DNA from: an uncultured bacterium
GTDB taxonomy: Bacteria > Bacteroidota > Bacteroidia > Chitinophagales > Chitinophagaceae
DNA length: 64,000 nt
NCBI GenBank assembly: GCA_903920455.1
Contig: CAIXLY010000003.1
Location: forward strand, 102,304 to 166,303
Direction: 5' to 3'
Below the pieces are notes generated by a model. That model worked only from the letters and a program-made list of their open reading frames with translations. It had not been told where the DNA came from and did not search any database. The position numbers and the translations under genes were made by a program. Below are positions 1 to 64,000 of this stretch, in pieces (the first letter of the stretch is position 1; the number at the start of each line of letters is the position of its first letter).

Positions 1-1215
1 AAATTCTCATCCGACTACATCGTCTCGGGATTCAATAACTCGGTATTGGTAAACCGCTACCAGCCTTATGGCGGAGGCTATGGCCCAATCTACATGTCAA
101 ATACCAGTGCACTTAGTGGCATACTAAGAATGGGGATATCCGACCTGATGGAAGACAAGAAATTCATTGGCGGATTCAGGCTTGCAAACAATTTGCGGGA
201 CAATGACTACATGGCATCATTCCAGAATCTCAGAAAACGTTTTGACTGGGGCCTTACCTACTACAGAAGCAATCAGGAAAACTTTCCTGTATTTGATCCT
301 TATGATATCAAATCTCAGCTGAACAATAAAATGATATCTAGTCTCTACCAATTCAACATCAGCTATCCTTTTGATGAGGTAAGAAGTCTAAGGGCTAGCG
401 TGGGATACAGAAGAGACCGTGTAGTCATTAAATCAGATGCAAATTATCCTCCAACTGTTACGATGAATGATACCTTGCTCAACAATGCCCTTGTTAGGCT
501 TGAATATGTGCATGACAACACTATAAATAAGGCACTAAATATTTTAAACGGATTTAGGTATAAGGTCTATACCGATGTAAACTCCAGGGTGGTGAGCTCG
601 GATCAATCAGGCAAGTTCATGATCAACCTGGGTACCGATGTTCGCTATTACTATCCTATATACAGAAACTTCATCTGGGCAGGACGAGCAGCGGCAGACA
701 TCTCATTCGGATCACAAAAGTTGATCTACTATCTAGGCGGAACAGACGGGTGGTTGAATCCTAAGTTCAACAATGGAGTAAGACCTGCACCCGATCAAGA
801 ATATGCCTACCAAACCTTGGCACTGAACATGAGAGGTCATAAACAAAATGTAGCCAACGGAAATAACAACATGGTTATCAATAGTGAATTCAGGCTGCCA
901 ATATTTACAACACTCTTCAACAGGCCAATCAACAATGCATTCATTAGAAATCTACAAATAATTCAATTCCTAGATCTTGGAACTGCATGGAATGGCAAAT
1001 ACAATAAGATGGCCAGACCTTCAATTTTATATGGAACTCCTCCTATTCAGGTTAATGTCAAAGCTGGTGGCATAGGTCCATTTGTTGGAGGCTATGGTTT
1101 TGGTGCAAGAACAACCGTCTTGGGATACTTCCTCCGCGTTGATGCAGGATGGCCAATGGGTGGGTTCTTTGAAGGAAAACCTATCTGGTACTTTTCATTG
1201 GGACTTGACTTCTAA
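1..1215 (+). CDS. C-terminal part of a large outer-membrane/surface-antigen-like beta-barrel protein (TolB/BamA-like C-terminus), 5' truncated by window edge
   Basis: Frame 1 is open from base 1 (KFSSDYIVSGFNNSVLVNRYQ...) to the stop at 1215; alternating aromatic/Gly-rich beta-strand pattern ending in ...YFSLGLDF. Confidence 0.6.
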   Translation, partial: KFSSDYIVSGFNNSVLVNRYQPYGGGYGPIYMSNTSALSGILRMGISDLMEDKKFIGGFRLANNLRDNDYMASFQNLRKRFDWGLTYYRSNQENFPVFDPYDIKSQLNNKMISSLYQFNISYPFDEVRSLRASVGYRRDRVVIKSDANYPPTVTMNDTLLNNALVRLEYVHDNTINKALNILNGFRYKVYTDVNSRVVSSDQSGKFMINLGTDVRYYYPIYRNFIWAGRAAADISFGSQKLIYYLGGTDGWLNPKFNNGVRPAPDQEYAYQTLALNMRGHKQNVANGNNNMVINSEFRLPIFTTLFNRPINNAFIRNLQIIQFLDLGTAWNGKYNKMARPSILYGTPPIQVNVKAGGIGPFVGGYGFGARTTVLGYFLRVDAGWPMGGFFEGKPIWYFSLGLDF

Positions 1216-1342
1216 CCCATTGTAATTTTTTGTAGCGTAGTTGTTGATTTAAGCAGCTACGCTTCAGAAAAACAGCAAGATTTTCGGCTTTATTCACTTC
1301 CACTTTATTTTTACTCGACAGCGTCCTTCTCTATTTTTATAG

Positions 1343-3388
1343 ATGGATGAATGGTCAGATGGAATATGGAGGAGAATTCCGTTCGCCAGAATTTTCATCT
1401 TCTTCATTACGGGCATTGTCGTCGAAAGATTTCTAGTACTTCCCTCCTACCATTATATGGCATTTGGAGGATTCCTCTTACTCCTGCTTTTTATTGCACA
1501 ACAGCTTCCCCTTAGGCATCAATGGAAACTATCGGAAGCAAGAGGCTTCTCCATCCTGCTATTAATACTTGTCTTTGGAGGTCTCAACAGCTCATTAAAG
1601 TCTTGGGGGAATAATTCTACGGCAAACGAATTATCAACACAGAATTTAATCCGGATAGAAGGCGAACCTAAGCTATCGAGCAAAACGACAAGATATGTAA
1701 CAACTGTATACAGCTGGCAAGGGAACAGGTTCTCTAAAACTGGGAATTGCTACCTGTATGTCGATCTTAAGAATTCAAATAAACTTGAACAGGTTCAGCT
1801 GCTATTGACCATGGAGAAGCCAAAGGCATTGAAAAGCACCTCCAACCCTGGTGCATTTGACTTCAGCAAATATGCACAACAGCAGCAAGTTACTCATAGC
1901 GTGTACCTGCATGATGAAGAACAATGGGTAACCGTTGGCGCACAAGAAAAAAGAAAGAAATCATTAATAGAGAGGGCAAGAGGAAAAATTCTATTCATCC
2001 TTCGAAACACCATCAGAGATAAAATAAATATCGGACTTGCTGAAGCCATGCTGATTGGATTTAGAGAGGATCTTGACAGCGTATTGCTGAACGCTTATGT
2101 AGATACCGGAGTGGTTCATGTGATTGCAATTTCAGGATTGCACCTTGGATTAATATTTATGTTGATTGACCTTGGCATAAGAACACTCTTTGGTAAAAAA
2201 AGAGCACGCTATGCAGGTATTTTCATTACCATTCCCCTGTTGTGGGGATTTGCCATTTTAACAGGCTCTTCATCCTCTGTTAACCGGAGTGCGCTCATGT
2301 TTAGCGTTCTGATTATCGGTAAGGCAATTAGCAAAAGAAACAATAGTTTAAATGCCTTGTTCGCCTCTGCCTTTATATTGCTTTACTACAACCCTAGAGT
2401 TATCAGTGACATTGGATTTCAGTTAAGCTATGCTGCGGTAGGTTCAATTCTGTTATTCGAAAAAGGAATCAATCAGCTGGTATATCTAAAAAACAAGATG
2501 GCACGATACGGCTGGAATATGATCAGTATATCCATTGCTGCACAGCTGCTAACAACGCCTCTGGTAATTTTTCATTTTCATCGATTCCCAATACTTTTTC
2601 TATTTACCAATCTTGTTGCCATCCCCCTCTCGAGCCTTATTCTTGTCTTAGAAATACTGCTATGCATCTTATACTTGATGAACCTCAAGACTGAGTTGAT
2701 CATTACTAGTATTGAATTGCTGATGGATTGGATGAATGGATACATCAGATCAGTGAGCAGAATACCATTCGCCATGATGGATGATATTTATCTTAGCAAC
2801 CTTAATATCTTACTAGGCTTTCTGCTCTTTATGTTTGCCGCATGGACATTACTTCATCCATCAAAAAAACTATACAACAGCAGCATATTGCTAGTATTCC
2901 TGTTGTGCGCGTTACGATTGTATGAGCAAAGAATGCTTCAGCTTGAAAAAAAAGTAATTGTGCTCAACCTTAAGCAAGCGACTGCCATTGTCATTCAACA
3001 TGGGCAGCATGGAGTGATTGCGATATCGGAAAGCCAAAATGAAGTTCAAGGACCCTTAAAGAAGCTATTAAAAGAAACTGGACAAGCAACTGGAATCAAG
3101 CACTGGCAAATAAGGTCATTGCCAAATCTGCCACTTATTATTCACATTTCATCAAGTATCACAGACATCAAAAGTCAAGGTGAAGACAATAATATTGTCC
3201 TGATTGCTGGAAATCCTAGCCTCACACTTGAAGAAATGAAGATAAACAAGAGAAATTGCGAAAAGATAATCACCGACGGAAGCAATAAACTGTGGAAAAT
3301 TCAGCAATGGGAAAAAGAAGCCTATGGCCTACATTTGCCACTTCATTCAACTGCTGAAAAAGGACCTGCTACCTTCCTCATCAAATAA
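1343..3388 (+). CDS. comEC: ComEC/Rec2 family competence membrane protein
   Basis: 681 aa; ComEC core HVIAISGLHLGLIF and multiple TM segments; Bacteroidota-type C-terminus. Confidence 0.88.
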   Translation: MDEWSDGIWRRIPFARIFIFFITGIVVERFLVLPSYHYMAFGGFLLLLLFIAQQLPLRHQWKLSEARGFSILLLILVFGGLNSSLKSWGNNSTANELSTQNLIRIEGEPKLSSKTTRYVTTVYSWQGNRFSKTGNCYLYVDLKNSNKLEQVQLLLTMEKPKALKSTSNPGAFDFSKYAQQQQVTHSVYLHDEEQWVTVGAQEKRKKSLIERARGKILFILRNTIRDKINIGLAEAMLIGFREDLDSVLLNAYVDTGVVHVIAISGLHLGLIFMLIDLGIRTLFGKKRARYAGIFITIPLLWGFAILTGSSSSVNRSALMFSVLIIGKAISKRNNSLNALFASAFILLYYNPRVISDIGFQLSYAAVGSILLFEKGINQLVYLKNKMARYGWNMISISIAAQLLTTPLVIFHFHRFPILFLFTNLVAIPLSSLILVLEILLCILYLMNLKTELIITSIELLMDWMNGYIRSVSRIPFAMMDDIYLSNLNILLGFLLFMFAAWTLLHPSKKLYNSSILLVFLLCALRLYEQRMLQLEKKVIVLNLKQATAIVIQHGQHGVIAISESQNEVQGPLKKLLKETGQATGIKHWQIRSLPNLPLIIHISSSITDIKSQGEDNNIVLIAGNPSLTLEEMKINKRNCEKIITDGSNKLWKIQQWEKEAYGLHLPLHSTAEKGPATFLIK

Positions 3389-3417
3389 GTCTCTTTTCAG
3401 CCCTAAATATCCCACAG

Positions 3418-4938
3418 ATGCAAAAGAAGATTAAATCTGCGCTGCTTTCGGTTTTTTATAAAGATGGACTTGAGCCCTTGGTTAGAACACTCAATGAACA
3501 TGGTGTTACCATGTATTCAACCGGTGGAACCCAGCAGTTTATTGAACAGCTTGGCATTGAATGCATACCCGTAGAGTCAGTAACAGACTACCCTTCAATT
3601 TTGGGCGGCAGGGTAAAAACTCTCCATCCAAAAGTTTTTGGTGGCATCCTTGCAAGAAGGGCTGTTGATCAAGACCTGAAAGAGATGAAGGAATATCAGA
3701 TTCCTGAGATAGACTTGGTTGTAGTTGACCTGTATCCTTTTGAAGAAACATTGGCCAACACAACCGAAGAAAAGCTCATCATTGAAAAGATTGATATTGG
3801 TGGCCCATCGATGATACGTGCGGCAGGAAAGAATTTCAGCGACCTCTTGGTGATTGCATCAAAATCAGATTATGCTTCAGCCATTGAGATGCTTTCTGCA
3901 CAACAATGTTCTACCACACTGGAACAAAGAAAATCATACGCTGCAAAAGCCTTTCAAATTGTAGCGCATTACGATGTGGTCATTTCGAACTACTTCAATC
4001 CTGAAAACGATACACAGTTTCTTTATTCACAAGGGAATCCCCAAATCATGCGCTACGGAGAAAACCCGCATCAAAAAGGCGTGTTCTTCGGAAAATTATC
4101 CGAGCTATTTAATCAGCTTCATGGAAAAGAACTATCGTACAATAACCTTGTTGATGTGGAAGCTGCAGTACAATTGATCGCAGAATTTAAAGGGGAAACT
4201 GAAAGTACATTTGCCATCATCAAACATACAAACGTGTGTGGTATTTCAACACGCAAGACTACAGAAGAGGCCTGGAAGTATGCACTTCAAGGTGATCCTG
4301 AAAGTGCATTTGGAGGAGTGTTGGTATGCAATACTGCAATAAACAAAGCCACTGCTGAACAAATTAATGAAATCTTTTTTGAGGTGCTCATCGCTCCTGC
4401 ATTCGACAGTGATGCCTTTGAAATTCTGAAAACAAAAAAGAACAGAATTCTGCTTGAACAGATCAAGGACCATGCATCAGACAAACAATTCAAATCATTG
4501 CTCAATGGTGTATTGGTTCAGGGAGTTGATAAAGACAATATAGAAAAATGGGACGAGTCAGGTGCAAGACCATGTACAGAGGCGGAGAAGCTTGATCTAA
4601 CATTCGCCAACAAAATATGCAAGCACCTTAAATCTAATGCCATTGCACTTGCAAAAAATAGGCAAATAATTGGCAAGGGATGTGGTCAAACATCCAGGAT
4701 TGATTCTTTGCGTCAGGCTATTGAAAAAGCCGGTCAATTTAACTTTGATTTAAAAGGTGCTGTTCTTGCGAGCGATGCATTCTTCCCGTTTGACGACTGC
4801 GTGAAGATGAGCCATGCGGCTGGCATTGAAGCATTTATTCAACCAGGAGGATCTATACGCGATAAGGACTCTATCGAATACTGTAAACAGAATGGACTAG
4901 CGATGGTTATTACAGGGATGAGACATTTTAGACACTAA
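3418..4938 (+). CDS. purH: Bifunctional AICAR formyltransferase/IMP cyclohydrolase
   Basis: 506 aa; STGGTQQFIEQLGI, GGRVKTLHPKVFGGIL, RYGENPHQKG motifs. Confidence 0.95.
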   Translation: MQKKIKSALLSVFYKDGLEPLVRTLNEHGVTMYSTGGTQQFIEQLGIECIPVESVTDYPSILGGRVKTLHPKVFGGILARRAVDQDLKEMKEYQIPEIDLVVVDLYPFEETLANTTEEKLIIEKIDIGGPSMIRAAGKNFSDLLVIASKSDYASAIEMLSAQQCSTTLEQRKSYAAKAFQIVAHYDVVISNYFNPENDTQFLYSQGNPQIMRYGENPHQKGVFFGKLSELFNQLHGKELSYNNLVDVEAAVQLIAEFKGETESTFAIIKHTNVCGISTRKTTEEAWKYALQGDPESAFGGVLVCNTAINKATAEQINEIFFEVLIAPAFDSDAFEILKTKKNRILLEQIKDHASDKQFKSLLNGVLVQGVDKDNIEKWDESGARPCTEAEKLDLTFANKICKHLKSNAIALAKNRQIIGKGCGQTSRIDSLRQAIEKAGQFNFDLKGAVLASDAFFPFDDCVKMSHAAGIEAFIQPGGSIRDKDSIEYCKQNGLAMVITGMRHFRH

Positions 4939-4975
4939 CAGGTATTGAAAATAAAGCGTAGACTTCAACACATTA

Positions 4976-5872
4976 ATGAATAATCCTTCTGAAAAAAATA
5001 GTGCGCTCTTTGCGGTAGGTGTGGTTTCCATTCTCTGGGGAACTACCTGGATGGCTTCAAAAATTGCGGTAAGGTCAATGCCCGCATTGCAGGTTTCTGG
5101 GATGAGACATTTGATCGGAGGCAGCCTCTATGTGGGCTATTTCTTTTTTAAAAAATTTCCATTCCCAACCAAAGAACAATTCATTAGAATTTTTTGGGTA
5201 TCCCTAATCATGTTTGTACTCTGTAATGGATTCAGCGTGATGTCTGTTCAATACATACCCAGTGGATTGGCTGCAGTGGTTGGCGCGATGTCGCCACTAT
5301 GGGTTGCGTTGTTGGGATTGCTAATTTTTCGAGATACGAAGCTATCACGTATTACTACAGCGGGATTATTACTTGGCTTTGGTGGCGTACTCATCACCTT
5401 CTACGATTACATCGAAGAACTTGCAAATACCAACTTCATCCTTGGTGTGATCTATGGCCTGATTGCCAGCATCACCTGGGCCCTAGGCACCTTACTCACA
5501 GTGAAAGATTCAAAGAAACTTGATCCTTATTATTCTATGGGATGGCAGATGTTCCTGAGCGGCATCATGCTTTCACTGTTTTCTTTTGCAACAAATCAGC
5601 ATGTGCCAATTAGCAGCATTGGAACAGAGGGCTGGCTTTCACTCACCTACCTTATTGTTGTGGGTTCTGTAATCGCTTTTATGGCATTCATTTATGCGCT
5701 GAAAAGACTTCCTGCAACGCAAGTCTCTATTCATTCATACATCAATCCGCTTGTTGCGATTATTATTGGAGACCTTATGATGCACGAGGGACTAACCGCC
5801 TACCTTGTGATTGGCACAATAGTTACCTTACTGGGTGTTTATTTGGTAAACAGAGGATTTAAGAAAGTATAG
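4976..5872 (+). CDS. EamA/DMT family transporter
   Basis: 298 aa, about 10 TM, WGTTWMASKIAVRSMPALQVSGMRHL EamA signature. Confidence 0.88.
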   Translation: MNNPSEKNSALFAVGVVSILWGTTWMASKIAVRSMPALQVSGMRHLIGGSLYVGYFFFKKFPFPTKEQFIRIFWVSLIMFVLCNGFSVMSVQYIPSGLAAVVGAMSPLWVALLGLLIFRDTKLSRITTAGLLLGFGGVLITFYDYIEELANTNFILGVIYGLIASITWALGTLLTVKDSKKLDPYYSMGWQMFLSGIMLSLFSFATNQHVPISSIGTEGWLSLTYLIVVGSVIAFMAFIYALKRLPATQVSIHSYINPLVAIIIGDLMMHEGLTAYLVIGTIVTLLGVYLVNRGFKKV

Positions 5873-7256
5873 CCTTGCTCTCTAATGCTTGCTTCTCGAT
5901 CCACATTTGATTAAATGTTTTTTCTGGGAATGCAAGATCAGCCCTGTGGCGGGTCCACCCCTTGAAAACCTTATTGATCATCCAATTTTTTATTTTGCTA
6001 TTTCCAGCATTCATGAGCTTTCTGTGAAGCATACCTTGTTGCCAGGCCGCCCAAGCAATTTTTTCCATCATGTTCCCCTCTCCGGCTCTAACCGCCTCTC
6101 TTCGATTATACAACAGCAATTCATGAAGATTGATTTTTACAGCGCAAACTTCAGTGCAGTTCCCGCATAGCGAAGAGGCGTGGCTAAGGTGCTTCCATTC
6201 GCCCAGGTCTTTGAGGTTGGGAGTAATCACACTTCCAATTGGTCCACTATACGTTGTTCCATAACTATGTCCGCCAATATTTTTATACACTGGGCAAGCA
6301 TTCAAACAGGCCCCACATCGAATGCAGTACAAGCTCTCTCTTGAAACAGGATCCTGAAGAATCTGTGTTCTTCCGTTATCCAGCAAGATGACATACATCT
6401 CATCAGGACCATCATGTTCATTAGGTTGACGAGGACCGCTGATGATTGAATTGTATACTGTAACCTGCTGGCCTGTTCCATACGTAGCAAGAAGAGGCCA
6501 GAAAAGCGCAAGATCCTGGAGATTGGGCAATACTTTTTCTATGCCCGTAATAACAATATGGGTCTTAGGCCATGCAGAACTCAATCTCGCATTTCCTTCA
6601 TTCTCTGTAATTGCTATGCTTCCTGTTTCTGGAATAATAAAATTTGCACCGGTGATGCCCACTTCAGCCTGCGTGTATTTTTCTCTGAGTTTTTCGCGGG
6701 CAACAAGTGTAAGTTCTTGAGGACTTAAATCCAACGGAGTTCCAAGGTGCTCATGAAATACCCTTGCACAGTCTTCCTTGCTTTTATGCATGGCTGGAGT
6801 TACGATATGGTATGGCGGCTCATCATCCAACTGCTGAATGTACTCGCCCAAATCTGATTCAATACTTTCAATGTTGTGGTTGGCAAGAAATTCATTCAGG
6901 TGAATTTCTTCAGTTACCATGCTTTTGCTTTTCACCAGTGTTTTGCAGTGCTTTTCCCTACAAATCTTAAGTACCGCTTCACATGCCTGCTCTACAGTCT
7001 CCGCCCATATCACTTTACCACCACGCTTTAAAAAATTAACTTCAAATTTTTCCAAGTTGATGTCTAGCGACTCTAATGCTTTCCATTTAAGATTCTTTGC
7101 TTTTTCACGGGCAAAATGAACATCACCAAATTGACTCTTTCCAATAGGTACAACTGCATTGTATTTGCCAATGTTGTGATTGATTGTATTTCTATGCTTA
7201 AGGTCTGCAGCTTTTAGAGTGCTCTTATCCTTGAAGATTGAAGCGATGGTTGACAT
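5859..7256 (-). CDS. LutB-like lactate utilization iron-sulfur protein (LUD domain + 4Fe-4S)
   Basis: 465 aa; CIRCGACLNACPVYKNIGGHSYG and SLCGNCTEVCAVKINLHELL cluster motifs; LUD domain upstream. Confidence 0.88.
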   Translation of the reverse strand: MSTIASIFKDKSTLKAADLKHRNTINHNIGKYNAVVPIGKSQFGDVHFAREKAKNLKWKALESLDINLEKFEVNFLKRGGKVIWAETVEQACEAVLKICREKHCKTLVKSKSMVTEEIHLNEFLANHNIESIESDLGEYIQQLDDEPPYHIVTPAMHKSKEDCARVFHEHLGTPLDLSPQELTLVAREKLREKYTQAEVGITGANFIIPETGSIAITENEGNARLSSAWPKTHIVITGIEKVLPNLQDLALFWPLLATYGTGQQVTVYNSIISGPRQPNEHDGPDEMYVILLDNGRTQILQDPVSRESLYCIRCGACLNACPVYKNIGGHSYGTTYSGPIGSVITPNLKDLGEWKHLSHASSLCGNCTEVCAVKINLHELLLYNRREAVRAGEGNMMEKIAWAAWQQGMLHRKLMNAGNSKIKNWMINKVFKGWTRHRADLAFPEKTFNQMWIEKQALESKAILS

Positions 7257-7261
7257 GAATA

Positions 7262-7882
7262 CTATTTTTTGTCTTCTTTTTTATCGGGCTGAAAATATTC
7301 CTTGGCCACCTGCTCAAGCGCTTCATAAAATCCTTCACCATAAGCTCGGGTAATTGGCTCTTTAAGAAATTTGTATACAGGAACTTTTAATTCCTTCCCA
7401 AGGCTGCAAGCAGGACTACACATATCTTCTCTTGGTTCATAGTTTAACATATCATGATCTGAAAACCTGCTCTTGCTCTTTTTTATTGGATAGAGATGAC
7501 AGGAAATTGGTTTCTTCCAAGTAATAAGTCCACGGTTGTATGCCTCTTCAAATGAGCACTTGATAATACCAGCAGCATCGCGGAAACCATAGCTACAAAT
7601 TTTTCCATCGACCGTAGGCGTCACCCAGCCAAATTCTCTATCGTATCTGTATAGTCCATTTTGCTCCACTTCTTTTATCCCCTCTTTGGTCATCAACGGC
7701 TTTACAATTTCATAGGCATTTTTCACTTCGTCGAGTTCCTGATCGGAGATGGGCGCACCAGCGTCCCCATCCTCACAACATCCGCCCTTACACTTGCTAA
7801 GGTTACAGACAAATTGAGCCTCAACGATGTCATCACTCACCAGAACATTATCAATTACAATCACGTGAAATACTTTGTACAA
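7262..7882 (-). CDS. DUF3109 family Cys-rich protein
   Basis: CNLSKCKGGCCEDGDAGAPI...ISCHLYPIK...CSPACSLGKEL; recognised as DUF3109. Confidence 0.8.
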   Translation of the reverse strand: MYKVFHVIVIDNVLVSDDIVEAQFVCNLSKCKGGCCEDGDAGAPISDQELDEVKNAYEIVKPLMTKEGIKEVEQNGLYRYDREFGWVTPTVDGKICSYGFRDAAGIIKCSFEEAYNRGLITWKKPISCHLYPIKKSKSRFSDHDMLNYEPREDMCSPACSLGKELKVPVYKFLKEPITRAYGEGFYEALEQVAKEYFQPDKKEDKK

Positions 7883-8203
7883 AAATAGGGGTTAATTGGA
7901 TCTAAACAGGAGTCTGCTTATTCACAAAAGCCATCTACTTCACTTCAATGTGGGCTGACCATAACATAAAAGAACAAGCACAGTCGTCCCTCACAAATTT
8001 GCCCAATCAATAATGATTTAGCCGGAGCGGCCAGGTTACTAGGCCAGGATTTGACATACATGACTCATTTGAAGCAGTAATTAAATAAACCAAACAACAA
8101 CATCAAAGTGCCAACAAGTAAACTATCCAAGGGCCAATTTATCTTATCCATGCACAAAGTCAGCACCGGAGATCGACAATCCTCTACCTTCATTAAATAT
8201 TAA

Positions 8204-8231
8204 TTGGTTGTTTTAGACCTGTATAATTTTC
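8204..8231 (+). promoter_or_regulatory. Putative Bacteroidota promoter upstream of dxs (TTG-N17-TAATTTTC)
   Basis: TTG at 8204-8206, 17-nt spacer, TAATTTTC at 8224-8231 (7/8 to TAnnTTTG). Confidence 0.35.
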
Positions 8232-8351
8232 AAGCAATTTCCTGAGCTAGTCCGGCTAATTTTTGATTAACTTTATCCAGCTAGACCGGATGAAAGTCCG
8301 AACAAAACACCCAACCCTTTGTTTCTGTATCTAGCATTAAATTATTTCGCC

Positions 8352-10277
8352 ATGCAAATAGAACCAGGGGCATTGCTAAAGAACATCAACTCACCAACTG
8401 ACCTTAAGAAGCTCAGTAAGGACGATCTGCATAAAGTGAGCGAAGAACTTCGTCAGTACATCATTGATGTGGTTAGTGTTCATGGAGGCCATTTTGCTGC
8501 TAGTCTAGGCGTGGTTGAATTATCCGTTGCCCTACATTATGTTTACAATACCCCTTACGACCAATTGGTCTGGGACGTAGGCCATCAGGCTTATGGACAC
8601 AAGATTCTTACTGGAAGAAGAGACAATTTCCACACCAACAGAAAATACAACGGCCTTAGTGGCTTCCCAAAGAGAAGTGAAAGCGAGTATGATACATTTG
8701 GTGTTGGGCACTCATCAACCTCCATTTCAGCCGCACTTGGAATGGCCATCGCTTCAAAGTACAAAGGAGAGCTTGATAGAAAGTCTGTAGCCATCATTGG
8801 AGATGGTGCAATGACTGCAGGCATGGCTTTTGAGGCCATGAACCATGCAGGTGTTGCCGAATCTGACATGCTGGTGATACTCAACGATAATTGCATGAGC
8901 ATTGACCCCAATGTTGGAGCACTTAAAGAATACCTGACTGATATCTCTACCTCACACACGTATAATAAAATCAAGGATGATATCTGGAATACCTTGGGAA
9001 AGCTTCCCGTCGGAGGTAATTTTTCAAGGGAAATTGCAAGTAAACTAGAACACAGCATCAAGGGATTCATCAACAAAAGGAGCAATTTGTTTGAGTCGAT
9101 GAAACTGAGATACTTCGGACCAATCGATGGTCATAACATCACTAAACTGGTAGACACGTTAAAAGACCTAAGAGATATTCCAGGTCCGAAGCTCCTGCAT
9201 ATCATCACTACAAAAGGAAAAGGTTATGCCCTGGCAGAAAAAGACCAAACCACCTGGCATGCACCCGGACTTTTTGATAAAGTGACAGGAGAAATCTACA
9301 AAAAAACATACGATACACCTCAAGCCCCAAAATATCAGGATGTTTTTGGCAAGACCATCATAGAGCTGGCCAAACAAAACGATAAAATATTTGGCATCAC
9401 CCCAGCAATGCCATCTGGATCATCACTAAAATTCATGATGGAGGAAATGCCAGATCGTGCAATTGATGTAGGCATCTGCGAACAGCATGCCGTTACACTA
9501 AGCGCAGGAATGGCTACGCAGGGATTAAAAGTATTTTGCAATATTTACTCTTCATTCATGCAAAGGTCTTACGACCAAGTGGTACATGATGTAGCCATTC
9601 AAAAACTACCTGTAGTGTTTTGTCTGGATAGGGCTGGTCTCGTAGGAGACGACGGACCAACACACCATGGCGTATATGATATTGCCTACATGAGGTGTAT
9701 CCCCAACATGGTTGTTTCAGCCCCTATGAATGAGGCGGAGTTGAGAGACCTTATGTATACTGCACAACTTGACTCAACAGATCTTCCTTTTGTAATCCGC
9801 TATCCGCGTGGACAAGGAGTAATGCCTGAGTGGAAAACAGAGATGAAGGAAATTGTTATCGGTAAAGGAAGAAGATTAAAAGAAGGAAAAGATATTGTAA
9901 TTCTTTCCTTCGGACATCCCGGAAATTTCGCAGCAGCAGCAATAAGAGAACTAAAGGCTGATGGAATAACTCCAGGACACTACGACCTTAGATTTGTAAA
10001 ACCTATCGATGAAGAAATGCTTCATGAAGTTTTTGGCAAGTACAATAAAATAATAACTGTTGAAGACGGAACCGTTGTTGGTGGAGCAGGATCAGCTGTA
10101 CTTGAATTTATGGCAACTCATGGATACCATGCTGAGGTTCGTATCCTTGGAATACCCGATCGCCTTGTTGAGCATGGATCACAGAAAGAGCTATACAGAG
10201 AATGTAATTATGATGCAGAAGCCATCGTGGAAGTAGCTCGGGAAATGATGAAGGAACAGGTAATGGTGATTAAGTAA
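8352..10277 (+). CDS. dxs: 1-deoxy-D-xylulose-5-phosphate synthase
   Basis: VWDVGHQAYGHKILTGRRD, GDGAMTAGMAFEAMNHAG, GICEQHAVTLSAGMA motifs; ATG at 8352 preferred over the upstream TTG at 8319. Confidence 0.95.
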   Translation: MQIEPGALLKNINSPTDLKKLSKDDLHKVSEELRQYIIDVVSVHGGHFAASLGVVELSVALHYVYNTPYDQLVWDVGHQAYGHKILTGRRDNFHTNRKYNGLSGFPKRSESEYDTFGVGHSSTSISAALGMAIASKYKGELDRKSVAIIGDGAMTAGMAFEAMNHAGVAESDMLVILNDNCMSIDPNVGALKEYLTDISTSHTYNKIKDDIWNTLGKLPVGGNFSREIASKLEHSIKGFINKRSNLFESMKLRYFGPIDGHNITKLVDTLKDLRDIPGPKLLHIITTKGKGYALAEKDQTTWHAPGLFDKVTGEIYKKTYDTPQAPKYQDVFGKTIIELAKQNDKIFGITPAMPSGSSLKFMMEEMPDRAIDVGICEQHAVTLSAGMATQGLKVFCNIYSSFMQRSYDQVVHDVAIQKLPVVFCLDRAGLVGDDGPTHHGVYDIAYMRCIPNMVVSAPMNEAELRDLMYTAQLDSTDLPFVIRYPRGQGVMPEWKTEMKEIVIGKGRRLKEGKDIVILSFGHPGNFAAAAIRELKADGITPGHYDLRFVKPIDEEMLHEVFGKYNKIITVEDGTVVGGAGSAVLEFMATHGYHAEVRILGIPDRLVEHGSQKELYRECNYDAEAIVEVAREMMKEQVMVIK

Positions 10278-11079
10278 AATTTACCATAGGCAAGTCATCC
10301 TGCCTATCATCATTATATTCTATGATGAAATTATTTCTGCCCTCACCAATGATGATGGCCAGGTAGCTCTGCTGTACAAGTTCAAGCACAGTGAGGAATA
10401 GAAATATGGCGTGAAGCCTATCCTGGCATACATCAAACACTTTCTCAAAAGACATGGTCTTCTCTTCTGCACTGATCTTTAAGACGTATTCGCGACTTTC
10501 TTCCATCGTATAATTATAACGATAGACAACGTGTTGAGGTTTGTTTTGGCGGTCATGAACCCGCTGCATCACTTTTTCAAACACCTTCATCAGCTTGAAC
10601 AGTGAAATCGACTGTATCTCTGAGCCCTCTGAAGCTTCTTCTCCAACTGCCTGCAAGTCCTTGTTCAGGTTGCCGCGCTTTACGCTGAACATGCGCTGCT
10701 GTTCAAGGTCAGCCAGTTGCAATGAAGCTTCTTTGAACTTTTTATACTCAAGTATCTTATCAATCAACTCCTTTCTAGGATCAATCTCATTTCCTTGCTC
10801 ATCCAATTCCTTTCTAGGCAATAACATCTTTGCCTTGATTCTGATCAAGGTTGAAATGAACAGAATGAATTCACTGCTTAACTCAATATTGTCTTCTTCT
10901 GATTGTCTGATAAAGGCCAAGTAATCATCAATAATCTTCTTGATTGGAATATTGTATATATCCAACTCATCACGTTCGATGAAGAAAAGCAGAAGGTCAA
11001 AAGGACCTTCAAACTGGGGAAGACTAATCTGATAAGATGCTGTATTCAATGGAATTACTTTCGTTGCTGTAAGCGGCAA
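10270..11079 (-). CDS. scpA: Segregation and condensation protein A
   Basis: FEGPFDLLLFFIERDELDIYNIPIKKIIDDYL ScpA N-terminal signature. Confidence 0.9.
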   Translation of the reverse strand: MPLTATKVIPLNTASYQISLPQFEGPFDLLLFFIERDELDIYNIPIKKIIDDYLAFIRQSEEDNIELSSEFILFISTLIRIKAKMLLPRKELDEQGNEIDPRKELIDKILEYKKFKEASLQLADLEQQRMFSVKRGNLNKDLQAVGEEASEGSEIQSISLFKLMKVFEKVMQRVHDRQNKPQHVVYRYNYTMEESREYVLKISAEEKTMSFEKVFDVCQDRLHAIFLFLTVLELVQQSYLAIIIGEGRNNFIIEYNDDRQDDLPMVNFT

Positions 11080-11140
11080 ATATATGGAATTGGATCAAAA
11101 CAATCAGGCATTGAATTAGAATTTGACGACCTTCGGGGGG

Positions 11141-12013
11141 ATGAAAAATCAAAATCTGATCAAGTGGCTGCTCTTTTTGCTGCTTTGTGTAACCTGGGGT
11201 AGCTCTTTCATCCTTATGAAAGCAGGATTGACCTCTCTTAGCCCATATCAGGTAGCTTCCATCAGAATTCTTTCCGCAGGAATTCTCCTAACCCCGCTAC
11301 TTCGAAAAGCATATAAGGAAGTGCCAAGGCACATGATCAGGCCAATCATCCTATCTGGTTTTCTGGGCACTTTTTTTCCTGCCTACTTTTTTTGTCTAGC
11401 TCAGACCAAAATTGATAGTTCCTTGGCGGGGATCTTGAATGCCCTGACTCCAATTTTTGCGGTTGGCATTGGCACTGCCTTCTTCAAACTTCGGATAGGC
11501 TGGATAAAATGGCTGGGGATGTTCTTTGGCTTTGCTGGAATGACCATCCTTTTACTTGGAGGCACCCAAATCATAAATACTACCTATCTTGGATATACTT
11601 CCTTTGTACTCCTGGCCTCCATCTGTTATGGACTTAATGTCAACGTAGTGAATCACTATTTGAAAGAAATCGGTCCACTCAATATTGCAGTAATTGCATT
11701 TACAGCACTGGTCGTTCCAACCTCGATCATTCTTGCCTTAACAGGATATTTTACCGATCCCCACTTGATGAATGGAAGCTGGACAAGATCGACTTCTGCC
11801 AGCATACTTGTTGGTTTACTCGGAACTGGAGTGGCATCTATTGCATTTTATGCACTCGTCAAAAAAGCGGGTCCAGTATTTGCCTCTATGGTTACCTATG
11901 GAATTCCGCTCGTGGCCATCGGCTGGGGTATTGTTGCCGGCGAGTCAATCACAGCTATCCAAATTGCAGGAATGGTGGTGATTCTGTTTGGTGTGAGGCT
12001 GGCGAATAAATAA
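11141..12013 (+). CDS. EamA/DMT family transporter
   Basis: WGSSFILMKAGLTSLSPYQVASIRILSAG; about 10 TM; ATG at 11141 preferred. Confidence 0.88.
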   Translation: MKNQNLIKWLLFLLLCVTWGSSFILMKAGLTSLSPYQVASIRILSAGILLTPLLRKAYKEVPRHMIRPIILSGFLGTFFPAYFFCLAQTKIDSSLAGILNALTPIFAVGIGTAFFKLRIGWIKWLGMFFGFAGMTILLLGGTQIINTTYLGYTSFVLLASICYGLNVNVVNHYLKEIGPLNIAVIAFTALVVPTSIILALTGYFTDPHLMNGSWTRSTSASILVGLLGTGVASIAFYALVKKAGPVFASMVTYGIPLVAIGWGIVAGESITAIQIAGMVVILFGVRLANK

Positions 12014-12030
12014 AAGTAGCCCCTCCACGC

Positions 12031-12594
12031 CTAGACACTCATCAATTCCTTCTCCTTGGAAGCAAGGTGCTTATCTACCAAGGCAATATATTTATTCGTG
12101 ATGTCTTGAATTTCTTTTTCAGCATCTGTAGCCAAGTCTTCGCTCATGCCATTTTTCTGTAACTTCTTGACATGCTCAATAGCATCCCTTCTAATATTGC
12201 GAATTGCAACCTTTGAATTCTCCCCTTCTCCTTGCACTCGCTTAACAATTTCTTTTCTTCTCTCTTCAGTAAGTGGTGGAAGAAAAATACGAATGATGGT
12301 GCCATCGTTCTGAGGCGTTACACCAAGGTTAGCGGCTATGATAGATCGCTCGATAGGCTGCAGCATATTTTTTTCCCAAGGTTGGATCGTGAGTGTTCTT
12401 GCATCTGCCACTGAAATATTTGCAACCTGGGCAATCCCCGTTGGAGAGCCATAATAATCAACAACCACCCCATCAAACATTTGAGGATTTGCTCTTCCAG
12501 CCCTGATCTTGACAAGCTCCGCTTCAAGATGTGATATCGCCTTTTGCATTGAGGTTGTTACACTGCCGATGTGCAATTCAAGTTCTTCAGACAT
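12031..12594 (-). CDS. frr: Ribosome recycling factor
   Basis: RAGRANPQMFDGVVVDYYGSPTGIAQVANISVADARTLTIQPWEK. Confidence 0.96.
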   Translation of the reverse strand: MSEELELHIGSVTTSMQKAISHLEAELVKIRAGRANPQMFDGVVVDYYGSPTGIAQVANISVADARTLTIQPWEKNMLQPIERSIIAANLGVTPQNDGTIIRIFLPPLTEERRKEIVKRVQGEGENSKVAIRNIRRDAIEHVKKLQKNGMSEDLATDAEKEIQDITNKYIALVDKHLASKEKELMSV

Positions 12595-12686
12595 AATTGA
12601 TTATTTCGTCTGCAAATCTAACGAATGCCGTGAAAATCTAAGAAAAAAATGAAATGAAAGAGAAGACTTTCTGGTTGAAGGATAAA

Positions 12687-13793
12687 TTACTGCTCTATTT
12701 TCGACAAAATCCTATTGCGGATATTGCCGCCCTCCATACTTTGGGAATCTAAAGCATACTTGTTTGCGCCAGCTGAAAATGTCAGAAAAAGAATGGCTAT
12801 AAACCCAATCACGAAAAGAAAAAAAAAGATGATGTTAATGCCCAATGGCTGTGCAATAATTGCCAATGCCAACAACAGCATTGAGGCAGCACTTAAAATT
12901 GCAGTTACTTGCATGTGAGACAATCCTCTCTTCAGCAAAATATGGTGGATGTGATTGATGTCTGGCTCAAATGGAGATTTCCCTGTAAAAACTCTCATGA
13001 CCGAAACACGAAAGGTATCAAAAAGTGGAATAAAAAGAACCGCCAAGCCCACTGCGGGTGCAACAGAAAAACTCATGATCGCGTTAGAGGAAGTTTCAAT
13101 GCTAATGAATCTAATAACCAGCACAGCATTAATCAAACCAATCAATAATGATCCTGTATCTCCTAAAAAAATCCTTGCAGGCGAGAAATTATACAAGAGA
13201 AAGGCAAGAATACCTGCAGCCGAAGAGAAAGCAAGAATCGCATGGGCAACATCATGCTCGATAGCAAATACAACTCCAAAAAACAAAGTGGCTATCAACC
13301 CCAACATGCCTGCCAACCCATCTACACCATCAATAAGGTTATAGGCATTGATAACGACCATGATGGTGAGGTATGTAAACACTTGGCTCGCTAGAGGAGA
13401 GAGACCATGTACGCCCAAAAATCCATGAAATGAATCCAATTGATAATGCCCCTGATAGGTGAGGATAAATGCCGCCAATAACTGTCCTGCAAATTTTTTC
13501 AAAGGAGATAACCCCAAAATATCATCCTTCATTCCCAGAAAAAAAATGATTAACGAAGCTGCTGCAAAATATTGAATGGCTGGTGAACTGGAGAAATCAG
13601 CCATGGTCAAGACTGAAAAACTGATGGCAAAATAAATACCAATTCCCCCAAGCGATGGGATTGGAACAAAGTGTACTTTTCTAATTCCGGGATGATCAAA
13701 AATCTGCTTTAAGTCGGCAACCTTAATTACCAATGGGATAGAAAAGAAAGCAACAATAAATGATAAAAATGAGGCAAAAAGAATTGAATCCAT
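12687..13793 (-). CDS. MraY/WecA-family undecaprenyl-phosphate sugar-1-phosphate transferase
   Basis: NAYNLIDGVDGLAGMLG, FLGDTGSLLIG, DINHIHHILLKRGLSHMQV motifs. Confidence 0.9.
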   Translation of the reverse strand: MDSILFASFLSFIVAFFSIPLVIKVADLKQIFDHPGIRKVHFVPIPSLGGIGIYFAISFSVLTMADFSSSPAIQYFAAASLIIFFLGMKDDILGLSPLKKFAGQLLAAFILTYQGHYQLDSFHGFLGVHGLSPLASQVFTYLTIMVVINAYNLIDGVDGLAGMLGLIATLFFGVVFAIEHDVAHAILAFSSAAGILAFLLYNFSPARIFLGDTGSLLIGLINAVLVIRFISIETSSNAIMSFSVAPAVGLAVLFIPLFDTFRVSVMRVFTGKSPFEPDINHIHHILLKRGLSHMQVTAILSAASMLLLALAIIAQPLGINIIFFFLFVIGFIAILFLTFSAGANKYALDSQSMEGGNIRNRILSKIEQ

Positions 13794-13968
13794 TATTTAA
13801 ATAATTGACATGAAAGTTGTAATACTTCGTAATCAAGTGATTCATAGTCAATTGGATTCGGATAGGACAGTATAAAGGTCTGCTAAAAAACTGAGACCGC
13901 ATGATCTTTTGAAGTATTCCAAAATAAATTTTAGTGAAACATGCGAAAGATTAAATTCTCAAATGCAT

Positions 13969-13976
13969 TAGTTTTG
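13969..13976 (+). promoter_or_regulatory. -7 box TAGTTTTG upstream of transketolase N subunit
   Basis: Exact TAnnTTTG match 15 nt before ATG 13992; no clear -33 TTG. Confidence 0.35.
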
Positions 13977-13991
13977 TCCGAAATAATAACA

Positions 13992-14825
13992 ATGGCAACT
14001 CTGAAGGAAACGGCAACACAGGTTAGAAGGGATATTGTACGCATGGTTCATGGCGTTCAAAGTGGACATCCTGGTGGCTCTTTGGGCTGTACCGATTTTC
14101 TAACTGCGTTGTATTTCAAGGTCATGAAACATGACCCAGCATTCAATATGGATGCAGTCAATGAAGATTTATTTTTTCTATCAAACGGCCATATTTCTCC
14201 ACTATTCTACTCCTGCCTAGCCCGCTCAGGATATTTTCCAATCAGTGAACTGGCAAGCTTTAGAAAATTAAATTCAAGGCTACAGGGGCACCCTGCAACC
14301 CATGAGCATTTACCGGGTGTTAGGATTGCCTCAGGATCACTAGGTCAGGGATTAAGTGTTGCCATTGGCGCTGCACTTGCAAAAAAACTCAATAAGGACA
14401 ATAGGCTGGTTTACTCACTTCATGGAGATGGAGAACTGCAGGAAGGACAAATTTGGGAAGCACTCATGTTTGCTGCCCATCACAAAGTGGACAATCTCAT
14501 TGCAACAGTAGACTGGAACGGACAACAGATTGATGGCCCAACTGAAAAGGTAATTTCTCTGGGAGATATAAAACAAAAGTTTGATTCTTTTGGATGGACA
14601 ACACTGGATATGCAAGGCAATGATATGGATGATATCATAAAAGTATTAGAAGAAGCGAAAGCATTGACAGGAAAGGGTAAACCCATTGCTATTATGATGC
14701 GTACCCTGATGGGCAAGGGCGTTGACTTTATGGAAAATGACCATGGCTGGCATGGCATTGCCCCAAATGATGATCAGCTTGCAAAGGCATTGCTACAACT
14801 CCCTGAAACATTGGGCGACTATTAA
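13992..14825 (+). CDS. Transketolase, N-terminal subunit (thiamine-binding half)
   Basis: GHPGGSLGCTDFLTALYF, GHPATHEHLPGVRIASGSLGQGLSVAIGAALA, GDGELQEGQIWEA; ends after the TPP domain. Start at 13992, downstream of the promoter-like box. Confidence 0.92.
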   Translation: MATLKETATQVRRDIVRMVHGVQSGHPGGSLGCTDFLTALYFKVMKHDPAFNMDAVNEDLFFLSNGHISPLFYSCLARSGYFPISELASFRKLNSRLQGHPATHEHLPGVRIASGSLGQGLSVAIGAALAKKLNKDNRLVYSLHGDGELQEGQIWEALMFAAHHKVDNLIATVDWNGQQIDGPTEKVISLGDIKQKFDSFGWTTLDMQGNDMDDIIKVLEEAKALTGKGKPIAIMMRTLMGKGVDFMENDHGWHGIAPNDDQLAKALLQLPETLGDY

Positions 14826-14827
14826 AC

Positions 14828-16060
14828 TCAACTTCTTAAAGAAACTGAAGAACTTGCTGCACGTCTTGCTGGAATCCATGACGCTAGCAATCCAATCATC
14901 ATAACGGTTGTAGTGACGATGATAAAATCACTAAACACCAGTTTTACAGGATAGTAATCAATCAAAAAAGTTGCCCCCTCAAGTGGAATCAGCTTGTATG
15001 TTGTTTGAAGATAATAGAACAACATGGCAATGGCTAAGCCCCCTGCAGTTCCAATGAAAGCGAGCATAACACCCTCTGCCAAAAAAATCTTTTGAATCAT
15101 TGTATTGTCTGCCCCCATCGCCTTCATCACTTGAATATCTTTTTCCTTTTCCAGCACGAGCATACTCAATGCCCCTATCATTGTAAAGGCCGCTACAATC
15201 AGAATGAGCGAAAAAATACCATAGATTGCTAACTTTTCCATGCGAATAGTGGTGTACAACATGCTATTCTGCTGATACCGATTCTCAACTTTGTAACCAA
15301 CCCCGAGTACCTGACGAATTTTATCTGCGACATCAGTTTCACTTGCCCCTGGAATAAGCTTCACCTCTGCTGATCCAAACTCATCGGCACTGTACCCCAA
15401 AAAAGATTTTAAAAAAGCAAGGTTAGTGATTACATATTTATTGTCGAATTCACTTTGAATTGCAAAGCTACCTGAGGGATTGGCCAGGGATAATCCAAGT
15501 GCTTCCATGGGGTTGGAGAATTCCTGAACAGACTTTCTTGGCAAGTAAACCGACACGGGATAAATGGACCTGTCGGAAAGTAATCCGAGCGATTGCTCAA
15601 CACCTACACCCATCACCAATGCAGGCTGTTCCGCATCACCTGTATTAAACTCCCCCCGATACATAGATGAAGGTACTCCCGAAACATGGGCATAATTGCT
15701 ATCCACACCCTTGATATGCACCACGGCCTGCAGCATATCATTTTGTATTAAGGCCTTTGATTCTGCCGTCAGAGAAACAAAAGAAACTCCCGAAATTGCT
15801 CGGAGTTGATCAAGCTGTTTTTGATTAAGAACAATCACCTTTCCTTGTACAGCACCAATTCTAATATCTGCATAGAAAGATGCATAGAGTGACTTAACAA
15901 GAGATTCAAATCCATTAAATGCACTGAGTATAATGATGAGTGAGGCCGAACCAAACATGATGGCAGTAACACTAACCCATGAGATAATATTTATAGCATT
16001 GGTTGATTTTTTTGCGCTGAAATAACGCCAGGAAAATGTAAGTATCCTACTTAGGTTCAT
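14828..16060 (-). CDS. LolC/LolE-like FtsX-domain ABC transporter permease
   Basis: KSTNAINIISWVSVTAIMFGSASLIIILSAFNGFE N-terminus plus FtsX-type C-terminal TM region. Confidence 0.88.
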   Translation of the reverse strand: MNLSRILTFSWRYFSAKKSTNAINIISWVSVTAIMFGSASLIIILSAFNGFESLVKSLYASFYADIRIGAVQGKVIVLNQKQLDQLRAISGVSFVSLTAESKALIQNDMLQAVVHIKGVDSNYAHVSGVPSSMYRGEFNTGDAEQPALVMGVGVEQSLGLLSDRSIYPVSVYLPRKSVQEFSNPMEALGLSLANPSGSFAIQSEFDNKYVITNLAFLKSFLGYSADEFGSAEVKLIPGASETDVADKIRQVLGVGYKVENRYQQNSMLYTTIRMEKLAIYGIFSLILIVAAFTMIGALSMLVLEKEKDIQVMKAMGADNTMIQKIFLAEGVMLAFIGTAGGLAIAMLFYYLQTTYKLIPLEGATFLIDYYPVKLVFSDFIIVTTTVMMIGLLASWIPARRAASSSVSLRS

Positions 16061-16419
16061 TTATTGCGTTCATCATTTATCTGCTTGAAAAGCTTTTCCA
16101 TTTTGAACACATGATCCAATGTGTCATCTTTAAAAAATCTCAATTCAGGCATTCTTCGCAGCTGTTGCTTAACCCTTAAGCCAAGCTCCTTTTTAATTTC
16201 ACCCTTCCGGTCTTCAAACCTGTTCAGCAGCGCTTCCTGATCCTTGACTTGAAAAAGACTGAGATACACCCTCGCTTCAAGTAAATCAGGCGTAATCTTA
16301 ACCCCTGATATAGAGACCATTCCTCCATTGATCATGTTCAGTCCCATTCGCAGAAAAATATCGTTCAATTCTTCTTGTATAACCCCTGCAACTTGCTTTT
16401 GTCTTTTGCTTTCCTCCAT
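16057..16419 (-). CDS. rbfA: 30S ribosome-binding factor A
   Basis: SKRQKQVAGVIQEELNDIFLR...LRRMPELRFFKDDTLD. Confidence 0.9.
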   Translation of the reverse strand: MEESKRQKQVAGVIQEELNDIFLRMGLNMINGGMVSISGVKITPDLLEARVYLSLFQVKDQEALLNRFEDRKGEIKKELGLRVKQQLRRMPELRFFKDDTLDHVFKMEKLFKQINDERNK

Positions 16420-16428
16420 AACGTACGC

Positions 16429-16456
16429 TTGATGCCTGTAAAATTAGTTACTTTTG
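16429..16456 (+). promoter_or_regulatory. Bacteroidota promoter (TTG-N17-TACTTTTG) for the ABC exporter gene
   Basis: TTG 16429-16431, 17-nt spacer, TACTTTTG 16449-16456, 35 bp before ATG 16491. Confidence 0.55.
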
Positions 16457-16490
16457 ACCCTAATCGGTAAAAAAACGTAATCCCCCCTTA

Positions 16491-18314
16491 ATGAGAAGCC
16501 TTAGCGTCATATTTTCATACATCAAAAAGTATCCAAAACTTGTGTTTGGATACTTTTCATTAAATATTCTATCCGCACTCTTTTCAGTTGTGTCCCTGGC
16601 GATGTTGGCACCATTCCTTACGCTCATTTTCGGGCTACAACAGGCCGGCGCAATCCAACCATCAAGGTTTCGCTTGGGTCACTTGACCGACCTGCTTTAC
16701 TCCCAGCTGTCTCCACTCACCTCAGATGACAAAGGAAAAATCACAGCCTTAGCCATCATATGCATCATAGTAGTTACTGCTATTGTACTAAAGAACGTAT
16801 TTCTTTATTGCTCACTCTATCTGCTAACTCCAATCAGGAACAGCATCATCAACGACATGAGAACCGACATGTTCCAAAAAATTCTAGAACTCCCCGTTGG
16901 TTTTTTTAATGAGCAGAGAAAGGGAGATATCATGAGTCGCCTTACCAATGATCTACAAGATGTAGAATTCTCCACCATAAGCTTCCTTGAAAGTTTTTTC
17001 AGAGAGCCCATCTTAATTACTTTCTACCTCTTTGCCATGATCAGCTTAAGCCCTGAGCTTTCTCTTTTTCTTTTGTTGTTCCTGCCAATCGCGGGTCTTG
17101 TAATTGGAAGAATAGGAAGGTCATTGAAAAAAGTATCAACCGGAGTTCAGGAAAAACTTGGTGAGATCCTGAGTACCATTGAGGAAACGTTAGGTGGCAT
17201 CAGGGTCGTGAAGGCCTTCAATGCAGAACAACAACAGCTGGGAAGATTCGTCAAAGAAAATACAGAACTGTTTACAATAAAAAATCGTGCCATCAGAAGA
17301 CGCGACCTGGCTTCACCAGTTTCAGAAACACTAGGAATTGTGGCAGTTTGCGCTGTATTATACTATGGAGGAAGCTTGGTATTGAATCATAATTTTTCAT
17401 TGAGCGGTCCTGACTTCCTCACCTTTATTGCCATTTTCACCCAGGTCATTAACCCACTAAAAGCCTTTAGCACAGCATCTTACAACATTCAACGGGGTGC
17501 TGCCAGCATTGAAAGAATTCGACGTTTAATTACAGAGGAACAGACGATACAAGAAGATCCAAATCCAATTCATATCCATTCTTTCAATGATGAAATTGAA
17601 TTAAGAAATGTGGTCTTCGCTTATCCCGACAAAACAATACTCAACAAGATTAACCTCACCATTAAAAAAGGCCAAACGGTTGCGTTGGTCGGCTCTTCGG
17701 GTGCAGGAAAATCAACATTGGCAGACCTCATTCCAAGGTTTCATGATGCCAGTTCAGGTGAGGTACTTATAGACGGGATTGATATAAAAAAATACGCAAT
17801 CAAAGATCTCAGAAACCTAATGGGAATTGTAACCCAAGATCCTATCTTGTTTAATGAATCTGTCAAAGCCAATATAGCATTGGGCAATTTGTCGGCGTCT
17901 CCCGAGAGTATCATTGATGCTGCAAAGATTGCAAATGCACACAATTTTATCTTAAATAAAGAGGATGGATATGATACGCAGGTGGGTGACCGTGGGTCTA
18001 AACTAAGTGGCGGAGAAAGACAACGCATAACCATTGCTCGGGCTGTCTTAAAAAATCCTCCCATCCTCATTCTTGATGAGGCGACTTCATCACTGGATAC
18101 GGAAAGTGAGAAATGGGTTCAAGATGCCATCAATAATTTGATGAAGGACCGAACCAGCATTGTTATTGCACACAGACTTTCAACCGTAAGGCATGCAGAT
18201 GAAATCATCGTATTGCATGAAGGTAAAATTGCAGAGAGAGGCAAGCACGAGGACCTCATTCAACAAAACGGGATATACAATAAGTTAGTGACTATGCAGG
18301 AAGTTCGGGGATAA
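16491..18314 (+). CDS. MsbA-like ABC transporter (fused permease/ATPase)
   Basis: 607 aa; Walker A GSSGAGKST, LSGGERQRITIARA, ILDEATSSLD. Confidence 0.93.
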   Translation: MRSLSVIFSYIKKYPKLVFGYFSLNILSALFSVVSLAMLAPFLTLIFGLQQAGAIQPSRFRLGHLTDLLYSQLSPLTSDDKGKITALAIICIIVVTAIVLKNVFLYCSLYLLTPIRNSIINDMRTDMFQKILELPVGFFNEQRKGDIMSRLTNDLQDVEFSTISFLESFFREPILITFYLFAMISLSPELSLFLLLFLPIAGLVIGRIGRSLKKVSTGVQEKLGEILSTIEETLGGIRVVKAFNAEQQQLGRFVKENTELFTIKNRAIRRRDLASPVSETLGIVAVCAVLYYGGSLVLNHNFSLSGPDFLTFIAIFTQVINPLKAFSTASYNIQRGAASIERIRRLITEEQTIQEDPNPIHIHSFNDEIELRNVVFAYPDKTILNKINLTIKKGQTVALVGSSGAGKSTLADLIPRFHDASSGEVLIDGIDIKKYAIKDLRNLMGIVTQDPILFNESVKANIALGNLSASPESIIDAAKIANAHNFILNKEDGYDTQVGDRGSKLSGGERQRITIARAVLKNPPILILDEATSSLDTESEKWVQDAINNLMKDRTSIVIAHRLSTVRHADEIIVLHEGKIAERGKHEDLIQQNGIYNKLVTMQEVRG

Positions 18315-18320
18315 CCTAAA

Positions 18321-19496
18321 CTATGCGCCGCCGTTACCTGGTCTGTTCATGGTCGTTTTAGCTTCCATGCTCAAGGTTGCGTGTGGAACAGCTCGCAAAC
18401 GGGCCTTGTCAATCAGTTTTCCCGTTACCCTACAAATACCATAGGTCTTGTTCTCAATCCTCATCATGGCCTTCTCTAGCTTCTCAATGAAATCGATTTG
18501 TCTGCTTGCCATTTGGCTAAGCTGCTCACGTTCCATACTAAGGCTGCCATCTTCCATGGTCATGTATCGGCTATCAGAATCTTCTCCGCTCATGGCATCC
18601 TTCCTGGTAATAAGACCATTCAAGTAAGCAAGTTCTTGCTTGGCAGCATTGAGTTTATTTTGAATAAGTTCCTTGAATTCCAACAATTCAGGATCACTGT
18701 ACCGCTGAGTTGGACCAGTATTTTCAACTGCTGCCCTAGGATCTAGAACAGACTTTGTGAATTCCGGCTCATATTTCCTGGTTGTCTTTGCAATGATTTT
18801 AGGCATCGCAACAGGCTTTATATCTTTTTTGACCTCTTTTGCACGGAGCGCCTTGCGAATTTCAGTTGGACTGGCAGGCGGTTTACTTGTTTGAGCAAAC
18901 CTGATTTCAGGAGCTATCAGTGGTATTTTTTTACCCGCCTTATTGGTGCTTGTCTTCGGGGGGACCCCTTTCGAAGGTGCACCCTTCGATGGAACGCCTT
19001 TTGAAGGGACGGCCTTAACAGGAGCAGATTTTGCAACAGGAGTCTTTGCCTTAGGTTGCGGCTTTGCTGGTGCAGTAGGTTTTACTGATTTCTTAGGAGC
19101 AACTTTTGGGGTGGGTACAGTTTTTGTAGGCGCTTTTTTTGTTGGAGCAACTTTTGGAGCTACAACAGCCTTTTTTACAGGCGCCGCCTTCTTAGCAGGT
19201 GCTGCTTTTTTTACCGGAACTGGCTTTTTAGCTGCAACTGCCTTCTTAGCAGGTGCTGCCTTTTTTGCCGGAACTGATTTTTTAGATACTACCGCTTTCT
19301 TTACTGGTGCAGCCTTCTTAACCGGAACCACTTTTTTCACTGGAGCTGCTTTTTTTGCCAAAGGTTTTGGTTTTGAGTTTTTATTTACTGGTGATTTTGC
19401 TTTTGCCGCTTTTTTTACAGGAGCCGCTTTTTTTGCAGGCGCTGCTTTTTTTACTGGCTTAGAAGCTTTTTTGGGTGCTGTTTTTTTTGTTGCCAT
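18321..19496 (-). CDS. DksA/TraR-like protein with long N-terminal K/A/P-rich (histone H1-like) tail
   Basis: aa 1-190 are KKAAPVKK-type repeats; aa ~265-391 are DksA/TraR-like (MRIENKTYGICRVTGKLIDKARLRAVPHATLSMEAK). Confidence 0.85.
   Translation of the reverse strand: MATKKTAPKKASKPVKKAAPAKKAAPVKKAAKAKSPVNKNSKPKPLAKKAAPVKKVVPVKKAAPVKKAVVSKKSVPAKKAAPAKKAVAAKKPVPVKKAAPAKKAAPVKKAVVAPKVAPTKKAPTKTVPTPKVAPKKSVKPTAPAKPQPKAKTPVAKSAPVKAVPSKGVPSKGAPSKGVPPKTSTNKAGKKIPLIAPEIRFAQTSKPPASPTEIRKALRAKEVKKDIKPVAMPKIIAKTTRKYEPEFTKSVLDPRAAVENTGPTQRYSDPELLEFKELIQNKLNAAKQELAYLNGLITRKDAMSGEDSDSRYMTMEDGSLSMEREQLSQMASRQIDFIEKLEKAMMRIENKTYGICRVTGKLIDKARLRAVPHATLSMEAKTTMNRPGNGGA
18927..19496 (-). repeat. Low-complexity degenerate tandem repeat encoding the K/A/P tail
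   Basis: Codons for aa 1-190; repeated KKAAPVKKA/AKKAAP units, then PSKGVPSKGAPSKGVP units. Confidence 0.85.
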
Positions 19497-19501
19497 AATC
19501 C

Positions 19502-22500
19502 TTACTCTTTTGTTATAAGATTGATCTTCAGTGTTTTACCATTAATCTCGGTATCAATCCCCTCAGATAATCCATGTTTCAGCAAGATGTGGTCAGCTAG
19601 AATTTCGGCGCAAATATATGGATTAAATTGTGTAAAAGCGGGGTCTAGCTCCGAATCAGACTGAATTTCAACAATTATCCTGTCTGTCAGTTCAAGGTTT
19701 AGGTCTTTTCGTATCTTCTGAATCCTGTTTACCAGCTCCCTGGCATTCCCCTCCATTTCGAGTTCAGGGGTCAAGGAGACGTCTAGTGCCACGGTAAGCA
19801 CCCCACGAGAAGCTACCATCCATCCCTGAACATCCTCACTTTGAACCTCTACTTCGTCTCTCAATATCTCAGCCAACTCCCCATCGATTAAGATCTCAAA
19901 CCGCCCCTTGGCCTCCAAGCTTCTTATCTGCTCCTGGGTCATTTCTGAGATCGCCGCGGCAGCAGCCTTCATTTTAGCACCAAGCTTTTTGCCAAGAACC
20001 ACAAAGTTGGCCTTGACCTTTTTTCTGATAAAATCATTGTCTGCAGGCAGATATTGCATCTCCTTAACATTTACCTCAGCCAAGATGAGGTCTTCTATCC
20101 ATTTTAATTGTGCCTCCATAGCAGGCCCAGTAATTGGAATGAGTATCTTTTGCAACGGTTGCCTAACCCTGATATTGACTTTTTTTCGAATGGAGAGCAC
20201 CAAAGAACAAAGTTCACGGGCTATAGACATCCGCTCCTCCAATTCAAGATCAATCCAGCCTTCTTGAGCCACTGGGAAATCAGTGTGATGCACAGACTCT
20301 GCTACTTCCTTACCAGCAACTGAATTAAGATTCCTGAAAATAGCATCGGTGAAAAACGGCGATATTGGTGCTGCGAGTTTCATCACAGTAACAAGGCAAG
20401 TATATAATGTTTGGTAAGCACTGATCTTATCGGTTTCATATTCACCTTTCCAGAACCGTCTTCTTGAAAGTCTTACATACCAGTTGCTGAGCAGCTCATC
20501 AACAAAATTATCAATAGCCCTACCAGCCATGGTTGGCTCGTAATCGTCCAGGTGCTTGCTCACTTCTTTGACAAGGCTTTGTAAACTTGATAAGATCCAG
20601 CGATCTATTTCAGGCCTTTCACTGAATGGAATATCAGCCTCTTTGTATGTGAATCCATCAACATTGGCGTACAACACAAAAAACTGGTAGCTGTTATAGA
20701 GCGTTCCGAAAAACTTGCGTTGGACTTCTTTTATTCCCTCAAGGTCAAATTTGAGGTTATCCCAAGGTGATGCGTTGGTGATGAGATACCACCTGGTGGC
20801 ATCAGCGCCGTAGGTATCAATGGTGCTAAAAGGATCCACAACATTACCCAGACGCTTGCTCATCTTGTTGCCATTCTTGTCTAACACCAATCCGTTTGAG
20901 ACTACTGTTTTGTATGCTACCTGATCAAAAAGCAACACGCCTAGCGCATGGAGTGTGTAAAACCAACCTCTTGTTTGGTCTACTCCCTCAGCTATAAAAT
21001 CTGCAGGAAATGCATTCCCTAAATCAATCATTTCCTTGTTCTCAAATGGATAATGCCACTGTGCATATGGCATAGCACCACTGTCAAACCACACATCTAC
21101 CAGATCTGGAACACGATGCATTGGCTTTCCTGAATCACTAACCAATACCACTTCGTCAACATAAGGCTTATGAAGATCCGCCAATCCTTTTTCAATGATG
21201 TCTTTATTCACTCCATTGCCTAACGCTGCGGCGGCTTTTTTTATTTCCTTATTGAGCTCATCAATAGATCCAATACAAAGCATTTCAGACCCGTCTTCTG
21301 TTTTCCAAATCGGCAGCGGTGTGCCCCAGAACCTACTTCTACTGAGGTTCCAGTCTACCATATTTTCCAACCAGTTTCCAAATCTTCCTTCGCCAGTAGA
21401 CTTTGGCTTCCATTGAATTTCCTTATTCAACTCAACCATTCTATCTTTTAATGCTGTGGTTTTGATGAACCAAGCATCAAGGGGATAGTAAAGAATTGGC
21501 TTATCCGTTCTCCAACAATGAGGATAACTGTGCTCGTATTTTTCTACTTTAAACGCCTTTCCATCCTTCTTCAACTGAATAGAGATGTCTACATTGACAT
21601 CAACATACTGTTCTTCATTCTTGTAATTCTTTACAAAACGATTGCTGAATTCACCAAGCCCATCAACAAATTTTCCCTCACGATCCACCAATGTCAGGAT
21701 GCCCAAACCGAATTTTTTTCCAACCTTATAATCATCCGCACCAAATGCAGGAGCAGTATGCACAATGCCTGTACCATCTTCTGTTGTAACAAAATCTCCA
21801 ACTACCACTTTGAAGGGATCTGCATCAGGAGTAGCTTCGCGAATCTGCAAAATGCCATTTGCTGCAAATGGCATGAGTTGGTCATAGTACAAACCTTCCA
21901 GCTCACTTCCCTTCAGTACACCCAACAAACGCCATGGAATCAGTTTATCCCCTGGGTTAAATTCTTCTAGAGCAATTTTGTTTGCCTCTTCTTTGAAATA
22001 CTTAGCCACCAATGCGGTTGCAAGAATTACGTGAATTGGATCTCCCGTATACGGATTGAAGCTCTCTATTACAGCATATTCAATGGAGGGGCCAACCGTA
22101 AGGCCTAGATTAGATGGCAATGTCCATGGTGTCGTTGTCCATGCCATAAAGCAAACAGGATGAGGTAATGCGACCAGTTCCCTGATTGCTGCAAAGCCCT
22201 TATGGGTAGTGTTTTTATCCGTATTGAGCTGGAATAATACAACAGCGGAGGTGTCTTTAACATCTTTGTAAGTACCTGGCTGATTGAGTTCATGAGAGCT
22301 CAATCCCGTTCCTGCTGCGGGTGAATAGGGTTGAATGCTAACACTCTGATAAAGCAGTCCTTTATCGTATAGTCTTTTTAAGCACCACCAAAGTGACTCG
22401 ATGTATTCGTTTTCAAAGGTGACATAAGGTTTTTTTAAATCTACCCAATAACCCATCTTTTGGGTAATCTCATCCCACTTGTCTTTATAACGCAACACAG

Positions 22501-22873
22501 CCTCACGGCATTTTTGATTGTACTCAGCAACTGATATTTTTTTGCCGATATCTTCTTTTGTGATGCCCAACTCCTTCTCAACCCCAAGCTCCACGGGAAG
22601 TCCATGGGTATCCCACCCTCCCTTACGCTTGACCTGAAAACCCTTCATGGTCTTATACCTGCATACAAGGTCCTTTAGTGTTCTAGAGATCACATGATGA
22701 ATCCCTGGCATTCCATTGGCACTTGGGGGGCCTTCAAAAAACACAAAAGGCGTTGCACCCTCTCTGTTTTGAATACTTCCCTCAAATGCACCCTCTGCTT
22801 CCCAAGTGGAAAGTATTTCACTTTCAAATGCCGGTAGGTTCAGTTGTTGATATTCTCTGTAAGTAGCCTTCAT
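19502..22873 (-). CDS. ileS: Isoleucyl-tRNA synthetase
   Basis: 1123 aa; FFEGPPSANGMPGIHHVISRTLKD, GNKMSKRLGNVVDP (KMSKR). Confidence 0.96.
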   Translation of the reverse strand: MKATYREYQQLNLPAFESEILSTWEAEGAFEGSIQNREGATPFVFFEGPPSANGMPGIHHVISRTLKDLVCRYKTMKGFQVKRKGGWDTHGLPVELGVEKELGITKEDIGKKISVAEYNQKCREAVLRYKDKWDEITQKMGYWVDLKKPYVTFENEYIESLWWCLKRLYDKGLLYQSVSIQPYSPAAGTGLSSHELNQPGTYKDVKDTSAVVLFQLNTDKNTTHKGFAAIRELVALPHPVCFMAWTTTPWTLPSNLGLTVGPSIEYAVIESFNPYTGDPIHVILATALVAKYFKEEANKIALEEFNPGDKLIPWRLLGVLKGSELEGLYYDQLMPFAANGILQIREATPDADPFKVVVGDFVTTEDGTGIVHTAPAFGADDYKVGKKFGLGILTLVDREGKFVDGLGEFSNRFVKNYKNEEQYVDVNVDISIQLKKDGKAFKVEKYEHSYPHCWRTDKPILYYPLDAWFIKTTALKDRMVELNKEIQWKPKSTGEGRFGNWLENMVDWNLSRSRFWGTPLPIWKTEDGSEMLCIGSIDELNKEIKKAAAALGNGVNKDIIEKGLADLHKPYVDEVVLVSDSGKPMHRVPDLVDVWFDSGAMPYAQWHYPFENKEMIDLGNAFPADFIAEGVDQTRGWFYTLHALGVLLFDQVAYKTVVSNGLVLDKNGNKMSKRLGNVVDPFSTIDTYGADATRWYLITNASPWDNLKFDLEGIKEVQRKFFGTLYNSYQFFVLYANVDGFTYKEADIPFSERPEIDRWILSSLQSLVKEVSKHLDDYEPTMAGRAIDNFVDELLSNWYVRLSRRRFWKGEYETDKISAYQTLYTCLVTVMKLAAPISPFFTDAIFRNLNSVAGKEVAESVHHTDFPVAQEGWIDLELEERMSIARELCSLVLSIRKKVNIRVRQPLQKILIPITGPAMEAQLKWIEDLILAEVNVKEMQYLPADNDFIRKKVKANFVVLGKKLGAKMKAAAAAISEMTQEQIRSLEAKGRFEILIDGELAEILRDEVEVQSEDVQGWMVASRGVLTVALDVSLTPELEMEGNARELVNRIQKIRKDLNLELTDRIIVEIQSDSELDPAFTQFNPYICAEILADHILLKHGLSEGIDTEINGKTLKINLITKE

Positions 22874-22904
22874 ACTGTTTTCAAAGGCTGCAAAGATAGA
22901 AGAA

Positions 22905-23039
22905 AGTTGAGAGAGTTGAGAAAGTTGAGTTGTGTAGCCGCATAGATGATTAGGCGTTATATTGTTGGGGCAATAAATCGCAGTTCGTCGCCTAGAGCCT
23001 CTTGTCTCAACTTTCTCAACCCTCTAAACTCTCTCAACT
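22905..23039. repeat. Nested inverted-repeat element between hmuY and ileS
   Basis: Left arm agttgagagagttgagaaagttgag (22905-22929) matches the reverse complement of 23006-23039 except for a 9-nt insertion; inner pairs taggcg 22951-22956 / cgccta 22989-22994 and attg 22961-22964 / caat 22971-22974. Confidence 0.75.
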
Positions 23040-23052
23040 CCCTAAACCTGCA

Positions 23053-23733
23053 TTAAAGTACTGTATCGTCTACCAACTTCTTTGAGCCATCATCCTGGTA
23101 GGTATACCTAAACTTATAATAGCGCTGTTTGCTTATTTTATCATTGTCAGATGCTGCAGGATCTGGCGTAACGCCGCCTTTGTAGTAATTAAGAATTTCA
23201 ACGATTGCATATTTGCCACTGGCCGTTCTGATGACCAAAACCCTTCCAGGAATTGGAGTAATCAAGTTTTGCTGACCGTTATAGGTGTACCAGCCCTTAT
23301 TGCTTCCTGTGGTAATTGCCATCGTTGGGGAGTTATCAATTTTAAAAACAGAATCAGCAGGAACTGCAGTGAGGTCAGTGAAAATACCAGTGTATACAAA
23401 AGCCCCACCAGCGCCTGGGCCACTGGTTCCACCATTGGTGATAATGGTTGTTCCCCTGAAACCAAGATCCCATTTCAAAGTGTTTGAATCCGCTGAAGCA
23501 ATGATCGCATTATCTTCCAAACTATAGAAGGTGAACTTCCCAGCACCAGCAGGTTGACCATTTGATAAAACTGGTTGACCATCAACATACACAATCGTAT
23601 CTGCAGAAAGGTCATTCACTGTTACCTGATAAAGGGTGGATTCGTCCACTGGCGCATCATTTTTTTTACAAGATTGCAATAAAAAAAATGAGGCCAAAAC
23701 AACTCCGAAAATACGTACACTTTTCATGTTCAT
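23053..23733 (-). CDS. HmuY-family haem-binding lipoprotein
   Basis: Lipobox LLQSCKK; WDLGFRGTTIITNGGTSGPG and KQRYYKFRYTYQDD typical of HmuY family. Confidence 0.85.
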   Translation of the reverse strand: MNMKSVRIFGVVLASFFLLQSCKKNDAPVDESTLYQVTVNDLSADTIVYVDGQPVLSNGQPAGAGKFTFYSLEDNAIIASADSNTLKWDLGFRGTTIITNGGTSGPGAGGAFVYTGIFTDLTAVPADSVFKIDNSPTMAITTGSNKGWYTYNGQQNLITPIPGRVLVIRTASGKYAIVEILNYYKGGVTPDPAASDNDKISKQRYYKFRYTYQDDGSKKLVDDTVL

Positions 23734-23749
23734 TTTATTTATGATTGGT

Positions 23750-25828
23750 TTAAAAATTGACTTGTATATCTATGTACCCCGCCCTGCCTGGGTTTCCTGG
23801 CAGAAACTGAATATCCTTGTAGTTCAACACATTGTCTATCCCACCCATAACCCTACATTTTTTATTAACCGAAAAACCTGCACTTGCATTAAGCTGAACA
23901 TAACCCTTGGCATATTCGTCACTCCTGTTAATCAATCCGTTTCCATCCAAATCAGTTGTACCCCATTTGCTGCGATATATTAAACGCGTTGTGGCAAATA
24001 TGCCCGATGCATGTTCATAGCTAAGCTTAAGGTTTGCATTGTGTCTTGACCGATTAGGCAATCCCCCGTACTCAGCAATGGTCATGCGATAAACTTGTCC
24101 ACTTTGAATATCCCGCTGAAAGACGCTGCCCTTCTTGATGTTAGCCAACGCATCCTTGTCTGCTGTATATAAAAACTGATAGCCTGCCTTTGCTGTAATT
24201 GTTGCAGTGATTTTTTTTTCTAGGTCGACCTCAACACCTTGGGTAAGCGCGCGATTGACATTGAAATAACTGAATATTTGTCCCCCATTTTTTTTATAAG
24301 CAATTACATCCGTCAAGATCATGTTGGTGAGGTCGTTTCTAAACAGGTTGAGAGAACCCTTAACGCCTGAGGCGATCCTAAACTTAACGCCAGCGTTGAA
24401 GCCCCCAGAAACCTCTGGGTTTAATTTGGCAACCTTCCCTAGGAGAGATGTTGTTTCTTGAATTAACTGAGCATCCTGCATTCTTTTTAATTCCTGTAAA
24501 GCCACTTGAGCCCCAAACACAGAATAAGAGCCAGCAGCGAGGTTGGTAAAGTTTAAATAGAGCTGACGAAAATCAGGAGCCTTGAACCCCCTACCATAAG
24601 AAAGGTTGAATGAAACATTGTCGCTCAGGCGATATTGCAATGCAGCCTTTGGACTCCAAACAGATGAATATGCCTTGTTCGCATCAAAACGAAAACCACC
24701 AATGATGATCAATTTCTTATTGAGTTTTTCTTCGTGTTGAAGAAAAAAGTAAGCGATCGAATTCTTACGTTTGGTAGACAATGAATCATAGCGATTTGAA
24801 CTGACTGATTCATTGATAATGCCAGCACCTGCATTAAAGGAAGATTGTTCTCTAATCTGCCAATCGGTCTGGTTTTCAATCCTTCTGAAATCCTGCTTAA
24901 ACCTATCGTCATAGCCTCCTTCTGTTTCTTTCACCTTTAGTTCTTGTAGCGCAGTATAGCCAGTTAGATAACCCCTGAGGGTGGTTTCCAGCTTAGGCGA
25001 CAACCGATGCTGAAGATGTGGCGTGATGTTGTATTCATTTGTTCTCTCAAAGCCATTCGAAATAACAATGGCCGAGCCATTCTGAACTGCAATTGCATTT
25101 TTAATATCGGTATTGTTATGACGATATCCTACTCCCATTTTCCATTTTTCATTCAGCATGTGATTTACATTCACATGTTGTGTAGACCGCCAATAGGGCT
25201 CTACAGTTTGCTGTATTGAATTCGGCTTTAGGCTGTACCCTTCAGATCTGTTGTAATTAAATCCTCCTTGTACATCTGTTTTATTCAAGTGCCGAGAAAA
25301 ATTAAAAGACCCATCAACAGTATTGTACTTGGCGTAACGGAGATTGGCATCGGTTTTATGTTGCCCCGCCCTATCTGTTATAATATTCACTACTCCCCCC
25401 ATGGCTTCAGACCCATATAAACTTGAAGAAGGCCCTTTGATGATTTCTATTTTTACAATGTTGCGTATGGTTAATCTCGACAAGTCAAATACACCTCCAG
25501 TTCTTCCAATCAAAGGCTCGCCATCGAGCAATATCAGGGTATACTCAGACGATAATCCCTGAACCTGTATTCCCTTTCCAAAATTATCAACCACCATGAT
25601 TCCTGTCTGCTCTGAAAGGATATCATGCAACCTCAAAGAACCGCTCTGGTAAAGCGTTTTAGCGGATATTATCGAAGCGGGGATGGCAACATTTCCCAAC
25701 AACCTTGGAGACCGGGTGGCCGTCACCACCACTTCATCGATTGACTTCAAGGCCATAGAATCTACCCGCTCTTGAGCGACAGACAAGCTGTACAAGTTGA
25801 TAAACAAAAGGGTAATCCCTAGCCTCAT
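23750..25828 (-). CDS. TonB-dependent receptor, likely haem (HmuR-like)
   Basis: Plug-domain VVVTATRSPRLLGNVAIPASIISAKTL..., LYGSEAMGGVVNIITDR; next to HmuY-family gene. Confidence 0.9.
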   Translation of the reverse strand: MRLGITLLFINLYSLSVAQERVDSMALKSIDEVVVTATRSPRLLGNVAIPASIISAKTLYQSGSLRLHDILSEQTGIMVVDNFGKGIQVQGLSSEYTLILLDGEPLIGRTGGVFDLSRLTIRNIVKIEIIKGPSSSLYGSEAMGGVVNIITDRAGQHKTDANLRYAKYNTVDGSFNFSRHLNKTDVQGGFNYNRSEGYSLKPNSIQQTVEPYWRSTQHVNVNHMLNEKWKMGVGYRHNNTDIKNAIAVQNGSAIVISNGFERTNEYNITPHLQHRLSPKLETTLRGYLTGYTALQELKVKETEGGYDDRFKQDFRRIENQTDWQIREQSSFNAGAGIINESVSSNRYDSLSTKRKNSIAYFFLQHEEKLNKKLIIIGGFRFDANKAYSSVWSPKAALQYRLSDNVSFNLSYGRGFKAPDFRQLYLNFTNLAAGSYSVFGAQVALQELKRMQDAQLIQETTSLLGKVAKLNPEVSGGFNAGVKFRIASGVKGSLNLFRNDLTNMILTDVIAYKKNGGQIFSYFNVNRALTQGVEVDLEKKITATITAKAGYQFLYTADKDALANIKKGSVFQRDIQSGQVYRMTIAEYGGLPNRSRHNANLKLSYEHASGIFATTRLIYRSKWGTTDLDGNGLINRSDEYAKGYVQLNASAGFSVNKKCRVMGGIDNVLNYKDIQFLPGNPGRAGYIDIQVNF

Positions 25829-26031
25829 GGAATTGAATTAGAGGGCGAATTTCGCCAAGTTGACCATGGGGATTATCATGGAATTGTCAGATAAGTAGGT
25901 GCTTAAAACTTATGACAAAGCAGTGACAATAGAAGCAAAAAGCTATGAATTGAAGTGAAAGAGAAATTGGTGAAAAGTTGCGGTTGAATATGATATCCTA
26001 CTCAAAAAAAGTAATCGTCGAACTAAAAAAA

Positions 26032-26970
26032 TCAAGACTTATTCAACAACTCACAAGGTTTTAGCCCAGTATGTTTTTTGAATGCAGTTGAAAAGTGCGA
26101 GATGGAAGAGTAACCCAGTTGAGCAGACACCTCTGAAACAGAAAGTCCTTGTTCATAAAGCAGGTATCGGGCATGTTCCATTCGCTGATCCTGATAAAAA
26201 TCGAAAATTGTTGTGCCAAACATTACCCTGAATCCTTTTTTCAGGTAACATTCATTGATAGCAACCTTTCTGCTGAGCTCTTTGATGGTGATGGGATCGC
26301 CGATATGCGACAACAAAATTTCTCTTGACTTGATAATCTTTTCTCGCTCATCCTGATGTTCCAAAAACTTGCATGCTGGCACTTCGTCTTCCTTGAGAGA
26401 ATTAATCGATTCCAGCGTATACAAGAGCAGAATCTGGGTTTGTGCATTGATAAAAATGTTTTCAACCGCATCTGCATATCGATGATTGAGGATGGAGTCT
26501 AATGCATGCCTAATTCTTCCGGAGATGGAGATCGACTTACTAAAAGTATGATGGTATTTGAAGTTTAGTATTGCATCAGTTTCCGCATTTGTGCCTTCAG
26601 ATTTGATCAGATTGGTTAAATGCATCGGTTCAAATCTAAATTGAATAATATCTACTGTGCCAGTCTGCTCAACACACAATGCATTGCGGTTCAGCTTGCA
26701 CTCCTCACAATTGGCTTGTGGAAGATTGCAATAAGCCTGACCACCAATACAAAAACTCAATTCAAGGTACTTGCTGTCCTCACTTTCGTCGTAATGGTAA
26801 ATCAGCGTTCCGCTATCCTCTACCCTTAACTTTTCATCCCTCCCGTATCTTTTGATGGCATAATTCCAGGAACCGGGGATTTTCTTTTCATTGGAAAAAA
26901 GCACAGGAAAATCTTCAAAATGTGACCATTCTGACATTATTCGCTGGGGTATGGCAACAAGATTAGGCAT
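26032..26970 (-). CDS. AraC-family transcriptional regulator
   Basis: C-terminal double HTH (ITIKELSRKVAINECYLKKGFRVMFG...LSVSEVSAQLGYSSISHFSTAFKKHTGLKP); N-terminal Cys cluster. Confidence 0.92.
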   Translation of the reverse strand: MPNLVAIPQRIMSEWSHFEDFPVLFSNEKKIPGSWNYAIKRYGRDEKLRVEDSGTLIYHYDESEDSKYLELSFCIGGQAYCNLPQANCEECKLNRNALCVEQTGTVDIIQFRFEPMHLTNLIKSEGTNAETDAILNFKYHHTFSKSISISGRIRHALDSILNHRYADAVENIFINAQTQILLLYTLESINSLKEDEVPACKFLEHQDEREKIIKSREILLSHIGDPITIKELSRKVAINECYLKKGFRVMFGTTIFDFYQDQRMEHARYLLYEQGLSVSEVSAQLGYSSISHFSTAFKKHTGLKPCELLNKS

Positions 26971-26977
26971 CTGTGTG

Positions 26978-26985
26978 CAAATATA
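26978..26985 (-). promoter_or_regulatory. -7 box TATATTTG upstream of the AraC regulator
   Basis: Exact TAnnTTTG on minus strand, 7 bp before the start codon at 26970. Confidence 0.35.
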
Positions 26986-27107
26986 AACTTAGTTGGGCGT
27001 AAAAGGGCTGAAACTAAAGCTAAAACGGGCAACTATTATGTGGAAATCATCTTAAAAAAGAATAGCCTCATTTAGCCTAAAAATGGGGAAAGCCCCCCTA
27101 TTTTCAG

Positions 27108-27115
27108 TAAATTTG
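27108..27115 (+). promoter_or_regulatory. -7 box TAAATTTG upstream of gyrB
   Basis: Exact TAnnTTTG, 44 bp before ATG 27160; no clear -33. Confidence 0.35.
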
Positions 27116-27135
27116 TTAGCCAGAGCCCTAATTAA

Positions 27136-29139
<2,004 letters not shown>

Positions 29140-29169
29140 TTTTCATTATACACACTTAAAACAAACATC

Positions 29170-29376
29170 ATGTCAAACGAAAACATGCTCACAGCTTACA
29201 ACGTCAAGACCAAAGAAAAAAATGTTCCAATCCATGACGCAGTAGTTAGCAAAACTGCAAAAGGTGGATACATTGCAAAAGGTAATGATGGAAAAGGCAA
29301 CAAACTTACCGCATTGCTTGGTGAAGCAAAGGCGCTTGCAGCAATCAAAGCTGGTACTGCAAAACAAGACTGGTAG
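29170..29376 (+). CDS. Small (68 aa) hypothetical protein downstream of gyrB
   Basis: ATG ORF 30 bp after gyrB, followed directly by a strong terminator. Confidence 0.7.
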   Translation: MSNENMLTAYNVKTKEKNVPIHDAVVSKTAKGGYIAKGNDGKGNKLTALLGEAKALAAIKAGTAKQDW

Positions 29377-29400
29377 TAGTTACGCTTACTATAAAAATTT

Positions 29401-29426
29401 AGACAGGCCAAATGGCCTGTCTTTTT
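29401..29426. terminator. Rho-independent terminator between convergent genes, likely bidirectional
   Basis: agacaggcc-aaat-ggcctgtct perfect 9-bp stem (29401-29422) then TTTT; A/T-rich on the other side too. Confidence 0.85.
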
Positions 29427-29760
29427 ATTTTAAGCGATACTTGTTTTTTTGAAGCCAGGCCCTCACCTTCTCTCTATGGTCGCCCTGTAGGATAATCTCG
29501 CCATCCTTTGCCGATCCCCCGGTTCCACAATGGTTTTTCAATTGCTTCCCCAACTCTCCCATATCTTCTGCAGTTCCTACAAATCCGGTGACCAAAGTAA
29601 CTGTTTTCCCAGCCCGGTGCTTAGTCTCCAAAGTTACCCGCAACAACTGTTCACTTGCAGGCAATGTTTTTTCTGCTGGAGCATCTTCTGCAAATGGATT
29701 GTAGAGAGGATCCGTGCTGTATACGAAAGGTGATTTGTTTTCTTTTTTCTTGCTCATCAA
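29425..29760 (-). CDS. SUI1/eIF1-like translation initiation factor (YciH family)
   Basis: RAGKTVTLVTGFVGTAEDMGELGKQLKNHCGTGGSAKDGEIILQGDHREKV. Confidence 0.92.
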   Translation of the reverse strand: MMSKKKENKSPFVYSTDPLYNPFAEDAPAEKTLPASEQLLRVTLETKHRAGKTVTLVTGFVGTAEDMGELGKQLKNHCGTGGSAKDGEIILQGDHREKVRAWLQKNKYRLK

Positions 29761-29764
29761 AAAA

Positions 29765-30622
29765 TTATTTCACGGCTTTTAAACTCAAATCGAGACTCAC
29801 TGCGTGATGAATCAATGCACCGATACTGACATAATTAACTCCAGTAGAAGCAAACGATTCAATATTATTGAGATTAATTCCGCCACTGGCCTCGGTTTCA
29901 AATTGATTCCCAATGATATTGAGGGCCCGAGAAATCAAATCAGGAGTAAAATTATCAAGCATGATTCGAAAAACCTTGCCGACCCCAACCCTACATACCT
30001 CTGAAACATCTTCTAACGATCTTGCTTCTACTTCGATAGGGATGTCTAACCCATGAATTTCCCGATATTGATCAGCCATAACAATTGCTTTTTCAATACC
30101 CCCCGCAAAATCAATATGGTTGTCCTTCAACATGATCATATCATACAAGCCAAACCTGTGGTTCACTGCACCCCCAATACGAACAGCCTCTTTTTCCAAT
30201 AACCTGAAATTTGGCGTAGTCTTCCTGGTATCCAGAATTCGTGTATCATAGCCCTTAATCTTCTCAACATAAGAGGCAGTTAGCGTAGCAATACCGCTCA
30301 TCCTTTGCATACAATTCAATAGCAGCCTTTCCCCCTTGAGTAAGGCATGAACAAGGCCTTCGGCTTCAAAGGCTTGCTCTCCAACACGCATGCGGTCACC
30401 ATCTTTTTTAAATGGCAGAAATTTGATTGCCGGATCGAGGGTGCACAAAATAGACTCCGCAACCTCCATACCAGCAAGCAGGCCATCTTCCTTGATGTTG
30501 AGAACCACCTTTCCCCTTGCACCTACAGGTATTACGGACAGGGTAGAATGGTCGCCGGTCCCAATATCTTCTTGCAAAGCCGCATTTATTAAGTTTTTGT
30601 ATTTATTGCCAACCTCATTCAT
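29765..30622 (-). CDS. nadC: Nicotinate-nucleotide pyrophosphorylase (carboxylating)
   Basis: ALQEDIGTGDHSTL, LNCMQRMSGIATLT, ILDTRKTTPNFRLLEKEAVRIGGAVNHRFGLYDMIMLKDNHI; start trimmed to ATG at 30622. Confidence 0.94.
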   Translation of the reverse strand: MNEVGNKYKNLINAALQEDIGTGDHSTLSVIPVGARGKVVLNIKEDGLLAGMEVAESILCTLDPAIKFLPFKKDGDRMRVGEQAFEAEGLVHALLKGERLLLNCMQRMSGIATLTASYVEKIKGYDTRILDTRKTTPNFRLLEKEAVRIGGAVNHRFGLYDMIMLKDNHIDFAGGIEKAIVMADQYREIHGLDIPIEVEARSLEDVSEVCRVGVGKVFRIMLDNFTPDLISRALNIIGNQFETEASGGINLNNIESFASTGVNYVSIGALIHHAVSLDLSLKAVK

Positions 30623-30655
30623 GAAATGAAGATAAAATGAAATGAAGTAATTTTG
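30621..30655. promoter_or_regulatory. Compact divergent nadC/gpmI control region with a direct repeat and gpmI -7 box TAATTTTG
   Basis: ATGAAATGAAG at 30621-30631 and 30637-30647; TAATTTTG 30648-30655, ATG of gpmI at 30660. Confidence 0.45.
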
Positions 30656-30659
30656 CAGT

Positions 30660-32186
30660 ATGGAAAATAAAAAATGTATTCTTCTGATTATGGATGGATG
30701 GGGTCTTGGCTCAGTTCCTTCCAGCGATGTAATCCAACACGCACATGTACCCTTTGTTGCCTCACTATATGACAAATACCCGCATACTACGCTTGTGACA
30801 TGTGGAGAGCCAGTTGGCCTACCTGATGGGCAGATGGGAAATAGCGAAGTCGGACACCTCAATCTAGGTGCCGGAAGAATCGTTTACCAGGAACTGCAAA
30901 GAATTAACGTAGCCATCCGCACAGGTGAACTTCAGAAAAACGAAACATTACTGGCTGCTTTGCATCATGCGAAGAAGAACAATAAAAAACTACACTTGAT
31001 TGGTTTAATCAGTGATGGTGGTGTGCATTCCCATATCAATCATGTCAAAGCAATTACCGACCTCTGCAAAGCAGAAGCTTTAGAAAACGTATTTATCCAT
31101 GCCTTCACCGATGGCAGGGACACAGACCCTAAAAGCGGACTTGCATTTATCACCGAGTTAGAGGAACACCTGAAAACATCAACAGGAAAAATTGCTAGCA
31201 TCACTGGAAGATACTATGCCATGGACCGCGATAAACGTTGGGAAAGGGTAAAGCTAGCATATGATGGCATGGTAAAAGGAGAAGGGCAGCATGCGCATTC
31301 AGCCGTTGAGGCCATTAAGGGGTCTTACGAAAATAATATCACAGATGAATTTATCAAACCGGTGATTTTGGTTGATAAAAATGAACAGCCACTAGCCACA
31401 ATAACAGATGGCGACGTGGTGGTTTGTTTTAACTTCCGTACCGACCGTTGTAGAGAGATCACTGAGGTACTTACACAAAAAGACTTCTCTGAATTTGGCA
31501 TGCAGAAACTGGACTTGCACTACACAACAATGACAGAGTATGACAATACGTTCAAAAACGTACATGTCATTTTTAGAAATGATAACCTGACCAATACTTT
31601 AGGAGAAGTACTTGAAAAGCAGAAAAGAACACAGATCAGGATTGCTGAAACTGAAAAATATCCCCATGTTACTTTTTTCTTTAGTGGAGGGCGAGAAGTG
31701 CCTTTTGAGGGAGAGAAAAGAATTATTGCGGCTTCACCAAAAGTAGCCACCTATGATCTTCAACCCGAAATGAGTGCATTTGAACTTACAGAAAAGATAG
31801 TTCCAGAAATCAACAACAAGACTGCAGATTTTATTTGTCTTAATTATGCCAACGCAGATATGGTTGGCCATACCGGAGTATGGAGCGCTGCCGTGAAAGC
31901 AGTTGAAACCGTAGATTCCTGTGTCAAGCAAGTGGTAGAAGCTGCATTGAACAACGACTATACTGTATTTCTTACTGCCGACCATGGGAATGCAGATTAT
32001 ATGAAAAACGAAGATGGATCGCCCAATACTGCACATACGCTCAACCCTGTTCCACTTTTTGTAATAGACAAGCATTGGAAAGGAAGTGTAAAACCAGGAA
32101 AATTAGGCGACATAGCCCCAACCATTTTGCATATGATGAATATTCCTATTCCAGTTGAAATGACAGGAGAGGTATTAATATCATGA
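30660..32186 (+). CDS. gpmI: 2,3-bisphosphoglycerate-independent phosphoglycerate mutase
   Basis: LLIMDGWGLG, MGNSEVGHLNLGAGRIVYQELQRIN, LTADHGNADYM. Confidence 0.96.
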   Translation: MENKKCILLIMDGWGLGSVPSSDVIQHAHVPFVASLYDKYPHTTLVTCGEPVGLPDGQMGNSEVGHLNLGAGRIVYQELQRINVAIRTGELQKNETLLAALHHAKKNNKKLHLIGLISDGGVHSHINHVKAITDLCKAEALENVFIHAFTDGRDTDPKSGLAFITELEEHLKTSTGKIASITGRYYAMDRDKRWERVKLAYDGMVKGEGQHAHSAVEAIKGSYENNITDEFIKPVILVDKNEQPLATITDGDVVVCFNFRTDRCREITEVLTQKDFSEFGMQKLDLHYTTMTEYDNTFKNVHVIFRNDNLTNTLGEVLEKQKRTQIRIAETEKYPHVTFFFSGGREVPFEGEKRIIAASPKVATYDLQPEMSAFELTEKIVPEINNKTADFICLNYANADMVGHTGVWSAAVKAVETVDSCVKQVVEAALNNDYTVFLTADHGNADYMKNEDGSPNTAHTLNPVPLFVIDKHWKGSVKPGKLGDIAPTILHMMNIPIPVEMTGEVLIS

Positions 32187-34495
32187 TGATAAAATTTCAT
32201 ACTAATTTTTTCAAATGGGCTATGATGATCTTGGCCCATTTGTTTATTGTGCAATCGCATGCACAATCCGCTCCTGATACTACAAAGATTACAGCGTTGA
32301 CCGAGGTGGTTGTATCCGGCACCAAGTTTGTTGAGAAGAAAAAAAATATAGTCCAAAAAATAGACAATATTAACGCTTCATATATCAAGCGGGTAAACGC
32401 ACAAAATACCGGTGACCTCTTGATGAGTACTGGAAATATTTTTGTCCAAAAAAGTCAGCAGGGAGGAAGCAGTCCGGTGATTAGAGGATTTGAGGCAAGC
32501 AGAATTTTATTGATTGTAGATGGAATTAGAATGAACAATGCCATCTATCGTGCGGGTCATTTGCAAAACCTCATAACGGTCGATCAACACACACTTGAAA
32601 ATATAGAAGTCCTGCAAGGACCTGCCTCCACGCTATATGGAAGCGATGCACTTGGAGGTGCAGTGCACATGATTACGAAAAGGCCAACCTTATCTGATAA
32701 TGCTAAAAAGACACAGATCAAGGCAAATGGGTTGATGAGGTATTCAACTGCCAATCAGGAAAATATGGTTCATGCAGACGTGAACATCGGCGCTCATAAA
32801 ATTGCATTTCTTAGCAGCATGACCCTGAGTACATTTAGCGACCTCAGGATGGGGAAAAAAGACAACAAAGACTTCCCTGGATTTGGAACCAGGCCTTTTT
32901 ACATAAGGGCGTATGACGGGATTGTGGGAGATAGCATAATGAGAAACAACAATGAGCGTATACAAAAATATTCAGGGTATAATCAACTTGACCTGATGCA
33001 AAAAGTCTTATTTAAAACAAGTGCTAAATTAGAACAGCTCATCAATTTTCAATTATCAACTTCCTCAAACATACCACGATACGATCGCCTGCAAGATATC
33101 AGGAATGGCAGCTTAAGATACGCGCAATGGTACTACGGTCCACAAGCAAGAAAGCTCTTAGGGTATACTCTCCAACTAAAAGATCAGCCAGGTTTTTTTG
33201 GTGAGTATAAAGCCGTTCTCAGTTATCAAGCAATTGAGGAAAGCCGCATTACCAGGCAATACAAACGCTACGATGAGCTTGACCAACGAAGTGAAAAAGT
33301 TGATGTAATTGGACTCACGATAGATGCAAGAAGAAAAATGAGAAAGGACGAAATTACTTCAGGTGTGGATCTACAATTCAATCATGTTATTTCAACTGCA
33401 CACAGAACCAACTTACTCAATGGACTGATCTCACCACTTGATACCCGATATCCAGATGGAAAGAATAGGATGAGCCATGCGGGAATCTATATTCAGCATA
33501 TCAGAAAAATGAAGGATGATAAAATAGTACTTAACGATGGCATGCGGTATCAGTATGTTTTTCTAAATTCCTCGATAATCAACAATTCGTTCTTTTCATT
33601 GCCAGTGACCGACATAGTGCAGCGCAATGGAGCAATTACAGGCAATATTGGATTGGCCTATATGCCTTCAAAAAACACAAGACTTACCTTAGGTTATTCC
33701 TCAGGATTCCGGGCGCCAAATATTGATGATTTAAGTAAAATATTTGAATCCAGTACTTCCGCCAGACAAGTGGTGGTTCCTAACCCTAGCCTAAGGCCTG
33801 AGTCAACCAACAGTATTGATATTGGCATAAGCCAATCAATCGATAAATCCATTTTCATTGATCTGGGCGGATTTTACACCCTATTCAACAACGCCATTGT
33901 AAAAGCTCCTTTTAAACTCAATGGGCAGGACTCCATCATGTACTACAACACAAATGCACAGGTGCTGGCCAGTCAGAATTTAGGCAGGGCAATTATATAT
34001 GGGGCCAATGCATCCTTTACTGTGAACATTAACAATCGATGGAAATTTTCTAGTACAGCCAACTACACCATCGGAAATTTATTAACTGATCACTCAACCA
34101 CTTCTGCCGTGTATGTCCTCCAACAGGATGGAACCTACGCAATCACCCAGCAATATGTAAAGAGAAAACCCCTTGATCATATCCCTCCTTTTTTTGGAAA
34201 ATTTAGTGGCCTTTACCAAGGCAAGAAATTGTATGCTGAATGCTATATCCATGTAAATGGCTGGAAAAAACTAAATCGTTATAATGTGGATGGTGAAGAC
34301 AATGCACAATATGCCACAGCAATGGGGAGTCCAGCTTGGCAAACACTCAACTTTCGCTTTGGTATTGACCTGCGACCAAAATTACAATTGCAGCTAGCCC
34401 TTGAGAACTTACTGGACCTAAATTACCGATATGTTGCCTCTGGGCTATCGGCACCAGGGAGAAATTTTAGCATCGCAGTCAGGGGGTCTTTGTAA
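32183..34495 (+). CDS. TonB-dependent receptor, haemoglobin/haem-type
   Basis: GGSSPVIRGFEASRILLIVDGIRMNNAIYRAGHLQNL and LQGPASTLYGSDALGGAVHMITKRP; C-terminal LNYRYVASGLSAPGRNFSIAVRGSL. Confidence 0.88.
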   Translation: MMIKFHTNFFKWAMMILAHLFIVQSHAQSAPDTTKITALTEVVVSGTKFVEKKKNIVQKIDNINASYIKRVNAQNTGDLLMSTGNIFVQKSQQGGSSPVIRGFEASRILLIVDGIRMNNAIYRAGHLQNLITVDQHTLENIEVLQGPASTLYGSDALGGAVHMITKRPTLSDNAKKTQIKANGLMRYSTANQENMVHADVNIGAHKIAFLSSMTLSTFSDLRMGKKDNKDFPGFGTRPFYIRAYDGIVGDSIMRNNNERIQKYSGYNQLDLMQKVLFKTSAKLEQLINFQLSTSSNIPRYDRLQDIRNGSLRYAQWYYGPQARKLLGYTLQLKDQPGFFGEYKAVLSYQAIEESRITRQYKRYDELDQRSEKVDVIGLTIDARRKMRKDEITSGVDLQFNHVISTAHRTNLLNGLISPLDTRYPDGKNRMSHAGIYIQHIRKMKDDKIVLNDGMRYQYVFLNSSIINNSFFSLPVTDIVQRNGAITGNIGLAYMPSKNTRLTLGYSSGFRAPNIDDLSKIFESSTSARQVVVPNPSLRPESTNSIDIGISQSIDKSIFIDLGGFYTLFNNAIVKAPFKLNGQDSIMYYNTNAQVLASQNLGRAIIYGANASFTVNINNRWKFSSTANYTIGNLLTDHSTTSAVYVLQQDGTYAITQQYVKRKPLDHIPPFFGKFSGLYQGKKLYAECYIHVNGWKKLNRYNVDGEDNAQYATAMGSPAWQTLNFRFGIDLRPKLQLQLALENLLDLNYRYVASGLSAPGRNFSIAVRGSL

Positions 34496-34588
34496 ATCAA
34501 TCACTTATCAATTCCACTAAAAGATTAGCCTAAAGCAGCGTCAATAAATCAAAAATTGTCTTATTTTCAGAAATCAATCAACGATTTC

Positions 34589-35173
34589 ATGACTGAGGAG
34601 ATGCTTGTCAACGCTTGTCTAAAAAACAATGCAACTGCACAGCAGGAGCTATACCAGAGGTATAGCCCAAAAATGCTGTCTGTTTGCTATCGTTATGCCA
34701 AGACAAGAGAAGATGCCGAAGACATGCTTCAAGAAGGGTTCATTAAGGTTTTCACACAAATCAAACAGTTTGAAAATAGAGGCTCACTTGAAGGATGGAT
34801 TCTAAGAATCATGGTACATACCAGCATCAACCACCTCAAGAAGCATAAAAAGTTCAACGAAAGCCTTGATCTGGCTTTTGCTGGTAACATTATTATCAGG
34901 GAAGATAATATTCCTGGTGCTATTCATGCAAAACAAATCGTTGAATGCATAAGGGCCCTCCCGATGGGATACAGAACAGTACTTAACCTTTATGCCATAG
35001 AGGGTTATTCCCACAAGGAAATTGCCACCCTCCTTGACATTGAAGAAAGTACTAGTAGATCCCAGTACACGAGAGCGAAAAATATGCTAGAGGGTATTCT
35101 AACAAAAAAGAATCTTCTCCAGCCTCAAATAAAAAAAGAAAAGAAATGGTTCTCCCCGATTCGCATTAGTTGA
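34589..35173 (+). CDS. ECF-type RNA polymerase sigma factor (sigma-70 family)
   Basis: RYSPKMLSVCYRYAKTREDAEDMLQEGFIKVFTQIKQFENRGSLEGWILRIM and LPMGYRTVLNLYAIEGYSHKEIATLLDIEESTSRSQYTRAK; ATG at 34589 preferred over TTG. Confidence 0.93.
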   Translation: MTEEMLVNACLKNNATAQQELYQRYSPKMLSVCYRYAKTREDAEDMLQEGFIKVFTQIKQFENRGSLEGWILRIMVHTSINHLKKHKKFNESLDLAFAGNIIIREDNIPGAIHAKQIVECIRALPMGYRTVLNLYAIEGYSHKEIATLLDIEESTSRSQYTRAKNMLEGILTKKNLLQPQIKKEKKWFSPIRIS

Positions 35174-35205
35174 TTCGGAAGAAACAGTTTACGAAAGGAA
35201 GAAAA

Positions 35206-36501
35206 ATGGAAAAATATTCACCAGAGGAGTTTGAAGATATACTTAAGGAGAAATCCGATCAGTATATGTTGTATCCCTCAGACAGGGTATGGGATAATAT
35301 ATTGGACAAATTGCATCCATTTAGAAGGGTTAAATATTTCTCGATATTACTCTTATTTATGGCAGCTGCCTCAACGGCCATCATTCTGAGCAATGAAGAA
35401 TCAAAACATGCAATAGCGGATAGTGGAAGAATTGCTCATGCATTCGTGAAAAATAATCACTTTGAAAGTTTGATTAAGAATCATAACAACGGACAAATCA
35501 AGTTAAATATTGCAGGTACAAAAAAACAAAAACAACCTGCTGCCAGGGTTGAAAAAGTGATAAGCGTTGATCAAAGGCTGGCAGAACATATTGAGTTGAG
35601 TACAAAAAAAATAACACTACCCGTTCCAGAGCAAATTTCAGTGGGTGAGAATAGCATACAACAATCTATAAATAATGTCTTGGCCGAACAGGAAAAAAAG
35701 GAAGCAAAAAAACACAATATTGCTAACACGTTGGTAAGTGTTATTGAAAAGGCAAAAAAAATAAAAAAGAATTCAAGTTGGCAATTCTATATAACTCCTA
35801 CAATAAGTTACAGAAGCCTAAGTGGCCAAGCTAGCAAATCCGTTTATCAATACAGCCAGTACTTCCTCAACACCAATGCACCTTTTGCAAGAGATGTAAA
35901 AGATGCAGTAAATCACAGTCCTGGAATCGGTCTTGAAATTGGAGCATCCATGTACTATCCAATTACAAAAAAATTAAGTTTCAAAATTGGCGGCCAAGTA
36001 AATTATAATCAATACAAAATCAAGGCGTTTAGCTCGGCGCCAGAAATTGCTACCTATGGCATGAATAACTTTATTGGAGGAAACGTGCCTATCAATGCTG
36101 TTTCAGTCTACAGAAATAACACCGGATACTCAAACTCGACACTTAGAAACGAACACTACATGATCTCAATACCGATTGGATTTGATTATAGGGTATTGGG
36201 TAATAAAAAAGTCAATCTCTCCGTTGCATCAACAATTCAGCCTACTTATGTATTCGCCAACTACTCATACCTTATCTCTACGAACCTAAGGAATTATGCA
36301 AAAGAACCAAGCCTAAACAGAAAGTTGAATATCAATGGGGCTTTCGAGGCAAGTTTGAACATACATTCGGGAGGACTAAAATGGAGCATTGCCCCCCAAT
36401 ATCGCTATCAAATGATGTCAAACTTTAAGAACAAGTATCCGATCAGAGAAAACCTGATGGACTTTGGCATCAAGTTTGGCGTAACAAAGAGTATCAACTA
36501 A
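35206..36501 (+). CDS. Putative trans-envelope protein: cytosolic segment, single TM helix, periplasmic linker, outer-membrane beta-barrel-like domain; candidate anti-sigma factor
   Basis: 431 aa; TM YFSILLLFMAAASTAIILS at ~aa 44-62 after LHPFRRVK; beta-rich domain from ~aa 190 (SSWQFYITPTISYRSL...MDFGIKFGVTKSIN); follows the sigma factor by 32 bp. Confidence 0.7.
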   Translation: MEKYSPEEFEDILKEKSDQYMLYPSDRVWDNILDKLHPFRRVKYFSILLLFMAAASTAIILSNEESKHAIADSGRIAHAFVKNNHFESLIKNHNNGQIKLNIAGTKKQKQPAARVEKVISVDQRLAEHIELSTKKITLPVPEQISVGENSIQQSINNVLAEQEKKEAKKHNIANTLVSVIEKAKKIKKNSSWQFYITPTISYRSLSGQASKSVYQYSQYFLNTNAPFARDVKDAVNHSPGIGLEIGASMYYPITKKLSFKIGGQVNYNQYKIKAFSSAPEIATYGMNNFIGGNVPINAVSVYRNNTGYSNSTLRNEHYMISIPIGFDYRVLGNKKVNLSVASTIQPTYVFANYSYLISTNLRNYAKEPSLNRKLNINGAFEASLNIHSGGLKWSIAPQYRYQMMSNFKNKYPIRENLMDFGIKFGVTKSIN

Positions 36502-36594
36502 TAACTGCACTACCTTCGTTTCAAATCGATTGCAGGGCCATCTATAATCCAGACCATAGGCAACAGGATACTGAGATAGCCTTATCATTCCAAC

Positions 36595-38397
36595 ATGGAC
36601 CCACTTACTTTTTCGTCAATTCAAAAAACCCTACCCAATGCAGCTGGGATCTATAAATATTATGGAGCAGACGGCAACTTGTTATATATAGGGAAAGCCA
36701 AGAATATCCGAAAAAGGGTAAGCTCTTATTTTACCAATGCTAAACTATCTCACAAAACGCACGAATTGATCAAGCAGATCAACAGCATAGAATTTACCAT
36801 CGTAGACTCTGAACATGACGCGCTTCTCCTTGAAAACTCACTCATTAAAGAGTTTAAACCAAAATACAATATTGTATTAAAGGATGATAAAACATATCCT
36901 TATATCGTAATTAAAAAAGAACCATTTCCAAGGGTGTTCTTAACAAGAAGGAAAATTGCAGATGGCGCTGAATACATTGGACCTTATACCTCTACTGCCA
37001 AGGTTCGCGACTTGCTTGAATTTATAAAACAACAAATACCACTAAGGACTTGCTCACTTAACCTGACGGAAAAAAATATCAACAACAATAAATTTAAAGT
37101 ATGCCTTGAATATCACCTTGGCAATTGCAAAGGCCCTTGTACTGGATTGCAATCAGCGAATGACTATGCAGCCGGAATAGAAGCCGTCAGACAAATACTC
37201 AGGGGAAATTTACGCAGTGTAATAACTGATTACAAACACCAACAAGAACAATATATTGAAGTGCTGGAGTTTGAAAAGGCAGAGATAGTTCAACAAAAGA
37301 TCAATGCACTAAAAAACTATAGATTTTCCTCGGTGGTAGTAAGTTCACGCATAGGCGACTTAGATGTATTTGCAACTACTGAGTACAAAGATGAGATCGC
37401 AGTAAGCTATTTGTCTGTTCGAAACGGAACAATAAACAACTCCGGAAATCATGCCTTCCGAGTGAAAATTGAGGAGAAAGCGGAGGAAATATTGCCTCAG
37501 GCAATCGTGTATTTTCAGAAGCTTTACAATAGCGATTGCAAAGAGATTGTTGTGCCCATTTCTCTAGATTTTGGATTCGAGAATTATAAAATTACAGTCC
37601 CAAAAACCGGAGAGAAAAAGAAACTGCTTGATCTTGCCAAAACAAATGCAGATTTTTTCATGGGAGAGATCAGACGAAAGAACACACTAAACAATCTGAT
37701 ACAAGATGATGATAAAACCACCTTACTTAAGGCGGTAAAAGAGGCTTTATCGCTTCCTGCCATTCCAATTCATATTGAATGCTTTGACAACTCTAACTTT
37801 CAGGGCAGCTATCCGGTTTCTGCAATGGTCTGTTTTAAAGATGGACTACCAAGTAAGCAAGACTACAGACGCTACAATGTTGAAAGTGTTACAGGAATCA
37901 ATGATTTTGCATCAATGAAAGAAGTTGTGAAAAGAAGATATAGCAGACTGATTCAAGAAAATGTAACACTTCCTCAGTTGGTCATCATCGATGGTGGCAA
38001 AGGTCAGCTAAGCGCTGCTATGGAAGCAATTCATGAACTTGGACTTACAGGTAAAATGACATTGGTTGGTCTGGCAAAAAATGTAGAAGAGATATTTTTT
38101 GTGGGCGACAAAGAGTCGCTGAAGCTTGGATACCAAAGTGATGTCCTCCGTTTTATCAGGGGAATTAGAGATGAAGTTCACCAATATGGAATAACCTTTC
38201 ATAGAAACAAAAGAAGCAAAGGAACATTCACCAACGAACTAGAACAAATTGAAGGAATAGGAAAGAAAACAATAGAGGAGCTCTTGCTTACATTTCGGTC
38301 AGTAAAGAATATCAAGAATGCATCACCAGAGGAGTTGGCAGATGTTGTAGGACAAAAGAAAGCGGGGATTATTCAAGATCACTTTAAAAAACACTAA
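36595..38397 (+). CDS. uvrC: Excinuclease ABC subunit C
   Basis: GIYKYYGADGNLLYIGKAKNIRKRVSSYF GIY-YIG; ECFDNSNFQGSYPVSAMVCF. Confidence 0.96.
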   Translation: MDPLTFSSIQKTLPNAAGIYKYYGADGNLLYIGKAKNIRKRVSSYFTNAKLSHKTHELIKQINSIEFTIVDSEHDALLLENSLIKEFKPKYNIVLKDDKTYPYIVIKKEPFPRVFLTRRKIADGAEYIGPYTSTAKVRDLLEFIKQQIPLRTCSLNLTEKNINNNKFKVCLEYHLGNCKGPCTGLQSANDYAAGIEAVRQILRGNLRSVITDYKHQQEQYIEVLEFEKAEIVQQKINALKNYRFSSVVVSSRIGDLDVFATTEYKDEIAVSYLSVRNGTINNSGNHAFRVKIEEKAEEILPQAIVYFQKLYNSDCKEIVVPISLDFGFENYKITVPKTGEKKKLLDLAKTNADFFMGEIRRKNTLNNLIQDDDKTTLLKAVKEALSLPAIPIHIECFDNSNFQGSYPVSAMVCFKDGLPSKQDYRRYNVESVTGINDFASMKEVVKRRYSRLIQENVTLPQLVIIDGGKGQLSAAMEAIHELGLTGKMTLVGLAKNVEEIFFVGDKESLKLGYQSDVLRFIRGIRDEVHQYGITFHRNKRSKGTFTNELEQIEGIGKKTIEELLLTFRSVKNIKNASPEELADVVGQKKAGIIQDHFKKH

Positions 38398-38420
38398 AGC
38401 CGGCAAAAGCCGGCTTTAGT
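38393..38420. terminator. Hairpin terminator between convergent uvrC and gldN
   Basis: actaaagccggc-aaaa-gccggctttagt, perfect 12-bp stem; T-rich tail on minus strand (gtgttttttaa). Confidence 0.75.
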
Positions 38421-38440
38421 ATAAATAACTTATGGGTCTA

Positions 38441-39484
38441 TTAATACGACCAAAGATCGAGTTCGAAATTAAAGATCTTGTTTTTAATATTATCTCCTTC
38501 AAGTAATTTAAGAATATCATCCTTAATATACTGCTTGATGAATAGGTCATACGGATTTTCGATAGATGACTTAACGATGTAGCTTGAAAAATATCTGCTT
38601 TCAAACAACTCTTCCCAGCTCATTCTTGCGCCGAAATTTTTTGGATTGTACACTTCGTACAAAGCTAAGATAGGTCTGAGGTCAGGGTAGTAAATCCAAA
38701 ATATTGGAGATTCTCCCAATACAGTACCGGCATCATCAACATAGGTCTTTATTGGTGCTATACCAATTATCCGAGCAAACATACGAGATGACTCTTTGTC
38801 AAATATCCAATCCTCTTTGATCCGAAATTTCGTAATGTCATCAGGATTAAACTCTCTACACACTAGTGAGTCCCTATAAATTCCTTTAGAACCAGTTGGA
38901 TCTTTTGCCCAATCAATTACCTGAACAGAATCACATCTGCCTGATATAACCTCACCAACCCTTGCAATGGTCATTGGTGTTGTAAAGCGATCATCTACAT
39001 TTGGGTCAAACGCCGTGACATCCCCCTTTCTGATAGAACGCAAAAGAATATTGATGAAACGTTGATTTCCATTATCGTCTTCAGCCTTGAACCTAAAGGG
39101 AAGATTCATTTTTTCTTTAATATCAATCTCTCTCCACACACGCTCACGATACCAAGCATCATCTTCGCGAATATGCTCGTAAGGCAGTGGGACTCTGCTT
39201 TTAACAAGACTCCTTTCGATGGCTGCATCCGGACGAAGCGAAACCCTTGTAGAATCAAAAGCAAAGGGATCCTTCGGAGGTGCTACTGGAGCAGGTTTAA
39301 TTGTATCTGCCGAAACTTTTTGAGTAGTTGCATCCAGCACTTGGGCGTCGGCTGTATTATTAGCAGCGGCTGTAGTCTTTTTAGGCGCTGCCTTTTTCTT
39401 TTTTGTCTGCGCCTGGATATCTCCACTGGAGACCATAGCGAATACAAAAGCAACAAAAATTGAACTGGTCAGGTAGCGTTTCAT
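38441..39484 (-). CDS. gldN: Type IX secretion/gliding protein GldN
   Basis: Signal peptide; IREDDAWYRERVWREIDIKEKMNLPFRF; follows gldM. Confidence 0.92.
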   Translation of the reverse strand: MKRYLTSSIFVAFVFAMVSSGDIQAQTKKKKAAPKKTTAAANNTADAQVLDATTQKVSADTIKPAPVAPPKDPFAFDSTRVSLRPDAAIERSLVKSRVPLPYEHIREDDAWYRERVWREIDIKEKMNLPFRFKAEDDNGNQRFINILLRSIRKGDVTAFDPNVDDRFTTPMTIARVGEVISGRCDSVQVIDWAKDPTGSKGIYRDSLVCREFNPDDITKFRIKEDWIFDKESSRMFARIIGIAPIKTYVDDAGTVLGESPIFWIYYPDLRPILALYEVYNPKNFGARMSWEELFESRYFSSYIVKSSIENPYDLFIKQYIKDDILKLLEGDNIKNKIFNFELDLWSY

Positions 39485-39508
39485 AATATTTCTTTTATTC
39501 AAGTTCAT

Positions 39509-41056
39509 TTATTTCAAATTGTATGAGAGGCCGGATGGCAATACCCTCACTCTTCCATCTGGACCTTTCACCATGATGTCAGTTATTGCAACCAGTGCAC
39601 CAGGCTTAAGACGATTAATTAACGAAGCTGCAGCGCCATCCCAACGAGCTCCTTTATTTTCAACAGGGGCATAATCTGGTATATCGGCACTGATTGCACC
39701 AATTTTATAACTCACTACTTCAAATGGAGCATCGAATTCAGAATCCTCAAGCTTAGCAATGATTCCACCCATTGCTTTGAAAGATGCAGATGGAACTGGA
39801 CCAGGCTTAAGGTTACCCACCAATGCAGTTGGGTTCGGCAACTGCTTCACCCTAAACGACACCTTACCTGAGGCCTTCCCCTCGACAAGTACAGTTACAG
39901 TATGTTCTCCATAATTACCTGCAGAAGGTTTTACAATATATTTATTACCGCTTACCTTGGTGATAGATCCTCCACTGAACTGGGCAGAAACCTTTTCACT
40001 TCCTGCACCTGCAGTGATGGTAAGTGGGTTGTCAACGCCTATATAAAGTACGTTCATCTTATCTGGGGAAACTGCAACACCAGATGGGGCACCAACTGTA
40101 TAATCAATTTTTTTAGAGATTGTTTTTTGCTCGCCAGTATTCGGATCAATGTAGGCTACGCTTACATTCATGGTTCTTGTTCCCGTTCCACCGACGTTAA
40201 ATTTTGTTTCGGCTACCCCGTTTGCGTTAACAGGAATACCTCTTCCGTCAATACTAACAATTGGCTTCACATTTGAGTTGAATGCACCAAGTCCAGCTAC
40301 AATTGTCAACTCCTCACCTGGCATAAGATAGGAAGAACTCATCCCAACCAAAGGCTCAAACTTGTCCATAATCAACTTTACAGCACCGACCTGATTGATA
40401 CAGAAAGTAGCGGCTAAGTTCTCGGAATTTTTGATGTCGTTTTGGAATTTACTCAGGATGGTGAGTGAGGCGACTGTTGGCGTCATGTGGAAATAACTCT
40501 TGGTCCAATCTTTTAGTTCATCACCCGTGGAGGTATTGCCTGCGGAAGACTTAGGCACTTCAAGGTTTAATGGAAGTTTACCACCGATTTGCGCGGCCAT
40601 TTCAGGATCAATTGCAAGTAACTTAGACTTGAACTCTGCTAACTTATCATAAAGAATCTTGCCATTCCCTTTTTGATCAAAATACCTAGTTGAGGCATCA
40701 ATATTATCTTCCCTGAATACACCAGTCTCAGGATCCAAATCTGACTCTTGCTTTAACGCAAGCTTGAACCCCTCGAGCAAATCATAGCTCTCAGCGGCAA
40801 TGACACGTATTTGATCAGCTTTTGGCTTCCAAATTGCAGCTTTTTCTGCAGTTTTTGGATCTTTAATGAGCTCATCAAATGAGCTATAAATACCTGTAGT
40901 TGATGTATTAAGCACTGCATTTGATTCCCGAAGGCTATTGTCAACTACCTTGAAGGCATTGAGGATTTCAGCAGATACATTCAGCGCTAGAAGTGCAGTT
41001 AACACCAAGTACATGATGTTAATCATCTTCTGCCGCGGCTCTTTTGGTAGTGACAT
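39509..41056 (-). CDS. gldM: Type IX secretion/gliding motor protein GldM
   Basis: MSLPKEPRQKMINIMYLVLTALLALNVSAEILNAFKVVDNSL. Confidence 0.95.
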   Translation of the reverse strand: MSLPKEPRQKMINIMYLVLTALLALNVSAEILNAFKVVDNSLRESNAVLNTSTTGIYSSFDELIKDPKTAEKAAIWKPKADQIRVIAAESYDLLEGFKLALKQESDLDPETGVFREDNIDASTRYFDQKGNGKILYDKLAEFKSKLLAIDPEMAAQIGGKLPLNLEVPKSSAGNTSTGDELKDWTKSYFHMTPTVASLTILSKFQNDIKNSENLAATFCINQVGAVKLIMDKFEPLVGMSSSYLMPGEELTIVAGLGAFNSNVKPIVSIDGRGIPVNANGVAETKFNVGGTGTRTMNVSVAYIDPNTGEQKTISKKIDYTVGAPSGVAVSPDKMNVLYIGVDNPLTITAGAGSEKVSAQFSGGSITKVSGNKYIVKPSAGNYGEHTVTVLVEGKASGKVSFRVKQLPNPTALVGNLKPGPVPSASFKAMGGIIAKLEDSEFDAPFEVVSYKIGAISADIPDYAPVENKGARWDGAAASLINRLKPGALVAITDIMVKGPDGRVRVLPSGLSYNLK

Positions 41057-41102
41057 ATATTAAAGTGAGTTTATAAATTTAAATCCATAATAACTATGAC
41101 AA

Positions 41103-41855
41103 CTATCCACGCCCTTGCATTGCAGCAAGCATATTTCCATATACACTATTTAGGCTGCCGAGATTCTTAGCAAGCAGAGCAATTTGCTCTTGGGTCTTTT
41201 TAGCATCATCCAAACTGCCTGACATGGCCTGGCTTGCTTTGCTCAAGCTTTCGTAGAAAGAATTGATTGCTTTGATATGACTTCCAGAATCCTGAAGTTC
41301 TAGCTCATACATTTTATTCAATGACCCGAGGTTCTTAGTCAGCCCTTGGATCTGCTCATGAAATGCCTTGGAACCTTCCGCAGCTTGGCTAAATTGATTT
41401 ACAGATGAAGCAGCATGAACATAGGCATCTTTCAACGTGCCGATGGCAGCAGTGGCTTCTTTGGTTTTCGAAGCGTATTCATTGCTTGCAGCGCTAGCGT
41501 CAGCAATAGAGGAAATACCTTTAACAGTTGTATTGAATTTGCTGAAATTTTCATTCAATTGTTTCAAGTTATTGGGATCAAGCTCTTTCTCTATCAATTG
41601 TTTGAGTGCATCAGTGGCTGGTGAAGCGGCACCAAGAACTGCACCTTCATGCTCAACAGCACCTTTCTTTAACTCTAAATAGGCATATAGTAAGAAAATA
41701 GCAGCCTCAGTAAGCAACCCTAAAGTCAACATAAAATCAGCAAAACTTTTATGAAGAATCTTAGCCCAAGCGCCAAAGATTACTACGGCGGCACCTATAC
41801 TTACGATGATGTTTACGATTTTCTCAAGAGCACTGACATTTGATGAACCTGCCAT
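41103..41855 (-). CDS. gldL: Type IX secretion/gliding motor protein GldL
   Basis: VNIIVSIGAAVVIFGAWAKILHKSFADFMLTLGLLTEAAIFLLYAY two-TM N-terminus. Confidence 0.94.
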   Translation of the reverse strand: MAGSSNVSALEKIVNIIVSIGAAVVIFGAWAKILHKSFADFMLTLGLLTEAAIFLLYAYLELKKGAVEHEGAVLGAASPATDALKQLIEKELDPNNLKQLNENFSKFNTTVKGISSIADASAASNEYASKTKEATAAIGTLKDAYVHAASSVNQFSQAAEGSKAFHEQIQGLTKNLGSLNKMYELELQDSGSHIKAINSFYESLSKASQAMSGSLDDAKKTQEQIALLAKNLGSLNSVYGNMLAAMQGRG

Positions 41856-41899
41856 AGTGAGGGGGTTTTGTTTTTTGAAATATTTAATAAACCGAATGA

Positions 41900-43180
41900 T
41901 TATTTTTTACCAGAAGGAGCAAGATCAACTACACAACGAAAACCGAGGTATGATTTTGTTGTATCCTGATACTCATAGTTCCTAGTACTGTTCTGAAGAA
42001 AAAATCCTACATCCTTCCAGCTTCCTCCGCGCACCACCTTTCTTTTCATTCTTGGCGGATCGCTATCTTTTGCATTAAGGCGGATATCAGGGTTCATGTC
42101 GTGCTGAAAGTTATATGCCCCTTCATAATATAATGAGGACGTCCATTCTGCAACATTCCCCGCCATGTTGTATAATCCAAAATCATTGGGCCAATAAGCA
42201 TCTGCCCTTACAGTATAGAATCCACCATCTTCAGGATAATTACCCCTTCCTGGCTTAAAATTAGCAAGCAAACAACCCTTCTTGTTTCGAAGGTATGGTC
42301 CGCCCCATGGGAAAGGAACTTGAGAACGACCTCCGCGAGCAGCGTACTCCCACTCAGCCTCAGTTGGAAGCCTAAAGTCAGACTCTGTCATTCTTTTCTT
42401 GGATTCCAAAAAGGTATTCAAATAATGTGTTCTCCACTCGCAGAAGGCAGTCGCCTGCATCCAACTGATTCCCACAACTGGATAATTTCCATATGCAGGA
42501 TGAGAGTAATATTTCTTTGCCATTGGCTCGTTGTAGGAATAAGAAAAATCTCTTACCCACACCAATGTGTCAGGATAAATCGGAGTATCTTTTTTTATGA
42601 TGAAAATTGACCTTGGCTTGCTTGCATTTTCTCTCTTTGCACCTTCCCTGTAGTCGAATATTTCAGAATGATAAATAATTTTTTTAGAATCAAGTTCTCG
42701 TCTTCCATTGACCCTATTGTCTGGGGAGATGATCATTGCTCCCAATTGTTCTTGTATTTTTGGATCATCCCATTTAATGGTGCTGGCCTTTGCCCAATCA
42801 ATTGGCCCTGATCCATCAGGTGCTTGCTTTTTGTAGTTCAGAATTGTGGCAGCAATTGAATCCCTTACCCAGTTTGCAAACTGACGATACTCGTTGTTTG
42901 TAATTTCTGTAGCATCCATCCAAAAACCATTGATGGATATTTGCTTATTTCTTGAAGTGAACGAATAGCTAACGTCCTCATCACTTGGACCCATATGGAA
43001 TGTGCCCGCAGGGACATACACCATTCCAGGCGGCTTAGGAATTGTATACTTCCCCCCAATGGAAACGCCATGCAATTGACCATCTCCGGCTGCTGACTTC
43101 GACTTTCCAGATTTGCCACAGCCAGACAAAGTTGCACCAATGGTCAACACGGCCAATAAATAAGAAATACTAACTTTCAT
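41900..43180 (-). CDS. gldK: Type IX secretion/gliding lipoprotein GldK (FGE-sulfatase domain)
   Basis: Lipobox ATLSGCGKS; VYVPAGTFHMGPSDEDV...NMAGNVAEWTSSLYYEG...VVRGGSWKDVGFF. Confidence 0.93.
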   Translation of the reverse strand: MKVSISYLLAVLTIGATLSGCGKSGKSKSAAGDGQLHGVSIGGKYTIPKPPGMVYVPAGTFHMGPSDEDVSYSFTSRNKQISINGFWMDATEITNNEYRQFANWVRDSIAATILNYKKQAPDGSGPIDWAKASTIKWDDPKIQEQLGAMIISPDNRVNGRRELDSKKIIYHSEIFDYREGAKRENASKPRSIFIIKKDTPIYPDTLVWVRDFSYSYNEPMAKKYYSHPAYGNYPVVGISWMQATAFCEWRTHYLNTFLESKKRMTESDFRLPTEAEWEYAARGGRSQVPFPWGGPYLRNKKGCLLANFKPGRGNYPEDGGFYTVRADAYWPNDFGLYNMAGNVAEWTSSLYYEGAYNFQHDMNPDIRLNAKDSDPPRMKRKVVRGGSWKDVGFFLQNSTRNYEYQDTTKSYLGFRCVVDLAPSGKK

Positions 43181-43209
43181 CTTCGTATCTAGTTTAGAGT
43201 ATGGGTAAA

Positions 43210-43236
43210 CAAATATAGATCAAATAAAGCTATCAA
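43210..43236 (-). promoter_or_regulatory. Putative gldKLMN promoter (TTG-N16-TATATTTG, minus strand)
   Basis: caaatata 43210-43217 and caa 43234-43236 on plus strand; 29 bp upstream of gldK ATG. Confidence 0.45.
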
Positions 43237-43337
43237 TTTTGCAGATAACTCGTTAATAATCTAAATTTTAACAAGCTTGAAACATCATTTTCAGAGCCAT
43301 AAAACGCTTCAAATCGAGAAGTATTGTCAGTCAATAG

Positions 43338-45404
43338 CTATTTATTTGTTAATATCTGCATAAACAGTTCATTATCATTGCTTAATGGGTGCTTGCAGGT
43401 CTGTCCAATGCAGGCAAAATACCTCATTTCGTTACTAACTGGCAGCTTCCCAATTAATAACGGATATTGTTCAGATGATTTATCTGCTGCCATAAGCACC
43501 TTGTTTGGTAGATAGCGCCTCAGTAAACTCCTTGAGGCTGATTTAAAATCCTTGCCAAGAATTACAATCTCATAAGTTCCTTGTGTAAACTCTAAGAACA
43601 AATTAGACCACACGCCAAAAGAACTAGGATATTTTATGGCGGCTGCCTCAACGGAGTCAAGCATCCTTTTAGAGCGTTCTTTCCAATGATTTAAGCCAAA
43701 TAGTATACCGAGTCGGAGAAGATTCCATGCCATGGTACCATTGCTGCTTGGAATAGCCCCGTCGTAAATCTCTTTTTTCCTGACTAGGATATCTTGCTGA
43801 AATGCTGGGGTAAAATAAAAAAAGACACCTTCTTCATCACTATAAAAAGTGACGACATACTCCATGATCTCCTTTGCCTTTTCGAGATAGGCCAAGTTGC
43901 CTGTTGGCTCATACAAATGAACAAGTGCTTGAATCAAAAAAGCAAGATCATCCAAAAAAGCAGCATACTTAGAAACCCCATGCTTATGCGTATGCATCCA
44001 ATGATTAGTTTGATTGTCATGGAATGCTGCTATCAAAAATTCCATATTTCTTTCTGCAAGGCTTAACCAATCAGGCTCATTAAAAACTACTGAACAACGG
44101 GAAAGAGCAGTATTAAAAAGTGCATTCCATCCCAGCAGCAACTTATCATCGGATGAAGGTCTAATTCTTTTCGATCGTGCTTCCAACAAAGCCTCCTTAG
44201 CCTTTGCAATAAAAGCCATAGCCTCTGTGGTTGTCATCCCATGACGAACTCCCCAATCGACTAAGGATTCCTTTACCCGTAAAATATTTACATGCTCCCA
44301 ATTTCCGTGCTCGGTAACATCAAAAAAATCAGCAAGCTTATTGCTTGCTTCACCAAGCACTGCTTCAAATTCTTTTTTTGTCCAGGTATAAAACTTACCC
44401 TCCACGCCTTCGCTATCTGCATCCAATGCTGAATAAAACCCGCCTTCTGAAGAAAGCATTTCGCGTTTCATAAAGTTGATGGTTTCCACCGCAACAATTT
44501 TGAATTCTTCATCACTGGAAATTTGAAAAGCTTCTGATATGACTCCAAGTAGAAGCGCATTATCATAAGTCATCTTTTCAAAATGAGGAGCAAGCCACTC
44601 GGCATCAGTTGAATACCTACAAAACCCTCCTCCTACCTGATCATAAATTCCACCCCTAATCATTTTCTTTAAACTAAGCATGGCTTGATCTAGAGCGAGC
44701 TGATTGCCATAGTAATGATGGTAACGAAGCAGATATTGAATGCTGAAGGTCTGTGGAAATTTAGGAGCGCGACCAAATCCACCCTCGGTAAGGTCAGCCA
44801 TAGCCATGAGCTGATCAACAATTTTACTTGCTTGTTCTTCCGAATACGACGACTTGATCTCCAAGAGATTTTCATTGATTGGATGCTTGGTCATGGGATT
44901 GGCAGACTGCAAATGTTGAATTAAATGACTCGCTTGTTGTTCTATTTCCTCCCTTCTGTTAACATAGGCATCATGCACTTTTTCAAGCACCTCCATCCAA
45001 GAGAGTCTGTTATGTAGTTGCTTTGGCGGAAAATAGGTGCCGCCATAAAAAGGTCTTGCCTTGCTCGTTAAAAACATATTCAATGGCCAGCCTCCATTGC
45101 CACTTGTAGCTTGAAGAGCATCCATAAAAAAATGATCAAGATCTGGACGTTCCTCCCTATCAATTTTGATACAGACGAAATACTTGTTCATTAAGGCGGC
45201 AGTTGTGACATCCTCAAAACTCTCACGCTCCATCACATGACACCAATGACAAGCAGCGTATCCAATGCTCACCAATATAGGTTTGTCTTCGCTTGATGCT
45301 TTTTGCAAAGCCTCATCAGACCACGGATGCCAATCTACAGGATTGTGTGCATGTTGCAATAAATATGGACTTGACTCAGAAATAAGCCTGTTGGTATGTG
45401 TCAT
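43338..45404 (-). CDS. Thioredoxin-domain protein of YyaL/spermatogenesis-associated 20 type (DUF255)
   Basis: [42 protein letters not shown]; start trimmed to ATG 45404. Confidence 0.93.
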
Positions 45405-45410
45405 AATAAA

Positions 45411-45432
45411 TAACCCCGGCATTCCGGGGTTA
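45411..45432 (-). terminator. Hairpin between hemD stop and the DUF255 gene start
   Basis: taaccccgg-catt-ccggggtta, 9-bp perfect stem; minus-strand downstream TTTATTATG. Confidence 0.65.
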
Positions 45433-45449
45433 ATAATTCTTTAAGTTGT

Positions 45450-46250
45450 TTATTTTGATTTTGTCCTTTCACTTAGAAATTTCTCTAAAGCTGCAACCAT
45501 GGATGGAACCTGGGGCTCGGGAGCCTTGATATGCAGATTCAGTCCTGCATCTTCAACAGCCTTTGAGGTGTTTCCACCAAATGCACCAATTAAGGTGCCA
45601 TTTTGCTTGAAGGTTGGGAAATTTTCAAGTAAACTTTTTACACCACTCGGTGTGAAGAAGCAGATAACATCGAAATCATGAGAAGAGAGTCTTGATTTAA
45701 GATCGCAACTAATGGTTCTATACATATAGGGTGTTACATACTCGCAAGCATGGTCCTTTAGCCAAGCAACAATTTCATTGTCTTGTTGATTCTCAGAACA
45801 AGGATAAATAAACTTCTCATTCTCTTTGTGCTTATTAATAACATAGAACAACCCCTTGTTTGTTCCATCTATACTGAAGAACACCTTCCTCTTTCTGTAA
45901 AGAATAAATTTCTGTAAATAGAGTGCTACGGATTCGCTCGTACAAAAATACTTTGTCTCTTGAGAGACATTATGTTTCATCTCCTCGCACACCCTAAAAA
46001 AATGATCAATCGCATTTTTGCTCATGAAGATCACAGCACTGAAGGCAGCAATATCAATTTTTTGTTTCCTGAATTCTTTACTAGAAATTGGATCAAGCTG
46101 TATGAATGGCATAAAATCCATTTCAACACTATGCTTCCTAGCCAACTCAAAATAAGGAGACTTTGGCGACTCAGGTTTTGGCTGGGTGATAAGGATTTTT
46201 TTTACCCCCTTCGTTTCAGCAGCTACAATTTTCTTTCCTTGTTTGACCAT
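45450..46250 (-). CDS. hemD: Uroporphyrinogen-III synthase (Bacteroidota type)
   Basis: KKILITQPKPESPKSPYFELARKHSVEMDFMPFIQLDPISSKEFR...VICFFTPSGVKSLLENFP...GAFGGNTSKAVEDAGL. Confidence 0.85.
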   Translation of the reverse strand: MVKQGKKIVAAETKGVKKILITQPKPESPKSPYFELARKHSVEMDFMPFIQLDPISSKEFRKQKIDIAAFSAVIFMSKNAIDHFFRVCEEMKHNVSQETKYFCTSESVALYLQKFILYRKRKVFFSIDGTNKGLFYVINKHKENEKFIYPCSENQQDNEIVAWLKDHACEYVTPYMYRTISCDLKSRLSSHDFDVICFFTPSGVKSLLENFPTFKQNGTLIGAFGGNTSKAVEDAGLNLHIKAPEPQVPSMVAALEKFLSERTKSK

Positions 46251-46269
46251 ACACTGATATGATGTATAG

Positions 46270-46277
46270 CAAAATTA
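46270..46277 (-). promoter_or_regulatory. -7 box TAATTTTG upstream of hemD
   Basis: Exact TAnnTTTG on minus strand 20 bp before ATG 46250; no clear -33. Confidence 0.35.
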
Positions 46278-46335
46278 TACAAAATTCCTTTAATGGATAT
46301 TCTGATTTTATTGAAACACTGGGGATGGCTGGGTT

Positions 46336-46372
46336 TTAAACAACTATTAAGATAAGATTAGTAGTTGTTTAA
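46336..46372. repeat. Long hairpin in the DUF4271-hemD intergenic region
   Basis: ttaaacaactatta (46336-46349) pairs with tagtagttgtttaa (46359-46372), 13/14 complementary, 9-nt loop; no T-tract. Confidence 0.7.
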
Positions 46373-46415
46373 CGTCCCAAATAGATCCTATAAGCGATGC
46401 CCCTTGTATAAAACT

Positions 46416-47393
46416 CTAGAACAGGCTTAGCTGAATCAGTGTGACAAAATCCCTAGAAATCAACTTAATAATTACCGCAGTAGGCAGAATCTCCAAGGAA
46501 AATACAGCCAACAGATAACTGAATATGCTCAGTTTGGCTTGCCTTGAAAATAAATTGTATCCCTTAAGCAGCCTGAATAAAAACAAAAATGAAAGTAGCG
46601 TAAGGGTAATGTTGGCAATAGACGAGGCAGTTTCTTTTGAAGAAAATGCCATGCCAAAAGAAGAAAAAAGCAATAGAATTCCAATAATCTTATTATTCAG
46701 AAAAACAATAAACGTGTACGTTCTAAAAACCTCTTGTTGATTAACTAACCACCCTATTAAATTAAGAAATATCAACTTGACTAGATACACTAACGCAATG
46801 ATCAAAAAAATAAATGTTAGGGTTGCCCATCGACTTTGGTCGAAAGTCGAATTCTTAAGATTAATCCAAAAGAAAATAAAAAAAGCTGCAGTAAGAAAGA
46901 AAAATACATTCAAAAGGGATGAAGCGACTGGATATTGGGACATCTGATCCCTGGCTTGAAAAAATAAAAACCCTTCGTTTATGTAGCCCCTGAAAAGCTT
47001 GCCAACATAACTGGAATAAAGTGCATTAATTAAGCCCACAAAGAAAAATAAACATATAAAAGAATAAAAAAGCCACTCCTTATTATCACGGATTTTTTTA
47101 ATCACTAAAGACTTTTGAGGAGTTGCCCCAAAATTATACCAGACTCCCGTTTTGATAAATCCGCCAACATGGTCACCATAAATTGAATGCGCACTAACGA
47201 TTGAAAAGGTATTTAACTCTTCTTTTTTTAGTGAAATATGGTTTGTTATCAAGGTGTCAATCAGCGTATCCTGAGATATGGTTATTGTGTTCTCTAAATT
47301 TAATTCGGATGCAGAAGAACTATTTTCTTGAGCCAAAGAAGAATTCACGCTGAGAAAGACAATGACAAAAGATATGAGTAAGTTTTTAAACAT
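46416..47393 (-). CDS. DUF4271 family membrane protein
   Basis: Signal peptide plus multiple TM; adjacent to hemD, as recalled for this family. Confidence 0.75.
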   Translation of the reverse strand: MFKNLLISFVIVFLSVNSSLAQENSSSASELNLENTITISQDTLIDTLITNHISLKKEELNTFSIVSAHSIYGDHVGGFIKTGVWYNFGATPQKSLVIKKIRDNKEWLFYSFICLFFFVGLINALYSSYVGKLFRGYINEGFLFFQARDQMSQYPVASSLLNVFFFLTAAFFIFFWINLKNSTFDQSRWATLTFIFLIIALVYLVKLIFLNLIGWLVNQQEVFRTYTFIVFLNNKIIGILLLFSSFGMAFSSKETASSIANITLTLLSFLFLFRLLKGYNLFSRQAKLSIFSYLLAVFSLEILPTAVIIKLISRDFVTLIQLSLF

Positions 47394-47432
47394 AATACAC
47401 CACGAAATTATTCCTTTCCTACTAGTATTAAT

Positions 47433-49235
47433 CTAAAACAAGCTTACAAATCCAAAATGAATTTTAGACTCCTTAAAATTGATGGGCAAATCGGTTTTCT
47501 TCCCAACGGCATAGGCCAGGGTAAATATCCCTGATCTTGTCTCAAAAGATAAGCCCAATCCAGCCCCTAGCAACATGCCATTTATATTTTCAGACACCCC
47601 CCTTTGCCCAATGTAGGCTCCATCAACAAACGAGAACAGATACGAATTCTGGCCTATGAGGTATCTGTACTCAAGCGTAGCAATGAGGTATTCACTGGTA
47701 AATATACTTTCCTCGTCAAAGCCCCTTAGCGTTTTTATACCGCCAAGCTGATAGACCTCATTCAAAAAAAGTTTTTTCCCATTAATCCACCCCCCTTGAA
47801 GTCCTGTTCGCAAGGTAGCTTGGCTACCAAGCCTATGAAAAAAGTCTGCTCTCCCATTCAACTTGAATTGTGACGAAGCAGATTTAACCGTGTCATATAG
47901 AGAAGCATAATTAAATAAATTACCAAGCCCATCTGATTTCATCTGCGTAATGGCATTGTTTTTCGATATTTTCCGGATTCCACCTGTCATGCGCAATACA
48001 AACTCCAAGCCTTTTGTTGGATTGAACTTAAAGTCAGTTCCACTATAGTTAATCTCTGCGCCTATGGCCGAAGTGCTAACGTCGAGATAGGCTGGTAACT
48101 TCTTCGTTTGCCGGACCCGATTTGTATCTACATTAATTAGGTTACTAGAAAACTGGTTAAAAAGAATCTTTGCCCGTTGACGTGAGTTTACTTCATAACT
48201 AAGGCCAATGGTTGTATTTAAAGTTAGAAAAGAGGAATCCTTTTTTAACAGATTAAAAGCAAATTCTATACCTGCATTGGTATTCAAGAGGTACGGCTTT
48301 TGAAAACCAATTTGAAGTCTGGGTGATTGTACTTGAAGCTGCTGCCAACTCAACATGAGATGTTCTGCTCCACCAAAGGTATTTTTCAAATCCAGCTCTG
48401 CTTCTCCAGTCAGCAGTAGCTTACCACCCAACTGTTGATTGGATGGCATAAGGCCTGCAAGCAAATTGAACCTGTTGTTTTTCTTTGGATCTAAATATAA
48501 ATTCAACGCAGACCCAGTTCCCAATAGTTGCATGTCCCAAGGCCTACTCTCTTTTAAAAAGTCCAATGAAGCAAGACGACTAGAAACTTGATCCAGCTTA
48601 CTCCTTTGATACAATTCACCACCCCCCACTCCCAGGTATCTCTGTAAGTAGGGCTTGCTTATCCTGAGTTTTCCTTCTACTCTTATGCTATCAATGCGAT
48701 AAAGCGGTCCGAGCTCAGCGGTCAATCTTGCGAAAAGCTTAGCTTCTTTAAAATAGGTGCTGTCTAATTTCACAGAAGCAAATGGATAGCCATGTTCTTC
48801 AAGCTTAATCAATACATTTTCTTTAAGATCGACCAGAGATTCAATACTCAAGGGTGTTCCAATGAGTTGAAACAACTCAGGGTCATTATATTTGCTAACC
48901 AATAGAATCGAACTGTCAATCTTAATTTCACCCCACGCATAAGCTGGTCCAAGAAAGACCCAGGCGGCTCCACTAAGATCGCCAATCATCACACTATCAA
49001 TTGAAGCAGCCAGATATCCTTTTTTTTGGAGCTTAGCCAGGAATTGCTTCTGGACAAAATCTTCGCACTCTTGCTTTCCGGAGAATTCCATTTTTCGGGC
49101 GACAATGTCTTCCGCTTCTGTACTACCTTTGTCAACACGTGTCAATTCAAGCACATACTTCTGTTGGGCACAAGCCCCATCTGGTATTGATAGCATAAAA
49201 ACCAGAATGAATGATATCAGAATTGATTTGAGCAC
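47433..49235 (-). CDS. BamA/TamA-family outer-membrane protein with POTRA-like N-terminus
   Basis: 600 aa; YQLGGIKTLRGFDEESIFTSEYLIATLEYRYLIGQNSYLFSFVDGAYIG and final YAVGKKTDLPINFKESKIHFGFVSLF. Confidence 0.82.
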   Translation of the reverse strand: MLKSILISFILVFMLSIPDGACAQQKYVLELTRVDKGSTEAEDIVARKMEFSGKQECEDFVQKQFLAKLQKKGYLAASIDSVMIGDLSGAAWVFLGPAYAWGEIKIDSSILLVSKYNDPELFQLIGTPLSIESLVDLKENVLIKLEEHGYPFASVKLDSTYFKEAKLFARLTAELGPLYRIDSIRVEGKLRISKPYLQRYLGVGGGELYQRSKLDQVSSRLASLDFLKESRPWDMQLLGTGSALNLYLDPKKNNRFNLLAGLMPSNQQLGGKLLLTGEAELDLKNTFGGAEHLMLSWQQLQVQSPRLQIGFQKPYLLNTNAGIEFAFNLLKKDSSFLTLNTTIGLSYEVNSRQRAKILFNQFSSNLINVDTNRVRQTKKLPAYLDVSTSAIGAEINYSGTDFKFNPTKGLEFVLRMTGGIRKISKNNAITQMKSDGLGNLFNYASLYDTVKSASSQFKLNGRADFFHRLGSQATLRTGLQGGWINGKKLFLNEVYQLGGIKTLRGFDEESIFTSEYLIATLEYRYLIGQNSYLFSFVDGAYIGQRGVSENINGMLLGAGLGLSFETRSGIFTLAYAVGKKTDLPINFKESKIHFGFVSLF

Positions 49236-49272
49236 GTGTACAAAGCTACACCCTTCCTTTAATTGATTTCAC

Positions 49273-50400
49273 ATGTCTGGCATTTACATTCATATCCCAT
49301 TTTGCAGAAAAGCTTGCCATTACTGCAATTTTCACTTTTCAACATCGTTGGCTTCCGCAAACAGCATGGTTGATTCGATTAATAAGGAGATCAGGATGCG
49401 TGCGCCAACATCACTCGAAAATATCAACACCATCTACTTTGGAGGTGGTACGCCATCCATTCTTGGCCCAGAAAAAATCAACAGTCTGCTTTCTACCATC
49501 CAATTGCATTTCAAGGTTGACCCCCTCGCAGAAATAACACTGGAAGCAAACCCAGATGACATCACTACTGAAAACGCCTTAGCATGGAAAGCAATGGGCA
49601 TCAACAGATTTAGCATTGGAGTTCAATCTTTCTCGGCTCAAAACCTCGAATGGATGAACCGCGCACACACTGTGAAGCAGTCTATCGAATGCATTGAGAT
49701 TATACGATCGGCCGGCTTTACCAATTTCAGCATTGATCTCATTTACGGCACTCCAGGGCAAGATCAGCAGTCATGGGAAGAGGATTTAAAGATGGCATTG
49801 GAGTTGAAAATTCCTCACCTCTCCTGCTATGCATTAACTGTTGAAGAAGGCACTGCACTAAATAAAATGATTAATCAAGGTAAGAAAGAAGATGTCAACC
49901 CAGATGAACAAGCCGAAAGATTCAATTCCTTAGTGAGCATGACAAAGCAAGCAGGTTATCTGCATTATGAAATTTCTAATTTCGCATTGCCAGGCATGGA
50001 AAGCAAACACAATAGTGCTTACTGGGAGGGAAAAGCATATATGGGATTTGGTCCAGCGGCTCACTCTTTACAGGGTAAAACGAGAAGTTGGAACATATCA
50101 AACAACATTGAATATACACGTTCAATACAAGCATCTAAGCTGGCATCAGAGCAAGAAGAGCTCAGTGCAACAAACCTATTGAATGAATACATCATGACAG
50201 GACTCCGTTCCTCAAAAGGAATCGATCGCGAATATATACGCCTTCAATGGGGTGAGCAACTGCTTGGGTTGATTGAAATGGAGATGGTGCAATTTTTACA
50301 AACCGGAAAATTAGTTAGCACTGATTATGGATGGAAGCTGAGTGAAGCAGGAAAATTCTTTGCTGATGGAATTGCATCATCATTGTTCATCATAGACTAA
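49273..50400 (+). CDS. hemW: Radical SAM haem chaperone HemW
   Basis: GIYIHIPFCRKACHYCNFHFS, YFGGGTPSIL, FSIDLIYGTPGQ. Confidence 0.93.
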   Translation: MSGIYIHIPFCRKACHYCNFHFSTSLASANSMVDSINKEIRMRAPTSLENINTIYFGGGTPSILGPEKINSLLSTIQLHFKVDPLAEITLEANPDDITTENALAWKAMGINRFSIGVQSFSAQNLEWMNRAHTVKQSIECIEIIRSAGFTNFSIDLIYGTPGQDQQSWEEDLKMALELKIPHLSCYALTVEEGTALNKMINQGKKEDVNPDEQAERFNSLVSMTKQAGYLHYEISNFALPGMESKHNSAYWEGKAYMGFGPAAHSLQGKTRSWNISNNIEYTRSIQASKLASEQEELSATNLLNEYIMTGLRSSKGIDREYIRLQWGEQLLGLIEMEMVQFLQTGKLVSTDYGWKLSEAGKFFADGIASSLFIID

Positions 50401-50406
50401 GCAACG

Positions 50407-51423
50407 TCAGACCAAGGCTGATTCAATCTCTTCAAATCCTTCCGCAGCATCAAGTCCCTCCCATAAAATTCGATAGATCGACAATGCTATAGGCATAGAG
50501 GCGCCTAGAGATCCATTCATGGTATAAATAGATTTTGATGCGGGAAGACCTTCTGCGACCATCTGCATGGCCAATTTCGCAGACTCAACACTGTATCCCT
50601 TGCCAATCATATTCCCGAAAGAACGATTACGGCTAAATAAAGAATAACAAGTAACCAACAGATCTCCCAAATACACTGAGGAAGAGTAGTTGACCTTACT
50701 GTTTGCCCCACTCATAGTTGACGTTGGGTTTGAACAAATTGAATGCAGAAATGATTTCATTTCACCGGCTGCATTTGCAATAAATACACTTAGAAAATTA
50801 TCGCCATAGCCCAGCCCATGAGAAATCCCAGCCCCCATAGCATATATATTTTTTAATACAGCAGCGTATTGAACCCCCATCACATCATGGCTTATTCGGG
50901 TATTGATATAGGGCGATTTAAAAGCTGATGATATCTTTTCGACAACAGCAACATCTTTACCAGCAAAAGTTAGGTAAGAAAGTTTTTCTGCGGCTACTTC
51001 TTCTGCATGGCAAGGACCCATGATGGTGAGGTAGTTGTTTTGATCAAAGCCTATTTCGTTGTTCAAAAACTCATTTAACAACATATTCTTTTCTGGAAGC
51101 ATTCCCTTAACAGCAGAAATGAATAGCAGACCCGAATTTATTTTTTCTTTGTACGGAAGAATATAGCTCTCTGCATATGCAGATGGTACAGCCAACACAA
51201 CAGCCTCTGCATCATCATAAAGCTCTCCAGGATTGGTTGTGAGCTTCAATTTTTCAGTACTGAAATATACGGTACTCAAATATTTGGGATTATGATGCCG
51301 CTGTTGAATGTGTGATGCAATTTTTTCAGAGCGCACACACCAAATTACATCATGCCCACCTTCCGTGAGGATCTTAACCAATGCTGTTCCCCAGCTTCCG
51401 CTACCAATGACGCCAAATTTCAT
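50407..51423 (-). CDS. gpsA: NAD(P)H-dependent glycerol-3-phosphate dehydrogenase
   Basis: FGVIGSGSWGTALVKIL; LKNIYAMGAGISHGLGYGDN. Confidence 0.94.
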   Translation of the reverse strand: MKFGVIGSGSWGTALVKILTEGGHDVIWCVRSEKIASHIQQRHHNPKYLSTVYFSTEKLKLTTNPGELYDDAEAVVLAVPSAYAESYILPYKEKINSGLLFISAVKGMLPEKNMLLNEFLNNEIGFDQNNYLTIMGPCHAEEVAAEKLSYLTFAGKDVAVVEKISSAFKSPYINTRISHDVMGVQYAAVLKNIYAMGAGISHGLGYGDNFLSVFIANAAGEMKSFLHSICSNPTSTMSGANSKVNYSSSVYLGDLLVTCYSLFSRNRSFGNMIGKGYSVESAKLAMQMVAEGLPASKSIYTMNGSLGASMPIALSIYRILWEGLDAAEGFEEIESALV

Positions 51424-51591
51424 AATTCAAATATATGGGATACACATGATAAAGTAATAGAGGGAACAAGAGATGCAAGATGAGATCAAACAAGTTCGAT
51501 GAAGTGATGCTGAGGTATAAAGACGGTTTAGCACCAACGAAATGATTAAACAAAAAATAACATCATGTCAGCTTTTAATCAAATCATCCAA

Positions 51592-52977
51592 TTACTTCTT
51601 CACTTCAAACAGCTCTTCTTTCTTTACCACATTAACCTTCATTCCGTTGCTTAATGTTTTGCTAATTGTACTATACGGACCAACAACAACTTCGTCTCCC
51701 GCTTTCAATCCATCAGTAATTTCTATATAGTTGATGTCTTGAATATTGGTCTTTACTTTTGTGCGTTTAACAGTACCGTCTTTTTGCAACACAAACACAA
51801 CTTCATCCAACTCATCAACATTTTTGATAGGCTCTTCCTCGCCGGAAACTTCCTCAGGCTTATCCGACTTCTTGTTCTTTTTTTCTTCAACACCTACAGC
51901 CAGCGTATCTGCCTGATCGCGTGTAGTAACTGCATTAATAGGAATAGCCAATACATTTACGTGGGTCTGTGTTTGAATATCAGCGTTTGCACTCATCCCT
52001 GGCCTGAATGGAAAATTTTGTGGTTTATTGCGATCAATCAAATCAGCATAAGATGAAGGAATCAACCTGATGCGTACTTCATAATTTGTTACATCAGTTG
52101 CTGAGGTGGTAACTGCGCCACTAGTACCCCGACTTGTACTAGAGATCTGGGTAACCGTTCCGATGAATTTTCTTTTGTTGTATGCATCCACTTCAACCAG
52201 GGCGGTATCTCCAATAGTTACTTTAGGAATATCATTTTCGCCAACATCCACCCTCACTTCAATAACACGCATATCAGCGATGCGCATCATTTCAGTACCT
52301 GCCATCATGGAGTTGCCCACAACGCGCTCTCCTTTTTTTACATTCAATAATGAAACCACACCATTCATTGGAGAAAATACACTGGTTCTGCCAAGATCCT
52401 TATTGGCGCGCTGTAAACTAGCCCTAGCGCTTGCCACGCCGGCCTGTCCACTTTTAATAGATTGTAAAGCTGCGTTATAATCTGCCTTTGAGGTCAAGTA
52501 TCCATTATCAGCCTGCTCAAATTCGAGTTTTGAAATTACCTTCTCCTGAAACAATTGCTTTTGTCTTTGATACTGACGCTCGGCCTGATCCATTCTTGCC
52601 TTTACTGCAGCCAGCGATGCCGTTGCATTCTCTACCTGTGCAATTTGTTGTGCAACTCCCGCTGAGGCTTGGTCGCGCTGTGTTGCATAAATATCAGCAT
52701 ATACCATTGCCAACAATTGTCCTTTTGTTACACTGTCTCCTTCCTGCACACTCAATTGTACAATCTCACCTGAAATATCCGGACTAATCTTGAGTTCAAC
52801 TTCAGGATACACTTTTCCACTTGCGGTAACAATCTCCGTGATATTCTTTTTACTGGCCTTTTCGATGGCCACCTTGGTGCTCTTGTCCTTGCCTATCACA
52901 CCTGTCTTTTTTAAAGTCAATAAGACAAGCACAACAACTGCAATGCCTGCAAGTATCCATATCCATTTTTTGTTCAT
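51592..52977 (-). CDS. Efflux periplasmic adaptor (HlyD/MacA-like)
   Basis: VTASGKVYPEVELKISPDISGEIVQLSVQEGDSVTKGQLLAM; TSVFSPMNGVVSLLNVKKGERV. Confidence 0.9.
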   Translation of the reverse strand: MNKKWIWILAGIAVVVLVLLTLKKTGVIGKDKSTKVAIEKASKKNITEIVTASGKVYPEVELKISPDISGEIVQLSVQEGDSVTKGQLLAMVYADIYATQRDQASAGVAQQIAQVENATASLAAVKARMDQAERQYQRQKQLFQEKVISKLEFEQADNGYLTSKADYNAALQSIKSGQAGVASARASLQRANKDLGRTSVFSPMNGVVSLLNVKKGERVVGNSMMAGTEMMRIADMRVIEVRVDVGENDIPKVTIGDTALVEVDAYNKRKFIGTVTQISSTSRGTSGAVTTSATDVTNYEVRIRLIPSSYADLIDRNKPQNFPFRPGMSANADIQTQTHVNVLAIPINAVTTRDQADTLAVGVEEKKNKKSDKPEEVSGEEEPIKNVDELDEVVFVLQKDGTVKRTKVKTNIQDINYIEITDGLKAGDEVVVGPYSTISKTLSNGMKVNVVKKEELFEVKK

Positions 52978-52995
52978 GCTACGTTCTTTTACTGT

Positions 52996-54450
52996 TTATA
53001 ATTTAAGCCCTTGCCCTTTATAGAATTCAAGGACTTTCATCCTGAAAATATATTCGTACTGGGCAACTGCCTTATCAATCCTGGCTTTGGTGAGATTATT
53101 TTGATTGGCGAGCCACTCTATGGTTTGCATGACTCCAAGTTCATAACGTTTACTGGCCAATTCAAATGAGCGAATGGATGTCTCTAGTGCTTTCTCTCTG
53201 GCAAGGTAGGTCTGGAAAGCCCCGGAAGCACTATAATAAGCAGTGTAAATATCCTGTTTCAACTGAAGCTTGTCGCGATCAATAGATAACTGACTGCTTT
53301 TGATATCAACCCTAGCTCTCATCATATTGGCACGAGCTTGTCCACCATTAAAAATTGGCACATTCACTGTAAGTCCTACACCCTGCCCAAACTGATCCCT
53401 GAGTTGTTTTGAAAACCCATCCCAATACTCTGAGAAATTTCTTTTTTTATAAAGCACCTCGTAAGTAGGTGAATAAACAGGAACAAGTGAAGATCCCTGC
53501 TTGATATAAGATCCTGTTTCTTGTTCACCCGTAAAATTCACCCCACTTCCCTTGAGAAGAAATTGATTGAAATTGGTTGCAAGCTGTCCGAATGCAGATA
53601 TGGTCGGTTTCATTTGCGCCTCAGCCACTTTCAAGCCTTTTTCTGCAGCGAGTCTTCTCAAATCATTCACCCTAATTTGTGGCTGGGAAGTTAGCGCCAC
53701 TTGAAATACATCATCCGGGTATATCTCTAAGATGTTATCAACGGGGATTTTATCTACTGGTGGGATGACGAGCTCAAAGACCTGATCAGCGGGCAGGTTC
53801 AATACTGATTTAAGGGAAAGCTTATCAAGCTCTGCCTGAGATTTTGCTTGTACATAGGTTGCGCTGTCTCTTGCCACCGTTGCTTCCAGCTCAGCGGCAT
53901 TAAGCTCTGGAAGACTACCCGCATCAACAAGTTTTCTGGTGTTGCTTAGTTGTGCTTTTGTCTGGTCTAGTACCAGCAGACTAATACCAACCTGCTCATA
54001 ACTCAACAAGGCAAGAAGGTATTGCTGTGCGATATTTAAAGCGATATCATTCTTTGCCTTATCTACAGAAGCCCTATCGGCATCAAGAGCATATTTATTG
54101 GCAAGAACATTATTCCTAGCGCTATTAAAATTAAAGAGCAAGACGTTCGATTGCAAAGACATTTGTTGAAACATCGCTGAACGGCTGGTATATGCATTGG
54201 TTGTTCTGTCAAGGGTTCGTCCAAATGAAAAACCGTGTGTCAGGCCATAAGAAAGTGTTGGCCAGTACTGAAGAGAGGATTGTTGAAAATTGATTGAAGA
54301 TCGATCCGCTTGAATCTCTGCTTGTTTTACACTTACGTTGTTCTGCATGCCATATTCCACACAACGCCTCAGATCCCATTTGTTGTCCTGAGCATTAATA
54401 TTGAGCTGAAAAGCGAATAATAGCAGAAAAACAAATAGCCTAGAAATCAT
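52996..54450 (-). CDS. TolC-family outer-membrane efflux protein
   Basis: WDLRRCVEYGMQNNVSVKQAEIQADRSSINFQQSSLQYWPTLSYGL. Confidence 0.92.
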   Translation of the reverse strand: MISRLFVFLLLFAFQLNINAQDNKWDLRRCVEYGMQNNVSVKQAEIQADRSSINFQQSSLQYWPTLSYGLTHGFSFGRTLDRTTNAYTSRSAMFQQMSLQSNVLLFNFNSARNNVLANKYALDADRASVDKAKNDIALNIAQQYLLALLSYEQVGISLLVLDQTKAQLSNTRKLVDAGSLPELNAAELEATVARDSATYVQAKSQAELDKLSLKSVLNLPADQVFELVIPPVDKIPVDNILEIYPDDVFQVALTSQPQIRVNDLRRLAAEKGLKVAEAQMKPTISAFGQLATNFNQFLLKGSGVNFTGEQETGSYIKQGSSLVPVYSPTYEVLYKKRNFSEYWDGFSKQLRDQFGQGVGLTVNVPIFNGGQARANMMRARVDIKSSQLSIDRDKLQLKQDIYTAYYSASGAFQTYLAREKALETSIRSFELASKRYELGVMQTIEWLANQNNLTKARIDKAVAQYEYIFRMKVLEFYKGQGLKL

Positions 54451-54794
54451 AGAAATAAATTATATATAATGAACTCAGGGGGTGCCCCAAATCATACCGC
54501 AAAGATTGCACTAAATGGGGGATTCACAAAATCGTTCATTTGACAACCAAAGTGTGGAAATAATTATTCGTCCTGCCTAAATGGTGATCTAGGTCATCAA
54601 TTTCTCTGCCAACCTGATAATTATCATACTGCGAATATTGGCAGGGCCTAAAATCGATCAATTAAAACAGCTCCGATAAATCAACTCAATACCCCTCCCC
54701 CAGGATGTACACTTTCCTAACCATTCCAAGGGTTTCCACATGCTGTTGAAAAGAAATCTGTACCTAGAAAATAAATCATTCTATCTTCAACCTG

Positions 54795-55015
54795 CATCAC
54801 GGTTGAAAACTGCGTAATGCAGAATTCATTAAAAGGGAAGTCCGGTTTTATTCCGGCGCTATCCCCGTAGCTGTAAAAACCAACTCGCGTTCGCGAGACC
54901 ATTTCTTCCACAAGACCACTGTTCACACGGGAAGGTCAGAAATGGGGTTGAGCCAGAAGACCTGCCTGTTGCACTATTAATAATCACGAGCTTTCGGGAG
55001 AAAAGCCGGAGATGT
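54795..55015 (+). ncRNA. Cobalamin (B12) riboswitch
   Basis: aaagggaagtccggttttattccggcgctatccccgtagctgtaaaa ... gaccactgttcacacgggaaggtcag ... gagccagaagacctgcctgttgc: B12-element consensus upstream of BtuB-like gene; ends approximate. Confidence 0.92.
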
Positions 55016-55078
55016 TTAAACTGTGCATACAGCTTTTCATTTCTGTTCATATCCGAAGGTTCATAGTAAAATAAAACT

Positions 55079-57034
55079 ATGACCAAAACAATTGCACTCG
55101 CATGTTCACTCTTTGCTGCACAATTCTTGCACGGACAATCAGATTCCTCTAAAGGATTAGATGAAATTGTAGTCACAGCAAATCGCTTTCCGCAAAAACA
55201 GGTCAATACAGGAAAAGTAATGACGGTGATCACCAGAACCCAAATTGAGCAATCACCATTCAATACGCTTGGCGAATTACTTGGAAGACAAACAGGGGTT
55301 ACCATTGTTGGATCAGGCAATGCACCAGGAACAAATAACGACCTCTATATTCGAGGCTCAGGAACCGGACATGCATTAATACTGATTGATGGCAATCCGG
55401 CATATGATGTGTCAACGATTGCAGCAACATTCGATATTAATTTCGTTCCGATCGGGCAGATCGAAAGAATTGAAATTTTGAAAGGAGGTCAGTCTACTAT
55501 CTATGGATCTGATGCAGTTTCAGGAGTAATCAATATCATTACACGCAGTAATAAAAATAAAAAAATAGCCCCCTCCATTCACCTATCAAATGGTTCATTC
55601 GGCACAAACACGGTTGATGTAACAATTTCCGGAAAAACAGATTTGATGAAGTATAAGCTGCAATACTTGCGAACAAACTCTCAAGGGTTCTCATCAGCAA
55701 TGGATACCAACACAGTAAAGACATTTGACAAAGACGGATTCAGACAGGAATTTGCCCTTGCACAAGTGGGTTCAGTTACAGACAGCAAATGGGGCTGGAA
55801 GGCAGGTGCACAATGGAGTAAATACAACAATGATCTTGACCAATCTGGATTTGAAGATGCGAAAGATTATACTGTAGCAAACCAAAACCTTCAATTCACA
55901 GCAGGGCTATTGCGCAGAATAAAGTGGGGGACCATTCAAGCAAATATAAACTTGAATAACAGTACCCGAAATTACCTCGACGATTCTATTCACCTGAATG
56001 GATATGCAAAGTTCACCCAATTAGATTACACAGGACGATCAGCTTTTGCAGAAATCTTTACCACACTGAGGCTTGCAGAAGGTCTCCAGATGTTTGCAGG
56101 TGTTGACCAGCGCTGGCAAAATACAGACCAGTACTATATGTCAATCAGCGATTACGGAAAATACAGCACTGCCCTGGGCAGAGACACTGCAAACATTCGC
56201 CTGAGCAGCTTTACGACATCCATAGTATACAACAGCAAAAAAGGGTTCAACCTTGAATCTGGCATGCGGCTTAATTTGCACAGCCTGTATGGCAGTAACC
56301 TGACATACACCATAAACCCCTCTTATGTGTTGAACAACCGCATAAAGATTGCTTTCAACCTATCATCAGCCTTCAAAGCCCCAACCCTTTATCAACTGTA
56401 TGATGGTGCAATAGGTGCTAGAAACCTAAAACCAGAAACATCAGTTTCATCTGAACTCTCGCTGCAATTGCTGGGAATAAATAAAATATCAGGCAGAGCA
56501 ACATTGTTCAACAGAAACATCAAAAATGGCATTGACTATGATTACGAAAACAATAAATACTTTAACAACAACAAAGAAATATCAAGAGGTATTGAGCTTG
56601 AAACGGGATACTCAGAGAAGAAATGGAACGTTTCATTAAACTACACTTATTTGGTCGGCAATTTGTCCACTACGAAGTTTGTATATGATGAAAACGAGGG
56701 GACCTATGCAGCAAAAGGAGATACCAGCTTTTCCCACCTCTTCCGGATTCCAGCACATAGTCTAAATGGTACTTTTGGAGTTCAGGCAACGAAGAAAGTA
56801 TACCTTTCGATTGCTCAACGTTTTGCAGGCAAACGCTACGAAGGAATGTTAGATGCAGCACCAGTTAAACTAGACCCTTACCACGTAATAGATCTTTTCG
56901 CACAGTACTCAATTAATAAAACTATCAAATTATATACATCCTTGAAGAATGTTTTCAATGCAGATTATCAGGAAATACTTGGCTATACTGCTAGAGGAAG
57001 AAATTATGTCATCGGCGTTAGAATTGGGCAATAG
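55079..57034 (+). CDS. btuB: TonB-dependent cobalamin receptor, BtuB-like
   Basis: IVVTANRFPQKQVNTGKVMTVITRTQIEQSPFNTLGELLGRQTGVTIVGSG...LKGGQSTIYGSDAVSGVINIITR; B12 riboswitch leader. Confidence 0.88.
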   Translation: MTKTIALACSLFAAQFLHGQSDSSKGLDEIVVTANRFPQKQVNTGKVMTVITRTQIEQSPFNTLGELLGRQTGVTIVGSGNAPGTNNDLYIRGSGTGHALILIDGNPAYDVSTIAATFDINFVPIGQIERIEILKGGQSTIYGSDAVSGVINIITRSNKNKKIAPSIHLSNGSFGTNTVDVTISGKTDLMKYKLQYLRTNSQGFSSAMDTNTVKTFDKDGFRQEFALAQVGSVTDSKWGWKAGAQWSKYNNDLDQSGFEDAKDYTVANQNLQFTAGLLRRIKWGTIQANINLNNSTRNYLDDSIHLNGYAKFTQLDYTGRSAFAEIFTTLRLAEGLQMFAGVDQRWQNTDQYYMSISDYGKYSTALGRDTANIRLSSFTTSIVYNSKKGFNLESGMRLNLHSLYGSNLTYTINPSYVLNNRIKIAFNLSSAFKAPTLYQLYDGAIGARNLKPETSVSSELSLQLLGINKISGRATLFNRNIKNGIDYDYENNKYFNNNKEISRGIELETGYSEKKWNVSLNYTYLVGNLSTTKFVYDENEGTYAAKGDTSFSHLFRIPAHSLNGTFGVQATKKVYLSIAQRFAGKRYEGMLDAAPVKLDPYHVIDLFAQYSINKTIKLYTSLKNVFNADYQEILGYTARGRNYVIGVRIGQ

Positions 57035-57135
57035 GATTAGGGTGTAGGTTATTCGTTATGTAAAATATATTGACTAATATTATGGAAGCTTACCTTTCCT
57101 CATTGAATCACATAACAAATAACATACACCGCTAG

Positions 57136-57708
57136 ATGACTATAGACGAGATAGTTACAGTATCCTTTACGCTTTTTGCGGTGATTGACATCATCGGATC
57201 TGTTCCCTTATTGCTGAGCTTGAAAGAGAAAATGGGCGGCATCCATGAGATGAAAGCCAGTCTTATTTCCGGCGCACTCATGATATTTTTTCTATTCGTT
57301 GGTGAAAAATTTCTTGGAGTCCTGGGTGTTGATGTGAAATCATTTGCAGTAGGTGGTTCAATCGTAATTTTTATTCTCGGACTTGAAATGGTGTTGGGCA
57401 TTGAATTTTTCAAAGGGGATGCCGACCCCAAATCTGGAACACTCGTGCCAATTGCTTTTCCTTTAATAGCAGGATCTGGAACACTTACCACCATCATCTC
57501 ACTCAGGGCTAACTACAGCGAGTGGCCAGTATTGATAGGCATCCTGATTAATGTCATCTTCGTGTATATCGTGCTCCACTCCCTGGATTTTATTGCAAAA
57601 ATTCTTGGCCCAGCGGGAATGACTGCAGTACGCAAATTTTTTGGAGTGGTATTGCTTGCCATTGCTGTCAAAATTTTTACCAGCAATGTAGGTGGGCTAA
57701 TAAAATAA
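57136..57708 (+). CDS. MarC family integral membrane protein
   Basis: FTLFAVIDIIGSVPLLLSL; PIAFPLIAGSGTLTTIISL. Confidence 0.88.
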   Translation: MTIDEIVTVSFTLFAVIDIIGSVPLLLSLKEKMGGIHEMKASLISGALMIFFLFVGEKFLGVLGVDVKSFAVGGSIVIFILGLEMVLGIEFFKGDADPKSGTLVPIAFPLIAGSGTLTTIISLRANYSEWPVLIGILINVIFVYIVLHSLDFIAKILGPAGMTAVRKFFGVVLLAIAVKIFTSNVGGLIK

Positions 57709-57716
57709 ATCTTGCC

Positions 57717-57752
57717 AATTATTAGAACACCAGTTCGAGGTTCTTAATAATT
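57717..57752. terminator. Hairpin between convergent MarC and PD-(D/E)XK genes
   Basis: aattattagaac ... gttcttaataatt, complementary with one bulge, 11-nt loop. Confidence 0.45.
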
Positions 57753-57756
57753 AACA

Positions 57757-59106
57757 TTACTCTTTCTCATCATTTCCGAAGAGAGGAAACTGATTGATTT
57801 TATCAGCCAATGGATCTGAGTCAATGTTAATCCCCCGACCCTTTGCTTCCTGATCGATTTTGTTGGCTTCTTTTTCCAGCTCTTTGACGCTGATGAGCTT
57901 TGTTCTTTTCTCTTGGGGTGGATTGAGCTTGTCTGAACGCTCAAAGTTCATCATCTCTTCCAAAATTTCAACAGGAAGAGAAGACTCAGCCGCATAGCCA
58001 AGTTCTATGGCCTGCTTTGCAAAGAAGCTATCAACCTGAATTCTTCGTTTGGTCAAATGTGCAAATTTTCCAAGAATACGACATATGTTAGAGCGTTCTT
58101 CAGGAGTGAGCTCTTCTGCGAATTCATAATCCTCGATTTTTTTCAGAGAGAGCATAATGGGCTCTAGCGCATCAAGAGAAATGAGGTATACTGTAAAGTC
58201 CGCCATCGGAAACACGAAATGCTTGAGTGACTCCAATGTATTGGATGGAATGACGAAAAATATTTCACGTCGAACATCATCCTGACTGGCATACTTTTTT
58301 GCAGCCTCAGCTTGTGCCTTGATATACAAAGGGAAGTTATTGAGATCCTCACCACCCGGACTTTTAGCATCAAATACAATGTACTCTCCAGCAATCTTGA
58401 TGGTGTTATCTGGCGTACCCTTGAATGGCACCTGATCAACATACTCTATGGTATGCTTTCCACAAATGGCTTTAATGTGTTGTTGCGCTTGCAACTGATG
58501 ATCAGACCATGTAGCCTTTAACCTGTCAATACGCTCCTGTTCGCGATTTCTGATAAGCTCTTGCTCTCTTCGTCTTTCATCGGCTATACTTTCCTGAATA
58601 GCCTTCAAGGATGAAACTGCTTCTGCATGCTCTGTCTTCCTAAATTCTTCATTTTTATGAAGTCCCGCCAATTCCGTTTTTAGCTCCTGTATTTCTTTGG
58701 ATAACTGATTATACCTTTCGCTGATTTGTGACTTTTCGATCTGTACGTCATTCAATACCTGCTCTTTCTGTTTTCTGGCTTCTTGTTCACTAGCATACAA
58801 CTGCTTTACCTTTATACCGCCTTCCCTCAGGCTATCAATTTCAGTGGACTGCTGATTGATTTTGTTTTGCAGGACAGACTCAGCTATTTTCAACACCTCA
58901 ATATCCTTACGCATGTCAGATAGTTGACTCTCCTTGCTAGATGCCTGCAGCTTTAATTCACCGGTAGCTTGTTGCAACGCACCCAACTCACCTGCTGCAT
59001 CTGCAAGAAGCGACTGAACCTTACTCCAATTGAAAATACGCTCAAGGAAACCAATTCCCTTTAAGCGATTAAAAAGAGCATTCAGTGATTCAAGTTTAAT
59101 ATCCAT
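57757..59106 (-). CDS. Coiled-coil protein with PD-(D/E)XK nuclease-like domain, RmuC-related
   Basis: Heptad-rich aa ~30-190, then GTPDNTIKIAGEYIVFDAKSPGGEDL (PD...DAK) and conserved C-terminal region. Confidence 0.65.
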   Translation of the reverse strand: MDIKLESLNALFNRLKGIGFLERIFNWSKVQSLLADAAGELGALQQATGELKLQASSKESQLSDMRKDIEVLKIAESVLQNKINQQSTEIDSLREGGIKVKQLYASEQEARKQKEQVLNDVQIEKSQISERYNQLSKEIQELKTELAGLHKNEEFRKTEHAEAVSSLKAIQESIADERRREQELIRNREQERIDRLKATWSDHQLQAQQHIKAICGKHTIEYVDQVPFKGTPDNTIKIAGEYIVFDAKSPGGEDLNNFPLYIKAQAEAAKKYASQDDVRREIFFVIPSNTLESLKHFVFPMADFTVYLISLDALEPIMLSLKKIEDYEFAEELTPEERSNICRILGKFAHLTKRRIQVDSFFAKQAIELGYAAESSLPVEILEEMMNFERSDKLNPPQEKRTKLISVKELEKEANKIDQEAKGRGINIDSDPLADKINQFPLFGNDEKE

Positions 59107-59292
59107 AATTCAAGTTGTACAACAAAGATAACCGGGCAGTTCGGATTCTATTGGAGGAGTTGGGTTATAAGGCAACTTTATTTTATCCACATCAGCCGCC
59201 TTCAAGCTTCAATCTCCTCCGGGCAAAAAGCATATTTTACGTATCTTGATTGCTTGATAGGCAAGCAACTAAAACCCCCTTAAATTTCTAAC

Positions 59293-60348
59293 ATGGGCAT
59301 CATCTTTGGGATTATATTTCACTTTATTGGAGGCATTGCATCTGGAAGTTTTTATATGCCCTTTAGTAAAGTAAAAGGATGGAAATGGGAAAGTTATTGG
59401 ATCACGGGCGGAATATTTTCTTGGCTTATCGTTCCACCATTGGCAGCTTGGTTGACCCTACCAGGTTTTAGTGAAATTATTGCATCAACCAATATATCAG
59501 TTTTGTTGTTTACCTATGCAATGGGGCTACTTTGGGGTATAGGTGGCCTCACTTACGGACTCGGTGTGAGATACCTTGGAATGTCACTCGGCAATTCTGT
59601 TGTTCTTGGATTCTGTTCCGCGTTTGGCGCCTTGATTCCCTCTTTGTATTACAACATCAATCCACAAGAAGGAAAAATAAGTTTCAATCAACTCTTAGCA
59701 ACAACAGGTGGACAGCTTGTTCTGCTGGGGGTGCTGATTTGCTTAGTAGGTATCTTCATTTCCGGCAGAGCTGGAATGATGAAAGAGAAAGAACTGACTG
59801 AAGACAAGAAAAAGGAAACTGTAAAAGAATTTAACCTGAATAAGGGCCTCTTGGTAGCCATCATCTCAGGCATACTTAGCGCCTGTTTTAATTTTGGCAT
59901 AGAGGCAGGCAAGCCGATGGCAGAAACTGCTGTTTCCATGAACCTAAACCCCCTATTTCAAAATAATGTAACCTATGTTGTGCTGCTATGGGGCGGACTT
60001 ACCACCAACCTTCTATGGTGTCTGATGCTCAATGCCAAGAATAAATCATTTGGAGATTATACAAACGCGAATACACCTTTATTTAAAAACTACCTTCTTT
60101 CTGCCCTTGCTGGAACTACTTGGTTCCTGCAATTTTTCTTCTACGGCATGGGCGAAAGCAAACTGGGAAATGGGGCAAGCTCCTGGATTCTGCATATGGC
60201 CTTCATTATTCTGGTATCCAACCTCTGGGGCATAGCCCTTAAAGAATGGAAAGGGACATCAAATAAAACCATTCGAACCATTACAATCGGGATTATAACA
60301 ATCATCGTTTCTGTTATCATCGTTGGTGTAGGAAATTCACTTAAGTAA
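59293..60348 (+). CDS. rhaT: L-rhamnose/H+ symporter RhaT
   Basis: GIASGSFYMPFSKVKGWKWESYWITGGIFSWLIVPPLAAWL; first gene of rhamnose cluster. Confidence 0.92.
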   Translation: MGIIFGIIFHFIGGIASGSFYMPFSKVKGWKWESYWITGGIFSWLIVPPLAAWLTLPGFSEIIASTNISVLLFTYAMGLLWGIGGLTYGLGVRYLGMSLGNSVVLGFCSAFGALIPSLYYNINPQEGKISFNQLLATTGGQLVLLGVLICLVGIFISGRAGMMKEKELTEDKKKETVKEFNLNKGLLVAIISGILSACFNFGIEAGKPMAETAVSMNLNPLFQNNVTYVVLLWGGLTTNLLWCLMLNAKNKSFGDYTNANTPLFKNYLLSALAGTTWFLQFFFYGMGESKLGNGASSWILHMAFIILVSNLWGIALKEWKGTSNKTIRTITIGIITIIVSVIIVGVGNSLK

Positions 60349-60430
60349 CAGCTCCCGGGCTTTACCAATTCTATCAATATTGTTTTACTTTTACTCAACT
60401 TTTCAATAACCAATAATCGACAAGCTCGCA

Positions 60431-62536
60431 ATGAACTACAAACACGTTTCTTACCTCTGGAATGAATCTGAAGCAAAAAAAATCGAACATGATGAGGTAG
60501 CCCTCTTGATCTATAGATCAAATCTTTTAGGTGCCGATCTGAGATTAACTAATTATGGTGGTGGTAACACTTCATGCAAAGTGATCTCAAAAGACCCCTT
60601 GACCGGAACAGAGACAGAAGTGATGTGGATAAAAGGATCTGGTGGAGATCTTGGAACATTGAAGAAAAGTGGACTTGCCGCTTTATATGTGGATAGACTT
60701 CGAAGCCTTACCAATGTATACCGTGGCATCGCACACGAAGATGAAATGGTAGAGCTTTTTAACCATTGCATATTTGACTTAAGCTCTAAAGCGCCTTCCA
60801 TTGATACCCCACTGCATGGGTTTCTTCCGTTTAAACATATCGACCATCTCCACCCAGATGCTGCAATTGCCATTGCCGCTTCTAAAGACGGAGAAAAAAT
60901 TACAAAAGAACTTTTTAAGGGAACAATTGGTTGGGTAGGTTGGCAAAAACCTGGATTTGACTTAGGGCTTCAATTAAAAAACTGCCTAGACGAGAATCCT
61001 GGAATACGTGGAATCATGCTAGGCTCACATGGATTGTTCACCTGGGGTGATACCGCTTACGAGAGCTATATCAATACACTAGAAGTGATAGAGCAATGTG
61101 CCGAATATCTTGAATCCAATATTGCTAAAAAGTCTCCTGTCTTCGGCGGTGCCAAAATATCAGCTGAGTCACCAGAGAAAAGAAAAGAACAAGCTGCTAT
61201 CCTTGCACCTGTATTGCGCGGACTCTGTTCAACGCATACCCGCATGATTGGACATTTTACCGACGATGCGCGTGTATTGGAGTTCATCAATTCAAATGAC
61301 CTCAATCGTTTAGCTCCTCTGGGAACAAGTTGTCCTGATCATTTTCTTAGAACAAAAATTAGTCCACTTGTTTTACCACTTCAACCTCTTGAAGATCTCA
61401 ATGATGCCAACGCAGTAAAGGCGAAACTCGAAAATTCATTCTCTGCTTATCGAGAAATGTATGCCGAATATTATAACACATGCAAACATCCAAATAGTCC
61501 TGCTATCCGTAATGCCAACCCCGTTGTTCTTCTCTACCCAGGTATTGGCATGTTCACCTTTGCAAAAGACAAACAAACTGCAAGAGTTGCTTCCGAGTTC
61601 TACATCAATGCAATCAATGTGATGAAAGGTGCTGAAGCGATTTCAACATATACATCGCTGCCAAGGCAAGAAGCATTCAATATTGAGTATTGGCTACTTG
61701 AAGAAGCAAAACTTCAGCGCATGCCAAAACCAAAAGCACTAACAGGAAAAATTGCATTGGTTACCGGAAGTGCTGGTGGAATAGGAAAAGCCATTGCAAA
61801 GAAATTTGCTGAAGAAGGTGCATGTGTAATACTCAATGATAATGATGAAGGCAGGCTAGCGGCGGGCGCCATTGAATTTGAAGCCAAATTCAGCAAGGAT
61901 ACATTTACCACAGCTGTAATTGATGTTACTAAAAAAGATACCATAGATAAGGCTTTTGCTCATGCTGCGTTGTATTTTGGTGGAATAGATATTGTGGTTA
62001 ACAATGCGGGCATATCAATTTCAAAACCATTGGAAGAACATTCTGAACAGGACTGGGATCTGCTGTATGACATCCTTGTAAAAGGACAGTTCCTGATCAC
62101 ACAAGCAGGCGTCAAGACAATGAGAAAGCAAGGTGTCGGTGGAGATGTAATCAACATCGTGAGCAAGAATGCACTCGTAAGTGGACCAAACAACGCTGGA
62201 TATGGTTCTGCAAAAGCCGCACAACTTCATCTCAGCAGACTCAACGCAGCAGAGTTAGGGGGCGACAAAATAAGGGTCAATACCGTAAATCCTGATGCAG
62301 TCATAAGCGATAGCAAGATATGGGCAGGAGCTTGGGCAGAAGGTCGCGCAAAAGCATATGGCATTACTGTTGAAGAGCTGCCATCCTTCTATGCAAAACG
62401 AACATTACTCAATGAGATTATTCTTCCAGATGATATTGCCAATGCATGCTTTGCACTTACCGGGGGCTTGCTGAATAAATCAACTGGCAATGTAATCAAT
62501 GTTGATGGTGGAGTAGCTGCAGGATTTGTGAGATAA
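60431..62536 (+). CDS. Bifunctional rhamnulose-1-phosphate aldolase / short-chain alcohol dehydrogenase
   Basis: N-terminal class II aldolase region (TNYGGGNTSCKV, TPLHGFLPFKHIDHLHPDA, GSHGLFTWGDTAYE); C-terminal SDR (GKIALVTGSAGGIGKAIAKKFAEEGA, YGSAKAAQLHLSR). Confidence 0.93.
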   Translation: MNYKHVSYLWNESEAKKIEHDEVALLIYRSNLLGADLRLTNYGGGNTSCKVISKDPLTGTETEVMWIKGSGGDLGTLKKSGLAALYVDRLRSLTNVYRGIAHEDEMVELFNHCIFDLSSKAPSIDTPLHGFLPFKHIDHLHPDAAIAIAASKDGEKITKELFKGTIGWVGWQKPGFDLGLQLKNCLDENPGIRGIMLGSHGLFTWGDTAYESYINTLEVIEQCAEYLESNIAKKSPVFGGAKISAESPEKRKEQAAILAPVLRGLCSTHTRMIGHFTDDARVLEFINSNDLNRLAPLGTSCPDHFLRTKISPLVLPLQPLEDLNDANAVKAKLENSFSAYREMYAEYYNTCKHPNSPAIRNANPVVLLYPGIGMFTFAKDKQTARVASEFYINAINVMKGAEAISTYTSLPRQEAFNIEYWLLEEAKLQRMPKPKALTGKIALVTGSAGGIGKAIAKKFAEEGACVILNDNDEGRLAAGAIEFEAKFSKDTFTTAVIDVTKKDTIDKAFAHAALYFGGIDIVVNNAGISISKPLEEHSEQDWDLLYDILVKGQFLITQAGVKTMRKQGVGGDVINIVSKNALVSGPNNAGYGSAKAAQLHLSRLNAAELGGDKIRVNTVNPDAVISDSKIWAGAWAEGRAKAYGITVEELPSFYAKRTLLNEIILPDDIANACFALTGGLLNKSTGNVINVDGGVAAGFVR

Positions 62537-62573
62537 TTTTTCCCCCTTACCCAAAAGCGATAATAAACTTCCA

Positions 62574-63848
62574 ATGCAGATTGAAACTTCCACCATAGAG
62601 AAGCATAACCAACAATTAATCAAGCAACACAATGCAGATGTTGATCACTTGGCTTCTCGTATTGATGGCGTTGAACTTTTGATTAGTAAGTTAGTCGCAT
62701 TTCAAATTGCTGTTCCTAGCTGGGCACTTGGTACAGGAGGCACTCGCTTCGGAAGATTCTCAGGGCTAGGTGAACCGGGAAGTCTGGAACAAAAAATAGC
62801 AGATGTTGGACTCCTTCATGCGCTTAACCAGTCAAGCGGTGCGATCTCATTGCATATTCCATGGGACATCCCCTCTGACTATAACAAAATAAAGCAACTG
62901 GCATCATCCCACGGACTTCGCTTTGATGCAGTGAATTCCAATACTTTCCAAGATCAACCAGGTCAAGCGCTGAGCTACAAATACGGCTCACTACAGCATG
63001 TCGACAAAGCTGTTCGTAAGCAAGCCATCGGACACAATATTGAAGTAATCAAACATGGTGAACAGCTTGGCTCAAAAGCTCTTACAGTATGGCTTTCGGA
63101 CGGATCCTGTTTTCCTGGTCAGCTCAACTTTAAAAAGGCATTCAAAAATACCTTAGAGAGTTTAGAAGAAATATATGCAGCATTACCAGATGACTGGAAA
63201 ATGTTTATTGAATACAAAGCTTTTGAACCCAATTTCTATTCCATGACAGTAGGAGATTGGGGGCAATCCTATCTCTATGCCAGTAAACTTGGCGCGAAGG
63301 CCAAAACCCTGGTTGACCTCGGGCACCATCTTCCAAATGCAAATATTGAACAGATTGTATCCATATTGATGATGGAGAATAAACTCGCCGGATTTCACTT
63401 TAACGATTCTAAATACGGGGATGATGACCTCACCGTAGGCAGTATCAACCCATATCAACTCTTTCTGATTTTCAATGAACTGGTTGCAGGAATGGATGAA
63501 CTAAAGATGGATCATGCCAATGACCTCGGATGGATGATTGATGCATCACATAATGTAAAAGATCCTTTGGAAGATCTTATACAATCCATCGAAGCGATAA
63601 TGATTGCTTATGCCCAATCCCTCTTGATTAACCGCACTCAGCTTGAGCACGCGCAAATAAACAACGATGTGACGGGTGCGCAAGAAATATTGCAACAAGC
63701 ATACCGAACAGATGTAAGGCCATTGGTTGCCGAAGCAAGGCTCAGGGCTGGTGGTGCATTAAACCCAATTCAACTTTTCAGACAAGCTGGAATCAGAAAT
63801 AAGCTGATCACACAACGCGGGTCGGCAAGCAAAGCAACCGGTTTATGA
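62574..63848 (+). CDS. L-rhamnose isomerase-like sugar isomerase
   Basis: 424 aa; VPSWALGTGGTRFGRF, IPWDIPSDYNKIKQLA, KTLVDLGHHLPNANIEQIV; in rhamnose cluster. Confidence 0.88.
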   Translation: MQIETSTIEKHNQQLIKQHNADVDHLASRIDGVELLISKLVAFQIAVPSWALGTGGTRFGRFSGLGEPGSLEQKIADVGLLHALNQSSGAISLHIPWDIPSDYNKIKQLASSHGLRFDAVNSNTFQDQPGQALSYKYGSLQHVDKAVRKQAIGHNIEVIKHGEQLGSKALTVWLSDGSCFPGQLNFKKAFKNTLESLEEIYAALPDDWKMFIEYKAFEPNFYSMTVGDWGQSYLYASKLGAKAKTLVDLGHHLPNANIEQIVSILMMENKLAGFHFNDSKYGDDDLTVGSINPYQLFLIFNELVAGMDELKMDHANDLGWMIDASHNVKDPLEDLIQSIEAIMIAYAQSLLINRTQLEHAQINNDVTGAQEILQQAYRTDVRPLVAEARLRAGGALNPIQLFRQAGIRNKLITQRGSASKATGL

Positions 63849-64000
63849 AAAATCAACCCGCCATACTGATTTTTGATATTGGTAAAACAAATAAAAAATC
63901 AATTGTATTTGATGAGGCCTACAATGTCCTGCTCGAAGAAGTTACATCATTTCAAGAACTAGAAGATGAAGATGGCTTTCCCTGTGACGACCTAAACGCA
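63845..64000 (+). CDS. FGGY-family sugar kinase (probable rhamnulokinase), 3' truncated by window edge
   Basis: ATG overlaps isomerase stop (ATGA); MKNQPAILIFDIGKTNKKSIVFDEAYNVLLEE. Confidence 0.75.
   Translation, partial: MKNQPAILIFDIGKTNKKSIVFDEAYNVLLEEVTSFQELEDEDGFPCDDLNA

Follow-up and report, generated by a model that had tools for sequence, protein, structure and literature searches.

A conserved ECF sigma factor and its putative envelope-spanning anti-sigma factor of the Dma/Reo kind in Chitinophagaceae, with split relatives in other Bacteroidota

Introduction

The founding report on the Dma proteins is said to be that of Pardue in PNAS in 2024, on the pairs Dma1-Das1 and Dma2-Das2. 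These proteins consist of an anti-sigma head, a transmembrane helix, a disordered tether and a beta-barrel, their deletion acts via the cognate sigma factor, and NigD1 is the output of Dma1 (Pardue et al. 2026, PMC13088901). Evans et al. (2022, PMC9308784) described an anti-sigma factor, encoded 3' of its sigma gene, whose predicted course leads across the periplasm to a terminal outer-membrane barrel; in Phocaeicola vulgatus the adjacent sigma gene was up 33-fold on induction (PMC9308784). Reo is described as spanning all compartments (PMC13114119), and the mutants of Dma1, Dma2 and Reo show the behaviour of repressors of the adjacent sigma factor (PMC13088901, PMC9308784). The Dma family is of interest for the way in which a single chain comes to sit in two membranes and conveys the state of the outer one.

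Here, we analyse a gene pair from an uncultured member of the Chitinophagaceae, within a stretch of 64,000 nucleotides (hereafter the window). An earlier note, made from the sequence of the window, had proposed that the gene following an ECF sigma factor encodes one chain running from the cytoplasm to the outer membrane, and had implied that this architecture was novel. The anatomy is now supported, since it is the published layout of Dma and Reo and the N-terminus is homologous by profile, and no result matched an outcome that the note had listed as refuting it; the novelty is not, because the architecture had already been published.

Results

A sigma factor and a partner that recur together

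Both genes lie on the + strand, as the note had placed them, and are separated by 32 bp (Table 1). The sigma factor matches Sigma70_r2 (2.6e-18) and Sigma70_r4_2 (1.3e-13) in Pfam, as well as TIGR02937, and most of its orthologues are 62-75% identical to it, always with an adjoining partner. The partner has an orthologue in 104 of the 150 genomes searched in this family, and there is a single copy in the window's own genome; a close relative, L031 from a Chitinophagales MAG, has 45% identity in the best segment, which by itself would make that order the probable source of the window. The sigma gene is directly upstream and on the same strand in all 61 orthologous loci examined. Across the phylum, the N-terminal head was accompanied by an adjacent sigma gene in 25/25 loci of the first check and then in 79/79 further ones. 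The recurrence that the note had suggested was borne out by the genomic survey, and the presence of the pair in 61/61 orthologous loci and more than 100 distant ones indicates that neither the pairing nor the layout arose by chance.

Table 1. Features of the gene pair and its surroundings, in positions of the window
Feature	Position	Strand	Basis
ECF-type promoter 5' of the sigma gene (GCAGC-N17-TGTCT), where autoregulation probably acts	34535..34561	+	conserved dyad
ECF sigma factor gene	34589..35173	+	194 aa from ATG at 34589; Pfam
Partner (Dma-type, 431 aa)	35206..36501	+	layout conserved in 62 sequences; homologous N-terminus beside ECF sigma genes across Bacteroidota
Partner residues 1-43, predicted cytoplasmic anti-sigma domain	35206..35334	+	low entropy, A4 profile
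Partner residues 44-62, the only predicted inner-membrane helix, its charge bias pointing to N-in	35335..35391	+	hydropathy, K/R bias
Partner residues 63-191, predicted hypervariable periplasmic tether	35392..35778	+	alignment, composition
Partner residues 192-431, predicted outer-membrane beta-barrel, ~8-10 strands	35779..36498	+	PF13568 in relatives, beta moment
uvrC, conserved downstream neighbour (context)	36595..38397	+	Pfam; same strand in 55/61 loci

The gene gpmI lies upstream of the pair in 34/61 loci. Further along the window, the - strand carries two genes of the type IX secretion and gliding machinery, gldN and gldM, at 38441-41056. The same family also has a second, paralogous sigma-Dma pair (L226-L233), often followed by a lipoprotein-like gene.

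Anatomy of the partner

The alignment of 62 chains separates a conserved N-terminal block and C-terminal domain from a variable linker. The head (residues 1-43) is gap-free and of low entropy, with a motif made of E10, P24-S25, W29 and LH36-37, in which W29 is invariant and P24 and S25 are nearly so. It is followed by the hydrophobic peak of the window protein, which has no equally hydrophobic segment elsewhere; across the 62 sequences the helix starts at a median of residue 46, its position being fixed and its sequence not. Four K/R occur in the 12 residues before the helix against one in the 12 that follow, which fits the polar N-terminus and single internal N-in helix described in the note. 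The linker has the length given there (about 130 aa, in fact 129), but its composition is not strictly Lys/Gln-rich: it is polar and rich in K, I, N and E. In relatives it is hypervariable and ranges from 118 to 284 aa, never less; Cys is absent from it, as in the window. Such a lower limit is what one would expect of a tether that must be long enough to reach across the periplasm, and we estimate that 129 residues could stretch to ~45 nm.

The C-terminal ~240 aa, which the note had called beta-rich, have a beta hydrophobic moment of 1.13 at 170 degrees across the 62 orthologues, well above the controls (0.86 for shuffled sequences and 0.80 for the linker). PF13568 (OMP_b-brl_2) is matched by 43 of 60 aligned relatives, with a best value of 1.2e-10, and at the level of the family the domain is predicted to be an outer-membrane barrel. 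On its own, the window protein has no match in Pfam, and NCBIfam gave one trivial sub-threshold model; annotation pipelines may therefore leave it unnamed, instead of calling it an outer-membrane barrel as the note had expected. A PDB profile search of the partner returned only coiled-coil or composition matches, and a search for viral relatives found none. Two AlphaFold2 runs on two sequences (the window protein and L031) gave pLDDT of 30 and 34, with an all-beta C-terminal model of low confidence; we attribute these values below 40 to the input of only two sequences.

Relation to the Dma/Reo family

A profile of the 70 N-terminal residues, built with the window sequence included (A4), has matches in 146 of 393 Bacteroidota genomes. 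Among these are sigma-Dma pairs divergent from nigD in two genomes (L251 and L252; E of 4e-6 and 9e-5), whose chains match OMP_b-brl/OMP_b-brl_2. The presence of NigD genes suggests that these two genomes are probably from Bacteroidales. NigD1 is the output of Dma1 (PMC13088901), and we take the nigD-adjacent matches as placing the window pair in the Dma family at the level of profiles, in a comparison made through these two pairs.

Promoter and candidate regulon

A dyad, TGCAGC-N15/16-TTGTCTA, precedes most of the 61 sigma genes, its -10 part ending ~25 nt before the start codon. The exact form GCAGC-N16-TGTCT is present at 39/61 sigma genes, against at most 6 in shuffled sets, and the window has a single match to the motif, with a spacing of N17. 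In 12 + 17 other genomes the strict motif gave 29 matches, 17 of them at the sigma gene, and the reversed control gave 0; one of the promoter patterns searched covered only the longer spacings. Other clades have their own dyads 5' of the sigma gene, for example GCAAC-N18-GTCTA (11/13) and GCAAC-N17-CATCT (8/8). This conservation of ECF-type dyads argues for autoregulation, and the sigma gene is probably transcribed by its own product from a clade-specific promoter.

In four genomes the motif is also present ~35-165 bp 5' of SusC-type genes (L262, at G000:C18:5316-5342, L271, L294 and L299), including the window's own (G000:C18). Given the few cases, these genes are only a lead as candidate members of the regulon.

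Split and other architectures

The 79 further head loci, all with an adjacent ECF sigma gene, include 40 long chains, many of which match barrel families, and 39 short ones (130-331 aa as called). In 38 of the 39 short-chain loci there is a downstream gene with a hydrophobic N-terminus, at a median gap of 51 bp; in L190, the ORF next to the short chain is probably spurious. By a generic test for signal peptides, the downstream genes of split and fused loci could not be told apart (38/38 vs 17/20), so Pfam barrel matches were used instead: the genes downstream of short chains match OMP_b-brl_2 in 19/38 cases and OMP_b-brl in 2/38, two sets that may overlap, and the control genes downstream of long chains (n=19) have no barrel family among those listed. 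On the sigma tree, the fused and split labels require 3 changes, against ~30 when shuffled. The split relatives (L156-L192) can be illustrated by L157, with a short anti-sigma factor at 3567-4316 and a barrel-type protein with its own signal peptide at 4449-5261.

LVIVD repeats were observed in 7 of the 19 genes downstream of fused loci. A third architecture adjoins an ECF sigma gene in L225 (3123-5495, - strand) and L235 (665-2908, - strand), in which the same head and helix are followed by a TonB plug, a von Willebrand A domain and a Por secretion tail.

Discussion

Our preferred reading, to which we give a probability of about 0.86, is that the two genes encode a sigma factor and an anti-sigma factor of the Dma/Reo kind, working by sequestration, release upon envelope disturbance and autoamplification. 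By analogy with the characterised homologues, the partner is expected to repress the sigma factor. Residues 1-43 would bind the sigma factor and hold it at the inner membrane, where residues 44-62 would anchor the chain, and the tether would cross the periplasm to a barrel inserted in the outer membrane. A perturbation of the barrel, of the outer membrane or of the tether, be it envelope damage, a ligand or the misassembly of the barrel, might then release the sigma factor by a conformational or a proteolytic step. Once free, it would transcribe its own operon from the GCAGC/TGTCT promoter, resulting in autoamplification, and may also drive a small envelope regulon, possibly with SusC/SusD transporters.

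The gene directly upstream in the window encodes a TonB-dependent receptor (32183-34495), and some relatives also have receptors in this position, which raises the question of whether the locus is FecIR-like, with the receptor as the sensor and the 431-aa protein as a conventional anti-sigma factor that has a domain in the periplasm. We regard this as improbable. The window receptor has plug and barrel domains only and lacks the N-terminal signalling domain, a matching receptor is missing or on the opposite strand in most of the 61 loci, Pfam and NCBIfam find no FecR domain in the partner, and the sigma factor scores 84 against TIGR02985, whose cut-off is 126. A FecIRA system relying on the upstream receptor was rejected on the absence of FecR, of the signalling domain and of a conserved association with the pair.

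Slightly less probable still is that the helix is a cleaved signal sequence, leaving a free outer-membrane barrel and 43 N-terminal residues that act separately. The small residues AAASTA within the helix would suit cleavage, but the conserved domain that precedes it far exceeds a normal n-region, and in the split loci this head and helix occur in a chain that has no barrel, while the barrel has a signal peptide of its own. We give the least credit to the idea, compatible with the sequence as such, that the partner activates the sigma factor, or that the barrel is a porin under regulation with no part in signalling: the published homologues are repressors (PMC13088901, PMC9308784), and many loci across the phylum retain a barrel, either within the chain or in the gene that follows.

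If the Dma/Reo reading is extended to the split loci, Dma may be one form of a modular system of Bacteroidota in which a split barrel signals by touching the periplasmic tail of the anti-sigma factor, both forms being autoregulated from clade-specific ECF promoters. We lean towards this broader view with some reserve. Were it true, a covalent tether would not be needed to signal from the outer membrane to the cytoplasm. We found no description of the split form in the literature searched, where it looks new together with the clade-specific promoter and the candidate SusC targets that share it. The window pair itself extends the Dma family to another lineage, in which many genomes retain a copy, the promoter is conserved and the gene neighbourhood varies little. 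The promoter is a ready reporter and the split relatives offer a natural comparison on whether the covalent link matters, and we consider the split form and the series of promoters to be the parts most worth following.

Among known systems, FecI-FecR-FecA resembles the proposed unit in that control over an ECF sigma factor is exerted from the outer membrane by way of an anti-sigma factor bound to the membrane; it uses three proteins, including a TonB-dependent receptor with a signalling domain, whereas in the window a single chain carries a small predicted barrel and lacks a FecR domain. The split loci (e.g. L156, L157, L171) share the head and helix, the neighbouring ECF sigma gene and an ECF-type promoter, and differ in that another gene, downstream, encodes the barrel-type protein, which has a signal peptide of its own. 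EcfO-Reo of Bacteroides fragilis and Phocaeicola vulgatus likewise has a sigma gene followed by that of a large anti-sigma factor whose predicted structure bridges the periplasm and includes an outer-membrane barrel, and its sigma gene is induced with its regulon (PMC9308784, PMC13114119); its triggers are antibacterial toxins and oxidative stress and its outputs NigD/O-antigen, neither of which is established for the window pair. Dma1-Das1 and Dma2-Das2 of Bacteroides thetaiotaomicron also set an ECF sigma factor beside a single chain with head, transmembrane helix, long disordered tether and C-terminal barrel. The head of the window partner is homologous to theirs by profile, yet it comes from a different lineage, with low sequence identity, and, unlike in the setting of Dma1, there is no adjoining nigD. 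The architecture is one already published in gut Bacteroides, and the window pair is a conserved member of it from another branch of Bacteroidota.
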